64,000 bases of DNA from Neorhizobium petrolearium (lineage in GTDB: Bacteria > Pseudomonadota > Alphaproteobacteria > Rhizobiales > Rhizobiaceae): NCBI RefSeq assembly GCF_017873175.1, contig NZ_JAGGJW010000001.1, positions 186,001 through 250,000 on the forward strand. The letters run 5' to 3'. Shown here piece by piece: positions 1 through 64,000 of this stretch (positions are counted from its first letter, which is position 1; each line of letters opens with the position of its first letter). The notes beneath the pieces were generated by a model, which did not search any database, had not been told where the DNA came from, and was given only the letters and a program-made list of their open reading frames with translations. The translations under genes were made by a program, and so were the position numbers.

Positions 1-531
1 CGTATCCGCTCGGCCATCATGGATTTTGCCGCCACCACCGTCATGCGCGACGCAGGCTTCGAGAAGTTCGATTGCGTCGCCGGCGGTGAGACGGCCGGCA
101 TTCCCTTCGCGGCTTTCCTCTCCGAACGCCTCGGCCTGCCGATGATTTATGTCCGCAAGAAACCCAAGGGTCACGGCCGTAACGCGCAGATCGAGGGACA
201 CATGCCGGAAGGCGCACGCGTGCTTGTCATCGAGGACCTGACGACCGCAGGCGGCAGCATGTTCACGTTCATTGATGCCATCCGCGCCGCCGGCGGCGTG
301 GTGGATCACGGCATCGCGCTTTTCTTCTATGATATCTTTCCGGAAGCCGGACAGCGTTTTGCAAACGGCAAAGTCCAGCTCCATCACATCGCCACGTGGC
401 GGAATGTCCTGGCGGTCGCGCGCGAAGGCAAGCTGTTTGACGACAAGACGCTGTCTGAAGTCGAGGCTTTTCTGGACGCTCCGCTCGCCTGGTCGGGCCG
501 CAATGGCGGCGTCAGCGAGCTGGCGCCTTGA
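1..531 (+). CDS. pyrE: Orotate phosphoribosyltransferase, 5'-truncated by window edge
   Basis: This is the C-terminal 176 residues of orotate phosphoribosyltransferase, which transfers orotate to PRPP to make OMP in pyrimidine synthesis. The frame is open to base 1, so the true start lies outside the window; rhizobial PyrE is roughly 230 residues, so about a quarter is missing. The PRPP-binding loop is visible as [13 protein letters not shown], preceded by the [10 protein letters not shown] segment typical of OPRT. The gene ends 72 bases before the fructokinase gene on the same strand, so the two may be co-transcribed. A pyrE-fructokinase pairing is familiar in rhizobia (recalled, not checked). 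The gene looks intact as far as it can be seen. Confidence 0.93.
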
Positions 532-603
532 TTTTTTGCTCTGGTCTTTTGACAAAAGCTCGCTTAATCGATTGAAAGTTGCTGAGCGAGCGGGAGGACT
601 CTT

Positions 604-1530
604 ATGATTTTGTGCTGCGGCGAAGCCCTGATCGACATGCTGCCGCGCGAGACGACGCTTGGAGAGAGGGGTTTTGCGCCCTATGCGGGCGGCGCGGTCT
701 TTAATACGGCGATTGCGCTCGGTCGACTCGGCCAGCCAACGGCCTTTTTTACCGGCATTTCCGACGACATGATGGGCGACATCCTGCGCGAGACGCTGGC
801 AAACAGCGGCGTCGACTACAGTCTCGCTGCAGTCTCCTCCCGCCCGACGACGATCGCTTTCGTGAAGCTCGTCAACGGCCAGGCGAGCTATGCCTTCTAT
901 GACGAGGGCACGGCCGGCCGGATGATCACCGAGGTCGACCTGCCGGTGCTGGGCGACGATTGCGAAGCGATGCATTTCGGCGCGATCAGCCTCATTCCGG
1001 AGCCTTGCGGCAGCACCTATGAAGCGCTGATGGCCCGCGAATACAGGACGCGCGTGATTTCCTTCGATCCGAACATCCGTCCGGGTTTCATCAAGGACAA
1101 GCAGAAGCATATGGATCGTGTCCGCCGCATGGCCGGCATGTCGGACATTGTGAAGTTTTCGGACGAGGATCTCGACTGGTTCGGCATGGAGGGCGATCAC
1201 GATGCGCTCGCCGCCTACTGGCTGAACGAGGGGGCAAGGCTCGTCTTGCTGACCCGCGGCGCGGAGGGCGCGACCGGCTATACGAAGAGCTTCAAGGTTT
1301 CGGTGCCGAGCGAGCGCGTGGCGGTGGTTGATACGGTCGGTGCAGGCGACACATTCGATGCCGGCATTCTGGCTTCGTTCAAAATGCAGGACCTTCTGAA
1401 CAAGGAAAGGGTCGCGGCACTGACCGAGGATCAGGTTCGCAAGGCGCTGGCGCTGGGCGCGAAGGCTGCCGCCGTCACCGTCTCGCGCGCCGGCGCCAAT
1501 CCGCCTTTCGCCCACGAGATCGGTTTGTAA
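604..1530 (+). CDS. frk: PfkB-family fructokinase
   Basis: A 308-residue ribokinase/PfkB-fold sugar kinase, most likely fructokinase (ATP + D-fructose to fructose-6-phosphate) in the cytoplasm. The N-terminal CCGEALIDMLP segment, the GGAVFNTAIALGRLG sugar-binding glycine region and the C-terminal DTVGAGDTFDAGI signature, with its catalytic Asp, are all present. Length is normal. GGGAGGA at 592-598 sits just upstream of the ATG at 604 and supports that start. Its neighbour pgi, convergent on the other strand, acts on the product class (hexose-6-phosphates), which fits a fructose-use role. PfkB kinases are hard to assign by sequence, so another ketose as substrate is possible. Confidence 0.85.
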   Translation: MILCCGEALIDMLPRETTLGERGFAPYAGGAVFNTAIALGRLGQPTAFFTGISDDMMGDILRETLANSGVDYSLAAVSSRPTTIAFVKLVNGQASYAFYDEGTAGRMITEVDLPVLGDDCEAMHFGAISLIPEPCGSTYEALMAREYRTRVISFDPNIRPGFIKDKQKHMDRVRRMAGMSDIVKFSDEDLDWFGMEGDHDALAAYWLNEGARLVLLTRGAEGATGYTKSFKVSVPSERVAVVDTVGAGDTFDAGILASFKMQDLLNKERVAALTEDQVRKALALGAKAAAVTVSRAGANPPFAHEIGL

Positions 1531-1550
1531 GTTCAACGCAATGAACGGAG

Positions 1551-1579
1551 CCCTCCCGGCGCTCTGGCGGGGAGGGTTT
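1551..1579. terminator. Bidirectional hairpin terminator between frk and pgi
   Basis: CCCTCCC (1551-1557) pairs with GGGAGGG (1570-1576) and is followed by a short T run. It lies between the convergent stop codons of the fructokinase gene and pgi and could serve both. Confidence 0.6.
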
Positions 1580-1594
1580 ATCGTGTCGCCGGCG

Positions 1595-3220
1595 TTATGC
1601 CTTTAGGCCCGCCAGCGCCGTCACAAGTCCCTGCGTCGAGCTGTCGTGCCCTGCGGCGCTCTCCTTGCCCTGCACGACGGGGAGCAGGCCGGTCGCCAGT
1701 TCCTTGCCGAGCTCGACGCCCCACTGGTCGAAGGAATTGATGCGGAAGAGTACGCCTTCGACGAAGACGCGGTGCTCGTAGAGCGCGATCAGCCGGCCGA
1801 GCGCGAAGGGTGTCAGCTTGTCGTAGACGAAGGTGATCGATGGCCGGTTGCCGGTAAAGACGCGGTGCGGCGCGATGAAATCCGCCTTCGCTTCGTCCAT
1901 GCCCTTGGAGGTGAGCTGTTCCTTTGCCTCATCTAGGGTACGGCCCTTCATTAGGGCTTCCGATTGCGCCAGGCAATTGGCGATCAGGAGCTCGTGCTGA
2001 TGGCGCAGGTGCGGCTCGAAACCATTGGCCGCGATCATGAACTCCGCCGGAATGATGCTCGTGCCCTGATGGATGAGCTGATAGAAGGCGTGCTGGCCGT
2101 TGGTGCCGGGTTCGCCCCAGACGACCGGGCCTGAATTGCCCTCGACCGGCGTGCCGTCGATCGTCACGCCTTTGCCGTTCGATTCCATGTCGAGCTGCTG
2201 GAGATAGGCCGGGAAGCGCAGGAGCCGCTGGTCATAGGGCAGGATGGCGCGCGACGGGTAACCCAGCACGTTGCGGTGATAGTAGCCGATCAGGCCTAGC
2301 AGCATCGGCAGGTTCTGGCGCGCCGGCGCGGTGCGGAAATGCCTGTCCATCGCATGGGCGCCATCGAGGAATTTTCCGAAATTCTCCGGACCGATGGCGA
2401 TCATCAGCGGCAGGCCGATCGCCGACCAGATGGAGTAACGCCCACCGACCCAGTCCCAGAAGCCGAAGATGCGGTCGCTTTCGATGCCGAAGGCGGCGAC
2501 CTTGTCGAGCGCCGTGGAGACCGCCGCGAAATGATGCTTCACGGCCGCTTCCCCGAGCTTGTCGGCGATGAAGGTGCGGGCCGAGGCGGCATTCGTCATG
2601 GTCTCGATGGTCGTGAAGGTCTTCGACGCTATGATGAACAGCGTCGTCTCGGCATCGAGCAGTTTCAGCGTATCGGCGATATGGGCGCCATCCACATTGG
2701 AGACGAAATGCGCGCGCGGGCCGTCATGGTAGGGCGCAAGCGCCAGCGTCGCCATGACCGGTCCGAGGTCGGAGCCGCCGATGCCGATATTGACGACATC
2801 GGTGATCGTCTTGCCGGTGGCGCCCTTCAGGCCGCCGGAGCGGATGCCGTCGGCAAACGCACCCATCGCGGTAAGCACGGCGTTGACATCCGGCATGACG
2901 TCCTTGCCCTCGACGAGAACCGGCGTGTTGGAGCGGTTGCGGAGCGCGGTATGCAGCACCGCGCGGCCCTCGGTGAAGTTGATCGGAACGCCTGAGAACA
3001 TTTCCTCGCGCTTCTTCGCGACGCCGCCAACTTCGGCGAGCCTTTCGAGAAGCAGCATGATTTCATCGTTCACCGCCGTCTTCGAATAGTCCATCAGCAG
3101 GTCGCCGAAGCTGGCACTGAACCTTTCAAAACGATCGGGATCGGCCGCGAAGGCGGCACGGATATTCGTGGCATTGGCTCTCGCGACGGCGGATTTCAGG
3201 TCTTGGATGATGGCCCGCAT
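1595..3220 (-). CDS. pgi: Glucose-6-phosphate isomerase
   Basis: A full-length 541-residue phosphoglucose isomerase that interconverts glucose-6-phosphate and fructose-6-phosphate. The SIS-domain motif [11 protein letters not shown], the phosphate-binding SKTFTT segment, the [13 protein letters not shown] region and both family signatures ([19 protein letters not shown] and the C-terminal [12 protein letters not shown]) are present. The catalytic Glu and Lys lie in conserved contexts. The ATG at 3220 is preceded by GTGAGGA at good spacing. The gene converges on the fructokinase gene, which makes the hexose phosphate that PGI uses. Nothing in the gene is unusual. Confidence 0.97.
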
Positions 3221-3307
3221 GGATATGTCCTCACGCTCGGAAAGGGATGCACGGGAACCTATTCGCTTTCCCCATCAAATCAAGCGCGGCTAAGGAGACG
3301 ATGTGTT

Positions 3308-4552
3308 TTATTGCCCGACCGCCGTGGTGACTGTGTTGCCCACGGCATTGCCGAAGCGATCGACCTGTTCGTTGTAGGTGCGCCGTGTTGCCGGATCGAA
3401 GATCGCGATCGGGGCGCTGACCGCAACGCTTGCGGCGCTTCCGACTGTCTGGGCCGTGCCGACCGCAACGGCGCCGAGCCGCTCTCCGAGACCCACATTG
3501 GAATCGGTCACTGTCTGTCCGGCGATCAGCCGGTTGCCGATCAGTTTCACGACTTCCGGGCTTTCGGCGAATTTCCCGTGGTTCAGACGATCACCCGTCT
3601 TGAGCGCCGTGAGGTCGAGAACGACGATGCCGGCTTTTTCGAACTCGCTGCGATAGGGTTCGACGGTCGGGTCCACCTGGCCGAGCCGGTCGATATTGCC
3701 GGAAATACGGCGTGACAGGCTGAGCGCCCGGTCATCGCGGGAAACGAACAGGGTGAAATGCGGCCGCTTCTCGCCGATCTCGGCAAGCTGGCGGCTGAAG
3801 ACATCGACGTCGAGATCCGGGGAGGCGAGGATGACGTTCTGAATCTTCGGCGCCACGCGGCCGTCGCGGATTGCCATCTGCCGGAGCGCTTCGACGGTCA
3901 GCCAGGAACCCATGGAATGAGCCATGATGGTGACTTCGCCGACGCTCGGCTCCTGGGACAACCGGCGCAACATCTCCTCGAGCGCCTCGCGGGAATAGTT
4001 CGTGCTTTCCTTGTCGTAGTTGTAGGCGAAAATGCTGCCGCGCGACGGCCATGTGAAAAGCACCGGCGCCACATCCGCCTTCGAGTCGTGAACGATCTGG
4101 GCGAAGCGATAGACTGCATCCTCGTAGCGATTGTTGAAGCCATGCACGAAGACCAGCACGCGCCGGCTTTTCGGCAGATGCTGCTTCAGCCAGCCCTGGG
4201 CGCTTTGCGGCGCCATCGGCGTGACGGAGATGGTTGCAAATTCCTTGGCCGGATTGGCGGGCAGTTTCTTCGGCCACTGGACCTGACCGATCTCGCGGGC
4301 GCTGTCTGGCGGGACGGAGACGGCGATCTCGGTGACCTGCAGATCCTTGCCGCGTTCACCGGAAAAAAGCATGCCCGGCGTTTCAGAAGGGCGTCGCGTG
4401 GTCGCGACCAGTACATCGACCTTCGATGTCTGGGCAGCCCGCGCTTCAGTTGGAACGAGCACGCCTTCGGGCCGTCCGGCGCAGCCGGAAAGAACGGCCA
4501 GGACTGTGATGACAACGATCAGGCGAAACGAAAACCCGGTGCGGCTCTGCAA
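3308..4552 (-). CDS. Alpha/beta-hydrolase lipoprotein (DUF900 family esterase)
   Basis: A 414-residue predicted lipoprotein. A short basic N-terminus and hydrophobic segment end in the lipobox LSGC with Cys24 as acylation site, so the protein is probably anchored in a membrane facing the periplasm. The hydrolase core shows the oxyanion segment FVHGFNNRYEDAVYRF, the nucleophile elbow AHSMGSW and a late LNHGKF that could hold the catalytic His. This is the DUF900 group of esterase/lipase-like proteins, whose substrate is not known. The gene follows pgi by about 85 bases on the same strand but shows no functional tie to it. A promoter probably lies in the 140 bases downstream of fadD. Confidence 0.82.
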   Translation of the reverse strand: MQSRTGFSFRLIVVITVLAVLSGCAGRPEGVLVPTEARAAQTSKVDVLVATTRRPSETPGMLFSGERGKDLQVTEIAVSVPPDSAREIGQVQWPKKLPANPAKEFATISVTPMAPQSAQGWLKQHLPKSRRVLVFVHGFNNRYEDAVYRFAQIVHDSKADVAPVLFTWPSRGSIFAYNYDKESTNYSREALEEMLRRLSQEPSVGEVTIMAHSMGSWLTVEALRQMAIRDGRVAPKIQNVILASPDLDVDVFSRQLAEIGEKRPHFTLFVSRDDRALSLSRRISGNIDRLGQVDPTVEPYRSEFEKAGIVVLDLTALKTGDRLNHGKFAESPEVVKLIGNRLIAGQTVTDSNVGLGERLGAVAVGTAQTVGSAASVAVSAPIAIFDPATRRTYNEQVDRFGNAVGNTVTTAVGQ

Positions 4553-4694
4553 GCGAACTCCAACATGCTCTTTATTCCAGCCCCTTATCGCAAAGCACTA
4601 ATCAAGGAATGCCCGGCCGTCCACCACGAATGCCGGTATTCCGCCAATAGGGCTGGCGCTTGGGGAAGTCCTGTCGCGGCAATGCAACGATCGG

Positions 4695-6392
4695 TCAGCC
4701 GCGCAGCTCGCGCCGCAAAATCTTGCCGACGTTCGATTTCGGCAGCTCGGTGCGGAATTCGATGAAGCGCGGCCGCTTGTAATTGGTCAGGTTGGCGGCG
4801 CAATGGGCCCTGATGTCCACGTCCGTCAGGTTCGGGTCTTTCTTTACCACGAAGAGTTTCACCGCCTCGCCGGAATGCTCGTCCGGCACGCCGATCGCCG
4901 CGCATTCCAGCACGCCAGGATGCATGGTGACCACCTCTTCGACTTCGTTCGGATAGACGTTGAAGCCTGAGACCAGGATCATGTCCTTCTTGCGGTCGAC
5001 GATCTTCGTGTATCCTTGGCGGTCCATATAGCCCATGTCGCCGGTGCGGAAGAAGCCGTCGGGTGTCATCGCCTTGGCGGTCTCGTCCGGACGGTTCCAG
5101 TAACCGGCCATGACCTGCGGCCCGCGGATGCAGATCTCACCCACATCGCCCAGCTCGACCTCGTCCCCGTCATCGTCCCGAATGGAAATTTCCGTCGAAG
5201 AGAGAGGCAGGCCGATCATGCCCGTGAATTCGGTCGTGTCGAGCCGGTTGGCAGTGGCGACCGGCGAAGTTTCGGAAAGTCCGTATCCCTCGGTGATCGG
5301 GCACCCGGTCATCTTCAGCCAGCGTTCCGCCACCGGCCGTTGAACCGCCATGCCGCCGCCGAAGACGAGAAGCAGCGAGGAGAAGTCGAGCTTCTGGAAA
5401 TCCTTGTTGTTCATCAGCGCGTTGAACAGCGTATTGAGGCCCGGGAAAACGTGTATCTTGTATTTCTGCAGCTCCTTCACCAGCGCGGGAATGTCGCGCG
5501 GATTGGCGATCAGGACGTTATGGCTGCCGGTCGCAATGCCCATCAGCGAATTCACGGTCAGCGCAAAGATGTGGTAGAGCGGCAGCGCGCAGAGGAATTG
5601 CAGGTTTTCCGGCCGCGGTTTGGTCAGAAAGGCCGTTTCCAGCCAGATCCCCATCTGTTCCTTGTTGGCGAGCAGGTTCGAATGGGTGAGGATCGCGCCT
5701 TTGGAGACGCCTGTCGTGCCTCCGGTATATTGCAGGAAGGCGATATCCCGGCCATGCACTTCGACGGGGTTCATGGTCAGGCGTGTGCCTTCCGCGATGA
5801 CCTGCTTGAAGCTTCTGGCCGATGGCAGCGACCATTTCGGTACGAGCTTCTTGGCTCGCCGCACGACCAGATTGACGATATGGCCCTTGAGGCCGAGCAT
5901 ATCGCCCATGGTAGCGACAACCACATGCGTGACGTCGGTGTGAGGCAGAGCCTGCTCGACCGTATGGGCGAAGTTTTCGAGAACGAAAATGGCTTTGGCG
6001 CCGGCGTCCTTGAGTTGGTGCTCCAGTTCACGCGGGGTATAGAGCGGGTTGACGTTGACCACGACCAGGCCGATGCGAAGGATGCCGTAGACGATCACCG
6101 GATTCTGCAGGATGTTCGGCAACATGACGGCGACGCGGTCGCCTTTTTCAAGCCCCTGCGCCTGCAGCCATGCGGCGATCTTGCGGCTTTCCGCTTCGAG
6201 CTGCCTGAATGTCAGCGATTTGCCCATGCTTGAAAACGCGAGCCGGTCCGCGTAGCGCGCGCAACTCTCTTCGAAAAGTTCTCCGAGCGAATGGTGGGCG
6301 AGGGGAGGGATCTCTTCCGGCACGGTCGGAGGGTAGGAGGCCAGCCAGATCTTGTCCGGGTTTGCGCCCATTCGTGCGGACAGTTCGTTCAT
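4695..6392 (-). CDS. fadD: Long-chain fatty acid--CoA ligase
   Basis: A 565-residue class I adenylate-forming enzyme that activates long-chain fatty acids to acyl-CoA, at the inner membrane face. The ATP/AMP motif YTGGTTGVSKGA, the EGYGLSETSP motif, FRTGDMG, the long FACS-type segment DRKKDMILVSGFNVYPNEVE and the C-terminal lysine in KSNVGKILRREL are all present. I chose the ATG at 6392 over a start 23 codons upstream because GGAGGAGG lies directly before it. A LiuR-like operator at 6535-6553 overlaps the likely promoter, suggesting control by fatty-acid or branched-chain acyl-CoA status. FadD in rhizobia also recycles fatty acids and affects swarming (established for Sinorhizobium). Confidence 0.95.
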   Translation of the reverse strand: MNELSARMGANPDKIWLASYPPTVPEEIPPLAHHSLGELFEESCARYADRLAFSSMGKSLTFRQLEAESRKIAAWLQAQGLEKGDRVAVMLPNILQNPVIVYGILRIGLVVVNVNPLYTPRELEHQLKDAGAKAIFVLENFAHTVEQALPHTDVTHVVVATMGDMLGLKGHIVNLVVRRAKKLVPKWSLPSARSFKQVIAEGTRLTMNPVEVHGRDIAFLQYTGGTTGVSKGAILTHSNLLANKEQMGIWLETAFLTKPRPENLQFLCALPLYHIFALTVNSLMGIATGSHNVLIANPRDIPALVKELQKYKIHVFPGLNTLFNALMNNKDFQKLDFSSLLLVFGGGMAVQRPVAERWLKMTGCPITEGYGLSETSPVATANRLDTTEFTGMIGLPLSSTEISIRDDDGDEVELGDVGEICIRGPQVMAGYWNRPDETAKAMTPDGFFRTGDMGYMDRQGYTKIVDRKKDMILVSGFNVYPNEVEEVVTMHPGVLECAAIGVPDEHSGEAVKLFVVKKDPNLTDVDIRAHCAANLTNYKRPRFIEFRTELPKSNVGKILRRELRG

Positions 6393-6534
6393 GAAAGCCT
6401 CCTCCGTTGTGTTCCTGCTGCCCGCGCCTTTCCATCGACACGTAACGGCAAGGTCCTCCACCTCGCCGCGAGAAACAGATTATGCCACGCCACCATGACC
6501 TTGAGCCATAGGGAGTTTACAAGAGCTATATAAC

Positions 6535-6553
6535 TTTAACGTAAACGTCAATT
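6535..6553 (-). promoter_or_regulatory. LiuR/MerR-type operator upstream of fadD
   Basis: Read on the minus strand the core is TTGACGTTTACGTTAAA, resembling the LiuR-type palindrome known from branched-chain amino acid and fatty-acid catabolism genes of proteobacteria. TTGACG could also act as the -35 of the fadD promoter, so a bound regulator would block transcription. A near copy precedes the nitronate monooxygenase gene at 19839-19861. The regulator gene is not in this window. Confidence 0.55.
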
Positions 6554-6656
6554 GATGCGTGATGCGGGCTCGCCGACACCCGCAGATTCGGGGAACAAAG
6601 CGCCAGGGCGGGAGTTTCCCAGACGTAACCATAACGAGGAAACAAGGAGGTACGTC

Positions 6657-7046
6657 ATGTTGCATCACGAACCGCGAGCCGGACAGGACCCCTATGTCAA
6701 GGATACGCCGTCGCTGATTGCCAGCGACAAGGTGGAAGGCACGCATGTCTACGGCGCCGATGGCAAGCGTATTGGATCTATCGAGCGCGTGCTGCTTGAA
6801 AAGCGCGGCGGCCGAGTCGCTTATGCGGTGCTGAGTTTCGGTGGCTTCCTGGGGATCGGCGACGACTATTATCCGCTGCCCTGGGAAAAGCTGCGCTACG
6901 ACGAAGAGCTCGATGGCTATCGCATCGACTTGACGAAGGACCAGATCGTCGGCGCCCCGCGGTATCGCGATCTGGACGACGAGACCTGGTATAACGACGG
7001 CCGGTCGATCTACGACTATTACGGCGTTCCGCCCTATTGGATGTAA
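6657..7046 (+). CDS. PRC-barrel domain protein
   Basis: A 129-residue protein with one PRC-barrel domain over roughly residues 20-95 (IASDKVEGTHVYGADGKRIG start, then a YYPLPWEKLRYD core) and an acidic, tyrosine-rich tail ending PPYWM. PRC-barrel proteins bind other proteins or RNA; in alphaproteobacteria they are often small stress-linked or photosynthesis-linked proteins of unclear role. The start at 6657 is chosen because AAGGAGG lies at 6644-6650; an in-frame extension to 6552 lacks such a site. The gene is divergent from fadD and is followed by a strong terminator at 7068, so it is probably monocistronic. Confidence 0.88.
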   Translation: MLHHEPRAGQDPYVKDTPSLIASDKVEGTHVYGADGKRIGSIERVLLEKRGGRVAYAVLSFGGFLGIGDDYYPLPWEKLRYDEELDGYRIDLTKDQIVGAPRYRDLDDETWYNDGRSIYDYYGVPPYWM

Positions 7047-7067
7047 CCGGTAGAGTATTCGTTTTGG

Positions 7068-7094
7068 GAGGCTCGCGATCAGCGAGCCTCTTTT
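7068..7094 (+). terminator. Rho-independent terminator after PRC-barrel gene
   Basis: A perfect 9-bp stem, GAGGCTCGC (7068-7076) with GCGAGCCTC (7082-7090), has a 5-base loop and is followed by TTTTCGTTT. It sits 22 bases past the PRC-barrel stop codon. Confidence 0.88.
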
Positions 7095-7145
7095 CGTTTA
7101 TTTAATCCTCATCATGCAAGTTCTTTCCCCAACAAGGGGATGATC

Positions 7146-8252
7146 ATGACGGGCAGGACGGAAGCGGGTACGGTCCGCGACTTCGAACGTGGCGACGTCG
7201 ATGCCGTAGCACAGCTTTTTCAAAGAACGTTCCGTGACACCGAGACGCCATCGCCTTCGCTCGTCACCTATCTGAAACAGGCCTTTTTCGATCATCCCTG
7301 GACGGAGCCGGATATCCGTTCCAAGGTTTTCGTCGAGGGGGATGGCCGGATATCGGGTTTCGTCGGCGTTTTTCCCTCGCGCCTGGAATTCGATGGCCGT
7401 CTGCTGCGGGCGGCTTTTGCAAGTTCGCTGATGGTGGAAAATCCGAAGGAAAATCCGCTCGCCGGGGCGCGCCTCGTTCGCGCTTTTCTGTCGGGCCCGC
7501 AGGATATCTCTCTGACGGAGACGGCCAACCAGACGGCGATCGGTATGTGGCAGAAGGCCGGTCACCCACTCGATCCGGGATACAGCCTGAACTGGCTGCG
7601 CGTGTTGCGACCGGCCTCCATAGGCATTCAACTGCTGGAACGACGTTTCGGCCCGGCGCGGCTCTTGCGTCCGTTCGGCCGGCTTACAGACCGCATGATG
7701 TCGTTCGCCAAGAAGTCGCCCTTCCATCCTGCCTACAATGGCAAGCTCACCTTTCGCGATGTGACGCCGGACGTGTTCGGTGATGCGCTGTTGACGCTCA
7801 AGGATTTCTATCCCCTGAGGCCGCGCTGGGATGCTGACAGCCTCGGCTGGTTCATTCGTCAGGCGGAGCAGAAGCTGAATTTCGGCTATCCGGAATGGCG
7901 GGTCGGTTATGCCGCCGACAACAGGCCGCTTGCCGCCTACGCCTATTTCACGGAGCCGGGAGGCATCGGCTGGGTGCTTCAGGCGCTTGCCGCACCGGCC
8001 ATGGCGGGCGATCTCGTCGACGATCTCTTCACCCACGCCTACCGGCTCGGCTGCGCAGGGCTGCGCGGTGCAGCACATCCCTGGCTGATTCCGGCGCTGA
8101 TGACCCGCCGCACCTTCTTCTACAGCCGTTCTTTCTATGTCGCACATGCGCGGGACAAGGCGCTGCTGGAGCCGGTCAGGTCCGGCCAGGCGCTGATCAG
8201 CGGGCTGGCCGGCGAAGGCTGGACGCGCCTGATCGGCGACCGGTTCGACTGA
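7146..8252 (+). CDS. GNAT-like N-acetyltransferase-family protein, function unknown
   Basis: A 368-residue protein with a GNAT-like N-terminal half (TVRDFERGDVDAVAQLFQRTF start, then FVGVFPSRLEFDGR and FASSLMVEN strands) and a C-terminal half of mixed fold without motifs I can name. It recalls the GNAT-like proteins found beside polysaccharide or lipid genes, but the donor and acceptor are unknown. The ATG at 7146 has AAGGGG at 7134-7139; an ATG two codons earlier is too close to that site. The gene converges on the NadE-like gene with only six bases between stops, so it may belong to the same functional cluster although it cannot share a transcript. Confidence 0.7.
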   Translation: MTGRTEAGTVRDFERGDVDAVAQLFQRTFRDTETPSPSLVTYLKQAFFDHPWTEPDIRSKVFVEGDGRISGFVGVFPSRLEFDGRLLRAAFASSLMVENPKENPLAGARLVRAFLSGPQDISLTETANQTAIGMWQKAGHPLDPGYSLNWLRVLRPASIGIQLLERRFGPARLLRPFGRLTDRMMSFAKKSPFHPAYNGKLTFRDVTPDVFGDALLTLKDFYPLRPRWDADSLGWFIRQAEQKLNFGYPEWRVGYAADNRPLAAYAYFTEPGGIGWVLQALAAPAMAGDLVDDLFTHAYRLGCAGLRGAAHPWLIPALMTRRTFFYSRSFYVAHARDKALLEPVRSGQALISGLAGEGWTRLIGDRFD

Positions 8253-8258
8253 CTTTCG

Positions 8259-9257
8259 TCAGCCGATCATCGTCAACGGCTCGGCGTGCAGGTATTCCGC
8301 AACCTTGCGTTTGGAGGCGATATTGCGCCAAACGGCCTCGACCTGATCCGGGGTGATTCCCACGGCCTCCCCCACGTTTTCCCGCGAAATGCCGTTTTCG
8401 AGCCCGTAGAGGCAAAGGTCCATCCGGTCATAGGGCAGCGAGAAGTAATATTCGTCCTGACCCTGCGGCAGCGACCAGGTATCGGTTGTCGGCGGGCGGC
8501 GGCGGATGTCAGCGGGCACGCCGAGCGCTTCGGCGAGCTGGTAGACCTGGCTCTTGTAGAGATGCGCGATCGGCTTGAAGTCGGCCGCGCCATCGCCGTT
8601 CTTGACGAAAAAGCCCTGGTCGTATTCCAGCCGGTTCGGCGTGCCGGCAACCGCGAAATTCAGCCGGTCGGCGTGGTAATATTCGATCTGCTTGCGGGTG
8701 CGCTGCTTCATGTTGGCAGCGGCGATCATGCCGAGATAGACATCGAGCGGCATGCGGTGGCGGCTCTGTTCGCCGGCCGGATTGGCGACGACCAGCCAGG
8801 AAATGTTGTAGCCTCGGTTCGAGAGCGCATTTTCCAGCACAACCTTGCAGCCCCAGCCGTCGCCGAATTCCGGCACGATCTGGCGGATGAATCCGTCGCG
8901 GCGGGTATAGCAGCCCGCGGCGGCGAGCGCCGGGCCGATATCCTCCAGCACTGTTTCGATGCCGACGGCTTCGGCCAGTGCCTTGCCGAGGCGCAGGCTT
9001 TCCGGATCGGAATCGTGCTCCGGCATGAAGATGCCGGTAACCTTGGCAGGCCCGAGCGCACGGGCGCAGAGTGCCGCCGTCACGCTGGAATCGATGCCGC
9101 CGGAAAGCCCCAGCACGGCGCCGCGCTTGCGCAGGTCCTTGAGCACCGTTTCGCGGATCCAGCCGCAGATGCGTTCGATCTCCGCCTCCGCGTCGAGTTT
9201 CAGTGTTTCGGCCGAGAATTTCTCCACCGCCCGGGCACGCTTCAAACTCTGGATCAT
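8259..9257 (-). CDS. NAD(+) synthase-family amidotransferase, no glutaminase domain
   Basis: A 332-residue ATP-pyrophosphatase-fold protein of the NadE family. The PP-loop is LGLSGGIDSSVTAAL, followed by later NadE-like segments GTPNRLEYDQGFFVKNGDG and PPTTDTWSLPQGQDE. It lacks the nitrilase-type glutaminase domain of the ~550-residue glutamine-dependent NadE that rhizobia generally use, so it would need free ammonia. NadE makes NAD from deamido-NAD; here the start overlaps the stop of an adenylating-enzyme gene by four bases (ATGA), with an acyl carrier protein upstream. That context suggests this copy may amidate a carrier-linked or adenylated acid instead. This is inference; plain NAD synthesis remains possible. 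Confidence 0.85.
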   Translation of the reverse strand: MIQSLKRARAVEKFSAETLKLDAEAEIERICGWIRETVLKDLRKRGAVLGLSGGIDSSVTAALCARALGPAKVTGIFMPEHDSDPESLRLGKALAEAVGIETVLEDIGPALAAAGCYTRRDGFIRQIVPEFGDGWGCKVVLENALSNRGYNISWLVVANPAGEQSRHRMPLDVYLGMIAAANMKQRTRKQIEYYHADRLNFAVAGTPNRLEYDQGFFVKNGDGAADFKPIAHLYKSQVYQLAEALGVPADIRRRPPTTDTWSLPQGQDEYYFSLPYDRMDLCLYGLENGISRENVGEAVGITPDQVEAVWRNIASKRKVAEYLHAEPLTMIG

Positions 9258-10807
9258 GCCACATTCTCCCGTATGATTTCGTTGGTCTCGCCGGCTCCGA
9301 GCCGGATCTTGCCGGTCGTCGTGCGCGGCAATGCATCGCGGAATTCGACGCTTTTCGGCACCATGTAATCCTCAAGCTGGCCAGCGCAGTGGCGGATGAT
9401 CTCGCGTTCCGTCAGCCCCGCGCCATCCTCGATCACCACATAGGCGCGGATCGCCTGACCGAAGACCGGGTCGTCAATGCCGCCGACGATCGCTTCGCGT
9501 ATGCCCGGCAGCGCATAGAGAACCCGCTCGACCTCCTGCGGGCTCACCTTTTCGCCACGCGTCTTGATGATATCGTCGCGCCGGCTGACAAAGTAGAGAA
9601 ACCCGTCTGCATCGGTGCGGAACAGATCGCCGGTATGCAGCCGCCGGCCATCAGCCACCGGAGAAAGCGCGCGCAGCGATGTCAGGCTGTCGCCCCAATA
9701 GCCGGACATCACGTGCGGCCCTTCGACGACGAGCTCTCCGACCACGTCGGGGGGCGCCGGGAGCCCGTCCTCGTCGATGACGAAGGCCCTGGTGCCGGGA
9801 ATGGCCTTGCCGACCGAAAGAGGCCGGCGGGCAATTTCATCCGGCGGCAGGTAGGTGGCGCGCAGGCATTCGGTCTGACCGTACATCAGGAAAAGCCGTG
9901 TTGCCGGGAAGAGATGCTGCAGCCGTTCGGTGAAAGCAGGCGGCATGGCGGCGGCCGCACTGGTTATATAGCGCAGTTGCGGCAGAAAGCCGGGCTCGAG
10001 ATCCTTCATGCCGGCAATGAGCGCGGCCATCGGTGGCACCAAAGGGAAGCCGGTCGCCTTGACCTCCGCCAGCCGCTCCAGGATCTTGCGCGGAAACGCG
10101 AAGCTCTTCTCCAGAACCAGCGTGCCGCCGACCATCACCATCGTGACCATCTGCGTAATGCCGTAGCCGAAAGAGAGAGGCAGCACGCTCAGCACGATGT
10201 CGTCCGCCGTATTGTCGAGATAGGAGGCGATTGCGTCGCAGGCGGCCTGGACATTGGTATGCGTGAGCATGACGCCCTTCGGTCGCCCGGTCGATCCCGA
10301 GGTATGGATCAAGAGCGCTAGCGCTTCCTTGTTTCGGAATTGCCGCGGCGGTGCCTTCGGCTCGCGCGCCACGGCCTCCTCGAACCGCAAGGCCTCGCCG
10401 GTATCTCTTCCCGCATCCGCCTGTACGATGATCACCACAGGCCGACTCTTCGCGCTAGCCACCGCGGCATTGATAACCATCAGCTGGCGCGCTTGCGTGA
10501 GGATCGCAGCCGCCTCGGTGCTTTCCAGGATGATGGCGAGCTTGTCCGCCTTGATCGAAGGATGGAGCGGGCAGGGCACCGCACCGGCCTTCCAGGCGCC
10601 AAAGAAGCTGATGACGGCCTCGTGGCCGTTATCCAGCAGCATCAGTACCCGGTCTCCGGGCTTGATGCCGGCACGGGCGAGGCTCGCCGCCAACCGGTCG
10701 GATTGCGCATCGAGGTCCGCATAGGTCAGCCGGACATCGCCCGCGACGAGCGCGATCTTGTTGCCGAACCGTCGGGCGCTTTCGCGGAGCCGTGCCTCTA
10801 GGCGCAT
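9254..10807 (-). CDS. Class I adenylate-forming enzyme (acyl/amino acid--carrier ligase type)
   Basis: A 517-residue AMP-binding enzyme. It shows the A3 motif IHTSGSTGRPKGVMLTH, the A5-type YGQTECLRATY motif, HTGDLF, the hinge region RRDDIIKTRGEKVSPQEVE and the C-terminal catalytic lysine in TTTGKIRLG. The size and motifs match stand-alone ligases that load an acid onto an acyl or peptidyl carrier protein. Its gene begins 19 bases after a carrier-protein gene and ends in a 4-base overlap with the NadE-like gene, so the three are surely one operon. The natural acid is unknown. An acyl-CoA ligase role is the alternative. Confidence 0.85.
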   Translation of the reverse strand: MRLEARLRESARRFGNKIALVAGDVRLTYADLDAQSDRLAASLARAGIKPGDRVLMLLDNGHEAVISFFGAWKAGAVPCPLHPSIKADKLAIILESTEAAAILTQARQLMVINAAVASAKSRPVVIIVQADAGRDTGEALRFEEAVAREPKAPPRQFRNKEALALLIHTSGSTGRPKGVMLTHTNVQAACDAIASYLDNTADDIVLSVLPLSFGYGITQMVTMVMVGGTLVLEKSFAFPRKILERLAEVKATGFPLVPPMAALIAGMKDLEPGFLPQLRYITSAAAAMPPAFTERLQHLFPATRLFLMYGQTECLRATYLPPDEIARRPLSVGKAIPGTRAFVIDEDGLPAPPDVVGELVVEGPHVMSGYWGDSLTSLRALSPVADGRRLHTGDLFRTDADGFLYFVSRRDDIIKTRGEKVSPQEVERVLYALPGIREAIVGGIDDPVFGQAIRAYVVIEDGAGLTEREIIRHCAGQLEDYMVPKSVEFRDALPRTTTGKIRLGAGETNEIIRENVA

Positions 10808-10826
10808 CGCATGACCTTTCCGGCGC

Positions 10827-11084
10827 TCACGCCGCCGCGGGAAGCTTGGAGGCGAGATATCGGGTCATGTTGTCGATGCTGTCGAGGTTTTCCGGCACGA
10901 TTTCTTCGTCGGCGACCGTGATGCCGTAGGTCTGCTCCAGAAAGGCGATGAGTTCGAGCACGCCGGTCGAGTCGATCACGCCGGTCTCAAGCAGCGACTG
11001 GCTGTTCGTCACCTCGGCATCGGCGCGGAAAAGGAAATTTTCCGCAATAAATTCGCGCACCGCATTTTCGAATGCATTTGCCAT
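10827..11084 (-). CDS. Acyl/peptidyl carrier protein
   Basis: An 85-residue carrier protein. The phosphopantetheine attachment residue is Ser39 in GVIDSTGVLELIAFLEQ, a clear D-S motif, in a four-helix-sized domain. I place the start at 11084 (MANAFENAV) because AGAGGGG precedes it; a start 18 codons upstream has no such site. It is not the housekeeping fatty-acid AcpP, whose motif is DSLDxVE. Its place directly upstream of an adenylating enzyme suggests it receives the activated acid. A phosphopantetheinyl transferase is not encoded here and would be supplied from elsewhere. Confidence 0.87.
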   Translation of the reverse strand: MANAFENAVREFIAENFLFRADAEVTNSQSLLETGVIDSTGVLELIAFLEQTYGITVADEEIVPENLDSIDNMTRYLASKLPAAA

Positions 11085-11218
11085 CGCCCAACCCCTCTTT
11101 TTCCTGAAATCCCAGCGCAGATACGGCGCGGAAGTCAAGCGGCCATCTTCAGCATCACCCCTAAATGTTTCGCTAAAGCCGGAAATACTTTTGTATCTAT
11201 GTGTCGTAATGGACGAAT

Positions 11219-12064
11219 TTACTTGAGCTCCAGCGACATTTCCGACTGTGTCAGACTGCTTTTGCGCCAGGCGATGCGCCGCATGAACCGGTCGAGCGCG
11301 CCCTCCGGCACATTTTCGACGACGTAGAGCTTGCGCCCGGGATAGCGCGCCGCCAGTGCATCCGTCAGCGACCGGCCCAATCCCCGGCGGCGATGGTCCG
11401 GATCGACGGCAAGGCCGTAGAGCCGCACGTCGCGGCCGCTGTCATCCACCAATGCGGCCGCCTTTCCGTCGAGCGCAAAGCCTTTGAGCGGCGGCCCGGC
11501 CTGCCGGAAGCAGATCGGATCCGTCTGCCAGGTCGGGTCAGCATCCGAGAATTTTGACAGCATCTCGACGGCGGTCGCGAGATCGCATTCCGTCGCCGGC
11601 ATCACGTCCGGGGCGGCGACCTCGTGGCTGCGGCTGAAGCCGACCAGCTTTCGGGTGATTTCGAAGCCGAGCGAAAGGTAGAGGTCGCGCGCCCGGACAT
11701 TGGAATTGATCACCTCGAGGATAAGTTTCGCCTCGCCGCGCGCCCTGGCTGCCTCGATGGCTTCGCGCATGATGCTGCGTCCAAGCCCCCTGGCGCGGAT
11801 CGTCGGGCCGATGCCGAGTGCGCTGATGCGCGACCGGTCGCCTCGTCTGGCAACGAGCAGGATGCCCGCGGGTTTTTCACCGTCGAAGAAGACCTGGCTG
11901 ATGTCGGGATCGACGTCCTCCCGCTGGACGCGCAGCGCCAAGGCCTGCGACGTGACGTTGACCGGAACGACGTAACCCGCAAAGCCTTCGGTATAGGCCT
12001 GCGCCGCCACCTCCAGCGGGCAGGCCGAAAGCGGGCGGCGGATGGTGGGGGTGCTGAGGTCCAT
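11219..12064 (-). CDS. Tandem GNAT-domain N-acetyltransferase
   Basis: A 281-residue protein with two GNAT domains. Each shows the acetyl-CoA pyrophosphate-binding loop: RARGLGRSIM in the N-terminal half and RRRGLGRSLTD in the C-terminal half. The first domain also has the NSNVRARDLYLSLGFE strand-helix typical of the fold; the second looks shorter. AAGGAGCG precedes the ATG at 12064. It lies 29 bases downstream of the 2-hydroxyacid dehydrogenase gene and about 134 bases upstream of the carrier-protein gene, all on the minus strand, so it may be the middle of one operon. The substrate is unknown. Confidence 0.8.
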   Translation of the reverse strand: MDLSTPTIRRPLSACPLEVAAQAYTEGFAGYVVPVNVTSQALALRVQREDVDPDISQVFFDGEKPAGILLVARRGDRSRISALGIGPTIRARGLGRSIMREAIEAARARGEAKLILEVINSNVRARDLYLSLGFEITRKLVGFSRSHEVAAPDVMPATECDLATAVEMLSKFSDADPTWQTDPICFRQAGPPLKGFALDGKAAALVDDSGRDVRLYGLAVDPDHRRRGLGRSLTDALAARYPGRKLYVVENVPEGALDRFMRRIAWRKSSLTQSEMSLELK

Positions 12065-12093
12065 CGATTGCGCTCCTTGAGGCCGCGATGATG

Positions 12094-13044
12094 TTAAAGA
12101 ACGTTGGTCGGCGCGCCCTTTTCGAAATTCTCGATATGGCTGATTACCTGCGCCCAGAGCGTCTGCATCGCCTCGTCGCTCGCCCAGGCGACATGCGGTG
12201 TCACGATGACGTTCGACCGCTCGAGGACGGCGAGCAGCGGATTGTCCGGCGCCGGCGGTTCCTTCGTCAGAACGTCGAAGCCGGCACCGGCGATCAGCCC
12301 CTCGTTGAGAGCGGTGACCAGGTCCGCCTCGTTCACCAGTCCGCCGCGTGCCGTGTTGATGATCAGCGGGCGCTTCTTCATCCTGCGGAATTCCTCGATC
12401 CCGATCAGGTTTCGCGTCGTCGGCGTCAGCGGCATATGGAAGGTGATGATGTCGGCAGTTTTCAGCACGTCATCGAAAGCTGTGTAACCCGGCTCGATCG
12501 TCTCGGTACCCTTGCGGGCCGCAAAGATGACTTTCATGCCGAAGGCCTCGGCAATCTTCGCCACTGACTTGCCGAGTGCCCCGCGGCCGAAAATGCCGAG
12601 TGTCGAACCGGCAAGGTCGCGGATCGGGTGGTTGAAGAAGCAGAACTGGTTGGCGCGCTGCCATTCGCCGGCGATCACGTCCTGCCGAAAACCGACGATC
12701 GAGTGACGCAGCGCGAAAATGAGCGCGAATGTATGCTCAGGCACCGTGTTGACCGCATAGCCGCGCACGTTAGACACGGTGATGCCGCGCTCCTTGGCGA
12801 AAGCGAGGTCGATCACGTCATAGCCGGTGGCGGCGACGGCGATCATCTTCAGCTTCGATGCAGCGGCTATTGCCTGCTCGCGAACCGGCGCTTTGTTGGT
12901 GATGACGATATCGGCGTCTGCAATACGCGCGGCGACGTCCTCCGGCGCTGTCTTGCCGTATTCCACCCACTCATGCGCAAAAGAGGGTCTTGTGATCGTC
13001 ACCGAGGGGCCGATCGTGTCGCGGTCGAGAAACACCACCTTCAT
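12094..13044 (-). CDS. D-2-hydroxyacid dehydrogenase (NAD-dependent)
   Basis: A 316-residue member of the D-isomer 2-hydroxyacid dehydrogenase family, which interconverts 2-ketoacids and D-2-hydroxyacids (glycerate/hydroxypyruvate type most likely). The Rossmann motif is GIFGRGALGKSVAKIAEAFG. The catalytic Arg lies in NTARGGLVNEADL and the catalytic His in HVAWAS. The start at 13044 (MKVVFLDRD) fits the family; the frame is open for 88 more codons upstream but that stretch is low-complexity and overlaps the divergent gene. The 106-base gap to the divergent FAD oxidoreductase gene should hold both promoters. Whether it serves the downstream carrier-protein cluster or general metabolism is open. 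Confidence 0.88.
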   Translation of the reverse strand: MKVVFLDRDTIGPSVTITRPSFAHEWVEYGKTAPEDVAARIADADIVITNKAPVREQAIAAASKLKMIAVAATGYDVIDLAFAKERGITVSNVRGYAVNTVPEHTFALIFALRHSIVGFRQDVIAGEWQRANQFCFFNHPIRDLAGSTLGIFGRGALGKSVAKIAEAFGMKVIFAARKGTETIEPGYTAFDDVLKTADIITFHMPLTPTTRNLIGIEEFRRMKKRPLIINTARGGLVNEADLVTALNEGLIAGAGFDVLTKEPPAPDNPLLAVLERSNVIVTPHVAWASDEAMQTLWAQVISHIENFEKGAPTNVL

Positions 13045-13150
13045 TGAGAAAAATCCTGCATGATAAATCCTCCCTCGCAGCCGAAGTCTGGCCGCAGCCG
13101 ATTTCTCGTATATCATTCTGCCTGCTAATCGGAAGAGCGCGGAGAACGGA

Positions 13151-14263
13151 ATGAACGAGGTGCCGGAGCTCGATTGTGTCGTCATCGGCGGCGGCGTGGT
13201 GGGGCTCGCGGTGGCGCGTGAGCTGGCGCTTGCCGGCCGCGAGGTCGTACTCCTGGAAGCGGAGCCGATGACCGGCAGCGTCACATCCGCCCGTAACAGC
13301 GAAGTCATCCACGCCGGTCTCTATTATCCAACCGGCAGCCTGAAGGCCGAACTCTGCGTCGCCGGCAGGTCCCGGCTCTACGACTATTGCCGTGAAAGAG
13401 ATATCCCGCACAGGCGATGCGGCAAGCTGGTCGTCGCCTCCAACGAGGCGGAGGTCGGCTATCTCGAAAAGCTCCTGAAACAGGCCGAAGCCAACGGGGT
13501 CGAGGATTGTTACCTGATCGGCGGCGCCGAGCTTGCGGGCATGGAGCCGCGGATCAAAGGCTTCGCCGCACTCGTTTCGCCCTCGACCGGCATCATCGAC
13601 AGCCACCGGCTGATGGAGGCTTACGTCATCGATATCGAGGCGCATGGCGGCGCGATCGTGCTGAACTCGCCCGTCCTGAGCGGAGAGCTGCTGGACGACG
13701 TCGTCCGGCTTTTGGTCGGCGGCCGCGATCCGGTGGAGATCGAGGCGAAGTTGGTGGTAAATGCCGCGGGCCTGAATGCCTGGGCGGTCTCGGAGGGCTT
13801 GACCGGCCTTGACCCAAAGACGATACCGGAACGCCACTATGCGAAGGGCTGCTATTTCTCGCTCGCCGGCCGTGCACCGGCGGAGCGGCTCATCTATCCA
13901 GTGCCGGAACCGGGCGGCCTCGGCGTCCACCTGACGCTCGATCTCTCTGGTCAGGCGCGTTTCGGACCGGATGTCGAATGGGTCGAGACGATCGATTACG
14001 ATGTCGATCCGCGCCGGGCGGACAGGTTCTATGCAGCCATCCGCCGCTATTGGCCGGACCTGGCTGATGGAGCATTGCAGCCTGCCTATTCCGGCATGCG
14101 TCCCAAGGTGGTTGGGCCTAACGGGGGAGGTGGCGGCGACTTCGTCATTCAGGGACCTGAGGCGACCGGTCATACCGCTTACGTCGCGCTTTACGGTATC
14201 GAAAGCCCCGGCCTCACGGCCTCCATGGCGATTGCCGAAAGGGTGGCGCGCCTCGCTTTGTGA
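13151..14263 (+). CDS. FAD-dependent oxidoreductase, L-2-hydroxyglutarate dehydrogenase-like
   Basis: A 370-residue flavoprotein of the DAO family. The N-terminal dinucleotide fold VVIGGGVVGLAVARELA is followed by the family segment SVTSARNSEVIHAGLYYP, which is characteristic of L-2-hydroxyglutarate dehydrogenase (LhgO/L2HGDH)-like enzymes. A second nucleotide-binding region, VVNAAGLNAW, is in place, as is the C-terminal GIESPGLTAS. It oxidises an L-2-hydroxyacid to the 2-ketoacid, passing electrons to the membrane chain. The divergent neighbour is a D-2-hydroxyacid dehydrogenase and the convergent neighbours are a DapA-family lyase and an RraA-like aldolase, which points to hydroxyacid or sugar-acid breakdown. 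Substrate not certain. Confidence 0.87.
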   Translation: MNEVPELDCVVIGGGVVGLAVARELALAGREVVLLEAEPMTGSVTSARNSEVIHAGLYYPTGSLKAELCVAGRSRLYDYCRERDIPHRRCGKLVVASNEAEVGYLEKLLKQAEANGVEDCYLIGGAELAGMEPRIKGFAALVSPSTGIIDSHRLMEAYVIDIEAHGGAIVLNSPVLSGELLDDVVRLLVGGRDPVEIEAKLVVNAAGLNAWAVSEGLTGLDPKTIPERHYAKGCYFSLAGRAPAERLIYPVPEPGGLGVHLTLDLSGQARFGPDVEWVETIDYDVDPRRADRFYAAIRRYWPDLADGALQPAYSGMRPKVVGPNGGGGGDFVIQGPEATGHTAYVALYGIESPGLTASMAIAERVARLAL

Positions 14264-14281
14264 AGGGAGGCGCTACCGGAT

Positions 14282-15208
14282 TCAGAGCGCCGCCCGCTTG
14301 TCATGCTTGGCGAGGCGGGCAAGCAGGTAGTCGACTTCCGCCTTCGCAGTCGCCGAAAGCATCTGCGCCGGCTTGCGCTGTACATCTGTGGCGATAACCC
14401 CGCGCCGTTTCAGCACGTGCTTCCTGATTGCAAGGCCGACGCCGACCTGTTGCTCGTAGCGGATAAGTGGCAGATGCGCATCGAAGAGATCATGCGCCTC
14501 GTCCCGCCTACCGGCCGCAAAAAGGCTGATCAGTTCGGTCAGCATGTCCGGGAAACCATAGCCGGTCATCGCGCCGTCGGCGCCGCGTTCCGGTTCGAAA
14601 TCAAGAAACAGGCCGCCATTGCCGCACAGGATCGAGAAGGGACGCAGTTCGCCCGTCTTCTGCATGGCGCGCAGCTTTGAAATCTTCTCGAGTCCCGGCC
14701 AATCTTCATGCTTCAGCATCAGGCAGGACGGATGATTGGTCATGATCTTCGCAATGACGCCGGGCGACATGACGACGGTGAGCGTCAGCGGATAATCCTG
14801 CAGCACCCATGGCACATCCTCGCCGACCGCCTCGACGGCGCCGCCGAAATAGTTGACGATCTGGTCATCGGTCCTCAGCGAAGGAGGCGGGGCGATCATG
14901 ACCCCGGCCGCACCCATCTCCATCGCGTCGCGTGCCAGCGACCGCATGCCGGCAAAGCCGGGCGCCGAAACGCCGACGATCACCGGCACCTTGGCGCGCG
15001 CGAGAACGCGTTTGACGATCGCGCGGCTCTCTTCAGGCTCCATTTTCGGTGCCTCGCCCATGATGCCGAGGATAGTGATGCCTGTGCAGCCGCTTTCCTC
15101 GTAGAAATCCGTCAGCCGGTCGATCGAGACAAAGTCGATCGAGCCGTCTTCAAGAAAGGGCGTGGTGGCGATGGCATAGACGCCGTTGGAATCGGCTCCG
15201 AATGTCAT
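14282..15208 (-). CDS. DapA-family (dihydrodipicolinate synthase-like) lyase/aldolase
   Basis: A 308-residue TIM-barrel protein of the N-acetylneuraminate lyase/DHDPS superfamily. The segment GITILGIMGEAPKMEPEES matches the substrate-carboxylate loop, the conserved Tyr is in LQDYP and the Schiff-base Lys is in MLKHEDWPG. True DapA is expected elsewhere; this copy overlaps an RraA-like aldolase gene by four bases (ATGA at 15205-15208), so the pair is probably a catabolic unit acting on a sugar acid or 4-hydroxy-2-oxoglutarate-type compound. An AGGA-containing site precedes the ATG. The exact substrate cannot be read from the sequence. Confidence 0.85.
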   Translation of the reverse strand: MTFGADSNGVYAIATTPFLEDGSIDFVSIDRLTDFYEESGCTGITILGIMGEAPKMEPEESRAIVKRVLARAKVPVIVGVSAPGFAGMRSLARDAMEMGAAGVMIAPPPSLRTDDQIVNYFGGAVEAVGEDVPWVLQDYPLTLTVVMSPGVIAKIMTNHPSCLMLKHEDWPGLEKISKLRAMQKTGELRPFSILCGNGGLFLDFEPERGADGAMTGYGFPDMLTELISLFAAGRRDEAHDLFDAHLPLIRYEQQVGVGLAIRKHVLKRRGVIATDVQRKPAQMLSATAKAEVDYLLARLAKHDKRAAL

Positions 15209-15912
15209 TTCTGGCTGTCCTTCCAGGCCTGGTAGCGGGCTTTCGTTTCTGCGTTCATCGGATAGAGGCCGGGCAGCGGCACGCCGCGGTCGACCTCGGT
15301 CATGATCCAGGCTTCCATCCGTTCCTGCTCGGGAGCTTCCGCAAGAACCGCCTCGAGGAGTTTCGCGGGGATCAGCACGGCACCGTCTTCGTCCACCACG
15401 ACGATGTCATCGGGGAAGACGGCGACGCCGCCGCAGGCGATTGGCTCCTGCCAGCCGACAAAAGTAAGCCCGGCAACGGACGGCGGGGCTGCGACCCCGT
15501 TGCACCAGACCTTCATGCCGCTGCCGAGCACGCCTTCGGCGTCGCGCATGACGCCGTCAGTAACGAGAGCCGCTACATTGCGCTTGGCCATGCGGGCGCA
15601 AAGAATGTCACCGAAAATGCCGGCATCGGTGACGCCCATGGCATCCGCGACCGCCACGCAGCCTTCCGGCATCGCCTCGATCGCAGCGCGGGTCGAGATC
15701 GGCGAAGACCAGCTTTCCGGCGTCGCCAGGTCCTCGCGGGCAGGCACGAAGCGCAGCGTGAAGGCCCTGCCGACGACACGGCCCTGGCCGGGCCTGATCG
15801 GCTTGGTGCCGCGCATCCAGACGTTTCGCAGGCCCTTCTTCAAAAGCACCGTGGTCAGCGTGGCGGTGGAAACGCCTTTGAGCGTCTCGATGATCTCCAG
15901 GTCCAGCGGCAT
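15205..15912 (-). CDS. RraA-like protein (HMG/CHA aldolase type)
   Basis: A 235-residue member of the RraA/4-hydroxy-4-methyl-2-oxoglutarate aldolase family. The GDILCARMAKRN segment and LVTDGVMRDAEGV, with the conserved Arg-Asp pair that binds substrate and metal, are present. In E. coli RraA inhibits RNase E, but members longer than ~160 residues in catabolic operons are usually aldolases or decarboxylases. Here the stop overlaps the start of a DapA-family gene, supporting the enzymatic reading. AAGGAGAATTC stands directly before the ATG at 15912. A candidate promoter (TTGACG, 17-base spacer, GAATAT) lies about 60-90 bases upstream on the minus strand. Confidence 0.85.
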   Translation of the reverse strand: MPLDLEIIETLKGVSTATLTTVLLKKGLRNVWMRGTKPIRPGQGRVVGRAFTLRFVPAREDLATPESWSSPISTRAAIEAMPEGCVAVADAMGVTDAGIFGDILCARMAKRNVAALVTDGVMRDAEGVLGSGMKVWCNGVAAPPSVAGLTFVGWQEPIACGGVAVFPDDIVVVDEDGAVLIPAKLLEAVLAEAPEQERMEAWIMTEVDRGVPLPGLYPMNAETKARYQAWKDSQK

Positions 15913-16284
15913 GAATTCTCCTTGGGAAATGTCTTGAGCCGCCAGGACCGGCGGCGCGCGCGATATTCCTTCGCGTGATCCCGTTCGTCAAGGAAACTGA
16001 TGGCCTTCCTTAATTGACACGACAGCGATCCGCCGCGCTTTAGGCGATCATAATGTCAACCTTCTGGAGGCCCGGCGCCCGCCTGATGCGTGATCCGCCG
16101 CACCGAGCCTCCGGCCGCTGCCCAAGCGGGGAGGACTCCGCCCGGCGCGACGGGCCTGACGTTTTTCGAGTCCTGCTCTTGGTTCCAGTGCCGTTAAGAA
16201 TCGAGCTAAACGGACCTTTATTTTCCACAGCTCCTGTGCCGGGGCGGCACAGATCCACCGAGGATGGTCCGGCAAATCCCGTCT
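15913..16284. other. Intergenic region upstream of the RraA-like gene
   Basis: These 372 bases hold the ribosome site and probable promoter of the RraA-like gene near 15920-15995. I see no convincing gene in the rest. Short open frames around 16040-16295 on both strands lack ribosome sites and look like high-GC background. No terminator hairpin for the acyltransferase gene was recognised. Confidence 0.5.
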
Positions 16285-18036
16285 TCACGGGCTGATTGAT
16301 CTGACCGCGGAGACAATCATCGGAGCCGCATAGATCGCGCCGAACTTCGTGAAGTGCATTCTGTCCTGCGAGATCATCTGGCCGCGATCATCGAAAACCG
16401 GCAGTCCGCCTCTATTGCCTTCGAGAGAGGCCAGAAGGTCGAAATAGTTTTCGGGAGGAAGCTGTTTTCTGAGAGTCTCGTTCTGTGCGCGGACGCTTTC
16501 GATCGGGGTGGTCAGGGCATAGGCTCTTTTTTCGACCGGCACCCCGATGAACGGGTTGAGGTTGTAGCCGAAATGCTTCGGGCCAATCACTAGGGCTCTC
16601 CTTTCGAGCTGCTTCGCGCGGGAGACCAGCCGCGAAGCGCAATCGTCAATGCCGGTGAGAACGATGTAGTCGGCCTGTTGGAAAAGGGCGTCGTGGACCG
16701 GGGACTGCATTTCGCCCTGCCGGCAATAGGCGGGAAGGTCTTCTCTGTAAACGAGATTTCGGCCGGCCAGGAAGCCGCCTTCGAACAGCGCGTTCGCCAC
16801 ATCACGTGCGAAGCTGTCGCCAACCACCAGAACATTTTCCTGTGCATTTGCGGGGAAGGTATCTGCGGTGTAAGTCCTGATCCGTTCATTGTAGGCTATG
16901 TAAAGATCGCCCTGCTTGGCGTTTGGGAATACCCTGTCCGGCCGTCCCTGGGTTGTGTGAAGATAGAGTCCGAAAGTCACCATAAGGGCCGCAGCAGCGG
17001 TACAGATCGCAGTGAAGGGCCTCACCTTTAACAAGGTCGGTTTCCTGAAAGGCAGCTCGATGAAGCGCCAGGAGAGCCAGGCGACCGGAAAAATCGACAG
17101 TGTTAAAGCCGCCATCAGGGCGGGTGAAGGCGGATCCAGGCTTCGGATGCGGGCGAATGCGAATATCGGCTGGTGCCACAGATAGGCGCTGTAGCTGATC
17201 AGCCCGATCATGACGAACACCTTGGTCGAGAGAAGCTGCCCTACCCGGTTTTGCCCGTTGGCGAAAAGAATGATCAGCGCAGTGCCAACGACGGGCGGCA
17301 AAAGGAAAACCGATGGCGTTGGAAGTTTCTCATCAAAAAACACGACGGACCCTAGCACCAACGCCAGTCCCACGAATGCCAGCAAGCCGTCGTGGCGTCT
17401 TGGTCGAAGGGGCGTTAAGGCGCAGATACTTCCCAGCAGCAGTTCCCACGCCCTTCCGAATGGAAGGTAGAAGTTTCCGGACGGAAATTGGACAGAGCCA
17501 ACCTGTGCGAATGCGATGCTGGCGAGCGCGAGAATGCAGAAGAAACCCAGGATCACCTGTTTCGTCTGCTTCCTGAGCAGAAACATCAGAAGCGGAAACG
17601 CTATGTAGAATTGCTCCTCGACCCCGAGGCTCCAGGTGTGAAGGAGAGGTTTGAAGTAACTTTCCAGTTCCCAGTAACCGCTCGTCAGGGCGAGCAGGAT
17701 ATTATTGGAGAACAGCAGGGTGGCGACGACGCTTTGGCCAAAATTCTCCAGATAGTCGGGAAGCATCCACATCCACGCACAAACGGAGGATGCGGCGAGA
17801 ACGACAAGCAGGGCCGGAAGAATTCGCCGCGCTCGCCGCTCGTAGAATTTCCAGAGCGAAAATTTCCCGTTCGTCAGGTCGTCATGGATGATCTTTGTGA
17901 TCAGATATCCGGAGATGACGAAGAAGACGTCCACGCCAATGAACCCACCAGTCGTCAGGCGAAGACCGGCATGCGCCAGAATGACCGAAACCACGGCTAT
18001 TGCGCGAAGACCATCTATCTCCGGTCTGTATTTCAT
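16285..18036 (-). CDS. OafA/YrhL-type membrane acyltransferase with C-terminal SGNH domain
   Basis: A 583-residue inner-membrane acyltransferase. Residues ~1-340 form the multi-pass acyltransferase-3 domain, starting YRPEIDGLRAIAVVSVILAH with the conserved His, then RRARRILPALL and LLHTWSLGVEEQFY. The C-terminal ~230 residues form an SGNH-like domain with VVGDSFARD and DRMHFTKFGA, the Ser and Asp-His blocks. Such two-domain proteins acetylate cell-surface sugars: the membrane part brings acyl groups across and the SGNH part transfers them. I chose the ATG at 18036 from family alignment; a start 35 codons upstream is possible. The target (LPS O-antigen or exopolysaccharide) is not shown by the neighbours. 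Confidence 0.9.
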   Translation of the reverse strand: MKYRPEIDGLRAIAVVSVILAHAGLRLTTGGFIGVDVFFVISGYLITKIIHDDLTNGKFSLWKFYERRARRILPALLVVLAASSVCAWMWMLPDYLENFGQSVVATLLFSNNILLALTSGYWELESYFKPLLHTWSLGVEEQFYIAFPLLMFLLRKQTKQVILGFFCILALASIAFAQVGSVQFPSGNFYLPFGRAWELLLGSICALTPLRPRRHDGLLAFVGLALVLGSVVFFDEKLPTPSVFLLPPVVGTALIILFANGQNRVGQLLSTKVFVMIGLISYSAYLWHQPIFAFARIRSLDPPSPALMAALTLSIFPVAWLSWRFIELPFRKPTLLKVRPFTAICTAAAALMVTFGLYLHTTQGRPDRVFPNAKQGDLYIAYNERIRTYTADTFPANAQENVLVVGDSFARDVANALFEGGFLAGRNLVYREDLPAYCRQGEMQSPVHDALFQQADYIVLTGIDDCASRLVSRAKQLERRALVIGPKHFGYNLNPFIGVPVEKRAYALTTPIESVRAQNETLRKQLPPENYFDLLASLEGNRGGLPVFDDRGQMISQDRMHFTKFGAIYAAPMIVSAVRSISP

Positions 18037-18335
18037 ATGGATGTTCCGACGTATGGATCGATCGTCTGCTGGTGAATGCCCGAAAGTGACCATTTTCACT
18101 GGATCTCGGCTATTCGCCTGATCGGACGCCTGACCTGACAAAAAGGCGTATTTTGCGAGTTTCGTGGGAAAATTCGCTCCCCGGCCTGGTGAGGCGTGCT
18201 TCAGCGGCCTTGTGGGGTAGCTCTGGCGAGAGGCTGCGGGAAATACGCCCGGTGGACCGGTTCACCCTTTGTGAAGGATCGGCGGCGATGGTGCCTGCAT
18301 TCTCAGGCGATTCGCGTAACAGTGATGGAGATGAA

Positions 18336-18590
18336 ATGACGGTTCTGCAGTTCCCGGCCGATCGGCGCACCGGCGATGTAAGACGATGCGCAGAAGCCCT
18401 CCGGCGGCTCCATGGGGAGGCCGCAAACCATTTCTGGCGATCGGAGATCACGGGCTTTGCCGCAGCGCTCAGGGGGCAGGGAATGGCGGAGGAAGAGATA
18501 TCGCGGCAGGCAGGTTTGTTTATGCATGCGGTTCAGATGGAACTGCAGGCGCTCTTTGCGGAAGCGGATTCGGACGCCGCAGCGGGATGA
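18336..18590 (+). CDS. Small DUF6074-like protein
   Basis: An 84-residue protein starting MTVLQFPADRRTGDVRR, the LPFP-ARR type start seen in many small rhizobial proteins of the DUF6074 group. The rest is helical and acidic, with no known function. GGAG at 18327-18330 supports the start at 18336; the frame is open upstream to 18153 but that part is not conserved in style. The 299 bases between this gene and the divergent acyltransferase gene hold no other gene that I can support. Confidence 0.6.
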   Translation: MTVLQFPADRRTGDVRRCAEALRRLHGEAANHFWRSEITGFAAALRGQGMAEEEISRQAGLFMHAVQMELQALFAEADSDAAAG

Positions 18591-18660
18591 GACTCCATGC
18601 TCGGCAGCCCGATGCCGGCCGGCCTGGCGATGGAAATTTCCACGTGCTTGAGGAAAAATG

Positions 18661-18736
18661 GTGCCGCTTACGTGACTCGAACACGTGACCCCATCATTAC
18701 GAATGATGTGCTCTACCGACTGAGCTAAAGCGGCAC
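18661..18736 (-). tRNA. tRNA-Thr(CGT)
   Basis: A 76-base cloverleaf on the minus strand with a perfect 7-bp acceptor stem (GTGCCGC/GCGGCAC). The D-arm reads TAGCTCAGTCGGTAGAGCA and the anticodon arm CATCATTCGTAATGATG carries anticodon CGT, decoding ACG as threonine. The T-arm contains GTTCGAGTC. CCA is not encoded. Confidence 0.96.
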
Positions 18737-18863
18737 GGGCAGCGGGCGGCTCGGCCGGCTGCAAGTGATGCGGCTGATACAGGCAAAAACTTGCGATTTC
18801 AAGCCGGGATTTGATCCGCTTTGCGATTTTCCTGAAATGGGCCTGCCTCGTCGATGCCCGGGC

Positions 18864-19820
18864 TCAAAGCGCGAGGCGTTTCCATGCCGTGCGGTATTCG
18901 CCCTCCAGCCGGTCGATGAGTTCGGCGACGGGAACCACCGCTTTGACTGCGCCGACGCCCTGTCCCGCGCCCCAGATCTCCTTCCAGGCCTTCGGTCCGC
19001 TCACGGCCGTCTCGAAATCCATTTTCGACGGGTCGGCGGCGGGCAGGTCATCCGGATCCATGCCCATGGCCCGGATGGAGCCCTTGAGATAATTGCCGTG
19101 AACCCCGGTGAAGTAATTCGAATAGACGATGTCGGCAGCGTTCGAATCGACGATCATCTGCTTGTAGCTTTCGGAAGCGCGCGCTTCATGGGTGGCGATG
19201 AAGGGCGAGCCGATATAGGCCATGTCCGCTCCCATGGCCTCGGCGGCGAGGATTCCCCCGCCGGTGGCGATTGCGCCCGCAAGCAGCAGAGGACCGTCGA
19301 ACCATTCGCGGATTTCCTGCACCAGGGCGAAAGGCGATAGCGTGCCGGCATGGCCTCCGGCGCCGGCTGCGACCGCGATCAGCCCGTCCGCGCCCTTGCG
19401 GATTGCTGAATTGGCATGGCGGTTGTTGATGACGTCGTGGAGCACGATGCCACCATAGGAATGCACTGCGGCGTTGACCTCCGGCACCGCACCGAGCGAG
19501 GAGATGACGATCGGAACCTTGTATTTCACGCACATCATGAGATCGTGCTCCAGCCGTTTGTTGGAGGTGTGCACGATCTGGTTGACGGCGAAGGGAGCTG
19601 CGGGCCTTTCCGGGTTCGCGGCATTGTAGGCGGCCAGATCCTCGGTGATCATCGCCAACCATTCGTCGAGCTGGCTCTCCGGCCGGGCGTTGAGTGCCGG
19701 AAAGGCGCCGACCACGCCGGCCTTGCACTGCGCCAGGGTCAGTTCCGGATGGGAGATGATGAAAAGCGGCGACGCCACCACGGGCAGGCGCAGCCTGTCC
19801 TTGAGGATTGCTGGAAGCAT
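18864..19820 (-). CDS. Nitronate monooxygenase / 2-nitropropane dioxygenase family
   Basis: A 318-residue FMN-dependent TIM-barrel enzyme. The N-terminal LRLPVVASPLFIISHPEL segment, GAGGHAG with the catalytic His and GADMAYIGSPFIATHEA at the phosphate-binding site match class I/II nitronate monooxygenases, which oxidise toxic propionate-3-nitronate and similar compounds. GGGAGGGA before the ATG at 19820 sets the start. A LiuR-like operator lies 19 bases upstream of the start codon, similar to the one before fadD, which suggests this enzyme is expressed with acyl-CoA catabolism rather than as a housekeeping detoxifier. Some relatives are annotated as enoyl-reductase-like FabK proteins, a less likely alternative. 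Confidence 0.9.
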   Translation of the reverse strand: MLPAILKDRLRLPVVASPLFIISHPELTLAQCKAGVVGAFPALNARPESQLDEWLAMITEDLAAYNAANPERPAAPFAVNQIVHTSNKRLEHDLMMCVKYKVPIVISSLGAVPEVNAAVHSYGGIVLHDVINNRHANSAIRKGADGLIAVAAGAGGHAGTLSPFALVQEIREWFDGPLLLAGAIATGGGILAAEAMGADMAYIGSPFIATHEARASESYKQMIVDSNAADIVYSNYFTGVHGNYLKGSIRAMGMDPDDLPAADPSKMDFETAVSGPKAWKEIWGAGQGVGAVKAVVPVAELIDRLEGEYRTAWKRLAL

Positions 19821-19838
19821 GCGGTAAGTCCCTCCCGA

Positions 19839-19861
19839 TTTACTTTTACGCAAACGTAAAT
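19839..19861 (-). promoter_or_regulatory. LiuR/MerR-type operator upstream of nitronate monooxygenase
   Basis: On the minus strand the core TTTACGTTTGCGTAAAA is a near-palindrome and differs from the fadD-upstream site (6535-6553) at only three of 17 positions. It lies between the likely promoter and the ribosome site of the nitronate monooxygenase gene. The regulator is not encoded here. Confidence 0.55.
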
Positions 19862-20070
19862 CTCCCTAGCAGATGCTGCAGGGCGCGAAAAGTCGGTGTA
19901 ATATTTTTCAACCGTGGCATGCTGAAATCGCCAGGGCCAGGCCGGAACATAAGCTCACCTTATTTTTCGCAATGGTGCAGCGGGCAGGCGGCGCTTGCAG
20001 TTCTTCTGCGGAGAGGTTACCGAAACGTGAATCCCCGTGTGTCGGGAACAAGAAGGAAGAAGGACCGGCA

Positions 20071-21303
20071 GTGAGCGGTTTGGAAACGGCCATAAGGAAC
20101 GCACTGGAACGCTCGGATCGGGTGAACCGGGAAGTCAGGGCCCGTATTTATCAGTCGGCACGACAGGCGCTGGATGCCGGTCTTCGCAAGCAGGGCGTCT
20201 CCGACCGGCTGACCATCATGCAGCAGCAGGAGTTGCTGGAGCGGAAAATTCAGGAGATCGAGGCGGAGGAACTTAAGCGCTTGGAGCAACCGGCGCCAAT
20301 GCCTGTCGTCGAGTTCGATACCAGACTTCCCTATGACCCGGAACCACAGCGTGTGGATCCGCCTGTCCAGACGACCGCCGCTTCTGGGCCGGCGAGGCGG
20401 GAGCCGGAGGTCATGCTCGATGGCGAAACGCGATCGGCGACGACCGCGCCTGCTGCTTCCACCGCTCCCCCGGTTGAGGCGGCGGCAGCCGCGCCGATGG
20501 GGTCTTCGGGCGATCTCGGCGGTCTCGGTGCTGCCCGTGCAGAGCGCCTCGAGGCCGTTCCGGCAGCGAAGCCTGCCAAGGCCGCAAAGGCAAAGAAGGC
20601 GCCGGCACCACCTTCCGGCACGACCCTGGACGTTCCGCCGGAGCGCGCTGCGAAGCCGCGCCGGCGCCGCGGTTTCCTCTCGCATCTCATGACATGGCTG
20701 ATCACGCTCGCCGTCGTCGGTGGCGCCTGCTGGTGGTTTTATCAGTCCGGCATGGTTCAGTCGTTTATCGAGGAGGCGATGAAGGCGGCCGACCGGGCCA
20801 CCGCCGCAGGATCGGGAGAGAGACCGATAGCCTTTGATCCGCGAAGCGGGTTTTCCGATGACTGGGCGGAAATCTTCGTTCCCTCCCGGGCTGCGGAATT
20901 GAAGCCTGGGAACCAGGCGCAGGTGGAGGCCGTGGCGGGAGCGGAGGGACAGGCCGTCCGCATCGTATCCGCCACGCCCGGCGAAGGCGGCGACGTGGCA
21001 ATCGATGTACCGCCGGAAGTGTTGCGAGAAATGGCCGGCAAGAGCTCGACGGTGGCGCTGACGCTGCAATCGGCCCAGGACAGTTCCGTGCAACTCTCGG
21101 TGCGCTGCGATTTCGGCAGCCTCGGCAACTGCAGCCGCCATCGGTTCACGGCAACGCAGGAGAAGCAGGATGTGCTCTTCCGCGTCACCTTCGAACGGTC
21201 GCTAGCGCCCAATAGTCCCGGCCGCCTGATCGTCAACAGCGGCCTCGACGGCGCCGACCGGCCGGTGCTGCTTTATTCGGTGCGCATCCTGCCGGGCCAA
21301 TAG
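20071..21303 (+). CDS. Hypothetical membrane-anchored protein with Ala/Pro-rich linker
   Basis: A 410-residue protein of unknown function that I recognise only as a type common in Rhizobiaceae. Residues ~1-75 are helical and charged (LETAIRNALERSDRVNREV start). Residues ~75-215 are rich in Ala, Pro and Lys and look disordered. One transmembrane helix (TWLITLAVVGGACWWF) lies near residue 220. The rest is a globular beta-rich domain with a Cys pair, probably periplasmic. I favour the GTG start at 20071, with AGAAGGA at 20057-20063, over a frame open to 19873. It is convergent with ppk2, with only two bases between stops. Confidence 0.75.
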   Translation: MSGLETAIRNALERSDRVNREVRARIYQSARQALDAGLRKQGVSDRLTIMQQQELLERKIQEIEAEELKRLEQPAPMPVVEFDTRLPYDPEPQRVDPPVQTTAASGPARREPEVMLDGETRSATTAPAASTAPPVEAAAAAPMGSSGDLGGLGAARAERLEAVPAAKPAKAAKAKKAPAPPSGTTLDVPPERAAKPRRRRGFLSHLMTWLITLAVVGGACWWFYQSGMVQSFIEEAMKAADRATAAGSGERPIAFDPRSGFSDDWAEIFVPSRAAELKPGNQAQVEAVAGAEGQAVRIVSATPGEGGDVAIDVPPEVLREMAGKSSTVALTLQSAQDSSVQLSVRCDFGSLGNCSRHRFTATQEKQDVLFRVTFERSLAPNSPGRLIVNSGLDGADRPVLLYSVRILPGQ

Positions 21304-21305
21304 TT

Positions 21306-22187
21306 CTACTTCAGGAATTTCGGCCCGAAGCCTAGGATCTTGTCATCGACCTCGCCGATGGTGCTCTTGTCCTTGCCGTCGTAGTCGAGTGACTGCAGGA
21401 TATGGCGGATGACATTGATGCGGGCGCGGCGCTTGTCGTTCGCCCGCACCACTGCCCAGGGCGTTTCCTTTTCGTGCGTCTTTTCCAGCATCGCGTCGCG
21501 CTTTTCGGTGTAGTCGTCCCACTTGTCGAGCGCGGCGATGTCCATCGGTGAGAGCTTCCAGATCTTCAAGGGATCGTGCCGGCGCTCGTGGAAGCGCTTG
21601 AGCTGCATTTCCCGGCCGATGCTCAGGTAGAACTTGAAGAAGATGATGCCCTCGTCGAAGATAGTGTCCTCGAAGCGCGGCACGGCCTTCATGAAATCTT
21701 TGTATTGTTCCGGCGTGCAAAAACCCATGACCGGTTCGACGCCGGCGCGGTTATACCAGGAGCGGTCGAAGAGCACGATCTCGCCGGCGGTCGGGAAATG
21801 CGCGATATAGCGCTGGAAATACCATTGCCCGGCTTCGGTCTCGGTGGGTTTGCTGAGCGCCACAACCCTGGCCGAGCGCGGGTTGAGATAGGCGTGGATA
21901 GAGAAGATCGTGCCGCCCTTGCCGGCGGCGTCACGGCCTTCGAAGAGCGCCATCAGCCGCTTGCCGGTCGCCTTCAGCCAGAACTGTACCTTCACGAGTT
22001 CGATCTGCAGCTTCTCGAGCTGCTTCTCGTATTTATCCTCGTCCATCTTGTCGTCATAGGGATAACCGTCCGAGCTGAGCGCGTTGTCGTCAACCCAATC
22101 CGGCAGTTTGGGATCGTCGATGTCGAACCGCCTGATCTTGCCGCCTATCCTGAGGTCGACAGCCCGGCTTTCAGTGACATCCACCAT
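21306..22187 (-). CDS. ppk2: Polyphosphate kinase 2
   Basis: A 293-residue class I PPK2 that moves phosphate between polyphosphate and nucleoside diphosphates. The Walker A-like loop is [11 protein letters not shown], the Walker B-like segment [17 protein letters not shown], and the lid region [18 protein letters not shown] is present. One-domain class I enzymes usually favour NDP to NTP. The gene is divergent from a PhoR-like sensor kinase, and about 75-175 bases between them should hold both promoters. This arrangement ties polyphosphate use to phosphate-starvation signalling, though no clear PHO box was found. Confidence 0.95.
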
Positions 22188-22363
22188 GATTCTCTTCCTT
22201 CAATGTTGCGAACGGAGCGACTTTCAAATGTAACGCAGGTTCGAAATCCGGCTACCGTCATGTGAGCGCGGTTTTTTTGATCGGTCCATTGGAGGCGATG
22301 TATATCTGTCACGCAAGGCATATATGTGCGCGTGTTCAACTTGTGGGAACGGCGAGTCGGATC

Positions 22364-23644
22364 GTGGAGTCAGTATTGGAAAAATGGCGGCGGAGTTCGG
22401 GCGAGATGGTTGTCCAGGCCCGCCAGGAACGGCCTTTGCTATTGCTCCTGACGCTCGTTGCCTCCCTTGCTCTTCTGGCCGGCATGGCATGGCCGGGTGT
22501 GCTTGCCGGCTGGCTGCTGCTGGTCCTCGTCGTGGTGGCCCGCAAGCCGGCCGTCTTGCCGGTCGCGGAGCCGGAGATTGTCGAAGAGGAGGAACCGGTT
22601 TTCGATCCCTTGCCGCAGGTGGCTGCAACCCTCGGGGCGCTGGATATTCCGGCTTTCGTGCTCGGGCAGGATGCCTCCGTCCTTTTTCAGAACAAGGCGG
22701 CGGAAAAGGCTTTCGGTGCGTTGCCCACCGGCTCGCATCTTTCCGCGAAGCTACGCTCGCCCGGCATTCTCGACATGGTGCGCGAGACCATCGCCACGGA
22801 CGAGCCGAACCAGATCGAGCATTCCGAACGCCTGCCTTCCGAACGCGTCTATATGCTGCGTGTCGCGCCGATCGATCTCGGTGAGCGGGCGCCCGAGATC
22901 CCGGACGACGAGGTGCAGAAATTCTACCTTCTGTCGTTCAAGGACATTTCGGAACTGCGCCGCATCGACCGGATGCGTTCGGATTTCGTCGCCAATGCAA
23001 GCCATGAATTGCGCACGCCGCTTGCGTCGCTGAGGGGTTTTATCGAGACGCTGCAAGGACCGGCACGGTCTGACCCGGCAGCCCAGGAGCGGTTTCTTGC
23101 CATTATGTTCGACCAGGCGACGCGGATGAGCCGCCTCGTCGACGACCTGATGTCGCTTTCCCGCCTGGAGCTCAAATCCCATATCGCTCCCGATCAGACC
23201 GTCGATCTGAGGCCTCTGATCGGCCATGTGCGGGATGCGCTTCTGCCGCTTGCCGAAGACCTCGGGGTGGAAATTCGCACGCACCTGCCTGAGGGCAAGG
23301 TCGAGGTGCTGGGCGATCGCGACGAGCTCGTCCAGGTTTTCGAGAACCTGATCGAGAATGCATGCAAATATGGTCAGGAAGGCAAGTTCGTCGATGTTTA
23401 TCTTAAGAACGGACCATCGAAGCCGGTTGAGGTAAGCGTCGTGGATCAGGGGCCGGGCATTCCCGCCGAGCACGTTCCGCGGCTGACGGAGCGTTTCTAC
23501 CGGGTCAGCGTTGCCGACAGTCGCTCAAAAAAAGGCACCGGTCTCGGGCTTGCGATCGTCAAGCATATCCTTACCCGTCACCGGGCGCGCCTGATCGTGA
23601 AGTCGGAAGTCGGCAAGGGAAGTGAGTTCACCGTACGCTTCTGA
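22364..23644 (+). CDS. phoR: Phosphate-regulon sensor histidine kinase PhoR-like
   Basis: A 426-residue membrane histidine kinase. Two hydrophobic segments near the N-terminus (RPLLLLLTLVASLALLAGMA and the next helix) form a hairpin without a large periplasmic loop, as in PhoR. A PAS-like region (GALDIPAFVLGQDASVLFQN) follows, then the H-box FVANASHELRTPLASL, N-box ENLIENACKYG and G-boxes DQGPGIP and GTGLGLAIVKH. The start is uncertain: I use GTG 22364, with ATG 22406 or GTG 22262 as alternatives. ppk2 is divergent. No pst genes, phoU or phoB follow, so its partner PhoB must be encoded elsewhere. Confidence 0.85.
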   Translation: MESVLEKWRRSSGEMVVQARQERPLLLLLTLVASLALLAGMAWPGVLAGWLLLVLVVVARKPAVLPVAEPEIVEEEEPVFDPLPQVAATLGALDIPAFVLGQDASVLFQNKAAEKAFGALPTGSHLSAKLRSPGILDMVRETIATDEPNQIEHSERLPSERVYMLRVAPIDLGERAPEIPDDEVQKFYLLSFKDISELRRIDRMRSDFVANASHELRTPLASLRGFIETLQGPARSDPAAQERFLAIMFDQATRMSRLVDDLMSLSRLELKSHIAPDQTVDLRPLIGHVRDALLPLAEDLGVEIRTHLPEGKVEVLGDRDELVQVFENLIENACKYGQEGKFVDVYLKNGPSKPVEVSVVDQGPGIPAEHVPRLTERFYRVSVADSRSKKGTGLGLAIVKHILTRHRARLIVKSEVGKGSEFTVRF

Positions 23645-23735
23645 TGTAAACCGGGTGCCTGCGAGGCAGCGGATGGCGCTTTTCGCACTCACAGCCTGTC
23701 TTATGGAATCCTGACGGCGAAAAAAGAGGTGCGCA

Positions 23736-24170
23736 TCAACGCGCCTCTGCCTTCTGCCATTCCGGCAGCGGGAAAAGCCGGTCATAGGCCCAGTTGAAGA
23801 CGAAGGCATAGACGACGTAGAAGGCGGCAAAGGCGAGGTCCATGATCAGCGCTTCCCACAGGCTGATATCGAGATACCAGGCAACGAACGGCAGAAGCAC
23901 GATGAGCAGGCCTACCTCGAAAAGGATGGCATGTCCTGCGCGAATTGCCGGCGTCTTCTGGGTGCCCCCGGTCAGCCGCCGCATCAGGTGGTCGAAGCCG
24001 AGATTGTAGAGGTAGTTCCAGCCGGTGGCGATCGTCGCACCGCCGATTGCGATAACGCCGATGTCGGAGACCGGCTTGCCAAAGGCAAGCGCACCAAGTG
24101 GCGTGACGATGAGCAGCGCGATAACTTCGAAGCTGATGGCGTGGCGGATACGGTCGCTGGTCGAGCGCAT
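23736..24170 (-). CDS. PACE-family / bacterial transmembrane pair (BTP) protein
   Basis: A 144-residue, four-helix inner-membrane protein built of two related helix pairs: RIRHAISFEVIALLIVTPLG and the later RAGHAILFEVGLLIVLLPFV. Each begins with the conserved R-x-x-HAI-FE motif that defines the BTP/PACE family. Members such as AceI export chlorhexidine and short-chain diamines. The start at 24170 has GGGGAG just before it; a 45-codon extension upstream lacks family similarity. The gene stands alone between phoR (convergent) and gcrA. Substrate not predictable from sequence. Confidence 0.9.
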   Translation of the reverse strand: MRSTSDRIRHAISFEVIALLIVTPLGALAFGKPVSDIGVIAIGGATIATGWNYLYNLGFDHLMRRLTGGTQKTPAIRAGHAILFEVGLLIVLLPFVAWYLDISLWEALIMDLAFAAFYVVYAFVFNWAYDRLFPLPEWQKAEAR

Positions 24171-24304
24171 GATACTCCCCGAATGGGTTGGTTCCGGGTC
24201 GTCCCGAAGTCTTGGCCCGATACGGGGGAGGCCGTCCTCGCTCCGTTGAGATAGGGGCTTTCGAACCACTCGGCAAGTCTTGTAAGGCATGGCTGCCAAG
24301 CGCA

Positions 24305-24332
24305 AGAAAAAAGCGGGCCTCGAAGCCCGCTT
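24305..24332 (-). terminator. Rho-independent terminator of gcrA
   Basis: AAGCGGGC (24311-24318) pairs with GCCCGCTT (24325-24332). On the minus strand the stem is followed by a run of T (complement of 24307-24312). It lies about 25 bases beyond the gcrA stop. Confidence 0.85.
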
Positions 24333-24356
24333 TCAATTCATCCTCGTGCCGTTTTT

Positions 24357-24890
24357 TCAGGCCCGGGCGGCGGCTCTGCGGCGGTCGTGCACCGGCTGAT
24401 AGGCGAGCCGGGCATGGTAGTTGCAATAAGGTGAGGAATCCGGGGAGTCGCAGCCGCAGAAGTGGAAATCTTCCTTGAGTGGATCGCCGACGGGCCATTT
24501 GCAGGTGCGCTCGGTGAGTTCCGTCAGTGCCAGGCGGCGGGAAATCGGCACCACGACATTGCCGGCCGGCACGTATTCCATTTCCTGGAAGGAGTCGACC
24601 TCGATCTCCTCCTTCATGACGGTCGCGCCGACAGCACGGGCGACGGTCCGGGTCGTAACCCGGGAGGCGTAGTTCGGAGCCCGGGGTGCAGACGTCGTGC
24701 GCTTGGTGGTGCTGCGACCGGTTGCCACGGTGCCCCCGGCCTTCGCTCGGCCCGGCAGGCTGAGGCGATGCACTTTGCCGATCACAGCATTGCGGCTCAC
24801 GCCCCCCAATTGCGCAGCGATCTGGCTGGCGCTTAGGCCTTCCGACCACAATCTCTTGAGTTTCTCGACACGCTCGTCTGTCCAGTTCAT
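24357..24890 (-). CDS. gcrA: GcrA cell-cycle regulator
   Basis: A 177-residue GcrA protein. The N-terminal DNA-binding HTH (MNWTDERVEKLKRLWSEGLS, then ASQIAAQLGG and SRNAVIGKVHRLSLPGR) is followed by a basic linker and the C-terminal RNA-polymerase sigma-domain-binding region with CKWPVGDP and a Cys-rich CGCDSPDSSPYCNYHARLAY. In alphaproteobacteria GcrA binds sigma-70 and activates promoters carrying CcrM-methylated GANTC sites, driving cell-cycle genes. The ATG at 24890 is preceded by GGAGAACGGGC. It lies divergent from argD across a 405-base region with a strong hairpin. Confidence 0.97.
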   Translation of the reverse strand: MNWTDERVEKLKRLWSEGLSASQIAAQLGGVSRNAVIGKVHRLSLPGRAKAGGTVATGRSTTKRTTSAPRAPNYASRVTTRTVARAVGATVMKEEIEVDSFQEMEYVPAGNVVVPISRRLALTELTERTCKWPVGDPLKEDFHFCGCDSPDSSPYCNYHARLAYQPVHDRRRAAARA

Positions 24891-25183
24891 GCCCGTTCTC
24901 CGCCGTTGAACGTTGCAGGCATGCAGAATCCTTCCACCTTTGCTGAGGACATCATTCCACAGCACCCACTACATCTATGCTTGAGGTGACTAGTTCCGCC
25001 GCTTGCAGTCTAGTAATTGACGATTAACCTAGTGTGAGGCTGACTCCGTGGCAAGAGTCGGAGGAATCTGCAGGAATCGATTTCGTGGTTTTCCCCAACT
25101 TGCTGTTCGGGAGAGTCATTTTTGTCACATGTGAAGGCGCTTGTCTGTTTCCTAGCCGAAGTCACGCAAAATGCCGCGGTTTG
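24891..25183. other. gcrA/argD intergenic region, no gene recognised
   Basis: This region should contain the gcrA promoter. I see a small inverted repeat, GACTC then GAGTC near 25042-25059, and no open frame with a ribosome site. A small RNA ending at the 25219-25249 hairpin is possible but unproven. Confidence 0.4.
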
Positions 25184-25212
25184 TTGACATTCATAGCCTA
25201 AACATCGATAGT
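25184..25212 (+). promoter_or_regulatory. Candidate sigma-70 promoter for argD
   Basis: A consensus -35, TTGACA (25184-25189), is followed after 17 bases by GATAGT (25207-25212), which matches four of six -10 bases. Transcription would start near 25219, exactly where a GC-rich hairpin begins. Confidence 0.5.
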
Positions 25213-25218
25213 GCCACC

Positions 25219-25249
25219 GCCGCCCAGTGGGCGGCATTTTTGATTTTTT
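25219..25249 (+). terminator. Terminator-like hairpin in the argD leader
   Basis: A perfect 7-bp stem, GCCGCCC (25219-25225) with GGGCGGC (25229-25235), has a 3-base loop and is followed by ATTTTTGATTTTTT. It looks like an intrinsic terminator yet lies 47 bases before argD, downstream of a TTGACA promoter. It is either the end of an upstream small RNA, an attenuator, or a 5' stabilising structure. Confidence 0.7.
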
Positions 25250-25295
25250 GGCCGGTTCCACGGCTTTTTGGTTTGCCTAGAGGAGTGATGTCGCC

Positions 25296-26492
25296 ATGGC
25301 TGAAGCCGCGCTTTTCGACACCTTTGCCCGGGCCCCGTTGCGTTTCGAGCGTGGCGAGGGTGTATGGCTCGTGACGGAAAGCGGGGAGCGATATCTCGAC
25401 TTCGGATCGGGTGTCGCGGTCAACTCGCTTGGTCATGCCCATCCGCATCTCGTTGAAGCGCTGAAGGCGCAAGCAGAGAAGGTCTGGCACACCTCTAATC
25501 TCTATGAGGTGCCCGGGCAGGAGACGCTGTCGCGCCGCCTCGTTGGGAAATCCTTCGCGGATAAGGTGTTCTTCACGAATTCCGGTGCGGAGGCGCTGGA
25601 ATGCGCCATCAAGACAGCCCGCCGTTATCAGTATGTGAAGGGCCATCCGGAGCGGTTCCATATCGTGACCTTCGAAGGCGCCTTCCACGGCCGCACGCTT
25701 GCGACCATCGCCGCAGGCGGTCAGGCGAAATATCTGGAAGGCTTCGGGCCGAAGGTCGAAGGGTTCGACCAGGTGCCTTTCGGCGATCTGGACGCGTTGA
25801 ATGCGGTCATCACGGAAAATACGGCTGCGATCCTGATCGAGCCGATCCAGGGTGAGGGCGGCATCCGTCCGGTTCCGAAGGAATTCTTGCAGGCGCTGCG
25901 CAAGATCTGCGATGACAATGGTCTGCTCCTGATTTTCGACGAAGTGCAGACGGGCGTAGGCCGCACCGGCAAGCTCTTCGCTTACGAGTGGTCGGGTGTC
26001 GCTCCGGATATCATGGCGCTCGCCAAGGGCATCGGCGGCGGCTTCCCTGTTGGCGCCTGCCTCGCGACCGCGGATGCGGCTTCGGGGATGACGGCCGGTA
26101 CCCACGGTACGACTTATGGCGGCAACCCGCTCGCCATGGCGGTCGGCAATGCCGTGCTGGATGTCATCCTTGCCGATGGCTTCCTGGAAAACGTGCGCAA
26201 CGTATCGTTGATCTTCCGCCAGGGGCTTGCCGGCCTCAAGGATCGCTTCCCAGATGTCATCGAGGAAATCCGCGGCGAAGGTCTGCTCCTCGGCATCAAG
26301 GCGAAGGTACCGGCGGGTGATCTCGTTGCGGCGATGCGCGGCGAACATATGCTGGGCGTTCCGGCCGGCGACAACGTGGTGCGCCTCCTGCCGCCGCTGA
26401 CTGTTACCGTCGAGGAGGCCCGCGAGGGGCTTGCCCGTCTTGAAAAGGCGGCGGAAAAGCTCTCCTCCGCCGAACTGAAGAAATCAGCCTGA
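25296..26492 (+). CDS. argD: Acetylornithine aminotransferase (class III PLP)
   Basis: A 398-residue class III aminotransferase that converts N-acetylglutamate-5-semialdehyde to N-acetylornithine in arginine synthesis. The signature [20 protein letters not shown] and the PLP-lysine region [18 protein letters not shown] are clear, as is [21 protein letters not shown] before the ATG at 25296 sets the start. argF begins 52 bases downstream and hslO follows on the same strand, so arginine genes and a chaperone gene may be one transcript. Related succinylornithine or ornithine aminotransferases are excluded mainly by the argF neighbour. Confidence 0.95.
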
Positions 26493-26517
26493 GGGGCAGA
26501 AGGGGGCGCCATTTGAT

Positions 26518-26539
26518 GGTTCCCTCTCTATAGGGAACC
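26518..26539 (+). promoter_or_regulatory. Hairpin covering the argF ribosome-binding site
   Basis: GGTTCCCT (26518-26525) pairs perfectly with AGGGAACC (26532-26539) around a 6-base loop. The second arm contains AGGGAA, the only Shine-Dalgarno-like run before the argF ATG at 26545, so the fold would hide it. Confidence 0.55.
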
Positions 26540-26544
26540 GTAAG

Positions 26545-27462
26545 ATGGCCGCACCGAAACATTTTCTCGATCTTTCCGCCATGTCTTCGGCGGATCTGAG
26601 GACGATCCTCGACGACGCCAAGACCCGCAAGCAGGCGACCAAGGCGGGCACGGCGGAAAAGCCGCTTGCCGGCAAGATGCTGGCGATGATCTTCGAAAAG
26701 CCTTCGACGCGCACCCGCGTTTCCTTCGATGTGGGCATGCGTCAGCTCGGCGGCGAGACGCTCTTTCTTTCCGGCACTGAAATGCAGCTCGGTCGCGCCG
26801 AGACGATCGGCGACACGGCAAAGGTCCTCTCCCGCTATGTCGATGCGATCATGATCCGCACCACCGATCATTCGCGCCTTATGGAAATGGCCGAACATGC
26901 GACCGTGCCGGTCATCAACGGCCTGACGGACGACACCCATCCCTGCCAGATCATGGCCGACCTGATGACCTTCGAGGAGCATCGTGGTCCAGTGAAGGGC
27001 AAGACCTTCGCCTGGACGGGCGACGGCAACAACGTCCTGCATTCTTTCGTGGAAGGCGCTGCTCGTTTCGGCTATCGCATGAATATGGCGGTGCCGATGG
27101 GGTCCGAACCGCGTGACAAGTTCCTGAACTGGGCGCGCGACAACGGCGGCGATATCATGCTCTGCCATGATGCTGAACGCGCGGTCACCGGCGCCGATCT
27201 CGTCGTCACGGACACCTGGGTTTCCATGAACCAGGAGCACAAGGCGCGTGGCCACAACATCTTCCAGCCCTACCAGGTCAACGGCGCGCTGATGAAACGG
27301 GCGGACAAGGACGCGCTCTTCATGCATTGCCTGCCCGCTCATCGCGGCGAGGAAGTCACCGACGAGGTGATCGATGGTCCGCAGTCGGTCGTCTTCGACG
27401 AGGCGGAAAACCGCCTGCATGCCCAGAAGTCCATCCTCGCCTGGTGCTTTGGCGCTGTCTGA
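26545..27462 (+). CDS. argF: Ornithine carbamoyltransferase
   Basis: A 305-residue anabolic ornithine carbamoyltransferase making citrulline from ornithine and carbamoyl phosphate. The carbamoyl-phosphate loop [20 protein letters not shown], the HPCQ motif in [12 protein letters not shown] and the ornithine-binding [15 protein letters not shown] are all present. Length is normal. It follows argD, supplying the next steps of the arginine pathway. A perfect hairpin covers its ribosome site, so translation may be tuned separately from argD. A second weak terminator follows at 27524. Confidence 0.97.
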
Positions 27463-27523
27463 GCCTCATTGCGCTCAGTCTTGATTTTCAATGCAGCCGG
27501 TCCCATCTACCGGCTGTCAATCC

Positions 27524-27549
27524 CGCCGCGTTTTGAAGAAGCGGCGTTT
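27524..27549 (+). terminator. Possible terminator after argF
   Basis: CGCCGC (27524-27529) pairs with GCGGCG (27541-27546), followed by TTTC. The T run is short. Another stem without T run, CAGCCGG with CCGGCTG, lies at 27494-27516. Read-through into hslO is likely. Confidence 0.4.
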
Positions 27550-27638
27550 CAACATACATCGCCACGTCTTTTCCTCCAGCCAGCGGTTCCGCTCGGGCTG
27601 GCGCTTGTGTAAGACTGCTGGCGCGAAGGAGTGAAGTC

Positions 27639-28628
27639 ATGGCGGAAGCGACTGTGGTACTGAACGATCTCGATTTTGCTGGAGATGACCGCGTCGTTCC
27701 CTTCCAGGTGGAAGGCTTGGACGTACGTGGACGGGCGGTGCAGCTTGGGCCGTTGCTCAATGCCATTCTCGGCCGCCACGAATATCCGGCGCCGGTTGCG
27801 CGTTTGCTTGCCGAGGCGATCGTGCTGACCGCGCTGCTCGGCACCTCGCTGAAATTCGATGGCAAGTTCACCGTCCAGACCAAAGGCGACGGTCCGGTCG
27901 ATCTGTTGGTCGCTGACTTTTCCACGCCCGATGCTCTGCGCGCCTATGCCCGCTACGACGAAGAGGCGCTTGCCGAGGCCATCGAGGAAGATCGAACCTC
28001 TCCACCCGATCTTCTGGGCAACGGCGTGCTTGCTTTCACCATCGATCAGGGCAAGGGCATGCAGCCCTATCAGGGCATCGTCCCGCTCGACGGTTCGTCG
28101 CTCGAGGAAATTGCCGACGTCTATTTCCGCCAGTCGGAGCAGATTCCGACCAGGGTGCGTCTGGGTGTTGCCGAGCTTTTCGACCGCGATGCCGAAGGCA
28201 GGCCGCGCCACAACTGGAGGGCTGGCGGATTGGTCGCCCAGTTCCTGCCGCAGGCGCCGGAACGCATGCGCCAGCCGGACCTGCATGGCGGTGACGGCGA
28301 CGAGCGCGAGCTCGATTTCACCGAGGACGATGCCTGGACGGAAGCGCGCACGTTGGTGGAGACGATCGACACGGACGAGCTGACGGACCCGCAGGTCCCG
28401 ATCGAGCGGCTGCTGTTCCGGCTGTTCCATGAGCGCGGGGTGAGGGTCTACGAACCGCAGACCGTCTATGACCGCTGCAGTTGTTCGCGCGAGAAGATCA
28501 AGAGCGTGCTGAACGGCTTTACCGCCGAGGAGATCGAGGCGAGCCAGGAAGATGGCCATATCGCCGTCACCTGCGAGTTCTGCTCGACCACGTATCGCTA
28601 CGAGGCGACCGAATTCGCCGCGGCTTGA
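27639..28628 (+). CDS. hslO: Hsp33 redox-regulated chaperone
   Basis: A 329-residue Hsp33. The N-terminal chaperone domain (ARLLAEAIVLTALLGTSLKF and QTKGDGPVDLLVADF) is followed by the C-terminal redox switch with the four zinc-binding cysteines, CSCSREK and CEFC. When oxidised the protein loses zinc, unfolds its linker and holds unfolding clients. GAAGGAGTG sets the ATG at 27639. It is slightly longer than the ~290-residue E. coli protein, as usual in alphaproteobacteria. It follows argF by 176 bases and ends at a strong terminator. Confidence 0.95.
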   Translation: MAEATVVLNDLDFAGDDRVVPFQVEGLDVRGRAVQLGPLLNAILGRHEYPAPVARLLAEAIVLTALLGTSLKFDGKFTVQTKGDGPVDLLVADFSTPDALRAYARYDEEALAEAIEEDRTSPPDLLGNGVLAFTIDQGKGMQPYQGIVPLDGSSLEEIADVYFRQSEQIPTRVRLGVAELFDRDAEGRPRHNWRAGGLVAQFLPQAPERMRQPDLHGGDGDERELDFTEDDAWTEARTLVETIDTDELTDPQVPIERLLFRLFHERGVRVYEPQTVYDRCSCSREKIKSVLNGFTAEEIEASQEDGHIAVTCEFCSTTYRYEATEFAAA

Positions 28629-28633
28629 AGTCG

Positions 28634-28660
28634 AAGGCGGGAGTGTCCTCCCGCCTTTTT
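28634..28660 (+). terminator. Rho-independent terminator of hslO
   Basis: AAGGCGGGAG (28634-28643) pairs perfectly with CTCCCGCCTT (28648-28657) around a 4-base loop and runs into a T tract. It starts six bases after the hslO stop and also faces the end of the tannase gene. Confidence 0.92.
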
Positions 28661-28664
28661 CATC

Positions 28665-30239
28665 TCATGGCATCTTGCACTGGAAGTTGGTGCCGTCCTT
28701 GAGGTCGCCACTGCCGGAATATTTTGCGACCTGCGGGTAGGGGCAGAGCGGCCGTGTCATGGCAGGCTTGCCGTCCTTCACCTGAGCGGCCTGTATCACC
28801 TCCGGCGGATTGCCGTTTTCCACCCAATCCATCAGCGGCGTGAAGGCGTCGAAGACGTCCGTGCCGTAGCCCATGCTGCAATGGTACATGCCGGGCACCA
28901 TGAAGAGGCGGTAGAATTCCGCAGTCCGCTCGGCGCCCATCTGCTTGCGGACGGATTCGTAGTAATTGACCCCCATCATCGGGTTGAGCGCCGGGTCGGA
29001 CCAGCCGAAATAGGTGATCATCCGCCCGCCGCGCTTTTCGAATTCGCTGAGGTCGGGATTGGTCGCGTCGACAATCTCCCGGATCATGCCGATCTTTGGA
29101 TATTCCGTGTCGAAGTCGAAGGTCTTCCAGTCGATCGCCTTGCCGGAGGCGGGCAGCATCGCCATGTTCTTCACGAAGGTTTCTCCATAGGCGAGCTGCC
29201 GGCTCGGTCCCTCTTCGGAGACCATCCACATGTCCCAGCCGCTGCTGCCGGAGGCATCGACGCCCTCGGTGCCGTATTGCACGCCAGGAAACACCGTCTC
29301 GCCCTTGATCTTCACGCCGCCCGCCAATGTCTTCAGCGTTTCCACCTGCGCATTGGTGAAACAGTCGGAACCGCCGGCCTCGCAGGTCTTCAGGTCTCTG
29401 GCGGGATCGAAATTGCATTGACGCGGGTCGGCGATCAGCCCGTCCTTGGCGCCGTCGATCCCGTCGCATTTGTCCATCACGGCCTTGGCCAGCACGGGAA
29501 GCTGCGCCTTGCTGATCGGCGCCTTGATGAGCGCCCGGGCGTTCCAGACACCCCATATCTGCGTGTTGGTGAGGTCGAGGACGGGCGCACCGGCTAGGAT
29601 GCCGTCGAAATCGCCGGGATAACGCTGCGCTGAGATCAGCCCCTGGCGCCCGCCTGTCGAGCAGCCATCCCAGTAGGAAAAGGAAGGGTGCCGGTCGTAA
29701 TAACGTGCGGCGATCGCCTTCGCCGTCTCGACCGTCACATGCACGGCACGTGAACCGTAGTCGATCAGGAGATCGAGGTCCTGGGCGAAATCGCCGAGCT
29801 TGTAGGTGGCTGCGTCATGTCCGGTATTCTGCTGGACTGTCAGGAAACCTCGCGAAAGTGCGGCATCGCGCGTCGCGATGCGTGATGATGCGGCAAGGTT
29901 CTCGCCTGCATAACCGCCATTGCCGAACATGTAGAGCCGCCGGTTCCAGTTGTCGGACAGGGTGATCTCGAAGCGGATCTGCGGTCGGATATATCCGGTC
30001 ACCTGGCAATGGCCCGGCACATTGCCGGCGCCAGCCGCATGTGTGGCCTTCAGCATGGTTACCTCGGCGAAGGATTGGCCGTTCAGCATCCCGCAGGCGA
30101 TCTGCGGCGAGACGGTGGCGGCCGAAAAATCCGGCCTGTCCTTCATGTCGAGGAAACTGCTTTTGTTCTGCGCCAGCGCGGGTGTGAAGGCTGCGAGCGC
30201 CAAAAGGGCGCAGGACGCGAGCAGAAGAGGACGGGTCAT
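28665..30239 (-). CDS. Tannase/feruloyl esterase-family secreted esterase
   Basis: A 524-residue alpha/beta hydrolase of the tannase family. The signal peptide is MTRPLLLASCALLALAAF, ending with the ALAQ cleavage site, so it is exported. The nucleophile Ser lies in the family motif DGCSTGGRQGL, the Asp probably in GWSDPALNP and the His in VPGMYHCSMG; Cys residues near Ser and His match the disulfide pairing known in this family. It should cleave ester bonds of plant phenolics, such as galloyl or feruloyl esters. TGGGAGGAGCC stands directly before the ATG at 30239. The gene appears to be transcribed alone. The substrate is uncertain. Confidence 0.9.
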   Translation of the reverse strand: MTRPLLLASCALLALAAFTPALAQNKSSFLDMKDRPDFSAATVSPQIACGMLNGQSFAEVTMLKATHAAGAGNVPGHCQVTGYIRPQIRFEITLSDNWNRRLYMFGNGGYAGENLAASSRIATRDAALSRGFLTVQQNTGHDAATYKLGDFAQDLDLLIDYGSRAVHVTVETAKAIAARYYDRHPSFSYWDGCSTGGRQGLISAQRYPGDFDGILAGAPVLDLTNTQIWGVWNARALIKAPISKAQLPVLAKAVMDKCDGIDGAKDGLIADPRQCNFDPARDLKTCEAGGSDCFTNAQVETLKTLAGGVKIKGETVFPGVQYGTEGVDASGSSGWDMWMVSEEGPSRQLAYGETFVKNMAMLPASGKAIDWKTFDFDTEYPKIGMIREIVDATNPDLSEFEKRGGRMITYFGWSDPALNPMMGVNYYESVRKQMGAERTAEFYRLFMVPGMYHCSMGYGTDVFDAFTPLMDWVENGNPPEVIQAAQVKDGKPAMTRPLCPYPQVAKYSGSGDLKDGTNFQCKMP

Positions 30240-30353
30240 CAAGGCTCCTCCCAAAGACCGTTTTGACGGACTGAGAATGCCGGAAGAGGAAAGGAGCAAC
30301 AAATAGAAAAACGGCACAACCCATAACCTCGGGGTTGTCTCCGCCGCGGCGGT

Positions 30354-30746
30354 TCAGTTGAGTACGCGCAGGAGGCCGGGCGAATCCAGAGAGAAGGCGG
30401 GGATGGTCACTTCGAAGGTTTCGCCCGCATCCGTCTGCATGTCGTAATGGCCGAACATCATGCCGGACGGCGTGTCGAGCGGGCAGCCCGAGGAGTATTC
30501 ATAGGAATCGCCGGGTCTCAGCAGGGGTTGTTCGCCCACCACGCCGGGACCGTCGACCTCGTCCACCACACCGTTCTGATCGGTGATGTGCCAGTAGCGA
30601 TGGACCAGCCTGACGGAGATCGGCGAATGGTTCTCGATGACGATGCGGTAACCCCAGACGTAGCGGCTTTCCTCCGGATTGGATTGCTCCTCCAGATAGT
30701 AGGGTTCGACAGCGACTTCGATATCTCGTGTCCGGGCGCGATACAT
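30354..30746 (-). CDS. apaG: Co2+/Mg2+ efflux protein ApaG
   Basis: A 130-residue ApaG protein with a single fibronectin-III-like beta-sandwich. The conserved blocks [44 protein letters not shown] and GMMFGHYDM are all present. Its role is unclear; mutants affect cobalt/magnesium handling and Ap4A levels. The start at 30746 ([11 protein letters not shown]) has GAGGTG upstream. It is downstream of metZ on the same strand but separated by about 317 bases rich in inverted repeats, so it is probably transcribed by itself. Confidence 0.94.
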
Positions 30747-30783
30747 GCGGCACCTCAACAATGCTCACTTGCGTTTCTGATTT

Positions 30784-30933
30784 CGAAGTTCGTCATACTT
30801 CGCAGCAACTTTGGAGCGAACTTCCGAATCCAAAGAACATGAGCAGCTTTATAATTCCAGTGTGGTTTTGGATTGGAAGTTCGCCGCAGCGCTTGCCGCG
30901 AACAATACTGCGAATTTCAATCCACCACACTGG
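30784..30933. repeat. Cluster of nested inverted repeats between apaG and metZ
   Basis: The 317-base gap 30747-31063 has no gene that I can support. Within it CGAAGTTCG (30784-30792) faces CGAACTTCCG (30817-30826). A larger imperfect palindrome spans 30857-30933: CCAGTGTGG/CCACACTGG, GGATTG/CAATCC and TTCGC/GCGAA pair in register. An alternative inner pairing, TTCGC (30880) with GCGAA (30898), also exists. It looks like a repetitive extragenic element or a small non-autonomous element remnant. Confidence 0.6.
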
Positions 30934-31025
30934 CCGATATTGTACAGGGCTGCTGAAACGTCAAGAATTCTCACGGTTTGAACAACGGAGTGTGAGCGTT
31001 TCTTGAAATTAGGGATAACTGATAT

Positions 31026-31052
31026 GGTGAATCCGGCAGGACCGGACTCACC
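31026..31052 (-). terminator. Hairpin downstream of metZ
   Basis: GGTGA-A-TCCGG (31026-31036) faces CCGGA-C-TCACC (31042-31052), a 10-bp stem with one internal mismatch. On the minus strand it follows the metZ stop but there is no clear T run, so it may stabilise the transcript end. Confidence 0.45.
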
Positions 31053-31063
31053 ATGCCGGATCG

Positions 31064-32248
31064 TTAGGCCGTAACTTCGGAAAGCGCCTTCGCGAAATCC
31101 TCGAGCAGGTCCTCGGTGTCTTCGATGCCAGCGGAAAAGCGTACGGTGCCGGGCGAAATGCCGAGCTCCGCGCGGGCCTCGTCCGTCAGGTTCTTGTGCG
31201 TCGTCGTGGCCGGATGGGTAATGAGGCTCTTGGAATCACCCAGATTGTTGGAAATTCTGACGATCTCCAACGCGTTCTGAAGTTTGAAGGCGGCTTCCTT
31301 GCCGCCCTTCAGCTCGAAGGCGACGAGCGTCGAGCCGCCTGTCATCTGCCTGGCGATGATATCGGCCTGCGGATGGTCCTTGCGGCCCGGATAGATGACC
31401 TGCGCCACCTGGCTCTGCTCGGCCAGGAAATCGGCGATCTTCGAGGCGCTCTCAGTCTGCTGCTTGACGCGCAGCGGCAGGGTCTCGATCCCCTTCAAAA
31501 GCGTCCAGGCGTTGAACGGCGACATGGCCGGGCCGGTATGGCGGAAATAGTCGTGCAGGTTCTCGTCGATCCAGGCCTTGTCGGACAGCACCACGCCACC
31601 GAGGCAGCGGCCCTGGCCATCGATATGCTTGGTTGCCGAATAGACGACGATATGCGCGCCGAGCTCCAGCGGCTTCTGGAAGAGCGGGGTTGCAAAGACG
31701 TTGTCGACCACCACTTTCGCGCCGATCTGGTTGGCAAGCCTGGCGACGCCGGCGATATCGACCACTTCCAGTGTGGGATTGGTCGGGCTTTCCAGGAAGA
31801 AGACCTTGGTCTTCGGAGTGATCGCCTTTTCCCAGTTTTCGAGATAGCGGCCGTCGATCAGCGTGCAGTCGATCCCGTATTTCGGAGCGAGTGTCTCGAC
31901 CACCCAGCGGCAGGAGCCGAAGAGGGCGCGTGCGGCGACGATATGGTCGCCGGCCTTCAGCTGGCACAGGATTGCGGCGGTGACGGCGGCCATGCCGGAG
32001 GCGGTGGCGCGCGCGTCTTCGGCTCCTTCCAGCATGCACATGCGCTTCTCGAACATGTCGTTGGTGGGGCTGCCGTAGCGTGCGTAGATGAAGCCGTCCG
32101 TCTCGCCCTTGAAGCGGGCCTCGGCGGCTTCCGACGTATCGTAGACGAAGCCCTGGGTCAGGAAGATCGCTTCCGAGGTTTCGCCATATTGCGAGCGCAA
32201 CGTGCCGCCGTGAACGAGCTGGGTTGCCGGGCGCCATGTCTTGGTCAT
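31064..32248 (-). CDS. metZ: O-succinylhomoserine sulfhydrylase
   Basis: A 394-residue Cys/Met-metabolism PLP enzyme that makes homocysteine from O-succinylhomoserine and sulfide. The PLP lysine lies in YSATKHIDGQGRCLGGVV; the SGMAAVTAAI segment and the cofactor aspartate region in VVDNVFATPLFQKP are present. Specific assignment to metZ rather than cystathionine gamma-synthase rests on the family style and on the SAM-II riboswitch directly upstream, the common arrangement in Rhizobiales. Expression should drop when S-adenosylmethionine is high. The ATG at 32248 is about 25 bases after the riboswitch-linked terminator. Confidence 0.93.
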   Translation of the reverse strand: MTKTWRPATQLVHGGTLRSQYGETSEAIFLTQGFVYDTSEAAEARFKGETDGFIYARYGSPTNDMFEKRMCMLEGAEDARATASGMAAVTAAILCQLKAGDHIVAARALFGSCRWVVETLAPKYGIDCTLIDGRYLENWEKAITPKTKVFFLESPTNPTLEVVDIAGVARLANQIGAKVVVDNVFATPLFQKPLELGAHIVVYSATKHIDGQGRCLGGVVLSDKAWIDENLHDYFRHTGPAMSPFNAWTLLKGIETLPLRVKQQTESASKIADFLAEQSQVAQVIYPGRKDHPQADIIARQMTGGSTLVAFELKGGKEAAFKLQNALEIVRISNNLGDSKSLITHPATTTHKNLTDEARAELGISPGTVRFSAGIEDTEDLLEDFAKALSEVTA

Positions 32249-32271
32249 GTTAAGTTCCCACCTTCAACAAC

Positions 32272-32302
32272 AAAAAAACCGGTCGCAAAAGCAGACCGGT
32301 TT
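32272..32302 (-). terminator. Expression-platform terminator of metZ riboswitch
   Basis: On the minus strand AAACCGGTC pairs with GACCGGTTT (complement of 32294-32302 and 32276-32284), followed by seven T. The upstream arm can instead pair with AGACCGG at 32308-32314, giving an alternative hairpin (32293-32314). The two folds are mutually exclusive, so the aptamer could control termination. Confidence 0.85.
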
Positions 32303-32312
32303 GGCACCCGGT

Positions 32313-32366
32313 CTTTTTAGCCACTTATTTAACGTGGCTGCAAGCCGACCGGCCAAATCACCACGG
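32313..32366 (-). promoter_or_regulatory. SAM-II riboswitch upstream of metZ
   Basis: Read on the minus strand, CGTGGTGATTTGG begins the aptamer, P1 closes with GCCACG, and the conserved GTTAAATAAGTGGCTAAAAAG follows. These match the SAM-II consensus, where the GATTT loop and the GCTAAA stretch form the pseudoknot that binds S-adenosylmethionine. SAM-II aptamers in Rhizobiales commonly precede metA and metZ. The element is followed at once by the terminator/antiterminator pair and then metZ. Confidence 0.95.
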
Positions 32367-32445
32367 GATAAAGCTGCCATACGCCCGCTGCCTTCTTGCG
32401 TCAATGGTCTCGATTTGGTTTTGTCACCTGAAATACGGAAGAGAC

Positions 32446-33540
32446 ATGATGGCTCGCGAAACAGGCATTCTGGCGGACCGCGCGATTGCGGCGCTTTTCA
32501 AAAGTGGACGGCTCACTTCCGAGCGGGAGCTCGACCTTGATCAGATCCAGCCCGCAAGTCTCGACCTGCGCCTGGGCACGAAAGCCTTCCGCGTCCGCGC
32601 GAGCTTCATGCCTGGCCCCACGCACCTCGTATCCGACAAGCTCGACCGTCTGAAACTGCATGTGATCGATCTTTCGGAAGGCGCGGTGCTTGAAACCGGC
32701 TGCGTCTATATCGTGCCGCTGATGGAAAGGCTCGACCTGCCGGCCGGCATGTCGGCCTCGGCTAACCCGAAGAGCTCGACCGGCCGGCTGGACATTTTTA
32801 CCCGCGTCATCACCGACTACGCGCAGGAATTCGACAAGATCCCGGCCGGTTATTCCGGCCCGCTCTATCTCGAGATCTCGCCGCGCACCTTCCCGATCGT
32901 CGTGCGCCGCGGCTCGCGTCTGTCGCAGATCCGCTTCCGGGTGGGGAATGCCCTGCTCGGCGAGCCGGAGTTGCTGCAACTCCACAACGACCAGGTTCTC
33001 GTCGCCGCCAGCAGGCCGAACGTTTCGGGCGGCGGCATCGCGTTGTCGATCGATCTCACCGGCGACAAAGAGGGGCTGATCGGTTATCGCGGCAAGCACC
33101 ACACGGCGGTGGTCGATGTCGACAAGAAAGCCCAGCACGACATCTTCGATTTCTGGGAGCCGCTCTATAGCCGCGGCCGCACCGAACTGATCCTCGATCC
33201 GGATGAATTCTATATCCTTGTCTCGCGCGAGGCCGTGCACGTTCCACCTCTCTATGCAGCCGAAATGACGCCCTTCGACCCGCTGGTCGGCGAATTCCGC
33301 GTTCATTATGCCGGCTTCTTCGATCCGGGCTTTGGCCATGAAGCCGCAGGCGGCCGCGGCAGCCGGGCGGTGCTCGAAGTGCGCAGCCATGAAGTGCCCT
33401 TCATCCTGGAGGACGGCCAGATCGTCGGTCGCCTCGTCTACGAGCATATGCAGGAAAAGCCGGAAGGGCTTTACGGCACGGGTGTCGGTTCGAACTATCA
33501 GGCGCAGGGCCTGAAGCTCTCCAAACATTTTCGTGCATGA
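32446..33540 (+). CDS. dcd: 2'-deoxycytidine 5'-triphosphate deaminase
   Basis: A 364-residue protein of the double-domain bacterial dCTP deaminase family, which deaminates dCTP to dUTP on the way to dTTP. The dUTPase-like core is seen twice: an N-terminal part with ASANPKSSTGRLDIFTRVI and a C-terminal part with RSHEVPFILEDGQIVGRLVY. This long form is usual in alphaproteobacteria, unlike the ~190-residue enterobacterial Dcd. GGAAGAG precedes the ATG at 32446; the next codon is also ATG. It is divergent from the metZ riboswitch and is the last host protein gene before the prophage attachment site. Confidence 0.93.
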   Translation: MMARETGILADRAIAALFKSGRLTSERELDLDQIQPASLDLRLGTKAFRVRASFMPGPTHLVSDKLDRLKLHVIDLSEGAVLETGCVYIVPLMERLDLPAGMSASANPKSSTGRLDIFTRVITDYAQEFDKIPAGYSGPLYLEISPRTFPIVVRRGSRLSQIRFRVGNALLGEPELLQLHNDQVLVAASRPNVSGGGIALSIDLTGDKEGLIGYRGKHHTAVVDVDKKAQHDIFDFWEPLYSRGRTELILDPDEFYILVSREAVHVPPLYAAEMTPFDPLVGEFRVHYAGFFDPGFGHEAAGGRGSRAVLEVRSHEVPFILEDGQIVGRLVYEHMQEKPEGLYGTGVGSNYQAQGLKLSKHFRA

Positions 33541-33596
33541 TCGAAAGCGGGAACGCTTGACACGCAGCCCCATCTGTTGAAAGTCTCAACGCGCAA

Positions 33597-33670
33597 GCGG
33601 GTGTAGCTCAATGGTAGAGCAGCAGCTTCCCAAGCTGAATACGAGGGTTCGATTCCCTTCACCCGCTCCA
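33597..33670 (+). tRNA. tRNA-Gly(CCC), prophage attachment site
   Basis: A 74-base tRNA with acceptor stem GCGGGTG/CACCCGC, D-arm GCTCAATGGTAGAGC, anticodon loop TTCCCAA (anticodon CCC, Gly), T-arm with GGTTCGATTCC and an encoded TCCA 3' end. The tRNA is intact. A tyrosine integrase gene ends 81 bases further on and reads toward it, so the 3' half of this tRNA is the likely attL core. Confidence 0.96.
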
Positions 33671-33750
33671 CCTTGATCCTAAGGCACTTCCGGCGTTTTA
33701 AAGCCTTCAGAACAAACCGTGGTTTTACAGTCAGTTTTACACCTGCGTGT

Positions 33751-34812
33751 TCATCGGCCGTTCTTTTTGGCATCATCCGCACGGCGCTGGCGGGCATCGT
33801 TGATCTGCCGAATCGCTTCGCGCGTGGCCGCTCCCCGCGCGACATAGCGCTTGATGATCTTCTCGACGTATTCCTCTTCCCAGCCCATGATTTCCGCGAT
33901 CACCCGGATAGACAGGCCGGCGATATAGAATTTCGTCGCTGCCGTGCCGCGCAGGTCGTGGAAGTGGAGATCGCGCTCCTGCATGTTCGCTTCGACCTTC
34001 GCCGTCCAGAACGAACTTGCGAGGCCGTCGTTCGTCCATGGCTTCTTGCGGCTGTTCGTCAGGATGACCGGCGAGCGCTTCGGGATCCTGCCCAGGAGGC
34101 TCCTGAGATCATCGTAAAGCGGAACGACGGCTTCCCGCCGGTGCTTGCTCTTGCCCGTCGTGATGACGATCGCATCCTCGCCGACGTGAGACCATGACAG
34201 ACGCACGAGATCTCCGACGCGCAAGCCGGTGTGAGCCGCGAGGTCGACGGCGAAACAGACTTCATCCGAGGCGACTGCCTTGATCTGGGCTATATCGTCA
34301 TCGGTCCAGACGATCTCGGCGCGGGAGCTGGTGTAGAGGTGCTTGATGCCCTCGCAAGGGTTGGAAGCAATCTTTCCCAGAGGGTCGACCGCGTGCGAAA
34401 GGATGCGGGACAAGACCTGCATGCCGAGGTCGGCAGTGCGGGGCGTTTCGGCGTACTGGTTTCGCCAGCGCCGGATAGACGGCCTGATCTTCTCATGGTG
34501 ATTGAATGTCGCCGTCCGCATCTGGCCGAACTGCGCGGAGATCCTGTCGAGCCAGGGCGACCAGACGCGCCTGGTGGAATCGGAAAGTTTCGGAAATTCC
34601 GTCTTCTTGTAATGATTGATGACGGATTGGAGTTTTGTGTCGTCGACGGCGTGCCGGATCTCGATGGCTTCGTTGTAGGAGGCCATGAACTCGGCCGTGC
34701 CCGGAACGCCTTCCAGCCGCGGGCCGCCTCGCCATGCATAATAATAGACGAAGATGCGGCCGTTCTTCCTGATCTTGACGGTGTGGATGCCTTTTAACTC
34801 GACTTGGACCAC
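33751..34812 (-). CDS. Phage tyrosine-type integrase
   Basis: A 353-residue tyrosine recombinase that integrates and excises the phage at tRNA-Gly. An N-terminal arm-binding segment (VKIRKNGRIFVYYYAWRGG) and a SAM-like core-binding domain precede the catalytic domain. The first Arg is in HTGLRVGDLVRL, the His-x-x-Arg in HFHDLRGTAATK, and the nucleophile Tyr probably in KRYVARG. The second His position is a Trp (EIMGWEEEY), as in many family members. The gene overlaps the 67-residue upstream gene by 19 bases. Its position and orientation beside the tRNA fit attL. Confidence 0.94.
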   Translation of the reverse strand: MVQVELKGIHTVKIRKNGRIFVYYYAWRGGPRLEGVPGTAEFMASYNEAIEIRHAVDDTKLQSVINHYKKTEFPKLSDSTRRVWSPWLDRISAQFGQMRTATFNHHEKIRPSIRRWRNQYAETPRTADLGMQVLSRILSHAVDPLGKIASNPCEGIKHLYTSSRAEIVWTDDDIAQIKAVASDEVCFAVDLAAHTGLRVGDLVRLSWSHVGEDAIVITTGKSKHRREAVVPLYDDLRSLLGRIPKRSPVILTNSRKKPWTNDGLASSFWTAKVEANMQERDLHFHDLRGTAATKFYIAGLSIRVIAEIMGWEEEYVEKIIKRYVARGAATREAIRQINDARQRRADDAKKNGR

Positions 34813-34997
34813 CTGGCCTCATTCTCCTTGATTTCGCGATCGATCTCGTCCTCTTCAGACGCCTTCTGGGGGACAAAATGCCACCGCATGCCGCCATCCG
34901 GCAAGGTATCCAATGCGCAAGGCGTCAGTCCGCTCTCCTTGAGTGCGGCGAGCGTCGTCTTGATGTCGGTGGCGCGGATGCCGGCGCGGCGTGCCAT
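34794..34997 (-). CDS. Small phage protein upstream of integrase
   Basis: A 67-residue protein, N-terminal half hydrophobic-helical with a possible winged-helix start (RAGIRATDIKTTLAALKESG), then TPCALDTLPDGGMRWHF and a highly charged tail. Its place immediately before int, with 19 bases of overlap, suggests a recombination directionality factor or an integrase-linked regulator, but no family is recognised. GGAGGG at 35005-35010 supports the ATG at 34997. It is probably co-translated with the integrase. Confidence 0.65.
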   Translation of the reverse strand: MARRAGIRATDIKTTLAALKESGLTPCALDTLPDGGMRWHFVPQKASEEDEIDREIKENEARWSKSS

Positions 34998-35033
34998 CAC
35001 TTCGCCCTCCGCTCATGGTCCGGCTGGCCATTG

Positions 35034-35873
35034 TCAAAATCCATCGCGAACCTCCGGGAATGCATCGTAAGTCACGCCATCGATCGTGCGGCCCGAAAGG
35101 TGCCTGCCGACGCGCCGCACGGTGGCGCCGTCTTCAAACGTGAAGTGCGCGCCCGGCCCGGCGACTTCCGAAACGGAAACCCATTCGCCGTTCTGCTTGT
35201 GATGGAACGGAACGCCGGCAGCCGCGCACTGATCCCGCAACGATCTGAACCAATCCGGGTGCGTCGGCCGGGCCTTGTGGCCGCCCTGGTCGGTCTCACC
35301 GCCGGTGATCACCCAATGCGGCATCAGGTGCGGCGGTATGACGATCGGGCCAAGCAGAGGTTCGCAGGATACGAACGAGAACGCGGCAGGCAGGGCGCGA
35401 AACGCCCGATCGAGCGCCGGCAGGTTGATGTCCGCCCGCGGCTGGTCCTCTATCGTGGCGCCGATGGCCGCGTTCGGCGGCAGATATCCGACATCGGCGA
35501 CAAGCCTGATGATGTTCTGGGGGCGTTTCGTCAGCAGGAGATAAACGAGGTTTGGAGTACGGCGCATGACCTCGAACGCGTGGGCGCGCCACTTTGCATT
35601 GATCTGGTTGTCGAAGATGTCTGCAAGCGATGCACAGAAGACGAAGGGCCGCTCCCCGTCGCGCTCGGCCTGCCGCTGCCAGCGATACGGGAGCTTCCAG
35701 TTGCCCGGCGACGTCAGCACCCTTTCGGCGTGCGGTCCCCACTTCACCTTGCCATAACGCTTGTCCATCAGCGCTTCAGCATAACAGCCGTCGCAGGCTG
35801 GCGAGACCTTTGTGCATCCCATCCAGGGGTTCCAGGTGTGGCGCGTCCATGAGATCGGGGAGTTTTCAGCCAT
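35034..35873 (-). CDS. DUF5131 (phage Gp37/Gp68) family protein
   Basis: A 279-residue protein of the phage Gp37/Gp68 family. It opens with ISWTRHTWNPWMGCTKVSPA and a Cys cluster, CTKVSPACDGCYAEAL (C-x6-C-x2-C), that resembles an iron-sulfur or radical-SAM binding loop; FCASLADIFD and LLLTKRPQN also match the family. The true biochemical role is unknown. I start it at 35873, eight bases inside the upstream 80-residue gene, because residues before that are not family-like. It sits in the integrase-side operon, under a CI-controlled promoter, so it would be silent in the lysogen if that model holds. Confidence 0.85.
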   Translation of the reverse strand: MAENSPISWTRHTWNPWMGCTKVSPACDGCYAEALMDKRYGKVKWGPHAERVLTSPGNWKLPYRWQRQAERDGERPFVFCASLADIFDNQINAKWRAHAFEVMRRTPNLVYLLLTKRPQNIIRLVADVGYLPPNAAIGATIEDQPRADINLPALDRAFRALPAAFSFVSCEPLLGPIVIPPHLMPHWVITGGETDQGGHKARPTHPDWFRSLRDQCAAAGVPFHHKQNGEWVSVSEVAGPGAHFTFEDGATVRRVGRHLSGRTIDGVTYDAFPEVRDGF

Positions 35874-36108
35874 GATTGGCCTCCAGCATCTTGCGCCATT
35901 CGAAAAATCCGAGCTGCCCTTTGACCGCGATAAACGTGACCGGGCGGGCGTTGCGGATGACAAGGCCGTATCTGCCGACGAACCATTCGCTCTCGACCAG
36001 TTCGGCAAGTGCCTTCTGGGTATTGTGCAGGGTGTCGGAAAACTCCCTGTTGAGATCGCCCCTTTCGAGAAGGCCGATCAGCACTTTGGCATCGCGTATG
36101 ATCTTCAT
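35866..36108 (-). CDS. Hypothetical phage protein, 80 residues
   Basis: An 80-residue soluble protein starting MKIIRDAKVLIGLLERGDL, with mixed helix and strand and no motif that I recognise. GGGGACG precedes the ATG at 36108. It overlaps the DUF5131 gene by eight bases and follows the two 60-residue genes, so it belongs to the same minus-strand operon running toward int. Short genes in this place in other phages are often recombination or anti-host proteins; nothing here decides it. Confidence 0.7.
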   Translation of the reverse strand: MKIIRDAKVLIGLLERGDLNREFSDTLHNTQKALAELVESEWFVGRYGLVIRNARPVTFIAVKGQLGFFEWRKMLEANHG

Positions 36109-36146
36109 GGGTTTCGTCCCCGTTCAAAAGGAATGACTGCCGCCCC

Positions 36147-36329
36147 TCACAGGCGGCAGGCGATGGCGAAGCAGAGCCTGAAGACGATCAGGCTCAGAAG
36201 GGTGAATTCGACGGCGCGCAGCCGCCAGAAATGGACAGTCGCGAGGATGTCGAGCAGATCGGGATCGGCGCGGCGCTCGCGCGTGGATCCGTCGGCGAAG
36301 GGCTCGATGCGAATGGCGCGGGCGTTCAT
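36147..36329 (-). CDS. Small phage membrane protein, 60 residues
   Basis: A 60-residue protein with a charged N-terminus (MNARAIRIEPFADGSTRERR) and one C-terminal transmembrane helix (EFTLLSLIVFRLCFAIAC), so a tail-anchored inner-membrane protein is likely. Its start overlaps the stop of the gene before it by four bases (ATGA). Superinfection-exclusion proteins and small holin-like proteins can look like this, but no family is recognised. Confidence 0.6.
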   Translation of the reverse strand: MNARAIRIEPFADGSTRERRADPDLLDILATVHFWRLRAVEFTLLSLIVFRLCFAIACRL

Positions 36330-36508
36330 GCCGCAACCTGTCCGGCCTCGCGGATGCGGGCGGCCACCTTCGGGGCGTGGGTTGCGATTTCTTCCTGGGT
36401 GAAACCGGCGCGGATCAGGTCGGCGTCGGTCATGGCACCGCGTTCGCGGTAAAGATCGAACATCTCGGTTTCGATGTTGCGGGCACTGGTCTTCAAGATA
36501 CGGCTCAC
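36326..36508 (-). CDS. Small phage protein, first gene of integrase-side operon
   Basis: A 60-residue acidic helical protein (SRILKTSARNIETEMFDLY then MTDADLIRAGFTQEEIATHA), with a possible helix-turn-helix in the second part. I use the GTG at 36508 because GGAGAG lies just upstream; later ATG starts exist. It is the first gene after the CI-controlled minus-strand promoter at 36625-36653, and it overlaps the next gene by ATGA. Function unknown. Confidence 0.6.
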   Translation of the reverse strand: MSRILKTSARNIETEMFDLYRERGAMTDADLIRAGFTQEEIATHAPKVAARIREAGQVAA

Positions 36509-36624
36509 TGCTCTCTCCTTGGCTGGGTTTTCCCGCTCGACCGGCGCGCCCAAGGGGGTAACAGGCGCGCCGGCCGTTCTCGGCGGGGATAGCCGGCACG
36601 GGGGACGATGCCGGACAAGGAGAG

Positions 36625-36653
36625 ACGATAATGCGGTATTTATCCCGCGTCAA
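36625..36653 (-). promoter_or_regulatory. Integrase-side operon promoter (PL-like)
   Basis: On the minus strand the -35 is TTGACG (complement of 36648-36653) and the -10 is TATCGT (complement of 36625-36630) with a 17-base spacer. The spacer holds operator O1 and operator O2 lies just upstream, so repressor binding should shut it. The 312 bases 36509-36820 hold no gene. Confidence 0.6.
36633..36648. promoter_or_regulatory. Phage repressor operator O1
   Basis: The 16-bp near-palindrome GCGGTATTTATCCCGC lies inside the spacer of the minus-strand promoter. It differs from O4 at one position. Confidence 0.7.
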
Positions 36654-36660
36654 CAGAAAT

Positions 36661-36676
36661 ACGGTATATATACCGC
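36661..36676. promoter_or_regulatory. Phage repressor operator O2
   Basis: ACGGTATATATACCGC contains a perfect 14-bp palindrome (36662-36675). It starts 28 bases from the start of O1, close to three helical turns less a few bases. Confidence 0.7.
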
Positions 36677-36820
36677 ATGTTTCTTGCTTCGTTCCCGATT
36701 GGCATTTTGCGGGATAAGCGCCGCGTCGGCTTCTGATTCGGCAAGCGCCCATCCAAAACGCGACGCGCCCGGCTCCGATCAGGGCCAGGCGCGTAGGTGG
36801 AAAGGCAGGTGACGGGCGAT

Positions 36821-37435
36821 TTACATCCGGACGATGGTCATGACGACCCGGCCGAAGATTTCCGGAATATTGTCGTTGTCGGGAAAGATCGGCTCGTGTG
36901 CCGGATTGGTCGAAACCGGTTCGAAGCGCGTCGGGCTCTGGCGATAACGCTTGTAGGTGGCGCCGCCATGGCCGTCCAGAACGATATAGCAAGCGTTCTG
37001 GACAAGGCGCTTGTCTTTGCGGTTGACGATGATGACCGAGCCTTCCGGCGAGATGCGGTCCATCGAATCCCCGATGATATCGAGCGCATAGAACTCGCCG
37101 TCGCCGAGGCCTGCCACCTCGACGCGCGGGGCGTCCGAGATGTCGACGACCGGATCGGCCGTGCCGAAGGCGCCGGCGTTCACCCAGGAGATTTTCGGGA
37201 CGCTCTGGTTCGCTTCCGTCTCAATGCCGAAGGCCAGATATTCCGGCGTCGTCTCCAGGACGGGAGCAATCTGGATCAGGCTGTCTATGCGCGGCAACGC
37301 ATCCTTCGCCCGCCAGCCGCGCACGAGATCGGGCTTGTTGGCTGCAAGCATGCCGGCACGGCGTTCGCTTATCCCGACCTTTTTCAGTCGTTCTTCGACG
37401 CGCTCAAGGATTTGACTTTTCAAAAGATTTGCCAT
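36821..37435 (-). CDS. CI-type phage repressor (HTH plus S24 peptidase)
   Basis: A 204-residue LexA/CI-like repressor. The N-terminal HTH region is LKKVGISERRAGMLAANKP. The S24 domain has Ala87-Gly88 (WVNAGAF) as the self-cleavage site, Ser124 in IGDSMDRISPEGS and Lys162 in ATYKRY as the catalytic pair. RecA-stimulated self-cleavage would therefore induce the prophage. I start it at ATG 37435: no ribosome site is present, but an AATAAT -10 box at 37443-37448 would put the transcript start at the ATG, a leaderless message as for lambda cI from PRM. Four operator copies flank the gene. A longer start at 37525 would run through the operators. Confidence 0.9.
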   Translation of the reverse strand: MANLLKSQILERVEERLKKVGISERRAGMLAANKPDLVRGWRAKDALPRIDSLIQIAPVLETTPEYLAFGIETEANQSVPKISWVNAGAFGTADPVVDISDAPRVEVAGLGDGEFYALDIIGDSMDRISPEGSVIIVNRKDKRLVQNACYIVLDGHGGATYKRYRQSPTRFEPVSTNPAHEPIFPDNDNIPEIFGRVVMTIVRM

Positions 37436-37442
37436 GTGCGGC

Positions 37443-37448
37443 ATTATT
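37443..37448 (-). promoter_or_regulatory. -10 box of repressor maintenance promoter
   Basis: AATAAT on the minus strand lies 7 bases before the repressor ATG. The matching -35 region is poor and operator O3 adjoins it upstream, the layout of a repressor-activated PRM promoter. Confidence 0.5.
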
Positions 37449-37471
37449 GCCGCAAACGAGGCTTCCGGCGA

Positions 37472-37487
37472 GCGGGACATATCCCGT
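37472..37487. promoter_or_regulatory. Phage repressor operator O3
   Basis: GCGGGACATATCCCGT is a near-palindrome (GCGGGA...TCCCGT) matching the operator pattern. It adjoins the -35 region of the repressor promoter and touches the -35 of the Cro promoter. Confidence 0.7.
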
Positions 37488-37516
37488 TGACATGTGCGGT
37501 ATATATCCCGCATTAT
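37487..37516 (+). promoter_or_regulatory. Early (PR-like) promoter for the Cro-like gene
   Basis: TTGACA (37487-37492) and CATTAT (37511-37516) are 18 bases apart. Start of transcription would be about 37523, right before the ATG at 37524. Operator O4 fills the spacer. Confidence 0.65.
37496..37511. promoter_or_regulatory. Phage repressor operator O4
   Basis: GCGGTATATATCCCGC lies between the -35 and -10 of the early promoter. It starts 24 bases from the start of O3. Confidence 0.75.
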
Positions 37517-37523
37517 GGCTGGC

Positions 37524-37781
37524 ATGACGCTGATTTCCTCATTTTTGCTACTTGCCGAAACCTATTGCCGCGCCGCCGGGATCGCGGAGGCGACGCTGTC
37601 GTCTCGGATGTTCCGTGACGGCAAGCGGATCGGTCAGATTCGTGAAGGGTCGGACATCGGCGTGCGTCGACTGGATGTCGCGGTACAGTGGCTTTCCGAC
37701 AACTGGCCCGAAGGTTTCGATTGGCCGGCAGGCGCGGTTCGCCCCGAGCCGTCGACGAAGATCGCGGAGGCTGCCGAATGA
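37524..37781 (+). CDS. Cro-like HTH protein
   Basis: An 85-residue small DNA-binding protein divergent from the CI-type repressor. The segment TYCRAAGIAEATLSSRMFRDGK looks like the turn and recognition helix of a Cro/YdaS-like HTH. It should bind the same operators and favour lytic growth. I use the ATG at 37524: the predicted early promoter starts transcription at about 37523, giving a leaderless message, and no ribosome site precedes either this ATG or the one at 37515. About 270 bases without a solid gene follow before the next one. Confidence 0.72.
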   Translation: MTLISSFLLLAETYCRAAGIAEATLSSRMFRDGKRIGQIREGSDIGVRRLDVAVQWLSDNWPEGFDWPAGAVRPEPSTKIAEAAE

Positions 37782-37902
37782 CAGACCTTCGCAAAACGCT
37801 CCTCCCGCGCGGTTTTGGTATGGGCCGCGCCAACTGCCGCCGGGACGGCGGACCTCCCGGTCCCGGCGGCTTCTTTCTTCTCGGTCTCGCATGTGGGCCT
37901 CC

Positions 37903-37933
37903 ATGATCCCCTGGTCAGGCCCGGGGATGACTG
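37903..37933. repeat. Rhizobial-type palindromic extragenic element
   Basis: GATCCCCTGG (37905-37914) faces CCCGGGGATGA (37920-37930) around a short loop. This CCCGGGGATGAC-type palindrome is a very common intergenic repeat in Rhizobiales genomes, here inside the prophage between the Cro-like gene and the next early gene. The rest of the gap 37782-38052 holds no gene that I can support. Confidence 0.55.
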
Positions 37934-38052
37934 TGTAACGCCCCGACATTCGCACCTTGGAACCTCTTCCCGCCACGGGAAAACCAGGCCGGATTTCCCG
38001 GCGTCGGGCATGGATTTGTCTTGAGATTCTGACCTCTTGGGAGGCAACCACG

Positions 38053-38547
38053 ATGGACGCATTTCTGATCCGCCTGAAGGCCGCGCAGTTCGATCTGATC
38101 GAAGCCTGCGGCGGTATCGACCGCGCCGGAGACAAGGCCGGATACGGCAAGAGCACGGTGGGCCGCTGGAACGATCGCTACGACCCAAGCCTGATGCCGC
38201 TCACCGCCATCGCCAAGCTGGAGGCCGATTGCGGCCAGCCTTTTGTCACCGAGGTCATGGCCTCGGTCACCGGGCGCCGACTCACCGATCCGGAAGCCCG
38301 TCCGGACTGCAGCGCCGACATCCTCGTCGCCCATGCGCATGTCAGGGTGAGCGAAGCCTCGCTTGGGCTTGCCGTGGCCGAAGCGATCGCCGACGGGCAG
38401 GTGACACCTGCCGAGGCCGCGGAGATCGATCGCGAGGCGGCGGCGCTCGACCGTGCCACCGACACCCTGCGCGCCAAGATCGCCTCCATTCGCGCCCGCC
38501 ACGGCGAAAAATCCGGCCTCAAGATCGTCGGAGGCGACGCGCCATGA
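38053..38547 (+). CDS. Phage early regulatory HTH protein
   Basis: A 164-residue protein. The N-terminal part (LKAAQFDLIEACGGIDRAGD then KAGYGKSTVGRWNDRYDPS) contains an HTH in which GKSTVGRW is the recognition helix. The rest is helical and Ala-rich. It resembles phage regulatory proteins of the CII or early-activator position, but I assign no family. GGAGG lies about 8 bases before the ATG at 38053; an in-frame upstream extension to 37957 crosses poorly conserved sequence. It begins the early operon in which the following genes all overlap by 1-8 bases. Confidence 0.7.
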   Translation: MDAFLIRLKAAQFDLIEACGGIDRAGDKAGYGKSTVGRWNDRYDPSLMPLTAIAKLEADCGQPFVTEVMASVTGRRLTDPEARPDCSADILVAHAHVRVSEASLGLAVAEAIADGQVTPAEAAEIDREAAALDRATDTLRAKIASIRARHGEKSGLKIVGGDAP

Positions 38548-38771
38548 CCACGCGGACCATGGAGCCGATCGGCGGCGCTGCAATCGCCTTCCTGCGCCGC
38601 GTCTCGATCGAGGGACAGGGCAGCCTCTATGCGGAAGACTCCAAGGAGGTTCGGCACGGCGCGACCTGCGCCAAGCGCGGTTACCTGCAACGCGACCAGA
38701 TGGACGGGGCGCTGTTCCACATCACGGGCGAGGGCCGGGCCTATCTCGAAAAGCTCGCGAGGGCGCACTGA
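38544..38771 (+). CDS. Small phage protein, 75 residues
   Basis: A 75-residue protein beginning MTTRTMEPIGGAAIAFLRRV, with a basic middle (KEVRHGATCAKRGYLQRDQ) and an ALFHITGEGRAYLEKLARAH end that looks like the wing-helix end of a small winged-helix protein. It overlaps the gene before by ATGA and the gene after by one base, so translation is coupled. Function unknown. Confidence 0.7.
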   Translation: MTTRTMEPIGGAAIAFLRRVSIEGQGSLYAEDSKEVRHGATCAKRGYLQRDQMDGALFHITGEGRAYLEKLARAH

Positions 38772-40162
38772 TGGGTTATCACGTGCCAAAACCCTTCACC
38801 GTTCCCGGCCCACGTGCCCTGGCGATCGTTCGCTCGGCGGTCGAGGCCGGCTCGTTCGACGACGGTAAGAAGCAGCCCGACAGGACCGCCGCCACAAAAT
38901 GCAACGCCTACGGCTATCTCGACCGGGACCGGAAGCAGGCGTCCCTCTGGTTTCCAACCGAAAAGGCCCGGCAGATGCTCGCCTGGCTGGAAAGCCAGTT
39001 GCAGGACGGCCCGGCGGTTGCGCCTTCGGTTCCGGCTGTTTCCGCGGATCATGCCCTCGACGAGCGCTTCGATGCCTCCGGCCTCGTCGCCACGGTGGAG
39101 CGGGCACGCGCGCTGCTCGACGAGGGCGACGTGATCCGGGCGCGGATCGTGGCGGCGGGCGCCTATGCGCAGGCGAAGACGGAAGCGGCGTTCGCGGAAA
39201 AGTTCGGTGCGACGGAAGCTCTCTGCGCCAAGGCCCGCCGCCTGCAGGGCGACGCGCTGCTGATCGAAACCCGCGCCAAGATGGCGATCGCCTCCGAATG
39301 GGATGCGGCACAGGCGGCGGGGCTCGTCTCCAGGGGTGGCAGGCCGAAAGCCGTTTCCGATGGGAACGGGTTAACCCATGAAGACACCGGGCTTTCCCGC
39401 AAGGAAATCCTTGAGGCGCGACGGCTGGCGGATGCCGAACGCGGTGCGCCGGGTATCGTCGAACGTGCAATCGCCGCACGCCTCGCGGCAGGGTTGGAGC
39501 CGAGCAAGGCGAACCTGCGGGCGGCGGTCGGGACAGCTTCGGCGACCAAGGAGGAGCGGGGCAACAACCTCTACCAGACGCCGCCGGAGGCGATGCACAC
39601 GCTCTTGGCGCTGGAGCAGTTCAAGCTCTGGGTTCTGGAGCCCGCCTGCGGCAAGGGCGCGATCTCGCGCCATCTGGAGGCGGAAGGGTTTGGCGTCATC
39701 CTTTCCGACCTCGTCGACTACGGCACGGCCGATCAGGAAGGCGTGGTCCAGGATGTCTGCGATTTCCTGCTTACCGAGCGCAACGAAGCCGAACCGGACA
39801 TCATCACCAATCCGCCCTATGGCGAGGTGCTGAACGCCTTCGTGGCGCATGCGCTCAAGGTGCACCGGCCGCAAAAGATGGCGCTGCTGCTGAACCTCAA
39901 TTTCCTCGCCGGGTTCGACGATCCCGACCGCAACTTCGCGATGGACGAAAACCCGCCGGCGCGTATCCACGTGTTCAAGCGGCGGTTGCCGATGATGCAC
40001 CGGGAAGGCTGGGACGGCAACGAAGCATCCAGCCGCATGAATACCGCCTGGTTCGTGTGGGAACTGCAGCCGGACGGCACCTATGGCGGCCAGACGGTGA
40101 TCAGCCGCGTCGACTGGAAGGATTACCTGCCGGCGGACGCGGCGGAAAGCGAGGCGGCATGA
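38771..40162 (+). CDS. Phage protein with C-terminal N6-adenine DNA methyltransferase domain
   Basis: A 463-residue two-part protein. Residues ~1-250 are unassigned: a short globular start (PKPFTVPGPRALAIVRSAVE) and a long helical part rich in Ala and Arg. Residues ~265-463 are a class I SAM-dependent methyltransferase with motif I VLEPACGKGAISRHLE and the catalytic motif IV TNPPYGEVL, characteristic of adenine N6 methylation. The gene begins at the base where the previous one stops (TGATG) and overlaps the next by ATGA. The fusion of an unknown helical part to the methyltransferase could give it a target-binding module. No restriction endonuclease is adjacent, so it is an orphan enzyme. Confidence 0.8.
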   Translation: MGYHVPKPFTVPGPRALAIVRSAVEAGSFDDGKKQPDRTAATKCNAYGYLDRDRKQASLWFPTEKARQMLAWLESQLQDGPAVAPSVPAVSADHALDERFDASGLVATVERARALLDEGDVIRARIVAAGAYAQAKTEAAFAEKFGATEALCAKARRLQGDALLIETRAKMAIASEWDAAQAAGLVSRGGRPKAVSDGNGLTHEDTGLSRKEILEARRLADAERGAPGIVERAIAARLAAGLEPSKANLRAAVGTASATKEERGNNLYQTPPEAMHTLLALEQFKLWVLEPACGKGAISRHLEAEGFGVILSDLVDYGTADQEGVVQDVCDFLLTERNEAEPDIITNPPYGEVLNAFVAHALKVHRPQKMALLLNLNFLAGFDDPDRNFAMDENPPARIHVFKRRLPMMHREGWDGNEASSRMNTAWFVWELQPDGTYGGQTVISRVDWKDYLPADAAESEAA

Positions 40163-40713
40163 ACGCGCTGCCTCCGCTCACCGACCGGGAAAGGGAAAGG
40201 CTGAAGCTCGAAAAGTTGCGCGGCATTGCCGACCGGCTGACGGGCGACCAGTGGAACATGGAGGCCGACGAGGACGGCATTCATATCTTCGCGCTGCGTT
40301 CGACCGGCGAAGAAGTGAAGATCCTCACCATGCACCACGAGGCGTTGCCCGACGAACAGGAACTCGTCGCCGGTGCGCTCGATCACCTGTTTTTCTTCCT
40401 CGGCTTCGTGGGCCGCGCGGTCCAGCGGGTCAGGGAACTGCAGGCGCAACTCGACGGGCTCATCGGCAAGAAGCGGGCAGAGAACTTCGGTTTCCAGGCA
40501 AAGCATCTCTGCGAGAACCGCAGGTTCTGGGGCTTTCTCGAAAGCCGCGGGATCGACGGGCTGATCAATTCGCCGCTTTCCGCCGAAACGCGCATGAAAG
40601 GCATGCTCGGCATCTCCTCCAAAGCGGAACTCAATTCCGACGAGGCGGCGCGCAAGCGCTTTCTCACGCTGCGGGCCGATTTCTATCGCTGGCAGAGGGA
40701 GGGCGGACGGTGA
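40159..40713 (+). CDS. Hypothetical phage protein, 184 residues
   Basis: A 184-residue, charged, mostly helical protein. It starts with DREREREKL-like charged helices, has a central FALRSTGEEVKILTMHHEAL strand pair and a long helical region ending in RFLTLRADFYRWQREGG. I see no known domain. The start overlaps the preceding methyltransferase stop by ATGA and the stop overlaps the next methyltransferase start by GTGA, so it is translated with two modification enzymes. A role in DNA modification or counter-defence is possible but unproven. Confidence 0.72.
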   Translation: MNALPPLTDRERERLKLEKLRGIADRLTGDQWNMEADEDGIHIFALRSTGEEVKILTMHHEALPDEQELVAGALDHLFFFLGFVGRAVQRVRELQAQLDGLIGKKRAENFGFQAKHLCENRRFWGFLESRGIDGLINSPLSAETRMKGMLGISSKAELNSDEAARKRFLTLRADFYRWQREGGR

Positions 40714-41246
40714 CGATCGGTTCCCACCAGCGCACGGTTGGCAAAAGCCAGACGCATCTGACGCCGCCTTTCATCATCCACCGTCTCGGGCCATTCGACC
40801 TCGATCCATGCGCGGCACTGGGCCAGCCGTGGGCAACAGCGGCGCGGCATTTCACCATCGAGGATGACGGGCTTTCGCAGCCATGGAATGGCCGGGTCTG
40901 GCTGAATCCGCCGTTCGACCGCTATCAGGTCGGCCGGTGGATCGAAAAGCTTGCCGAGCACGGCGACGGCATATGCCTCGTGCATGCCCGCACCGAGGCC
41001 GACTGGTTCCGGCCGATCTGGGAGCGCGCGGACGCGATCCTATTTCTGGCGGACAGGTTGCATTTCCACACGATTGACGGTGCGCGCCAGCCCGCGAATT
41101 CCGGAGCGCCCGTGGTTCTCGCCGCCTTCGGCAAGGCCAATGCCGTGCGCCTCGCCTGCTGCGGGCTTCCAGGCTTCCGGGTCACGGAAAATCTCAGGGT
41201 CGGCGGCTGCCGGAGCCTTCGGGAAGTGGAGCTTTCACATGAGTGA
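40710..41246 (+). CDS. Phage DNA N6-adenine methyltransferase (Dam type)
   Basis: A 178-residue protein of the phage N6-adenine methyltransferase family. The core is PFDLDPCAAL with the SAM-binding loop, then the catalytic WLNPPFDRYQ (NPPF motif) and LVHARTEADWFRPIWERAD. The start is the GTG at 40710, which overlaps the previous stop by GTGA. Such enzymes protect phage DNA from host restriction or regulate phage genes. It is the second adenine methyltransferase of the operon. The recognition site cannot be told from sequence. Confidence 0.88.
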   Translation: MTIGSHQRTVGKSQTHLTPPFIIHRLGPFDLDPCAALGQPWATAARHFTIEDDGLSQPWNGRVWLNPPFDRYQVGRWIEKLAEHGDGICLVHARTEADWFRPIWERADAILFLADRLHFHTIDGARQPANSGAPVVLAAFGKANAVRLACCGLPGFRVTENLRVGGCRSLREVELSHE

Positions 41247-41904
41247 GCGGATCTTTCCCGAACAGAGAATCGAGGCTGGCGGCGTTACCGCTGTCGCCTA
41301 TCGCATCGAATGCTCGTCTTGCGAGGCCGTGGGGTTCTATCCGCAAAAACGGCTTGGCATACGCCGTCCGCCGCATGCGATCACCGAACATTTCCGCGGA
41401 ATGAAATGGAGTGTCGGCAGCGGTGCCCGCAAGGACCTCTGCCCCGAATGCGCCCGCCGCAGGAAGCCCAAAAAGGAGAAGGTTATGGCCGATATGACCG
41501 CTGCGGCAAAACCGCAGGCGGACAATCCGCGTGCGGAAAAGCCACGCGAGATGACCCGCGACGACCGCCGCATCATCAACGACAAGCTCGACGAGGTCTA
41601 TGGCAAGGATTGCTACAAGTCGCCCTGGTGCGACGCGACGGTGGCGAAAGATTTGGGCGTGCCGCGCGACTGGGTGGCACAGGTGCGCGACCAGTTCTTC
41701 GGCCCGGAGGGGTCCAATCCGCTGTTCGACGAATACCTGACGGCACGGGATCGGCTTGACCAGCAGTTCGATGCCGTGACGACCGCATATGCGGGAATCG
41801 CCAAGGCATTCGAGGAATACAGCAAAGCCTTTTCGCAGTTGCGCGAAGACATTGGCGCTGTCCGGCTGCTCGGTCGCCGCATCGAACGGGAGCTGGGCCG
41901 GTGA
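41239..41904 (+). CDS. Phage protein with Cys-rich zinc-binding N-terminus
   Basis: A 221-residue protein. The N-terminal ~80 residues have a probable zinc site, IECSSCEAVGFYP and LCPECARRRK, with a His-rich stretch between them. The middle is basic and disordered; the C-terminal part contains ATVAKDLGVPRDWVAQVRDQF, an HTH-like segment, and a long helix that could be coiled coil. I do not recognise the family. It overlaps the Dam-type gene by eight bases and the next by four, so it is part of the same operon. DNA binding is the best guess. Confidence 0.72.
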   Translation: MSERIFPEQRIEAGGVTAVAYRIECSSCEAVGFYPQKRLGIRRPPHAITEHFRGMKWSVGSGARKDLCPECARRRKPKKEKVMADMTAAAKPQADNPRAEKPREMTRDDRRIINDKLDEVYGKDCYKSPWCDATVAKDLGVPRDWVAQVRDQFFGPEGSNPLFDEYLTARDRLDQQFDAVTTAYAGIAKAFEEYSKAFSQLREDIGAVRLLGRRIERELGR

Positions 41905-42185
41905 CCGACCGTCTGCTGCGGCCCGACATTTCCGATTGCGAGACGGACCAGGAGGCGGCCGCCTGGCTGCTGGCCTGCCCGCTGGGGACGCTTGCGGCCG
42001 AGGAAGCCTTCATCCGCCGCTATCTGCGGCTCACCGGGTTCCGCGAGGGGCTTTGCTACCTCGACACCATGCTTTCCGTGCTTCGCGAGGACCGGCGCGA
42101 GGACGGCAATCTCATGAACTTCATGGCATTCGCAACCGCCAACGGGCGCCTATGGCGCGTGGCGGACGGCCTGCCGCCACGCTGA
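41901..42185 (+). CDS. Hypothetical phage protein, 94 residues
   Basis: A 94-residue protein beginning at the GTG 41901 that overlaps the previous stop (GTGA). It is helical with several Trp and Arg (EAAAWLLACPLGTLAAEEAF, then FIRRYLRLTGFREGLCYLD). No domain is recognised. The cytosine methyltransferase gene starts 12 bases later with GAGAGGGG before it. Function unknown. Confidence 0.65.
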   Translation: MTDRLLRPDISDCETDQEAAAWLLACPLGTLAAEEAFIRRYLRLTGFREGLCYLDTMLSVLREDRREDGNLMNFMAFATANGRLWRVADGLPPR

Positions 42186-42197
42186 GAGGGGATCACC

Positions 42198-44318
42198 ATG
42201 AACATGCATGCGGGAACGCTGTTCGGCGATGCCAGCACCGACGATCTGTTGCGGGACTATGGCAGCTTGCCGCCGATGATCGTCGACAGTTTCGCGGGCG
42301 GCGGCGGGGCATCGACGGGGATCGAGATGGCGCTTGGCCGATCTCCTGACATTGCCGTGAACCATAACCCGGCGGCGCTGGCGCTGCATGCCGCCAACCA
42401 CCCGCAGACGCTGCACCTTTCCGAAAACGTCTGGAAGGTCGATCCGCTCGACTATCTCGCCGGGCGGCATATTGGACTGATGCACTTCTCCCCTGATTGC
42501 AAACACTTCTCGAAGGCCAAGGGCGGAAAGCCGGTGGAACGGAATATCCGCGATCTTTGCTGGATCATCCCCGGCTGGGTCGAGCGCATTCAGAAAAGCG
42601 GCGGCAAGATCGACGTCATCACTATGGAGAATGTCGAGGAGTTCAAGGATTACGGGCCGCTGATCGAGACGGATCGCGGCCTGATGCCCGATCCGGAGCG
42701 CAAGGGCGAGACCTTCCAGAAGTGGTGCAAGCAGCTTCGGCGGCTCGGCGGCAGGATCGAGCATCGCGAACTGCGTGCGTGCGATTACGGCGCGCCGACG
42801 ATCCGCAAGCGGTTGTTCATGGTGATCCGCTTCGACGGGAAAAAGATCGTCTGGCCCGAACCGACGCACGGCGCGCCGGACGATCCCGACGTGATCGCCG
42901 GGCGGAAACAACCGTGGCGGACAGCGGCCGAGATCATCGACTGGTCACTGCCATGCCCATCGATCTTCGATTCGAGTGAGGAGATCTCCGCGAAACACGG
43001 GTTGCGCGCCGTTCGCCCGCTCGCCGATAACACCATGGCCCGCGTGGCGCGCGGCATGAAGCGATATGTGCTGGATGCGGAAAGGCCCTTCATCGTCAAC
43101 CTGACGCACGGAGGCCGGTTGGAAAGCGCGGATGAGCCGTTCAACACCATTACCGCGGCGCATCGTGGCGAGAAGGCGGTAATCGCTCCCGCCATCACTC
43201 GGTTCAATACGGGCGCGACCGGCCAAGATCTGCGCGAGCCGCTCTCGACGATCACGGCGAACAGTTACATCAAGAAACCTGGCGGCGCTGCCCCCCTCGG
43301 GTTGATCGCACCGCACCTGATGACGATGCGCAATTCTGGCAAGCCCTTCAACGGGGCAGACGAGCCGACGCATACGATCACCGCAGGCGGCGCGGGCTTG
43401 TCGGTCGTGGCTCCGGTGCTGACCCATGCACAGCAGGGCGGCGCAGTGCGCAGTGTCGAGCAGCCGCATCACACGATCACGGCCAGCAAGAAAGACCAGA
43501 ACTCGGTCATCATACCGACGCTTGTCGGCTGCGGCGGACGGGCCGGACAGAGCCGTCCGCGTGGCGGTGACGAGCCTCTTGCGACCATGACCGCCAAGGC
43601 GGATGTGTGCTCTGCCGTGGCTTTCATCGCGCAGCATAACAACGACAGCAGGCGTGATGGAGGCGTCAATCCGGGCCGTGCGGCAGAAGAGCCGGTATCG
43701 ACCGTGACGGCGACGGGCGCACAGCAGGGCGTCATCAGCGCCTTCGTGTCCCGCCAGTTCGGCGCATCCGTGGGGCATGCCGCCGATGAGCCTTCCGCAA
43801 CGGTGACGGCTGGCGTCAACAAATCGGCGCTCGTCGCACCTTACATGCAGAAATACTACGGCACCGGAGACGGTTCGCGGCATGACGAGCCATGTCATAC
43901 CGTGACGGTCAACGACCGTTTCGGACATGTCGAAGCCGGCATTTCCGTTCCTCCATTCACGCCCGACCAGATTGCCCGCGCGCGCCAGGTGGCCGATTTC
44001 CTGCGCTCTCACGGCTTCTGGGACGAGCGGGAGATCGTGACGCTCAATATCTGCGGCGAGACCTATGTCATCGTCGATATCGGCATGCGCATGCTCACGC
44101 CGCGCGAATTGTTCAATGCGCAAGGCTTCCCGCCGGATTACGTCATCGACGGCGTCTGGGCGGAGCCATCCATCGGCCACAATGGAGGGCCGATCTGGGT
44201 GCCGTTCCCGAAATCCGTTCAGGTGAGTTGTTGCGGAAATTCCGTCTCTCCCTATCCCTATGCCGCGCTCGTCGCGGCCAATTGCGGGCACCTCGCCGTG
44301 CAGCGTGAGGCGGCATGA
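42198..44318 (+). CDS. C5-cytosine DNA methyltransferase with internal repeats
   Basis: A 706-residue C5-cytosine methyltransferase. Motif I is DSFAGGGGASTGIE (SAM binding). Motif IV has the catalytic Cys101 in MHFSPDCKHFSKAKGG, so PDC replaces the usual PPC. Motif VI is MENVEEF and motif X is CCGNSVSPYPYAALV near the end. Between residues ~312 and ~575, where the target-recognition region should be, eight copies of an E-P-x-x-T-x-T-A unit spaced 34-42 residues apart are inserted. No restriction enzyme is adjacent, so this is an orphan phage enzyme, probably protecting phage DNA. GAGAGGGG precedes the ATG. Confidence 0.9.
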   Translation: MNMHAGTLFGDASTDDLLRDYGSLPPMIVDSFAGGGGASTGIEMALGRSPDIAVNHNPAALALHAANHPQTLHLSENVWKVDPLDYLAGRHIGLMHFSPDCKHFSKAKGGKPVERNIRDLCWIIPGWVERIQKSGGKIDVITMENVEEFKDYGPLIETDRGLMPDPERKGETFQKWCKQLRRLGGRIEHRELRACDYGAPTIRKRLFMVIRFDGKKIVWPEPTHGAPDDPDVIAGRKQPWRTAAEIIDWSLPCPSIFDSSEEISAKHGLRAVRPLADNTMARVARGMKRYVLDAERPFIVNLTHGGRLESADEPFNTITAAHRGEKAVIAPAITRFNTGATGQDLREPLSTITANSYIKKPGGAAPLGLIAPHLMTMRNSGKPFNGADEPTHTITAGGAGLSVVAPVLTHAQQGGAVRSVEQPHHTITASKKDQNSVIIPTLVGCGGRAGQSRPRGGDEPLATMTAKADVCSAVAFIAQHNNDSRRDGGVNPGRAAEEPVSTVTATGAQQGVISAFVSRQFGASVGHAADEPSATVTAGVNKSALVAPYMQKYYGTGDGSRHDEPCHTVTVNDRFGHVEAGISVPPFTPDQIARARQVADFLRSHGFWDEREIVTLNICGETYVIVDIGMRMLTPRELFNAQGFPPDYVIDGVWAEPSIGHNGGPIWVPFPKSVQVSCCGNSVSPYPYAALVAANCGHLAVQREAA
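43131..43923 (+). repeat. Eight EPxxTITA-type repeats coded within the cytosine methyltransferase
   Basis: The protein repeats begin at residues ~312, 346, 388, 421, 458, 497, 530 and 563. Their cores are DEPFNTITA, REPLSTITA, DEPTHTITA, EQPHHTITA, DEPLATMTA, EEPVSTVTA, DEPSATVTA and DEPCHTVTV. Each is followed by a hydrophobic strand ending in a V-x-P-type turn. The DNA is diverged, so the repeats are old or under selection at protein level. Confidence 0.85.
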
Positions 44319-45481
44319 GTCACGAAGCGACCATGTGGGCGGTCAAGATCCGGGGGATTTCCTGCACGGAAGCCCGCGTGCTCTGGCACCTCGCCGACTG
44401 CCACAACCCGATCTACGGGTGCTATCCGAAGCAGGATTACCTTGCAGACGCCTGCGAGATCGACGAGCGCTCCGTGCGGCGCTCGCTCGCTTCTCTGCGC
44501 GACAAGGGGCTGATCAACTGGACCGAGGCGCGTGAGGGCAAGAACCGCAAGGCGAACCGCTACAGCCTCGCTTTCGAGCCCGGGTTCCGACGCGCCGAGC
44601 CTGAGGGAATACCCGAAAATCAACCGGACAATTTGTCCGGTTCAACCGATGCGTCAACCGGACAGGATTGCACCCTTGAACCGGACTCTGGTGGCGCTTT
44701 GAACCGGACTCCTGAGTCCTCTATAGAACCTGTAAGGGAACCAGTAATAGAACCCGTAAATTCGAGAGAGGGCGCGCGCGAGCCTGACGGGGAAGATCGC
44801 AAGGCGATCGAACGGGCCTTCTGGCGGACGATCAAGGATTGGCCGGGTTTCGCCGGCATGCCGAAGGAACAGGCGAAGCGCGAATGGTTCAACCTGACGG
44901 CGGATGAGCGGGAGCGGGCCGAACGGCGGCGCGACGCCTGGTTCGCGATGCTGAAGGCGCAGCGCAAGAGCCATGTGCCGGCGCCGTCCACCTATTTCCG
45001 GGAAAAGCTCTTCGACGACGTGGCGGAGCCGAAGCCGGAAGCCGCAGCGCCGCAGATGCACAACGCCATGAGCCGGCCGTGGATGGCCCTTCTGCTCTCG
45101 GAAGTCTCCAAGCCCATGGCGACCGCATGGCCGGCGCTCACCTCGTTCCAGCAGATGCAGATGCGCGATGCCGACAAGGCACGGGAAATCGAGCGAGAGC
45201 GGCGAGCGAAATACGGCTGGCCGAAGGCTGCCGCGATGGCGGCGGACATGAAACCGTCGCTGGTGCCGGCGCACCTGCTGCCGCATTCGGAAGGATTTTC
45301 GGCTGTGCATCGGGACAGCGGGACCGCCGCACGCTGGCAGGCGATGTTCGAACGGCATGGCTGGCCATGGCCTTCGACGAAATTCGACTGGCTCTACCTG
45401 CCGCCGGGTGAGCCCGAGGATGCGATGGCGGAATTCCGGATGCGACTGAACGAGGGCAAGGGCAATGATGATGCGGCATAG
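44315..45481 (+). CDS. Phage replication-type helix-turn-helix protein
   Basis: A 388-residue protein. The first ~95 residues form a winged HTH of the replication-initiator type: CTEARVLWHLADCHNPIYGC, then YLADACEIDERSVRRSLASL and a wing with KGLINWTEAREGKNRKANRY. A low-complexity acidic linker with Pro, Glu and Ser (residues ~97-155) leads to a helical, basic C-terminal part. Proteins like this start phage DNA replication at an origin inside or near their own gene. The linker has repeated EP and PV words. Start overlaps the methyltransferase stop by ATGA. A helicase or loader partner is not seen. Confidence 0.78.
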   Translation: MSHEATMWAVKIRGISCTEARVLWHLADCHNPIYGCYPKQDYLADACEIDERSVRRSLASLRDKGLINWTEAREGKNRKANRYSLAFEPGFRRAEPEGIPENQPDNLSGSTDASTGQDCTLEPDSGGALNRTPESSIEPVREPVIEPVNSREGAREPDGEDRKAIERAFWRTIKDWPGFAGMPKEQAKREWFNLTADERERAERRRDAWFAMLKAQRKSHVPAPSTYFREKLFDDVAEPKPEAAAPQMHNAMSRPWMALLLSEVSKPMATAWPALTSFQQMQMRDADKAREIERERRAKYGWPKAAAMAADMKPSLVPAHLLPHSEGFSAVHRDSGTAARWQAMFERHGWPWPSTKFDWLYLPPGEPEDAMAEFRMRLNEGKGNDDAA

Positions 45482-46133
45482 GATCACGATGATGCACAAA
45501 GGGGTCAAACTGGACGTGACGCGAGGCCTGGAGAAGATTGCCCGCAACAGGCGTGAGATGGAAGAGGAGGAAGCGAATCGGAGCGCCGCTTGCGTCGACC
45601 GTGTCTATGCGATGCTGTGGGAGGCTCGCTGGTACTGCCTGCAGATCAAAAAAGACTGCGAATCGTCTGTGGAAAACGCACTTCGCGCCTCACGAATTGA
45701 AGCATTCATGCCGCGTGAATTGGTGGTCGAGGTTCGTCGCGGACGCAAGGTTGAGCGTGTCATACCATGCTTTCCGGGCTATATGCTGGTGCGGATCGTG
45801 CCTTCCGCCGCAGCGTTTCTCGGGCTGAAAAGCCATGAAAATGTCGTCGATATCGTCGGTGGGAACACCGGATCGTATCACGTGATACGGGATGCGGATG
45901 TTGATGTTTTCAGGCGATTTTATCAGCAGGAGGAAACACCCCGCATCGCAGTCGACAAGACGATGAAGGACGGCGACCGCGCGGATATCGTCATGGGGCC
46001 GTTTGCCGGGTTCATGTGTGTCGTCACCTCGGTGAAGTGGTGCAGGCAGGCGAAAGCCAGCGTGCGGATCGACGTGCAGGGGCGTGCCTTCGACCTCGCA
46101 AGCATCCCTCTTGCCTTTCTGAAGAAGCTGTGA
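45465..46133 (+). CDS. NusG-like transcription antiterminator
   Basis: A 222-residue NusG/RfaH-family protein. After a ~50-residue charged start, the NGN domain is visible as EARWYCLQIKKDCESSVENA, RIEAFMPRE and CFPGYMLVRIV. A KOW-like unit, KDGDRADIVMGPFAGFMCVV, follows. NusG paralogs on mobile elements attach to RNA polymerase and allow it to pass terminators. Here it is the last gene before a terminator-like hairpin (46308-46336) and the late operon, so it probably controls late transcription. It overlaps the HTH gene by 17 bases. Confidence 0.85.
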   Translation: MMMRHRITMMHKGVKLDVTRGLEKIARNRREMEEEEANRSAACVDRVYAMLWEARWYCLQIKKDCESSVENALRASRIEAFMPRELVVEVRRGRKVERVIPCFPGYMLVRIVPSAAAFLGLKSHENVVDIVGGNTGSYHVIRDADVDVFRRFYQQEETPRIAVDKTMKDGDRADIVMGPFAGFMCVVTSVKWCRQAKASVRIDVQGRAFDLASIPLAFLKKL

Positions 46134-46307
46134 GAGTCGTATAGGCATTGGACACGTAGGAATGTCTCACCGTCATTATCGCCCGACTTGATCGGACCAG
46201 ACGACGCCGGATCGGCGTCACGGAACAGGGCCTCCTACCCCAGCCCCGACAGCCTCGCAGGAGAGGCGACGATTCAGGGCCAGTGCTACTGCTATGACCA
46301 GATGAAT

Positions 46308-46336
46308 GACAAGGCGGCCGAGAGGTCGCCTTTGTC
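46308..46336 (+). terminator. Terminator-like hairpin before the late operon
   Basis: GACAAGGCG (46308-46316) pairs with CGCCTTTGTC (46327-46336), with one bulge and an inner CCGAGAGG loop. It lies just before the HNH gene in a 209-base gap (46134-46342) without other genes. It may be the site where the NusG-like protein acts. Confidence 0.6.
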
Positions 46337-46342
46337 GTATCC

Positions 46343-46756
46343 ATGGGTATGAAGCGCGCGAAGCAGTTCAGGCCGGCAGGTGCTCCGACACGGCAAGAGC
46401 AGAAGCGTCAGGCGGACAGGTGGAGAGGCAGTGCCAGTGACCGCGGTTACACGTGGCGATGGTCTAAGGCTAGCAAGACGCACCTCTCTCGCTCGCCGAT
46501 CTGCATAGGATGCGAGGCTGTCGGCCTCGTCGTGCCAGCCACGCTCGTCGATCACGTCGAACCTCATGAAGGTGATCAGGTCAAGTTCTGGGACACCAGC
46601 ATGTGGCAGTCGTCGTGCGATTGGCACCACAACAGCGTGAAACAGCAGCTTGAGGCCATGTGGCGATCCGGTCGCATACCCGTAACCGAGCTTTGGTTGA
46701 ACAGCGAGACCGCAAAGCGCCTCACCATGGGCATGTTGCCCGGTCTCGGTGCCTGA
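46343..46756 (+). CDS. HNH endonuclease
   Basis: A 137-residue HNH nuclease. A basic N-terminus precedes the fold: zinc-type Cys pair in PICIGCEAVG, catalytic His in LVDHVEPHEGD, then Cys and His in WQSSCDWHHNSVKQ. HNH proteins next to terminase in cos phages such as HK97 (gp74) are needed for the terminase to cut the DNA at cos (established for HK97). The position here, two genes before the large terminase, suggests the same packaging role. Start ATG 46343 or 46349; no strong ribosome site is visible. Confidence 0.9.
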   Translation: MGMKRAKQFRPAGAPTRQEQKRQADRWRGSASDRGYTWRWSKASKTHLSRSPICIGCEAVGLVVPATLVDHVEPHEGDQVKFWDTSMWQSSCDWHHNSVKQQLEAMWRSGRIPVTELWLNSETAKRLTMGMLPGLGA

Positions 46757-46876
46757 TGCCGGGGGGTGGGTCAAAAGTCCAGACACCCCCCTTCCTGACC
46801 GGCGGCCTCACGTAAAAAAAGGGGGCGCGTTATTTTTGACGGATAACTTTTTTTCTGGGACCGGTGAGAACTGACC

Positions 46877-47515
46877 ATGGGACGGCGAAAGGATGACCCG
46901 CTGCTGCAGGCGGCAAAAGGGTTCCCCGGGCGCCGGAAAAAGGCGGTCGAGAAGGAAATCGAGCACGCTGCGGAGGCTGCCGCCGCCATGCAGGCGACGC
47001 CGGACGATCCGTTTCCGCTTCCGGAACTGTTCACCAAGGCGCCGACCTATTGGGCGCTGGCGATCAAAGTCTGGAAGGAACAGTCGGAAGTGCTCAGAGC
47101 AGCAGGCCGGCGCCGCCCAGGCTATCGCCACGCCCTTGCCCGCTACTGCATCTGGACGCAATTCTATGTTTCGGCAGCCGACCAACTCCGGCGCGATCTT
47201 CCCAGAGGCGGGGCCTCGATCAAGGTGAAGAAGGGCGACGGCGAAACAGTCATCCGGCAACATCCGAATATCGATTTCATGGCACGGTGCGAAACGGCGC
47301 TGCGCCTCCTCGATGCCGAGTTCGGTTTCACACCGCTCCGCGACCAGGACATCGTCCGCGTCGAATCCTTCAACCGAGCGCAAGGCAAATTGCCTCTCGG
47401 CGGCACCCATCCCGACCAATCTCACAGATCGCCATCGCCCGGCGAGCCGACCGAAGACCCGATGGATCTCATGAATGGGGCAGATAGCCCACCGCCAGGT
47501 GTCCGACCAAACTGA
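46877..47515 (+). CDS. Terminase small subunit (P27 family)
   Basis: A 212-residue small terminase of the P27 type, which recognises phage DNA for packaging. It begins with a basic part (MGRRKDDPLLQAAKGFPGRR) and has the family core of LPELFTKAPTYWALAIKVWK and ARYCIWTQFYVSAADQLR. The C-terminus is Pro-rich. It overlaps the large subunit gene by 41 bases. The 120 bases before it contain GGGACCGGTGAGAAC near the start, with no obvious promoter. Confidence 0.88.
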   Translation: MGRRKDDPLLQAAKGFPGRRKKAVEKEIEHAAEAAAAMQATPDDPFPLPELFTKAPTYWALAIKVWKEQSEVLRAAGRRRPGYRHALARYCIWTQFYVSAADQLRRDLPRGGASIKVKKGDGETVIRQHPNIDFMARCETALRLLDAEFGFTPLRDQDIVRVESFNRAQGKLPLGGTHPDQSHRSPSPGEPTEDPMDLMNGADSPPPGVRPN

Positions 47516-49253
47516 GGAGGTGAACACGGCGGCACCGCTGCCGGCATGGCTCGCCGATGTGGCGGACGATCCGGCCTATGAGTGGGCACTATCAGGTTGG
47601 AACCGGGCCGCTGCGGTGCCGGGGGCATGGTTCGACCATGCCAAGGCCGACAAGGTAGTTGCCGCGTGGCCGCGCATCTTCCGGCTGACGAATGACCGGT
47701 TCAAGGGCATCCCCTTCCGGCTGGTCAAGTGGCAGGAAATCACGGTTCGCCTGCTGGTCGGCTGGAAAAAGCCGATCGAGGTCATCGATCCGGCCACGCA
47801 CAAACCGGCGATCGAGCATGTCAGGGTTTTCCGTCGGCTCGATCTCTGGATCCCGCGCAAGAACGGGAAATCGGAATTCCTTGCGGCGCTCGCCGTCCTG
47901 TTCTTCGTGCTGGAGAAGATCCATGGCGCCGAGGCTTACGTCTTCGGCCGCAATGAGGATCAGGGCCGCGTTCCGTTCGGCAAGATGCAGGACATCATCC
48001 GAGAGGCGGATGGCCTGATGGAGGATGCGAAGGGAAACGAGAGGATTTCCCTTCACGACAAGTCGATTTTCCTCAGGGAAACGACGTCGCTCTGCCAGCT
48101 CCTCACCGGAGCACCGGACGGAAAACACGGACGTTCGCCGACCGTCATCGTCGGCGACGAGATCCACGAATGGAAGACCCGCGATCTCGCTGACACTCTG
48201 CGGCAAGGAACTGGCGCCAGGCTGCAGCCGATCGAGCTCTACGCCTCGACATCCGGTCGGAAGCAGAACCGTACCGGCTTCGAATGGTTCGAAGAGTCCA
48301 TAGCGATCATGCGTGGCGAGATCGACGATCCCGCCACGCTGGTCGTCTTCTTCGGTATCGACGAGGATGACGACTGGACCGACGAAACGGTCTGGAGAAA
48401 AGCAAATCCAAGCCTCGGCCTGACACCGACACTCGATTACCTTCGTACCGAGTTCAAGAAAGCCAAGGGGCGGCCGGCACAGGAAGCAATCTTCCAGTGC
48501 TACCATCTCAATCGCTGGGTGGACCAGCTCTCCGGCTGGATACCGCGCACCAAATGGGCGGCCTGCACGATCGATGCGAAGTCCTGGCCGGCGCTTTGGA
48601 ACCAGCACAAGGGGCGAAAGGCATTTCTCGCTTGCGACGTATCCTCGACCAGGGACCTTACCGCGCTGGTCGTCGTCATTCCTCCGGACAATAGCTGTGA
48701 ACGCTGGGTGATCATCCCGCTCTTCTGGGTGCCGGAAGCAACGCTTGATGAGCGGGCGGAGCAGGATCGGCGGGTGGACTGGAAAAAGTGGGTGTCCAGC
48801 GGTGCGCTGCGCACCACGCCCGGCGATTCGGTGGACCAGTCGTTTGTGCAGGAGGCCATCAAGGATGCCTGCGCGCATTTCGACGTTCAGGCGTTCGGCT
48901 TCGACCCCTGGAACGCGCGTAAATTGGCCGGCGATCTGCAGCATGACGGCATGGATGCGGAATTGCAGGTGGAGATGCGGCAGGGGCATCAGACGCTTTC
49001 AGGCCCGACCAAGGAACTTGAGCGCCTCGTCTTCGCCGGCAAGGTCGAGCACGGCGGACATCCGGTTCTGGCGTGGATGTTCGGACACTGCACGGTGCGC
49101 TTCGACGCGAACCTGAACTATGTGCCGGACAAGAAGAACTCGCTCGACAAGATCGACGGCGCCGTAGCGTCAGTCATGGGCGTCGGGCTGGCGATGGGTG
49201 GCGAGGAAGACGGCATGGACGGCTACTTCAAAAGTCTGGCGGGGGCAGCGTGA
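47475..49253 (+). CDS. Terminase large subunit
   Basis: A 592-residue terminase ATPase-nuclease. The N-terminal ATPase part shows RLDLWIPRKNGKSEFLAAL, the Walker A-like site, and VIVGDEIHEWKTRD, the Walker B Asp-Glu. The C-terminal RNase H-like nuclease shows LACDVSSTRDLTALVVV and a late FDPWNARKLAGDL with acidic residues. It cuts the DNA and pumps it into the head. The start at 47475 overlaps terS; GTG starts at 47499 and 47520 are possible. The portal gene begins at its stop (GTGA). Confidence 0.95.
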   Translation: MGQIAHRQVSDQTEEVNTAAPLPAWLADVADDPAYEWALSGWNRAAAVPGAWFDHAKADKVVAAWPRIFRLTNDRFKGIPFRLVKWQEITVRLLVGWKKPIEVIDPATHKPAIEHVRVFRRLDLWIPRKNGKSEFLAALAVLFFVLEKIHGAEAYVFGRNEDQGRVPFGKMQDIIREADGLMEDAKGNERISLHDKSIFLRETTSLCQLLTGAPDGKHGRSPTVIVGDEIHEWKTRDLADTLRQGTGARLQPIELYASTSGRKQNRTGFEWFEESIAIMRGEIDDPATLVVFFGIDEDDDWTDETVWRKANPSLGLTPTLDYLRTEFKKAKGRPAQEAIFQCYHLNRWVDQLSGWIPRTKWAACTIDAKSWPALWNQHKGRKAFLACDVSSTRDLTALVVVIPPDNSCERWVIIPLFWVPEATLDERAEQDRRVDWKKWVSSGALRTTPGDSVDQSFVQEAIKDACAHFDVQAFGFDPWNARKLAGDLQHDGMDAELQVEMRQGHQTLSGPTKELERLVFAGKVEHGGHPVLAWMFGHCTVRFDANLNYVPDKKNSLDKIDGAVASVMGVGLAMGGEEDGMDGYFKSLAGAA

Positions 49254-50488
49254 ACATTCTTCGCAAAATGGCGAACCTCATCATTCGTCCTCTGACGCTT
49301 CGGCAGACGGATGTCTGGTATCCAGACGGTTTGAAGGGGGATTCCGGTGAGGTTGTCAGCGGAGAGACGGTGCTTGGCCTGTCAGCGGTCTGGGCGTGCG
49401 TCAATCTGCTGGCCGGGACGATCGGTAGTCTACCATTGATGGTTTACCGCACCAATGCGTCCGGAGAACGGGAAGTTGCCAAAGCGCACGCGCTATACCG
49501 CATCCTTCACGATAGCCCGAACTATGACCAGACGGCCGTAGACTTCTGGGAGTTCCTCAGCGCCTCACTGGAGTTGTGGGGTAATGCATATGCGAAGATC
49601 GAGCGCAATGGCGATCGGGTCATTGCGCTCCGGCCGCTGACCCCGAGTCTCATGTCAGTACGGCGATTGCCAACCGGGCCGCTTGAATATCGTTGGACGC
49701 AGGACGGAAAATCCTATGTCGAGACGGATAGCGTCGTTCTTCATATCCGAGGCTTTGGCGGCGATCCGCTTGGTGGGATGTCGACCCTGCAATTTGGTCG
49801 AAACGCTTTTGGTCTGGCGCGCGCCATCGATCGATCCGCGGGTGCTACGTTCAGAAACGGTCTTAGGCCGTCGTTCCAGATCGTTTTCGAAAAGTGGCTA
49901 ACGAAGGAACAGCGCGCACTGGCCGAGACCGAACTTGCCGAAAAGTATCTCGGTGCGGTCAATTCCGGCCGTCCTTATATCGCAGAAGGTGGCGCGAAGC
50001 TGGAACAGCTTTCGCTAAATCCTGAAGACGCACAGATGCTGCAGTCGCGCGGCTTTTCCGTCGAAGAGATTTGCAGGTTCTTCGGTGTCCCTCCGTTCAT
50101 GATTGGCCATACCGAGAAATCGACGAGCTGGGGTACCGGTATTGAGCAACAAACGCTTGGATTTCAGAAGTTCACGTTGCGGCGTCGCCTCAAACGTATC
50201 GAGCAGGCGCTTGAAAAGCAGCTTCTCACGCCCTCCGATCGCGCAAACGGCATCACGATCGAATTCAACCTGGAAGGCCTGTTGCGGGCAGATAGCCAAG
50301 GTCGGGCGCGGTTTTACCAGGCCATGACCGGAATCGGCGCGATGACCATCAACGAGGTACGCGCGCTCGAAAACTTGCCAAGGGTCGACGGTGGCGACGT
50401 GCCGCGCATGCAGATGCAGAATGTGCCGATCGTCGAGATCGACCGTGACGCATTGCGGGAAATAATCGCCGAGAACGGGGACAGCTGA
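49250..50488 (+). CDS. HK97-family portal protein
   Basis: A 412-residue HK97-family portal, the ring through which DNA enters the head. Family features include AVWACVNLLAGTIGSLPLMV, PNYDQTAVDFWEFLSASLEL and YGNAYAKIERN-like WGNAYAKIERNGDR, with a C-terminal FFGVPPFMIGHTEKSTSWG and IEQQTLGFQ. I use the GTG at 49250, overlapping the terminase stop; ATG 49268 is an alternative. The prohead protease gene begins one base after its stop. The gene looks complete. Confidence 0.95.
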   Translation: MNILRKMANLIIRPLTLRQTDVWYPDGLKGDSGEVVSGETVLGLSAVWACVNLLAGTIGSLPLMVYRTNASGEREVAKAHALYRILHDSPNYDQTAVDFWEFLSASLELWGNAYAKIERNGDRVIALRPLTPSLMSVRRLPTGPLEYRWTQDGKSYVETDSVVLHIRGFGGDPLGGMSTLQFGRNAFGLARAIDRSAGATFRNGLRPSFQIVFEKWLTKEQRALAETELAEKYLGAVNSGRPYIAEGGAKLEQLSLNPEDAQMLQSRGFSVEEICRFFGVPPFMIGHTEKSTSWGTGIEQQTLGFQKFTLRRRLKRIEQALEKQLLTPSDRANGITIEFNLEGLLRADSQGRARFYQAMTGIGAMTINEVRALENLPRVDGGDVPRMQMQNVPIVEIDRDALREIIAENGDS

Positions 50489-50489
50489 G

Positions 50490-51164
50490 ATGAAGACCAA
50501 AGGTTTCGAGCTGCAAGTCAAAGACCTGTCGGAAGAGGGCATCTTCGAAGGTTACGGGTCTGTGTTCAGTGTCCGTGACAGCTACAACGAAAGCGTTGAG
50601 CCTGGGGCATTCGTGGCCAGCCTTGCAAAACATCGTCGTGAAGGGACAATGCCACTGATGCTGTGGCAGCATGATCCATGGACGCCCATCGGCGTCTGGG
50701 AAGAGCTTGCCGAAGACGGAAAGGGATTGTGGGTCAAAGGGCGCCTCCTGTCCGGCGTCCAGAAGTCCGACGAGGTTCGCATCATGTTGAAGAACAAGGC
50801 GATCCGCGGGCTCTCCATCGGATATCGAGAGGTCGACACCAAGCCAGCCGAAAACGGCGGCCCGCGCAAGTTGGTTGAAGTCGACCTGCTGGAGGTGTCG
50901 ATCGTTTCATTCCCCGCCAATCGTCGGGCGAATGTGGAGACCGTCAAATCGGAGCGCATGGACGAATTCGCCCGCCGGCTGCGTGATGGCGACCCCATGC
51001 CCATCAAGGATTTCGAGGACATCCTGCGTGAGGCAGGGGTTCCGAAAAGCATGGCCGTTGCGATCGCCTCGCACGGCTATGCAAAGGCCATTCGGAGTGA
51101 TTCCGAGGGCGAGAAGACGAACGATCAGGCCCTGCGCTTCCTGCAGATGTTGAAGGCAGACTGA
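50490..51164 (+). CDS. HK97-family prohead protease
   Basis: A 224-residue S78-family head maturation protease that trims the capsid delta-domain during assembly. The likely catalytic residues are His61 in LWQHDPWTPIG, Ser109 in RGLSIGYRE and Glu135 in DLLEVSIVSFPANRRA, matching the HK97 order. It normally processes the major capsid protein encoded next; here the next gene is only a chimera with a capsid-like start (51196). The protease itself appears intact, so the capsid loss seems recent, or the protease still acts on a capsid from elsewhere. Confidence 0.94.
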   Translation: MKTKGFELQVKDLSEEGIFEGYGSVFSVRDSYNESVEPGAFVASLAKHRREGTMPLMLWQHDPWTPIGVWEELAEDGKGLWVKGRLLSGVQKSDEVRIMLKNKAIRGLSIGYREVDTKPAENGGPRKLVEVDLLEVSIVSFPANRRANVETVKSERMDEFARRLRDGDPMPIKDFEDILREAGVPKSMAVAIASHGYAKAIRSDSEGEKTNDQALRFLQMLKAD

Positions 51165-51195
51165 AACCCCTCAAACACTCCGGAAAGGTATTCCA

Positions 51196-51984
51196 ATGAA
51201 AAACCATCGCTTCATTGCGGCGAGTGGCATCGCCATGCTCGTGGCGGGCATGAGCTATTCCCGCTTCGCGCCCCGCATTGTCTTCGACAAGCCGAACGAT
51301 CAGGGCGTCGACATCAATGTTCTCGCGACGCAGATCAAGACCGAGCACAAGCAGGCCGTCGATGCCGTCAAGGCGATCGCCGAAGAAGCGCTCGGCAAGG
51401 CAAAGTCTGGCGAGGAACTGGCCTCATCGCTCATGCGGCAATGCCGCATCACGATAGACGAAGGTGACGATGTAGCCCTCCCCGAAGTGACGGCGCTGCT
51501 GGAGGGCTATATCGGTGCAGCGGTAACCCATCTCGAAGGGTGGAACGGCACGTTGGGCGGCGTGGTCGTGATCGGCGAGCAGGTCTGGAAACAGGAGTTC
51601 GATGCGTTTTCGCAGTGCTTGAAGCTTCCTCTGTCGCCTGTCGCTTCGATCGAAAGCGTCACTTGGCGCAACAGCGCCGGGCAAATCTCGACGATTTCCG
51701 CTTCCGAATACACCCTCAAAACGGATGCGGCCGGCGTCAGCGCCTGCCGCTTCCGGAACAGTTACAGCTTTCCGTCCGATCTTTACGAGATCGCCTCGAT
51801 CGCCGTGACATACAAGGCTGGATATTCGCCCATTCCAACGGACATCAGGCAGGCTATCCTTCTGCTCGTCGGAGCCTGGTATGAAAACCGTGAGGAGACC
51901 GTGATCGGGGTTCCCGTCGCCTCTCTGCCCGTTTCAGCGGCGGTCGAAACACTGATTTTTCCTTATCGCCGGAACATCATCTGA
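51196..51984 (+). CDS. Chimeric gene: major-capsid N-terminus fused to head-tail connector
   Basis: A 262-residue open gene in the slot of the major capsid gene. Residues 1 to ~75 (MKNHRFIAASGIAMLVAGMS, then RIVFDKPNDQGVDI and a charged helix to KAKSGEEL) look like the start of an HK97-type capsid protein with its delta-domain. Residues ~80-262 (QCRITIDEGDDVALPEVTAL, then GAAVTHLEGW and ILLLVGAWYENREETV) are a gp6-like head-tail connector. The fold region of the capsid is absent. The join at about 51406-51435 is in frame. GGAAAGG precedes the ATG, and the head-closure gene begins two bases after the stop. The simplest reading is an in-frame deletion of ~1 kb. Assembly collapse is the alternative. 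Confidence 0.8.
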   Translation: MKNHRFIAASGIAMLVAGMSYSRFAPRIVFDKPNDQGVDINVLATQIKTEHKQAVDAVKAIAEEALGKAKSGEELASSLMRQCRITIDEGDDVALPEVTALLEGYIGAAVTHLEGWNGTLGGVVVIGEQVWKQEFDAFSQCLKLPLSPVASIESVTWRNSAGQISTISASEYTLKTDAAGVSACRFRNSYSFPSDLYEIASIAVTYKAGYSPIPTDIRQAILLLVGAWYENREETVIGVPVASLPVSAAVETLIFPYRRNII

Positions 51985-51985
51985 C

Positions 51986-52306
51986 ATGCGTGCCGGGAAG
52001 CTCGACAAGCGGTTGACGATCGTGCGGTTTGTGGAGACCGGCCGCGACGGGGCGAACCAGCCGATCTACGGATGGTCTGATGTCGCAACCTTATGGGCGC
52101 AGGCGCGGCCGGTGCGCGGCGAAGAGCGGTTCCAGGCGCAGCAGCTCGCCGGGACCGAAGTGATGACGTTTCATATCCGCTATCGTGCCGATCTGACTGT
52201 CAAGGATCGCATCCGCTTCAAGGGCAAGGAGTGGGACATCACCGCCGTGCGCGAGATCGGGCGCGGCGTGGTGAGCGAATTCGATTGCCAGGCGAGGGCA
52301 GAGTGA
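51986..52306 (+). CDS. Phage head closure / head-tail adaptor protein
   Basis: A 106-residue head-closure protein (SPP1 gp16/HK97 gp7-like). The family start MRAGKLDKRLTIVRFVETGR is followed by WSDVATLWAQARPVRGEE and the end FKGKEWDITAVREIGRG, the usual beta-barrel features. It closes the portal complex after packaging. The stop overlaps the next ATG by one base (TGATG). Normal length. Confidence 0.92.
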   Translation: MRAGKLDKRLTIVRFVETGRDGANQPIYGWSDVATLWAQARPVRGEERFQAQQLAGTEVMTFHIRYRADLTVKDRIRFKGKEWDITAVREIGRGVVSEFDCQARAE

Positions 52307-52761
52307 TGCGGCTGAAGGTCAGGGTCGAAGGGCTGAAGGAGCTTGACAAGGCGCTCGGCGCGTTGCCGAGGGCGACCGGAAAGAACGTGTCGCGCCGGGC
52401 ATTGATGAAGGCGGGGCAGGTCATCGCCGACGCCGGCCGGGACAATGCGCCCGAAAAGGAAGGCCATCTGAAAGCGTCCTATGGTGTCGGAACGAAGCTT
52501 ACGCGACGCCAGCGCCAGCAACACCGCAAGGAAAGCCCGGTGGAAGTATTCGCAGGCCCGAACGATCCGGCGGCCGTGCAAACCGAGTTTGGCAATGAGC
52601 ATCAGGCGGCCGAGCCGCATCTTCGTCCGGCCTGGGACGCGAACAAGGACAAAGCGCTTGAGATCGTGAAGGACGAGCTGACGGCGGAAATCGCGAAAGC
52701 GGTAAGCCGCGCGGAGCGCAAGGCGGCGCGCGCAGCAGCCAGGCTGGCAAGGGGCAGGTAA
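52306..52761 (+). CDS. HK97 gp10-family tail completion protein
   Basis: A 151-residue HK97 gp10-like protein that acts at the neck-tail junction. The family start RLKVRVEGLKELDKALGALP is followed by RRALMKAGQVIADAGRDNAP and the ETEFGNEHQAAEP-like AVQTEFGNEHQAAEPHLRPA. The C-terminal helix is very basic and Ala-rich. The gene starts at the last base of the previous stop. Nothing odd. Confidence 0.92.
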   Translation: MRLKVRVEGLKELDKALGALPRATGKNVSRRALMKAGQVIADAGRDNAPEKEGHLKASYGVGTKLTRRQRQQHRKESPVEVFAGPNDPAAVQTEFGNEHQAAEPHLRPAWDANKDKALEIVKDELTAEIAKAVSRAERKAARAAARLARGR

Positions 52762-52764
52762 TCC

Positions 52765-53160
52765 ATGGAAGAGGCCGTCACGGCTCTGCTCACCGCCGAT
52801 GCGCGGGTGCGATACCTCATGGGCGATCGTATTCATTGGGGGCGCCTGCCGCAGAATGCGCAGGCCGGGCCATACGTGATCCTGCAGGTGATCAGCAGTC
52901 CGAACGATTACACGAATTCTGGGCGTAGCGGCCTAAAGCGAGCGCGCCTGCAGGTCGATGGTTACGCCGATCGCTTCCTTACCGCCCGTGACTGTGCCGA
53001 TGCCATCACCGACGTTCTTGAAAAATTCCGGGGCACGCTTTCCGGAGTGACGTTTCAAGGCGGGTTCATTGCCGATACCCGCGATTTTCAGCCGGATGGC
53101 GCCGCCGGCAAGCAACTCTACCGGCGCTCCACCGACATCTTCCTCTGGGTATTCACATAA
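52765..53160 (+). CDS. DUF3168 tail completion protein
   Basis: A 131-residue DUF3168 protein (SPP1 gp17-like tail-terminator family). EEAVTALLTADARVRYLMG and the segment PYVILQVISSPNDYTNSGRS are typical, as is the ARLQVDGYADRFLTARDCAD strand-helix. It caps the tail tube at the head side. It begins three bases after the gp10-like stop. Intact. Confidence 0.9.
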   Translation: MEEAVTALLTADARVRYLMGDRIHWGRLPQNAQAGPYVILQVISSPNDYTNSGRSGLKRARLQVDGYADRFLTARDCADAITDVLEKFRGTLSGVTFQGGFIADTRDFQPDGAAGKQLYRRSTDIFLWVFT

Positions 53161-53172
53161 AGGATCACGATC

Positions 53173-53862
53173 ATGTCAGACACCAAAGCCAGTATCGGCT
53201 ATGGCATCACGTTTGAAATGGCGGATATCGCAACGCCGGACACAAGGGTCTATCTGGCGGAGGTGTTCGATGTCACGCCGCCGTCCGACACGACCGATTC
53301 GGTCGACGCCACCCACATGCAGAGCCCGAACCGGACGCGGGAGTTCATCGAAGGTCTCACCGATCCCGGCGAAGCGAGCTTCGAAATGAATTATGTGCCC
53401 GGTTCCGCTTCCGATCGCGCGCTTGAAGCGGCAAAAGGCAAGCGAAAGATCTGCTACATCACCTTTCCGAACGGCTGCCAGCTCAGTTTCGTGGGTATCC
53501 GGCAGGCCTACGAGAAAGCCGCGCCGACCGACGACAAGATGACGGCCACCGTGACGTTCAAGGTCTCGGGAGAACCGATCCTGTCTGATCCGGCCGCACC
53601 TCGGAACATTGCCGTTCCGACCATCAGCGGGACACCGAAGGTCGGGTCTCCACTTACCCTTGATCGCGGCATCTGGGCCGGAGCGGAGGAGTTTGAATAC
53701 CAGTGGCAGGTGAACAATGTCGATGTCGTCGGCGCCACCGGGCTTTCCTATGTGCCGAAAACTGCAGATATCGGCTCTCCGGTAACTTGCGTCGTCACGG
53801 CCATCAACGCCGATTTCGATACCGATCTCGAAACCGCCGCGACCGCCAACGTCGCCGCGTAA
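53173..53862 (+). CDS. Major tail tube protein with C-terminal Ig-like domain
   Basis: A 229-residue major tail protein. Residues ~1-140 are a tail-tube fold (GITFEMADIATPDTRVYLAE, VDATHMQSPNRTREFIEGL). Residues ~140-229 are an immunoglobulin-like domain (PTISGTPKVGSPLTLDRGIW, EYQWQVNNVDVVGATG, DIGSPVTCVVTA). Ig-like additions on phage tail tubes are exposed on the tail surface and thought to bind cell-surface sugars weakly. AAAGGATC lies before the ATG. No gap in the frame. Confidence 0.92.
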   Translation: MSDTKASIGYGITFEMADIATPDTRVYLAEVFDVTPPSDTTDSVDATHMQSPNRTREFIEGLTDPGEASFEMNYVPGSASDRALEAAKGKRKICYITFPNGCQLSFVGIRQAYEKAAPTDDKMTATVTFKVSGEPILSDPAAPRNIAVPTISGTPKVGSPLTLDRGIWAGAEEFEYQWQVNNVDVVGATGLSYVPKTADIGSPVTCVVTAINADFDTDLETAATANVAA

Positions 53863-53871
53863 AGGTGATCC

Positions 53872-54231
53872 ATGACGAACACTGTACGCGGGATCGTGTC
53901 CCATGAGATCGACGGCGAAAGGCTGGACTTCTGCCTTTCGGCGAACGAATGGTGCGAGTTGGAGGACGAATTCGGCAAGAAGACCGACGAGATCCTGAAG
54001 GATTTCGGAACGATGGCCGAAAACGAGCAGCTCGACATGCGGCTGTTGCGGTCCATCTTCCGAGCCGCTGTTTCCTATTCGAAGCAGAACATCACGCTTC
54101 AGGAAGCCGGCGCGCTGATGCGTAGCCTCGGGCTCGTGGAGAGCGCGGCACTCATCGGGACCGTTATCGTCGCTTCCATGCCGGAGGTGAAGGCAGGCCC
54201 GGGAAAGCCGAAAAGGGCGGCGGCGCGTTAA
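53872..54231 (+). CDS. Tail assembly chaperone, short form (G-like)
   Basis: A 119-residue tail assembly chaperone of the GTA gp10/lambda G class. It binds the tape measure and tail-tube protein during assembly. The family start is RGIVSHEIDGERLDFCLSAN. Near the end, the heptamer GGGAAAG at 54201-54207 sits in the zero frame as G-GGA-AAG, the same slippery site as in lambda gene G. A -1 slip there continues into the T-like frame (54207-54548), giving a 225-residue G-T fusion. Without the slip the ribosome ends at TAA 54231. GGTGATCC precedes the ATG. Confidence 0.9.
   Translation: MTNTVRGIVSHEIDGERLDFCLSANEWCELEDEFGKKTDEILKDFGTMAENEQLDMRLLRSIFRAAVSYSKQNITLQEAGALMRSLGLVESAALIGTVIVASMPEVKAGPGKPKRAAAR
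54201..54207 (+). other. Programmed -1 frameshift site (GGGAAAG)
   Basis: The heptamer fits the X-XXY-YYZ rule in the correct frame. A GC-rich stem is possible downstream: GGCGGC (54216-54221) with GCCGCC (54249-54254). After the slip the frame stays open to 54548. Confidence 0.85.
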
Positions 54232-54548
54232 GCTGGGCCGACCGCCTGGCCGCCTGGGTGGAGATCGGGCAGGACCCGGAAACCTTCTGGCGGCTTACCT
54301 TCCGCGAAATCGACATCATCATCCGCGGCGCGCAGGCCCGCCAGCGCAACCGCTTCAAGGCACTCGCCTGGCTTGCCTGGCACATCGCCTTCATGTCGCG
54401 CTACGCGCCGGACAAGGCGCGGACATTCTGGAAACTCGAAAAACTCGTCACGTGGAAATCTGTGGCTGACAAGCCGCGCGAGGCGAATTGGCAGGAACAG
54501 TTCGCCAAGGTTTCCGCCTGGGTCAAGGGACGCTCGAAACAATCATGA
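54207..54548 (+). CDS. Tail assembly chaperone T-like extension (read by -1 frameshift)
   Basis: This is the C-terminal 113 residues of the G-T fusion, made only when ribosomes shift by -1 at 54201-54207. It opens with AEKGGG and SWADRLAAWVEIGQDPE, followed by TFREIDIIIRGAQARQRNR and a Trp-rich AWLAWHIAFMSRYAPDKA, the T-domain pattern. A GTG at 54258 could allow independent starts but has no clear ribosome site. The stop overlaps the tape-measure start by ATGA, so the coupling to tape-measure translation is tight. In lambda a few per cent of ribosomes slip; the rate here cannot be read. Confidence 0.85.
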   Translation, partial: AEKGGGALSWADRLAAWVEIGQDPETFWRLTFREIDIIIRGAQARQRNRFKALAWLAWHIAFMSRYAPDKARTFWKLEKLVTWKSVADKPREANWQEQFAKVSAWVKGRSKQS

Positions 54549-56443
54549 ACGCTGTCATCGGCGCGCTGCGCGTCGTGCTGGGCCTCGACTCCGCCGCTCT
54601 CGAAAGCGGTGCGACGAAGGCCGAGGCGCGCATGAAGAAACTCGGCTCGTCGATCAAGACCGGGCTTGCCGTGGCCGCAGGTGCCGCCGCTGCGGCCGGT
54701 ACGGCGATTGCGGCCGGCGTGCGCTCGGCGATCAACGAAGCCGACGAGATGTCGAAGGCGGCTGCAAAGATCGGTGTGCCGATCGAGGAACTGTCGCGCC
54801 TGAAATATGCCGCCGATCTCTCCGGCGTTTCCTTCGAAGGGCTTCAGACCTCGGTCGGCCGCCTGGCGAAGATGATGAACGAGGCCAAGAACGGCTCGAA
54901 ATCGGCGCTCGACACGTTCTCGCAGCTCGGCATCGTCGCGACGAATGCGGACGGTTCCTTGAAATCGACGAGCCAGGTGCTTTCCGAGGTTGCCGATCGC
55001 TTTGCAGACATGCCGGAAGGGGCCGAAAAAACCGCGCTTGCCATGGAGCTGATGGGCAGGTCCGGCGCGAACATGATTCCGCTGCTGAATGGCGGATCGC
55101 AGGCGCTTCAGGATCTGATGAAGGAAGCCGACTCCTTCGGTACGGTGTTTACCCAGGAGATGGGATCGAACGCGGAGGCCTTCAACGACAACATCTCCAG
55201 GCTTCAGGGTGTGCTCGCCAACATTTCTGCCGCCGTCGCTACGAACCTCGTGCCTTATCTGGCGCAATTCTCCGATTGGCTGGTACAGGCTGTCGGGTAT
55301 TTTCGCGGGCTTTCTCCGGAAATGCAGGGTTTCGTTTCAATCGCGGCGACCTTGACGGCCGGGATGGCGGCGTTGGCCGTGCCGCTCGGCGTGGTGGCGG
55401 CCGGGATCGCCGCGGTCGGGCTGCCGATCGCGGGCGTGGTGGCAGGTATCGGGCTCTTTGCAACCGCAGTCGTGGCGTTCTGGCCGCAGATCCAGCAGCT
55501 CGGCACGGCGATCAGCGAATTTCTGTCCGGCGCGTGGGCGAGCTTCATATCCGCCTGGGACGGGATATCAGCGAAGATCAATGCGGTGGGACCGGTCATC
55601 GAGGGGTTCGTCGCCGACCTGATCGCGGCTTTCGCGGCGCTTCCGGCCAAAATGCAGGAGATCGGCGGGCAGATCATCGAGGGTCTGTGGAACGGCATCA
55701 AGGCGAAGTGGGAGAGCGTCAAGCAGGGGATCTACGATATTGGGGATTCCATCAGCCAGAGCGTCCGCGATGCTCTCGGCATTCATTCGCCGTCGCAGGT
55801 CATGCACGATATCGGCCTCAACATCGTTCAGGGCCTGACAAACGGGATCAATACCAAGGGGCCGGAAGCGGTCGCGGCTGCGCAGAACGTGGTCGGCGGA
55901 ATCAAGGGTGCATTCGATGGGATCGAGGATGTCGGCGCAGGCGTCGGCGACGGGATCTCCAATGCCTTCGGCAATGTCGGCTCCTCCATCGCAGACGCGA
56001 TCAAAGGAACCAAGGATTGGCGCGACGTGATGGTGGATGCGCTGCGCTCGATCGGATCGAATGCAGTCTCCAGCCTCGGCCAGCTCATGGGCGGCGGAAG
56101 TGGTGGCGGTGGCTTTGGCGGTATCATCACCAGCCTCCTCGGAGGACTGTTCGGCTTTGCGAGTGGCGGCTCGTTTCAGGTGGGCGGTGCCGGCGGGATC
56201 GACAGTCAGCTGGTGGCATTCAAGGCGAGCCCGAACGAAACGGTGACCGTCACGAAGCCTGGTCAGCAGGGGGCAAGTGCGCGAGGGCCGCAGAAGGTGG
56301 ACATCAACGTCAACGTTTCAGGTGCCCGCGGAAATCAGGAAATCCAAGACATGGTTTCCGCCGGGGTCCAGCAGGGATTGAGCCAGTATGACCGCGCTCT
56401 GCCTGGCAGGATCTCCGACATTACCGAACGGAACGGCGGCTGA
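54545..56443 (+). CDS. Tail tape measure protein
   Basis: A 632-residue tape measure protein. It begins MNAVIGALRVVLGLDSAALE, then Ala-rich amphipathic helices, a long helical middle, and hydrophobic helices at ~270-330 (GMAALAVPLGVVAAGIAAVG). A Gly-rich part (GGGSGGGGFGGIITSLLGGL) precedes a beta-rich end. Tape measure length sets tail length at about 1.5 angstrom per residue, so the tail should be near 95 nm, short for a siphovirus (calculated from length only). The start overlaps the G-T stop. Confidence 0.92.
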   Translation: MNAVIGALRVVLGLDSAALESGATKAEARMKKLGSSIKTGLAVAAGAAAAAGTAIAAGVRSAINEADEMSKAAAKIGVPIEELSRLKYAADLSGVSFEGLQTSVGRLAKMMNEAKNGSKSALDTFSQLGIVATNADGSLKSTSQVLSEVADRFADMPEGAEKTALAMELMGRSGANMIPLLNGGSQALQDLMKEADSFGTVFTQEMGSNAEAFNDNISRLQGVLANISAAVATNLVPYLAQFSDWLVQAVGYFRGLSPEMQGFVSIAATLTAGMAALAVPLGVVAAGIAAVGLPIAGVVAGIGLFATAVVAFWPQIQQLGTAISEFLSGAWASFISAWDGISAKINAVGPVIEGFVADLIAAFAALPAKMQEIGGQIIEGLWNGIKAKWESVKQGIYDIGDSISQSVRDALGIHSPSQVMHDIGLNIVQGLTNGINTKGPEAVAAAQNVVGGIKGAFDGIEDVGAGVGDGISNAFGNVGSSIADAIKGTKDWRDVMVDALRSIGSNAVSSLGQLMGGGSGGGGFGGIITSLLGGLFGFASGGSFQVGGAGGIDSQLVAFKASPNETVTVTKPGQQGASARGPQKVDINVNVSGARGNQEIQDMVSAGVQQGLSQYDRALPGRISDITERNGG

Positions 56444-56445
56444 TC

Positions 56446-57153
56446 GTGGCGGTTCTTCTCGAATTTCCTGTCACGGCTCTGAAGGTCCGCAACCCTGCCA
56501 TCGCGCCGGCCTACAACACGAGGCCGGGGCACGAAGCGACCAACGGCATGCGCCGCTCAACCGGGATGTCCGGCGCACAGTGGAAGATGAAGTTCGACGT
56601 TCTGGTGCATGACGAGGCGAGCGTGCGCACCATGCGAGCCTTTCTCTTCCAGATGGAGGCGGATTCCTCGCTGGTGCGGATCAGGATGCCGGATCGCTAC
56701 GGGATCGACGGGCCGTTTTCGCTCGCGACGCAATCGGTCCGTGATCAATATCCGGACGGCATACCGTTTGCGACGGATGCGATGTACGCTACCGGTGTCG
56801 GCCATGCAGTGCCGACGCTCGAAACCTATTTTTCGGCGGATGCGGATCTCGGCGCGCGTGAGGTCTATGTGACCGAGACAGGCGAAATACCTGCCGGATG
56901 CGCCATTTCGATCGATGAATTCTGCTACGGGATCGGTGGATCGTGGATCGAGGACGGTCAGCAGCGCTTGCGCCTGTCTCCCGTTCTGCGCAAGCCGGCG
57001 TCTGCCGGCGCAACGATATCGCTCGCGCCTGTTTTCGTGGGGTTTTGTGTGACCGACAGCCCTGGCTACGAGGCGCTGGTGCAAGGCTGGTATGGCGAGC
57101 ACACGCTTGAATTCATCGAGGACCTGACGCGGCTGGTGGAGAGCGTCGACTGA
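56446..57153 (+). CDS. Minor tail protein (distal tail/tip)
   Basis: A 235-residue protein in the place of the distal tail or minor-tail M-like gene. It starts with a GTG (56446) and has the beta-rich features AVLLEFPVTALKVRNPAIAP and FDVLVHDEASVRTMRAFLFQ, followed by RMPDRYGIDGPFS. The exact family is not certain. It begins two bases after the tape-measure stop and overlaps the next gene by one base. It probably joins the tail tube to the tip complex. Confidence 0.75.
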   Translation: MAVLLEFPVTALKVRNPAIAPAYNTRPGHEATNGMRRSTGMSGAQWKMKFDVLVHDEASVRTMRAFLFQMEADSSLVRIRMPDRYGIDGPFSLATQSVRDQYPDGIPFATDAMYATGVGHAVPTLETYFSADADLGAREVYVTETGEIPAGCAISIDEFCYGIGGSWIEDGQQRLRLSPVLRKPASAGATISLAPVFVGFCVTDSPGYEALVQGWYGEHTLEFIEDLTRLVESVD

Positions 57154-57743
57154 TGCTTTCGGAAACGATCAGACGGGCGACGCGCGGGCATCGCGTGCAT
57201 TGCGTGATCCTGGCCGAACTGCAGTTCGATTCCGGCACGATGTATGTCCACAATGAGGGAGGCATTCTCCGGTCGCGCGGATTCAATGGCCAGATCGAGG
57301 CGATCGACTGGAAAGGACTGCAGGGGCTCGCCACCGTCTCCGGACTTGGCGCGTCGAAGATCGGCGCGGCCCGGCAGGTGACCTGCACGCTCAATGTCGA
57401 GAATGCCCAGATCAAGGAGTGGTTTTTCGAACGCGAGCAGCGGGAGATTAAGGGGCGGCGATTCCGCTTCTGGCGTCAGTTCTATGATGCTGACCTGCAG
57501 CCGCTCGATCCGCGCGGGCACGTCTATACCGGTCTCGGCGACCGGCTGAAGATGAGCAAAAGCGGGCCTTCCTCGCGGCAGATCGTGCTGATGCTGGAGG
57601 ACTATTTCGTGCGGCGCAGGCGGTCGGCCAATTCGATGGTAACCCACAGCGACCAGCAGCAGCGCGATCCCGGCTCCACCGGCTTCATTTATGTGCAGAA
57701 GATGGTCGACCAGACCCTGAACCTCTTCGATGCGCGAAACTGA
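57153..57743 (+). CDS. Minor tail tip protein (L-like)
   Basis: A 196-residue tail tip protein resembling lambda L/DUF2163-type proteins. It starts ETIRRATRGHRVHCVILAEL and has AELQFDSGTMYVHNEGG, then WKGLQGLATVSGLGASKIGA, and the end KMVDQTLNLFDARN. L-like proteins carry an iron-sulfur cluster in lambda, but the matching Cys cluster is not seen here. It overlaps the next gene by 14 bases. Confidence 0.78.
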   Translation: MLSETIRRATRGHRVHCVILAELQFDSGTMYVHNEGGILRSRGFNGQIEAIDWKGLQGLATVSGLGASKIGAARQVTCTLNVENAQIKEWFFEREQREIKGRRFRFWRQFYDADLQPLDPRGHVYTGLGDRLKMSKSGPSSRQIVLMLEDYFVRRRRSANSMVTHSDQQQRDPGSTGFIYVQKMVDQTLNLFDARN

Positions 57744-58134
57744 TCTTCTCGACCGCTACCTGGCGGAGGAAAAGGAAAAGTTCTTCCGCTGGGGCGAGGA
57801 GAACGGCGATTGCCTGCTTTTCCTGCTCGGCTGGGCTGAATTGGCGACGGGTGCCCGTGCAAGCCGTCCATGGCGTGGGGAATATGACGACCTTCAAGGC
57901 GCATGGTGGATGCTTGAGCGCTTCGGCGGCGCCATTGCCGCCGCCATTGACGTTCTCGGTCCGCCGCGGATGGGGAGCGATGGCCGCCGCGGCGATGTCG
58001 GCCTCCTAGCTGCAGACGGCTGGCACCTGGGAATGATCTGCACCGGATCGATGTGGGTTCTGAGAGCCGGAACACGTGGCGTGAAGTTCACCCGCCGCGC
58101 GCCAGATCTCTGCTGGGATTTAAGATTTACATGA
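57730..58134 (+). CDS. DUF6950 NlpC/P60-like tail tip hydrolase
   Basis: A 134-residue protein of the DUF6950 type, a small NlpC/P60-like domain that in other phages sits in the K position between L and J. The catalytic Cys is in WGEENGDCLLFLLGWAEL and the partner His probably in DGWHLGMICTG. It may cut peptidoglycan stems at DNA injection. It overlaps both neighbours (14 bases and ATGA). It is the only candidate peptidoglycan hydrolase of the phage in this window; a separate endolysin is not seen. Confidence 0.78.
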   Translation: MRETDLLDRYLAEEKEKFFRWGEENGDCLLFLLGWAELATGARASRPWRGEYDDLQGAWWMLERFGGAIAAAIDVLGPPRMGSDGRRGDVGLLAADGWHLGMICTGSMWVLRAGTRGVKFTRRAPDLCWDLRFT

Positions 58135-60311
58135 GCTTCCACACTCGGATGCGGGATGCCCGATGGGGACTGACCTGCAGCACGTCAATCTATTCGCAGG
58201 CGGTGTTCCAGCCCCAGGCGATCGGGCTGGTGTTCATCAACCTCCTCAGTGCGACGGGGCTTCTCACGGGCGTCGTCGGTGCGATCGGGTTTACCGGACT
58301 GGGCGCGCTCGCGTTGGGTGTCGGCTACGCGGCGATTGCGGCCGGCGCCTATTTCCTGTCGCGGGCCCTGATGCCTGGTCAATCGAAGCCTGCGACGCCG
58401 CAGCCTTCCGACGTGCAATCCAACATTCGGCAGGAGATTTCGCCGCGGCGACGCATCTATTATCGGACGCTGACGGGCTCGGTCATCATCTTCGGCTTCA
58501 GGCGCGGCGAAAAGAGCTATCTGCTGCACTATGTCTGTGAAGGCCCGATCGAGGGTTTCGTGTCCTTCCGGCTCGACAAGAAGCCGGTGACGCTGGATGC
58601 CAACGGCTATGTGCAGGAAGCGCAATACCAGGTGGGCGGACGGTCGCGTGTGCGGATCCTCATCAAGACCGGCACGATGGCGGACGGTCCGTTCAACGAA
58701 CTGATCGCGGCTTTCCCGGAACTCGACACACCGATGACGCCGTTCCGGCATCGCGGCTGCGCCATGGCGCTGCAAATCGTCGAGCAGGTTCCAGCGCAGC
58801 AGCTCCAGGACGTCTACCCGAACAACATGCCGACGCTGCAATTCGTCCTGGATGGATGGCGGGATGTCTACGATTCGCGCACCGGGACCTACGGTTATGG
58901 AGGCAATGCCGGGAACTGCCTGCTGACCGAAATCATGGACGTCTACGGCCTGACGCATGAGAGCACCGAAGACATCAATTTCGGCAGCTTTGCCGCCTTC
59001 GCCGATCACTGCGACGAGGACGTCGCACTGAAGGCAGGCGGAACGGAGAAGCGCTATCGCTGCGCCGGCGTGATCTATCTCGACAGCGAGAACGAAAAGC
59101 GTATCGCTTCGATTGCGACCATCTGCAATGCAGACGTCTATTTCGACACCGAGGGCCGGATCGCGGTACGGCCGAAGATGCGCTCCGTGCCGGCGATCGC
59201 GCTAAGGGCCAAAAACGGCGACCATCTGAGCCTCGACATGGAGGGCGGGCGGGCACTGCAAAAACTCTTCAACACGGCGAAGGTGACCTATGTGGAGCCG
59301 GCGCTGAACTACAAGGCAAACGAGGTCACATGGCGGGATCCTGATCTGATGGAAGAGGATGGCAAGGAATATTCCGAGCCGGTGAGCGCGCTTCTCTGCC
59401 CCTCGGCGACCCAGGCGCAGCGAATCGGCAAGCTCGCCGTCTATGAGGCAAACCCGGATTTCGCGGGGCAGCTCACCTCCGGGCCGCAGGCGCTCGACCT
59501 GATGGAAGACTACGTTTTTACACTCGACCTCAACCCGGAAGACGCTTTCGAGCGGGTGGCCTGCGCATCCGGCACAATCGAATACGACCAGCAGTCCATG
59601 GCCGTTTCCTCGCCTTTCGTTATCTTCCGCGAGGGGGCGAACGACTGGAATGCGACAATTGACGAACAGGACCAGGTGATCGTGCCGCCGGAGCTTGCGT
59701 CGAATGTCGATGACGTGGCGCTGAACGTAACGGCGACCGTCGAGTTGCAGGAGAATTCCGCACCTGTCCTGAAATTTGCCTGGACGGCGGCCGGCGGGGC
59801 TGACCTGCCGGACAGCTACAGCCAGCAAGTGCAGGTCTCCGCTGCGGATGCGGATGACTGGCACGACGCGACGGTGAACCAGGACCAGAACACGGCACTT
59901 TATGCCGCTGTTGCGGACGGCGGCGCTTACGACTGGCAGATACGAAATATCGCCAGCGGTAAGACCTTCGACTGGCAGGAATCGATCGTGCCGGTGACTG
60001 TGGTCGTCGACCCCACGCCGCCGCAGGCGCTCGTCGCCTTCTCTGCCTCCGATGGAACGGGGCAGTTCACCGCGAATTTCGGCACGACGAACGATGAACA
60101 TCTGGCGACGGTGGCGATCTACCGTGTCCCGACCGGCGGCGTGCTCGACGAAGGCACGCATCAGGTGGGGCGTTATGCCGTTGCTCCTGGCATTTCATAC
60201 GCCCTGCAAATCCTCTCGACGGCCGGGAATTTCGACATCTACGCAAGGCCGTTCAACCGATCGAACAAGCCGGGGCCGCTGTCCGGTCCTGACGGTGCAA
60301 CCGTTTCCTAA
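58131..60311 (+). CDS. Tail tip attachment protein (J-like)
   Basis: A 726-residue central tail hub/J-like protein. After ~60 residues with two hydrophobic helices (GLLTGVVGAIGFTGLGALAL, VGYAAIAAGAYFLS), the hub fold follows with ALDLMEDYVFTLDLNPEDAF and the J-family regions. The C-terminal ~170 residues look like fibronectin-III-type domains (VVDPTPPQALVAFSASDGTG and later strands). It should contact the host receptor or hold the fibre. The start overlaps the DUF6950 stop by ATGA; a longer open frame upstream is not used because it overlaps that gene. Confidence 0.88.
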   Translation: MSFHTRMRDARWGLTCSTSIYSQAVFQPQAIGLVFINLLSATGLLTGVVGAIGFTGLGALALGVGYAAIAAGAYFLSRALMPGQSKPATPQPSDVQSNIRQEISPRRRIYYRTLTGSVIIFGFRRGEKSYLLHYVCEGPIEGFVSFRLDKKPVTLDANGYVQEAQYQVGGRSRVRILIKTGTMADGPFNELIAAFPELDTPMTPFRHRGCAMALQIVEQVPAQQLQDVYPNNMPTLQFVLDGWRDVYDSRTGTYGYGGNAGNCLLTEIMDVYGLTHESTEDINFGSFAAFADHCDEDVALKAGGTEKRYRCAGVIYLDSENEKRIASIATICNADVYFDTEGRIAVRPKMRSVPAIALRAKNGDHLSLDMEGGRALQKLFNTAKVTYVEPALNYKANEVTWRDPDLMEEDGKEYSEPVSALLCPSATQAQRIGKLAVYEANPDFAGQLTSGPQALDLMEDYVFTLDLNPEDAFERVACASGTIEYDQQSMAVSSPFVIFREGANDWNATIDEQDQVIVPPELASNVDDVALNVTATVELQENSAPVLKFAWTAAGGADLPDSYSQQVQVSAADADDWHDATVNQDQNTALYAAVADGGAYDWQIRNIASGKTFDWQESIVPVTVVVDPTPPQALVAFSASDGTGQFTANFGTTNDEHLATVAIYRVPTGGVLDEGTHQVGRYAVAPGISYALQILSTAGNFDIYARPFNRSNKPGPLSGPDGATVS

Positions 60312-60329
60312 ACCTTTCCGGAGACCATC

Positions 60330-62858
60330 ATGGGACTGATCAGCCAGCTCGGGCGCTACGCCTGGCGGAAATGGAAACTCGACGGGGTATCCTCGTCTGG
60401 ACCGAACGAACCGGATACGGTCGACATCTTTCCGTTCGTTGACGCCATTGATCAGCAGGTCGCGGCGATCACAGCAGCAGGGAATTTCCGGGGCGAATGG
60501 AATGCCTCATCCGGCGCTTTTCCGGGTGGCGGGACGGCGGAAAAGGGCGACACCTGGCTGGTGACGACCGCCGGCACCACGGGCGGACGCTTCTTCGCGG
60601 TTGGAGACCGGATCGTCGCTCTGATGGACAATGCATCCGCGACGACGTTTGCCGGCAGTTGGGGGGTGATCCCGGCCAATGCAAGGACGGTTGTTCCCGG
60701 CGAGGATACCGGCGAAGGGACGGCCAACGCCATTCAAGTGACGACCGAGGACGCAGTCACGGCCGGGACGATGGTGTTTTTCACGGTCTTCCGTGCAAAC
60801 GGTCCAGGACCAACCACGGTTCAGTTTAACGGATCCGGGCCGGCCTACACGGTCAAGACGAACAGCGGTACCGATCCTGCCGAGGGTGGCCTTGTTGCCG
60901 GCTTGAGCGTACTCGGCATCGTCTCCGGAGCGACGTTCCGACTCGTAAACGATCAAATTTCGAGCGCAATAGTTGCTGCGGCTGAAGCCGCGCAGGTGGC
61001 CGCGGAAGCTGCTGCCGCGAGCGTTGCTGCACTCATTTCGATTTACGATACGGAAGCCGCAGCATCTGCTGCTGAAATTTCCGCGCTTGTTCATGCCGTC
61101 AGGCTCAACGGTGGAGTGGCTGTAGGCGATGGATTGGGCGGCCTCTATATCGATCAGCCAAACGGGCGCCCTGCATCGTTCGCGTCCAGTGGAGCCACCG
61201 CGCGTTCGTGGTATAGGGCGACCGATGCGAGAGGTGAAAGCCACGTCGGTCAGATCGCCACCCGGTCTGTAATCCCCGGGTTCTCAAATACCACCAATAA
61301 GCAGATCATGTCGCGTACGCGGCACTTTGCTCGCGACCAGATCACAGAGCTACAGCTTCTCTACCCAAACTGGTTTCACAACGGAAACACGGAGACCGGA
61401 ATCGACGGCTCTATTACTGTGTCCGCATCGGTCGAGTATCCGGTAGGAGAGTTTCATCAGGTAACGTGGGGAGGCGCGGCGAGCACGGCGATTGCCGATC
61501 GAACGACGTCGGCACCATCCGATCTGCTCGCCATCAACATACCGGACGGCGCGGAATTCTTCATCAGAACGTATTCCACAAGCGCAACCGGGATCCTCTT
61601 CTCCGCGACGGAGGACAGTGCGCACGGTGAAGGTGCAGAGTTCGGGCCATCCGGCATTACGGATAAGACCATGGGCGGCACGATCGCAGATAGTGGCACC
61701 AATGCCGTCTACGGCCCGTGCGCAATCATCGGCACGATGAGCAAGCCGTCCGTATTTGTCATTGGCGACAGCCGCGAGAGCGCCGCCGGATTCGATACGC
61801 CGAATTACCTTTCGGTGATCGGTCATGTTGCACGAGCTATCGCTCCAACGTGCGCATATATCGATGTGTCCAGAGGCGGGGAGCGGCTCGCGGAGTTCGT
61901 GGCATCGCATGCGCGCCGGATCGCTTTGGCGCAGTATTGCAGCCATGTTGTCATTCATATGGGCATCAATGATTTTACTGCCGGGCAGACCTCGGCAGGA
62001 GCGCTGGCCGATCTCGACACAATCATCGGCCTCTTGCCTAATCAAGAGGTTTGGTTGGGCACTGTTGAGCCGGTTACGACATCGAGCGACGGGTGGACTT
62101 CCGTGTCTGGTCAGACCATAGACGCGGCTTCCAACTCTGCCCGAATTTCCTATAACAATGCCATTCGTTCAGGTGTCGATGGCGTTGCCGGGTACTTCGA
62201 TATTGCCGATGTCTTCGAGAGCGCGCGCGACAGTGGGAAGTGGAAGGCCCCCGCCGGCGCGCCGCTAACCAGTGACGGCACGCATCAGACATTGGCAGGC
62301 TATCACTGGGGCGAACAAAGCGGGGTTATCAGCACGAGTTCGTTCTTTGTTGGCGGCGCATTGAAGTTCCCACGTTTCGCTTCCGCGCAAGAAGTCCGGG
62401 AACGAAGAGTGTCCGGGCTTCCCATTGATCCCGCTGCTCTCGGCTTACCTCTCGCTTTCAAGGTGACAAAAAACGCAGCTGATCAAGTCGTCACGACGGG
62501 CGCCAGTACAAAGCTGACATGGGCGGCAGAAGCGTTCGACACAGTGAATGCGTTCGATCTTATCAACGCCCGCTGGACTCCGCCGGCCGGTCGATACCGC
62601 CTGCATGCCCAGGTTTACGTGACCGTCAATGTCGTGGATGCCGCACAATTTCAGATACGGATCGCCAAGAACGGGGCAACGGCGGCCGAATACGTTCTGC
62701 GGCCTAGCGGCACGTCGGCTCAATCACTGGCAATTGACGCGATATTCGAGGCCGATGGAGACGATTACTTTGAGGCGTGGGTCAACCTTGGCGGTACGGG
62801 CGACAAGACCGTTTCAGGCGACGTCACCCGCACCTATTTCGAGGGGCATGCCATTTAG
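60330..62858 (+). CDS. Tail fibre with SGNH-hydrolase domain
   Basis: An 842-residue receptor-binding tail protein. Residues ~1-60 are the particle-binding start (MGLISQLGRYAWRKWKLDGV). The middle is beta-rich with an Ala-rich helix near ~210-250. Residues ~470-660 form an SGNH/GDSL esterase: block I VFVIGDSRESAAGFD, block III VVIHMGINDFTAG and block V LTSDGTHQTLAGYHWG with the catalytic Asp-x-x-His. The rest (~680-842) looks like a jelly-roll or C1q-like trimer end. It probably removes acetyl esters from a surface sugar. The gene starts 18 bases after the J-like stop. Confidence 0.85.
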   Translation: MGLISQLGRYAWRKWKLDGVSSSGPNEPDTVDIFPFVDAIDQQVAAITAAGNFRGEWNASSGAFPGGGTAEKGDTWLVTTAGTTGGRFFAVGDRIVALMDNASATTFAGSWGVIPANARTVVPGEDTGEGTANAIQVTTEDAVTAGTMVFFTVFRANGPGPTTVQFNGSGPAYTVKTNSGTDPAEGGLVAGLSVLGIVSGATFRLVNDQISSAIVAAAEAAQVAAEAAAASVAALISIYDTEAAASAAEISALVHAVRLNGGVAVGDGLGGLYIDQPNGRPASFASSGATARSWYRATDARGESHVGQIATRSVIPGFSNTTNKQIMSRTRHFARDQITELQLLYPNWFHNGNTETGIDGSITVSASVEYPVGEFHQVTWGGAASTAIADRTTSAPSDLLAINIPDGAEFFIRTYSTSATGILFSATEDSAHGEGAEFGPSGITDKTMGGTIADSGTNAVYGPCAIIGTMSKPSVFVIGDSRESAAGFDTPNYLSVIGHVARAIAPTCAYIDVSRGGERLAEFVASHARRIALAQYCSHVVIHMGINDFTAGQTSAGALADLDTIIGLLPNQEVWLGTVEPVTTSSDGWTSVSGQTIDAASNSARISYNNAIRSGVDGVAGYFDIADVFESARDSGKWKAPAGAPLTSDGTHQTLAGYHWGEQSGVISTSSFFVGGALKFPRFASAQEVRERRVSGLPIDPAALGLPLAFKVTKNAADQVVTTGASTKLTWAAEAFDTVNAFDLINARWTPPAGRYRLHAQVYVTVNVVDAAQFQIRIAKNGATAAEYVLRPSGTSAQSLAIDAIFEADGDDYFEAWVNLGGTGDKTVSGDVTRTYFEGHAI

Positions 62859-62940
62859 CGCAAGTATCATCCAGCGGCACACTAAGAACCATGCACACCG
62901 GGTGCGGTTCATATCTCGTCTGTCGTTGATTTTAGTTGAG

Positions 62941-63114
62941 CTAGTCCTCGATTTCGAGCCGCTCCCAATCATCCAGTGTGGTTGGGGGGGCTTTCGGGTA
63001 ATCGACCTCGAGCGGCACTTCCGGTTGTTGGATTCCAGCCTGCCATTCGAAATCCTGTTGCGCGACATCTTCCATTGAAGCGAGTGGTCGCGGCTTGACG
63101 ATTGGCATTCTCAT
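62941..63114 (-). CDS. Small acidic protein, last gene of H-NS set
   Basis: A 57-residue protein starting MRMPIVKPRPLASMEDVAQQ, ending in acidic DDWERLEIED. Its ATG overlaps the stop of the H-NS gene (ATGA at 63111-63114) and AAGGGA lies upstream, which makes it likely to be real despite its size. It reads against the tail genes. No family is recognised. Confidence 0.6.
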   Translation of the reverse strand: MRMPIVKPRPLASMEDVAQQDFEWQAGIQQPEVPLEVDYPKAPPTTLDDWERLEIED

Positions 63115-63434
63115 GATCGTTGTCCCTTTATAAGGAAGTCATCACGAGATCCTCCCTTAGCCTCGTGTTCACGAAGCCACTTTGGCGTTACGCCCTGTCC
63201 AGACCAGCGATGCCCTTCAGGGGACCGGTACTTGGCTTTATGCCGATATTTGGTCGCTTTGGCTGACGTTCGGATCTTGTTCACTTCGGCGAGCTCGGCG
63301 AGGAGTTCGTTCCTGCGTTCATCAGCTTTCTGCAGGAGAATCTTGTCGATTTCACCCTTGAGAGTCAGAAGTTCAGTGTAGCTCATTTCGATTAATGGTA
63401 CGTCAGGCATAGTCATTTCTGGAGCCACCTTCAT
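63111..63434 (-). CDS. H-NS-family histone-like protein
   Basis: A 107-residue H-NS-like protein. The N-terminal half is a coiled-coil helix (LKGEIDKILLQKADERRNEL) for dimerisation. The C-terminal DNA-binding part is AKYRSPEGHRWSGQGVTPKW, with the WSGQG-type minor-groove loop. It silences AT-rich DNA. The start overlaps the upstream stop by ATGA, so it is coupled to the 176+ residue gene. A phage-borne H-NS may replace or inhibit the host protein (inference). Confidence 0.88.
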   Translation of the reverse strand: MKVAPEMTMPDVPLIEMSYTELLTLKGEIDKILLQKADERRNELLAELAEVNKIRTSAKATKYRHKAKYRSPEGHRWSGQGVTPKWLREHEAKGGSRDDFLIKGQRS

Positions 63435-64000
63435 CGTTTACTCGGGAATAGGACTGTGCCGACGCCACGATACCAAGGATTTCTCAGCTTAGCGAAGAAC
63501 CCTGCCGGGTCAGCATTAAATTCGCGGACGTCCTGCCTATTTCCAATCTTCGCAACGAATGGGCGGACGATCGCCATTTTTGCATTCTGTACTGGGCTGG
63601 GAGATGCCTGCGTGGCTGGCAACGTTGTATCCTTTGACGAGGTCTTAGCCGGCCCATTTCGCTTTAGTAGTAACTCAGCCTCGGGCCAAAGGATCCTGGT
63701 GTTGGGCTTTTTGCTGTCTTTGTTTGCCACCAGCGCAGTGGCCTTAACCCCTGCGTAACCGTTATCGAAAATCAAATCGCCGAGGAGTTCTAGTTCCGTC
63801 CTTGTTGGAGCCTTGGCAACCATCGAAAAGAAATAGAGTAGGGAGTCTCTCTCAGCTCGCGCCAGAGGATACAGAGGGCCGCATTCAATTAGCCATTGGT
63901 CGCAAAGCTTCAACGCGCCGCGGTGAATGCTAGAGATTGCCAAAGAATGCTCCGGCGTCACGGAGCTGTCTCGAATTATTTCGATCGATCCGTCAGGTAG
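63431..64000 (-). CDS. Hypothetical prophage protein, 5' end beyond window
   Basis: At least 189 residues of an unrecognised protein. The frame is open to base 64000 (residues LPDGSIEIIRDS precede the GTG at 63961), so the true start is probably outside the window, though GTG 63961 could be used. The N-terminal part is helical (SLAISSIHRGALKLCDQWLI), the middle Pro/Ser-rich, and the end is basic and aromatic (FFAKLRNPWYRGVGTVLF). It is translationally coupled to the H-NS gene. Confidence 0.6.
   Translation of the reverse strand, partial: LPDGSIEIIRDSSVTPEHSLAISSIHRGALKLCDQWLIECGPLYPLARAERDSLLYFFSMVAKAPTRTELELLGDLIFDNGYAGVKATALVANKDSKKPNTRILWPEAELLLKRNGPAKTSSKDTTLPATQASPSPVQNAKMAIVRPFVAKIGNRQDVREFNADPAGFFAKLRNPWYRGVGTVLFPSKR

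What the first reader, a model, noticed from the sequence alone, without database searches (positions are those of the whole stretch)
51196..51984. Capsid gene missing: in-frame chimera of major-capsid start and head-tail connector
Between an intact prohead protease and an intact head-closure gene there should be a ~400-residue major capsid gene and a ~180-residue connector. Instead one open gene carries a capsid-like first ~75 residues, including the delta-domain start, joined in frame to a gp6-like connector (join near 51406-51435). No other capsid candidate is seen in 33.7-64.0 kb. The whole packaging set otherwise looks functional. This could be a deletion-locked prophage, one needing a helper capsid, or an assembly collapse.
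Basis: partly seen in the sequence, partly recalled or inferred. Interest (0 to 1): 0.8.

Follow-up and report, generated by a model that had tools for sequence, protein, structure and literature searches.

The report
Prophage missing its capsid gene
A complete-looking bacterial virus lying in a bacterial chromosome has lost almost all of its shell-protein gene in one deletion that welded the gene's start to the next structural gene, so it can probably no longer build heads; this is a clean example of an ordinary kind of prophage damage.

Summary
ORF 51196-51984 (262 codons) is an in-frame fusion: residues 1-79 are the start of an HK97-type major capsid protein, residues 80-262 a gp6-like head-tail connector without its first 20 residues. 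Of the 120 homologues listed (158 found), 67 match only the first piece, 53 only the second, none both. DNA similarity to three intact relatives stops at the same base, 51433. Against ten measurable relatives 1.37-1.84 kb is absent, not about 1 kb. The kept capsid part lies in the delta (scaffold) domain, so nothing of the mature shell remains. No PF05065 capsid was found in the 6.97 Mb assembly; other capsid families were not searched. The junction is single copy, which argues against repeat collapse, but no reads could be inspected. The rest of the 42 kb prophage (identical 47-bp att sites, terminase, portal, protease, neck, tail, endolysin) looks intact. Best reading: one deletion, possibly recent, made a head-defective prophage. 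If induced, it might release headless tails, a conceivable first step towards a tailocin, but nothing here shows that.

The parts
51196..51984 (+). chimeric ORF, 262 aa
51196..51432 (+). codons 1-79: N-terminal delta-domain part of an HK97-type major capsid protein
   Evidence: 92% to P0040 residues 1-79; the HK97 mature-shell match starts only at P0040 residue 157 and the PF05065 match at 163
51432..51434 (+). deletion junction (1-2 shared bases)
   Evidence: blastn to L032, L033, L034 ends at 51433; flanking bases of relatives read
51433..51981 (+). codons 80-262: gp6-like head-tail connector without its first 20 residues
   Evidence: PF05135 26.2 bits, cut-off 21.2; phrog_442 head-tail adaptor; 92% to P0001 residues 21-203
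50490..51164 (+). prohead protease, intact
   Evidence: PF04586 E 3e-29
51986..52306 (+). head closure / head completion protein, intact
   Evidence: PF05521 E 3e-21
47475..49253 (+). terminase large subunit
   Evidence: PF20441, PF03354; 85-88% to five relatives
49280..50488 (+). portal protein (start chosen by me; one search lists a longer frame from 49073)
   Evidence: PF04860 E 5e-101
33624..33670 (+). attL, the 3' end of tRNA-Gly (47 bp, repeated exactly at 76022-76068, beyond the window, in L067)
33751..34812 (-). integrase
   Evidence: phrog_1 E 5e-40

Best explanation
One illegitimate deletion of about 1.4-1.8 kb removed the major capsid gene from codon 80 on, whatever lay between, and the first 20 codons of the connector gene of an integrated HK97-type siphoprophage. 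It happened to leave an open fusion. The fusion keeps only scaffold (delta-domain) sequence of the capsid, so no shell can be built from it and the prophage should make no infectious particle by itself (inferred from what the families do). The adaptor part of the fusion is predicted to fold. Lysis and tail genes remain, so induction could still kill the cell and release tails without heads (inferred). It is a defective prophage, probably early in decay.
For: Clean two-part homology, 67/53/0 of 120 listed. Breakpoint at 51433 against three relatives. 22 of 26 related connector loci outside the window have a capsid upstream; 3 of the other 4 contigs end too soon and 1 (L048) is a distant relative with only 2.4 kb upstream, holding what look like fibre genes. 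No PF05065 in the own genome, and intact capsid P0040 hits only its residues 1-82, at this locus. Junction single copy: 1 full match, the other 32 at most 41 bp. Missing length modulo 3 varies among relatives (4, 5 and 1 of 10 with remainder 0, 1, 2), so the open frame needs no selection. Identical 47-bp att sites; 11 of 15 head-tail genes tested have near full-length counterparts in relatives. Model of the fusion: block means of pLDDT 84-97 over residues 81-240, with a helix 71-82 running across the join where the intact connector has helix 17-23.
Against: No reads: a mixed population or a misassembly is not excluded. The only second record found with this junction (IMGVR_UViG_2913319810_000002) is 100% identical over the 16,786 bp held and is probably the same assembly, so it is not independent. 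DNA of the closest intact pair (N. petrolearium) was not available, so exact length and exact microhomology are inferred. Capsid families other than PF05065 were not searched in the genome. Three tail-tip genes had no counterpart in the five relatives and the central fibre only a weak partial one, so their intactness is not shown. Headless tail release is untested.
Confidence: 0.85

Rival explanations
1. Assembly artefact: the capsid gene is present in the cell and was lost in the assembly.
For: Draft assembly of 64 contigs; no reads could be inspected.
Against: Relatives share only 1-2 bases at the join; the 271 bp around it are single copy; no contig carries the missing part; the fusion is in frame. 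The repeats listed in 50.9-52.1 kb have no copy on the join, apart from one 11-bp inverted arm.
Confidence: 0.1
2. Nascent F-type tailocin: loss of the capsid was selected because the host profits from headless tails, and the fusion still works as a neck adaptor.
For: Tail, tail fibre and endolysin genes kept; adaptor part predicted to fold; a headless prophage-derived tailocin is known in Allorhizobium vitis (PMC10811719, passages), and removing capsid genes from four Salmonella prophages gave killing tail particles (PMC10670071, passages).
Against: Terminase, portal, protease, integrase and att sites all remain; no second strain with the deletion was found; no test of selection was possible.
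Confidence: 0.1
3. Helper-dependent element: the prophage uses the capsid of another phage.
For: Relatives of the lost capsid, close to distant, occur in the family: 77 of 394 genomes searched, one of them the own genome with only this fragment.
Against: No PF05065 capsid in the own genome; other phage pieces found look like remnants; PHROG scans of the larger ORFs named no satellite-type hijacking gene, though no dedicated search was made.
Confidence: 0.04
4. A functional capsid-connector fusion family, not a lesion.
For: Open frame, foldable adaptor part.
Against: 0 of 120 listed homologues have both parts; no mature-shell residues.
Confidence: 0.01

Closest known systems
Intact HK97-type siphoprophages (N. 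petrolearium proteins P0040/P0001; IMG/VR loci L029, L032, L033, whose hosts are not shown)
   Same: Order terminase, portal, protease, capsid start, connector, head closure, neck, tail tube in L029, L032, L033; large terminase 86-88% identical
   Different: They have a full capsid gene of about 430 aa between protease and connector
Rhizoviticin, F-type tailocin of Allorhizobium vitis (PMC10811719; passages seen)
   Same: Prophage-derived locus without a capsid, with tail and lysis genes
   Different: Rhizoviticin lacks head-formation genes altogether and has an integrase remnant; here only the capsid (and the connector's start) is gone, and activity is unknown
Engineered capsid-deleted Salmonella prophages (PMC10670071; passages seen)
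   Same: Capsid gene removed, rest of prophage kept
   Different: Deliberate deletion, tested for killing; here natural and untested
RcGTA adaptor Rcc01688 (PDB 6tba)
   Same: Sequence relative of the connector part (E 6e-10 with the profile of intact connectors)
   Different: Not fused to capsid sequence

Membership tests
HK97-type major capsid protein | PF05065 mature-shell domain | tested here: not met
   No PF05065 match in the 262-aa ORF; only the delta-domain part is present
gp6-like head-tail connector | PF05135 / head-tail adaptor profile | tested here: met
   26.2 bits against cut-off 21.2; phrog_442 E 9e-21
gp6-like head-tail connector | complete N-terminus (strand 5-8 and helix 17-23 in the model of P0001) | tested here: not met
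   First 20 residues absent; a helix of mixed origin (71-82) stands where helix 17-23 was, the native strand is lost
Defective (cryptic) prophage | integrated phage genome lacking an essential particle gene | tested here: met
   att sites and integrase present, capsid not found in the assembly
F-type tailocin | head genes (terminase, portal, protease, capsid) absent | tested here: not met
   Only the capsid is missing
F-type tailocin | headless tails that kill relatives | not testable with these tools
   needs induction, microscopy and killing tests
Phage satellite (PICI type) | lacks its own full structural set and relies on a helper | tested here: not met
   Own portal, terminase, protease, neck and tail genes present; only the capsid is lacking

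The most novel reading that the evidence does not exclude
The fusion keeps a working neck adaptor while the shell is gone, and the locus is caught at the first step of becoming an F-type tailocin of a probably rhizobial host: a full prophage turned into a headless-tail producer by one capsid deletion.
Probability: 0.1. Interest if true: 0.6.

Novelty: new member of a known kind. Interest (0 to 1): 0.25.

Why it matters
It is a clean single-event example of how a temperate phage becomes unable to leave its host while nearly everything else still looks whole. Gene-presence checks that score terminase, portal, protease and tail would call this prophage intact. If it releases tails, it would be a natural counterpart to engineered capsid-deletion tailocins.

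Tried and rejected
Considered and rejected: residues 1-79 as the normal start of a connector family (none of the 53 connectors among the 120 listed homologues matches them); a second capsid elsewhere in the prophage (PHROG and Pfam scans of its larger ORFs, not of every ORF, gave none; the 432-aa ORF at L067:5012-6310 is TPR-like). Some PHROG families named "major head protein" do match the protease gene; the matches cover its protease region (for example residues 20-157), so I read them as families in which protease and capsid are fused, not as a capsid here. A second capsid in the genome was sought only with PF05065 and P0040. P0057 (270 aa) as another fusion: it falls in the C-only group. 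My own capsid profile missed 10 loci with room for a capsid; all 10 carry PF05065. Paper searches showed no report of this prophage among the 15, 15, 10 and 10 papers listed (of 95, 150, 14 and 19 found); beyond listings I saw only passages of three papers. The fold search of the model could not be run. No test of the deletion's age or of relaxed selection was made: the nearest intact DNA held is about 76-78% identical. The host was not identified by name; a rhizobial host is inferred from protein hits.

Full report
What is there. ORF 51196-51984 (+) is open for 262 codons; 31 bases lie between the protease stop codon and its start, and one base between its stop and the head-closure gene. Pfam gives PF05135 (gp6-like connector) for its C-terminal part, 26.2 bits against a cut-off of 21.2, and nothing above a cut-off for residues 1-79. 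PHROGs gives head-tail adaptor families for its later part and only weak, unnamed families (E 0.037 or worse) for the first 80 residues. A protein search found 158 homologues, 120 listed. BLASTP of the two pieces against these 120 gave 67 that match only residues 1-79, 53 that match only 80-262, and none that match both. The N-only proteins are 401-442 aa, apart from one of 279 aa (P0075). In the annotated phage collection 35 records match, none over 80% of the ORF, and all 20 listed matches begin at residue 81 or later. Among 57 genomes of the same genus only the own one has the fusion; the other 12 that match the whole ORF do so with one part or the other per match.

Where the join is. blastn of the window against L032, L033 and L034 (IMG/VR prophages with capsid genes) ends at base 51433 in all three. 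Reading the flanks shows 1 or 2 bases shared between the capsid side and the connector side, depending on which relative stands in for the lost sequence. In ten relatives where it could be measured (of 11 tried; L034 could not be measured) the stretch between capsid codon 80 and connector codon 21 is 1368-1836 bp. Its length modulo 3 varies (4, 5 and 1 of 10 with remainder 0, 1 and 2), so an in-frame result looks like chance. In L032 the stretch also holds a 96-aa ORF.

What was lost. P0040 is a sequence relative of HK97 gp5: the chain of entry 1ohg, which I recall as the mature shell protein, aligns from P0040 residue 157 on, and PF05065 from residue 163. The retained residues 1-79 therefore lie wholly in the part that HK97-type phages use as scaffold and then cut off (established knowledge of HK97). 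No mature-shell residue remains.

Is it usual? Of 26 related connector loci outside the window (23, 3), 22 carry a capsid upstream: 12 found with a profile built here, three of them weakly (L024, L045, L047), and 10 by Pfam PF05065. L030 is cut by the contig end and shows only the capsid's end, and L034's capsid is split between two frames. The other four are L035, L043 and L046, whose contigs end too close, and L048, a distant relative with 2.4 kb upstream that holds, by my reading of its ORFs, fibre-like genes. L022/L036 and L024/L047 look like the same loci counted twice.

Could the capsid be elsewhere? PF05065 has no match in the 6.97 Mb assembly, and P0040 at E <= 1 finds only its residues 1-82 at this locus. 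Capsid families unrelated to these were not searched. Other phage pieces in the genome are a portal fragment near a terminase-like ORF on contig C4 and a 248-aa terminase piece on C6. The 271 bp around the join have one full match in the assembly; the other 32 matches are at most 41 bp. With 1-2 shared bases at the join this makes a repeat collapse unlikely. Reads were not available. The same junction occurs in one IMG/VR record, 100% identical over the 16,786 bp held, probably the same assembly.

The rest of the prophage. It lies between a 47-bp exact repeat at the 3' end of tRNA-Gly (33624-33670) and 76022-76068 in window-based coordinates, about 42.4 kb. It has an integrase, CI-like repressor, CII-like activator, replication initiator and antiterminator, small and large terminase, portal, protease, head closure, neck, tail tube, tape measure, tail tip and fibre genes, and an endolysin. 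Of 15 head-tail genes compared with five relatives, 11 have near full-length counterparts; the central fibre has only weak partial ones and three tail-tip genes none at 1e-5.

How it most likely works. AlphaFold2 models predict that the adaptor part of the fusion still folds (block means of pLDDT 84-97 over residues 81-240; most of the first 32 residues are below 50): helix 71-82 crosses the join where intact P0001 has helix 17-23, while the connector's first strand (5-8) is lost. Whether this adaptor works is unknown. Without a shell protein the prophage should be unable to make virions; induction could still lyse the cell and release tails (inference). Loss of head genes is proposed to have led to a rhizobial tailocin, rhizoviticin (PMC10811719, passages), and engineered removal of capsid genes gave killing tail particles from Salmonella prophages (PMC10670071, passages). 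Genes for particle production, capsid included, are preferentially lost in incomplete prophages (PMC7744054, passages). The plain reading, an ordinary defective prophage made by one deletion, needs nothing more.

Verdict. Interest is modest unless headless tails with activity are shown.

Noticed in passing
L034:3190-4535: Another relative has its capsid match split into two frames near 4299 (residues 1-370 and 356-434 of P0040), on a 6.5 kb contig: a second capsid lesion or a sequencing error.
   Followed up: no
L028:3697-8546: Mosaic head module: same terminase group and connector type, but a different portal (31% identical), by eye a different protease gene, and a PF05065 capsid that P0040 and my capsid profile did not detect.
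   Followed up: partly
L073 (own genome, contig C4, about 343-348 kb) and L072 (contig C6, about 198-199 kb): Remnants of other prophages: a portal fragment with a terminase-like ORF, tail and endolysin genes; and a 248-aa terminase piece.
   Followed up: partly
window 42198-44318: 706-aa C5 cytosine methyltransferase-like protein with a long stretch between its N- and C-terminal matches, as if 300-400 residues were inserted.
   Followed up: partly
L067:9860-10864 (minus strand, about 73660-74664 in window-based coordinates): SRAP-family gene (PF02586) inside the prophage near its right end.
   Followed up: no
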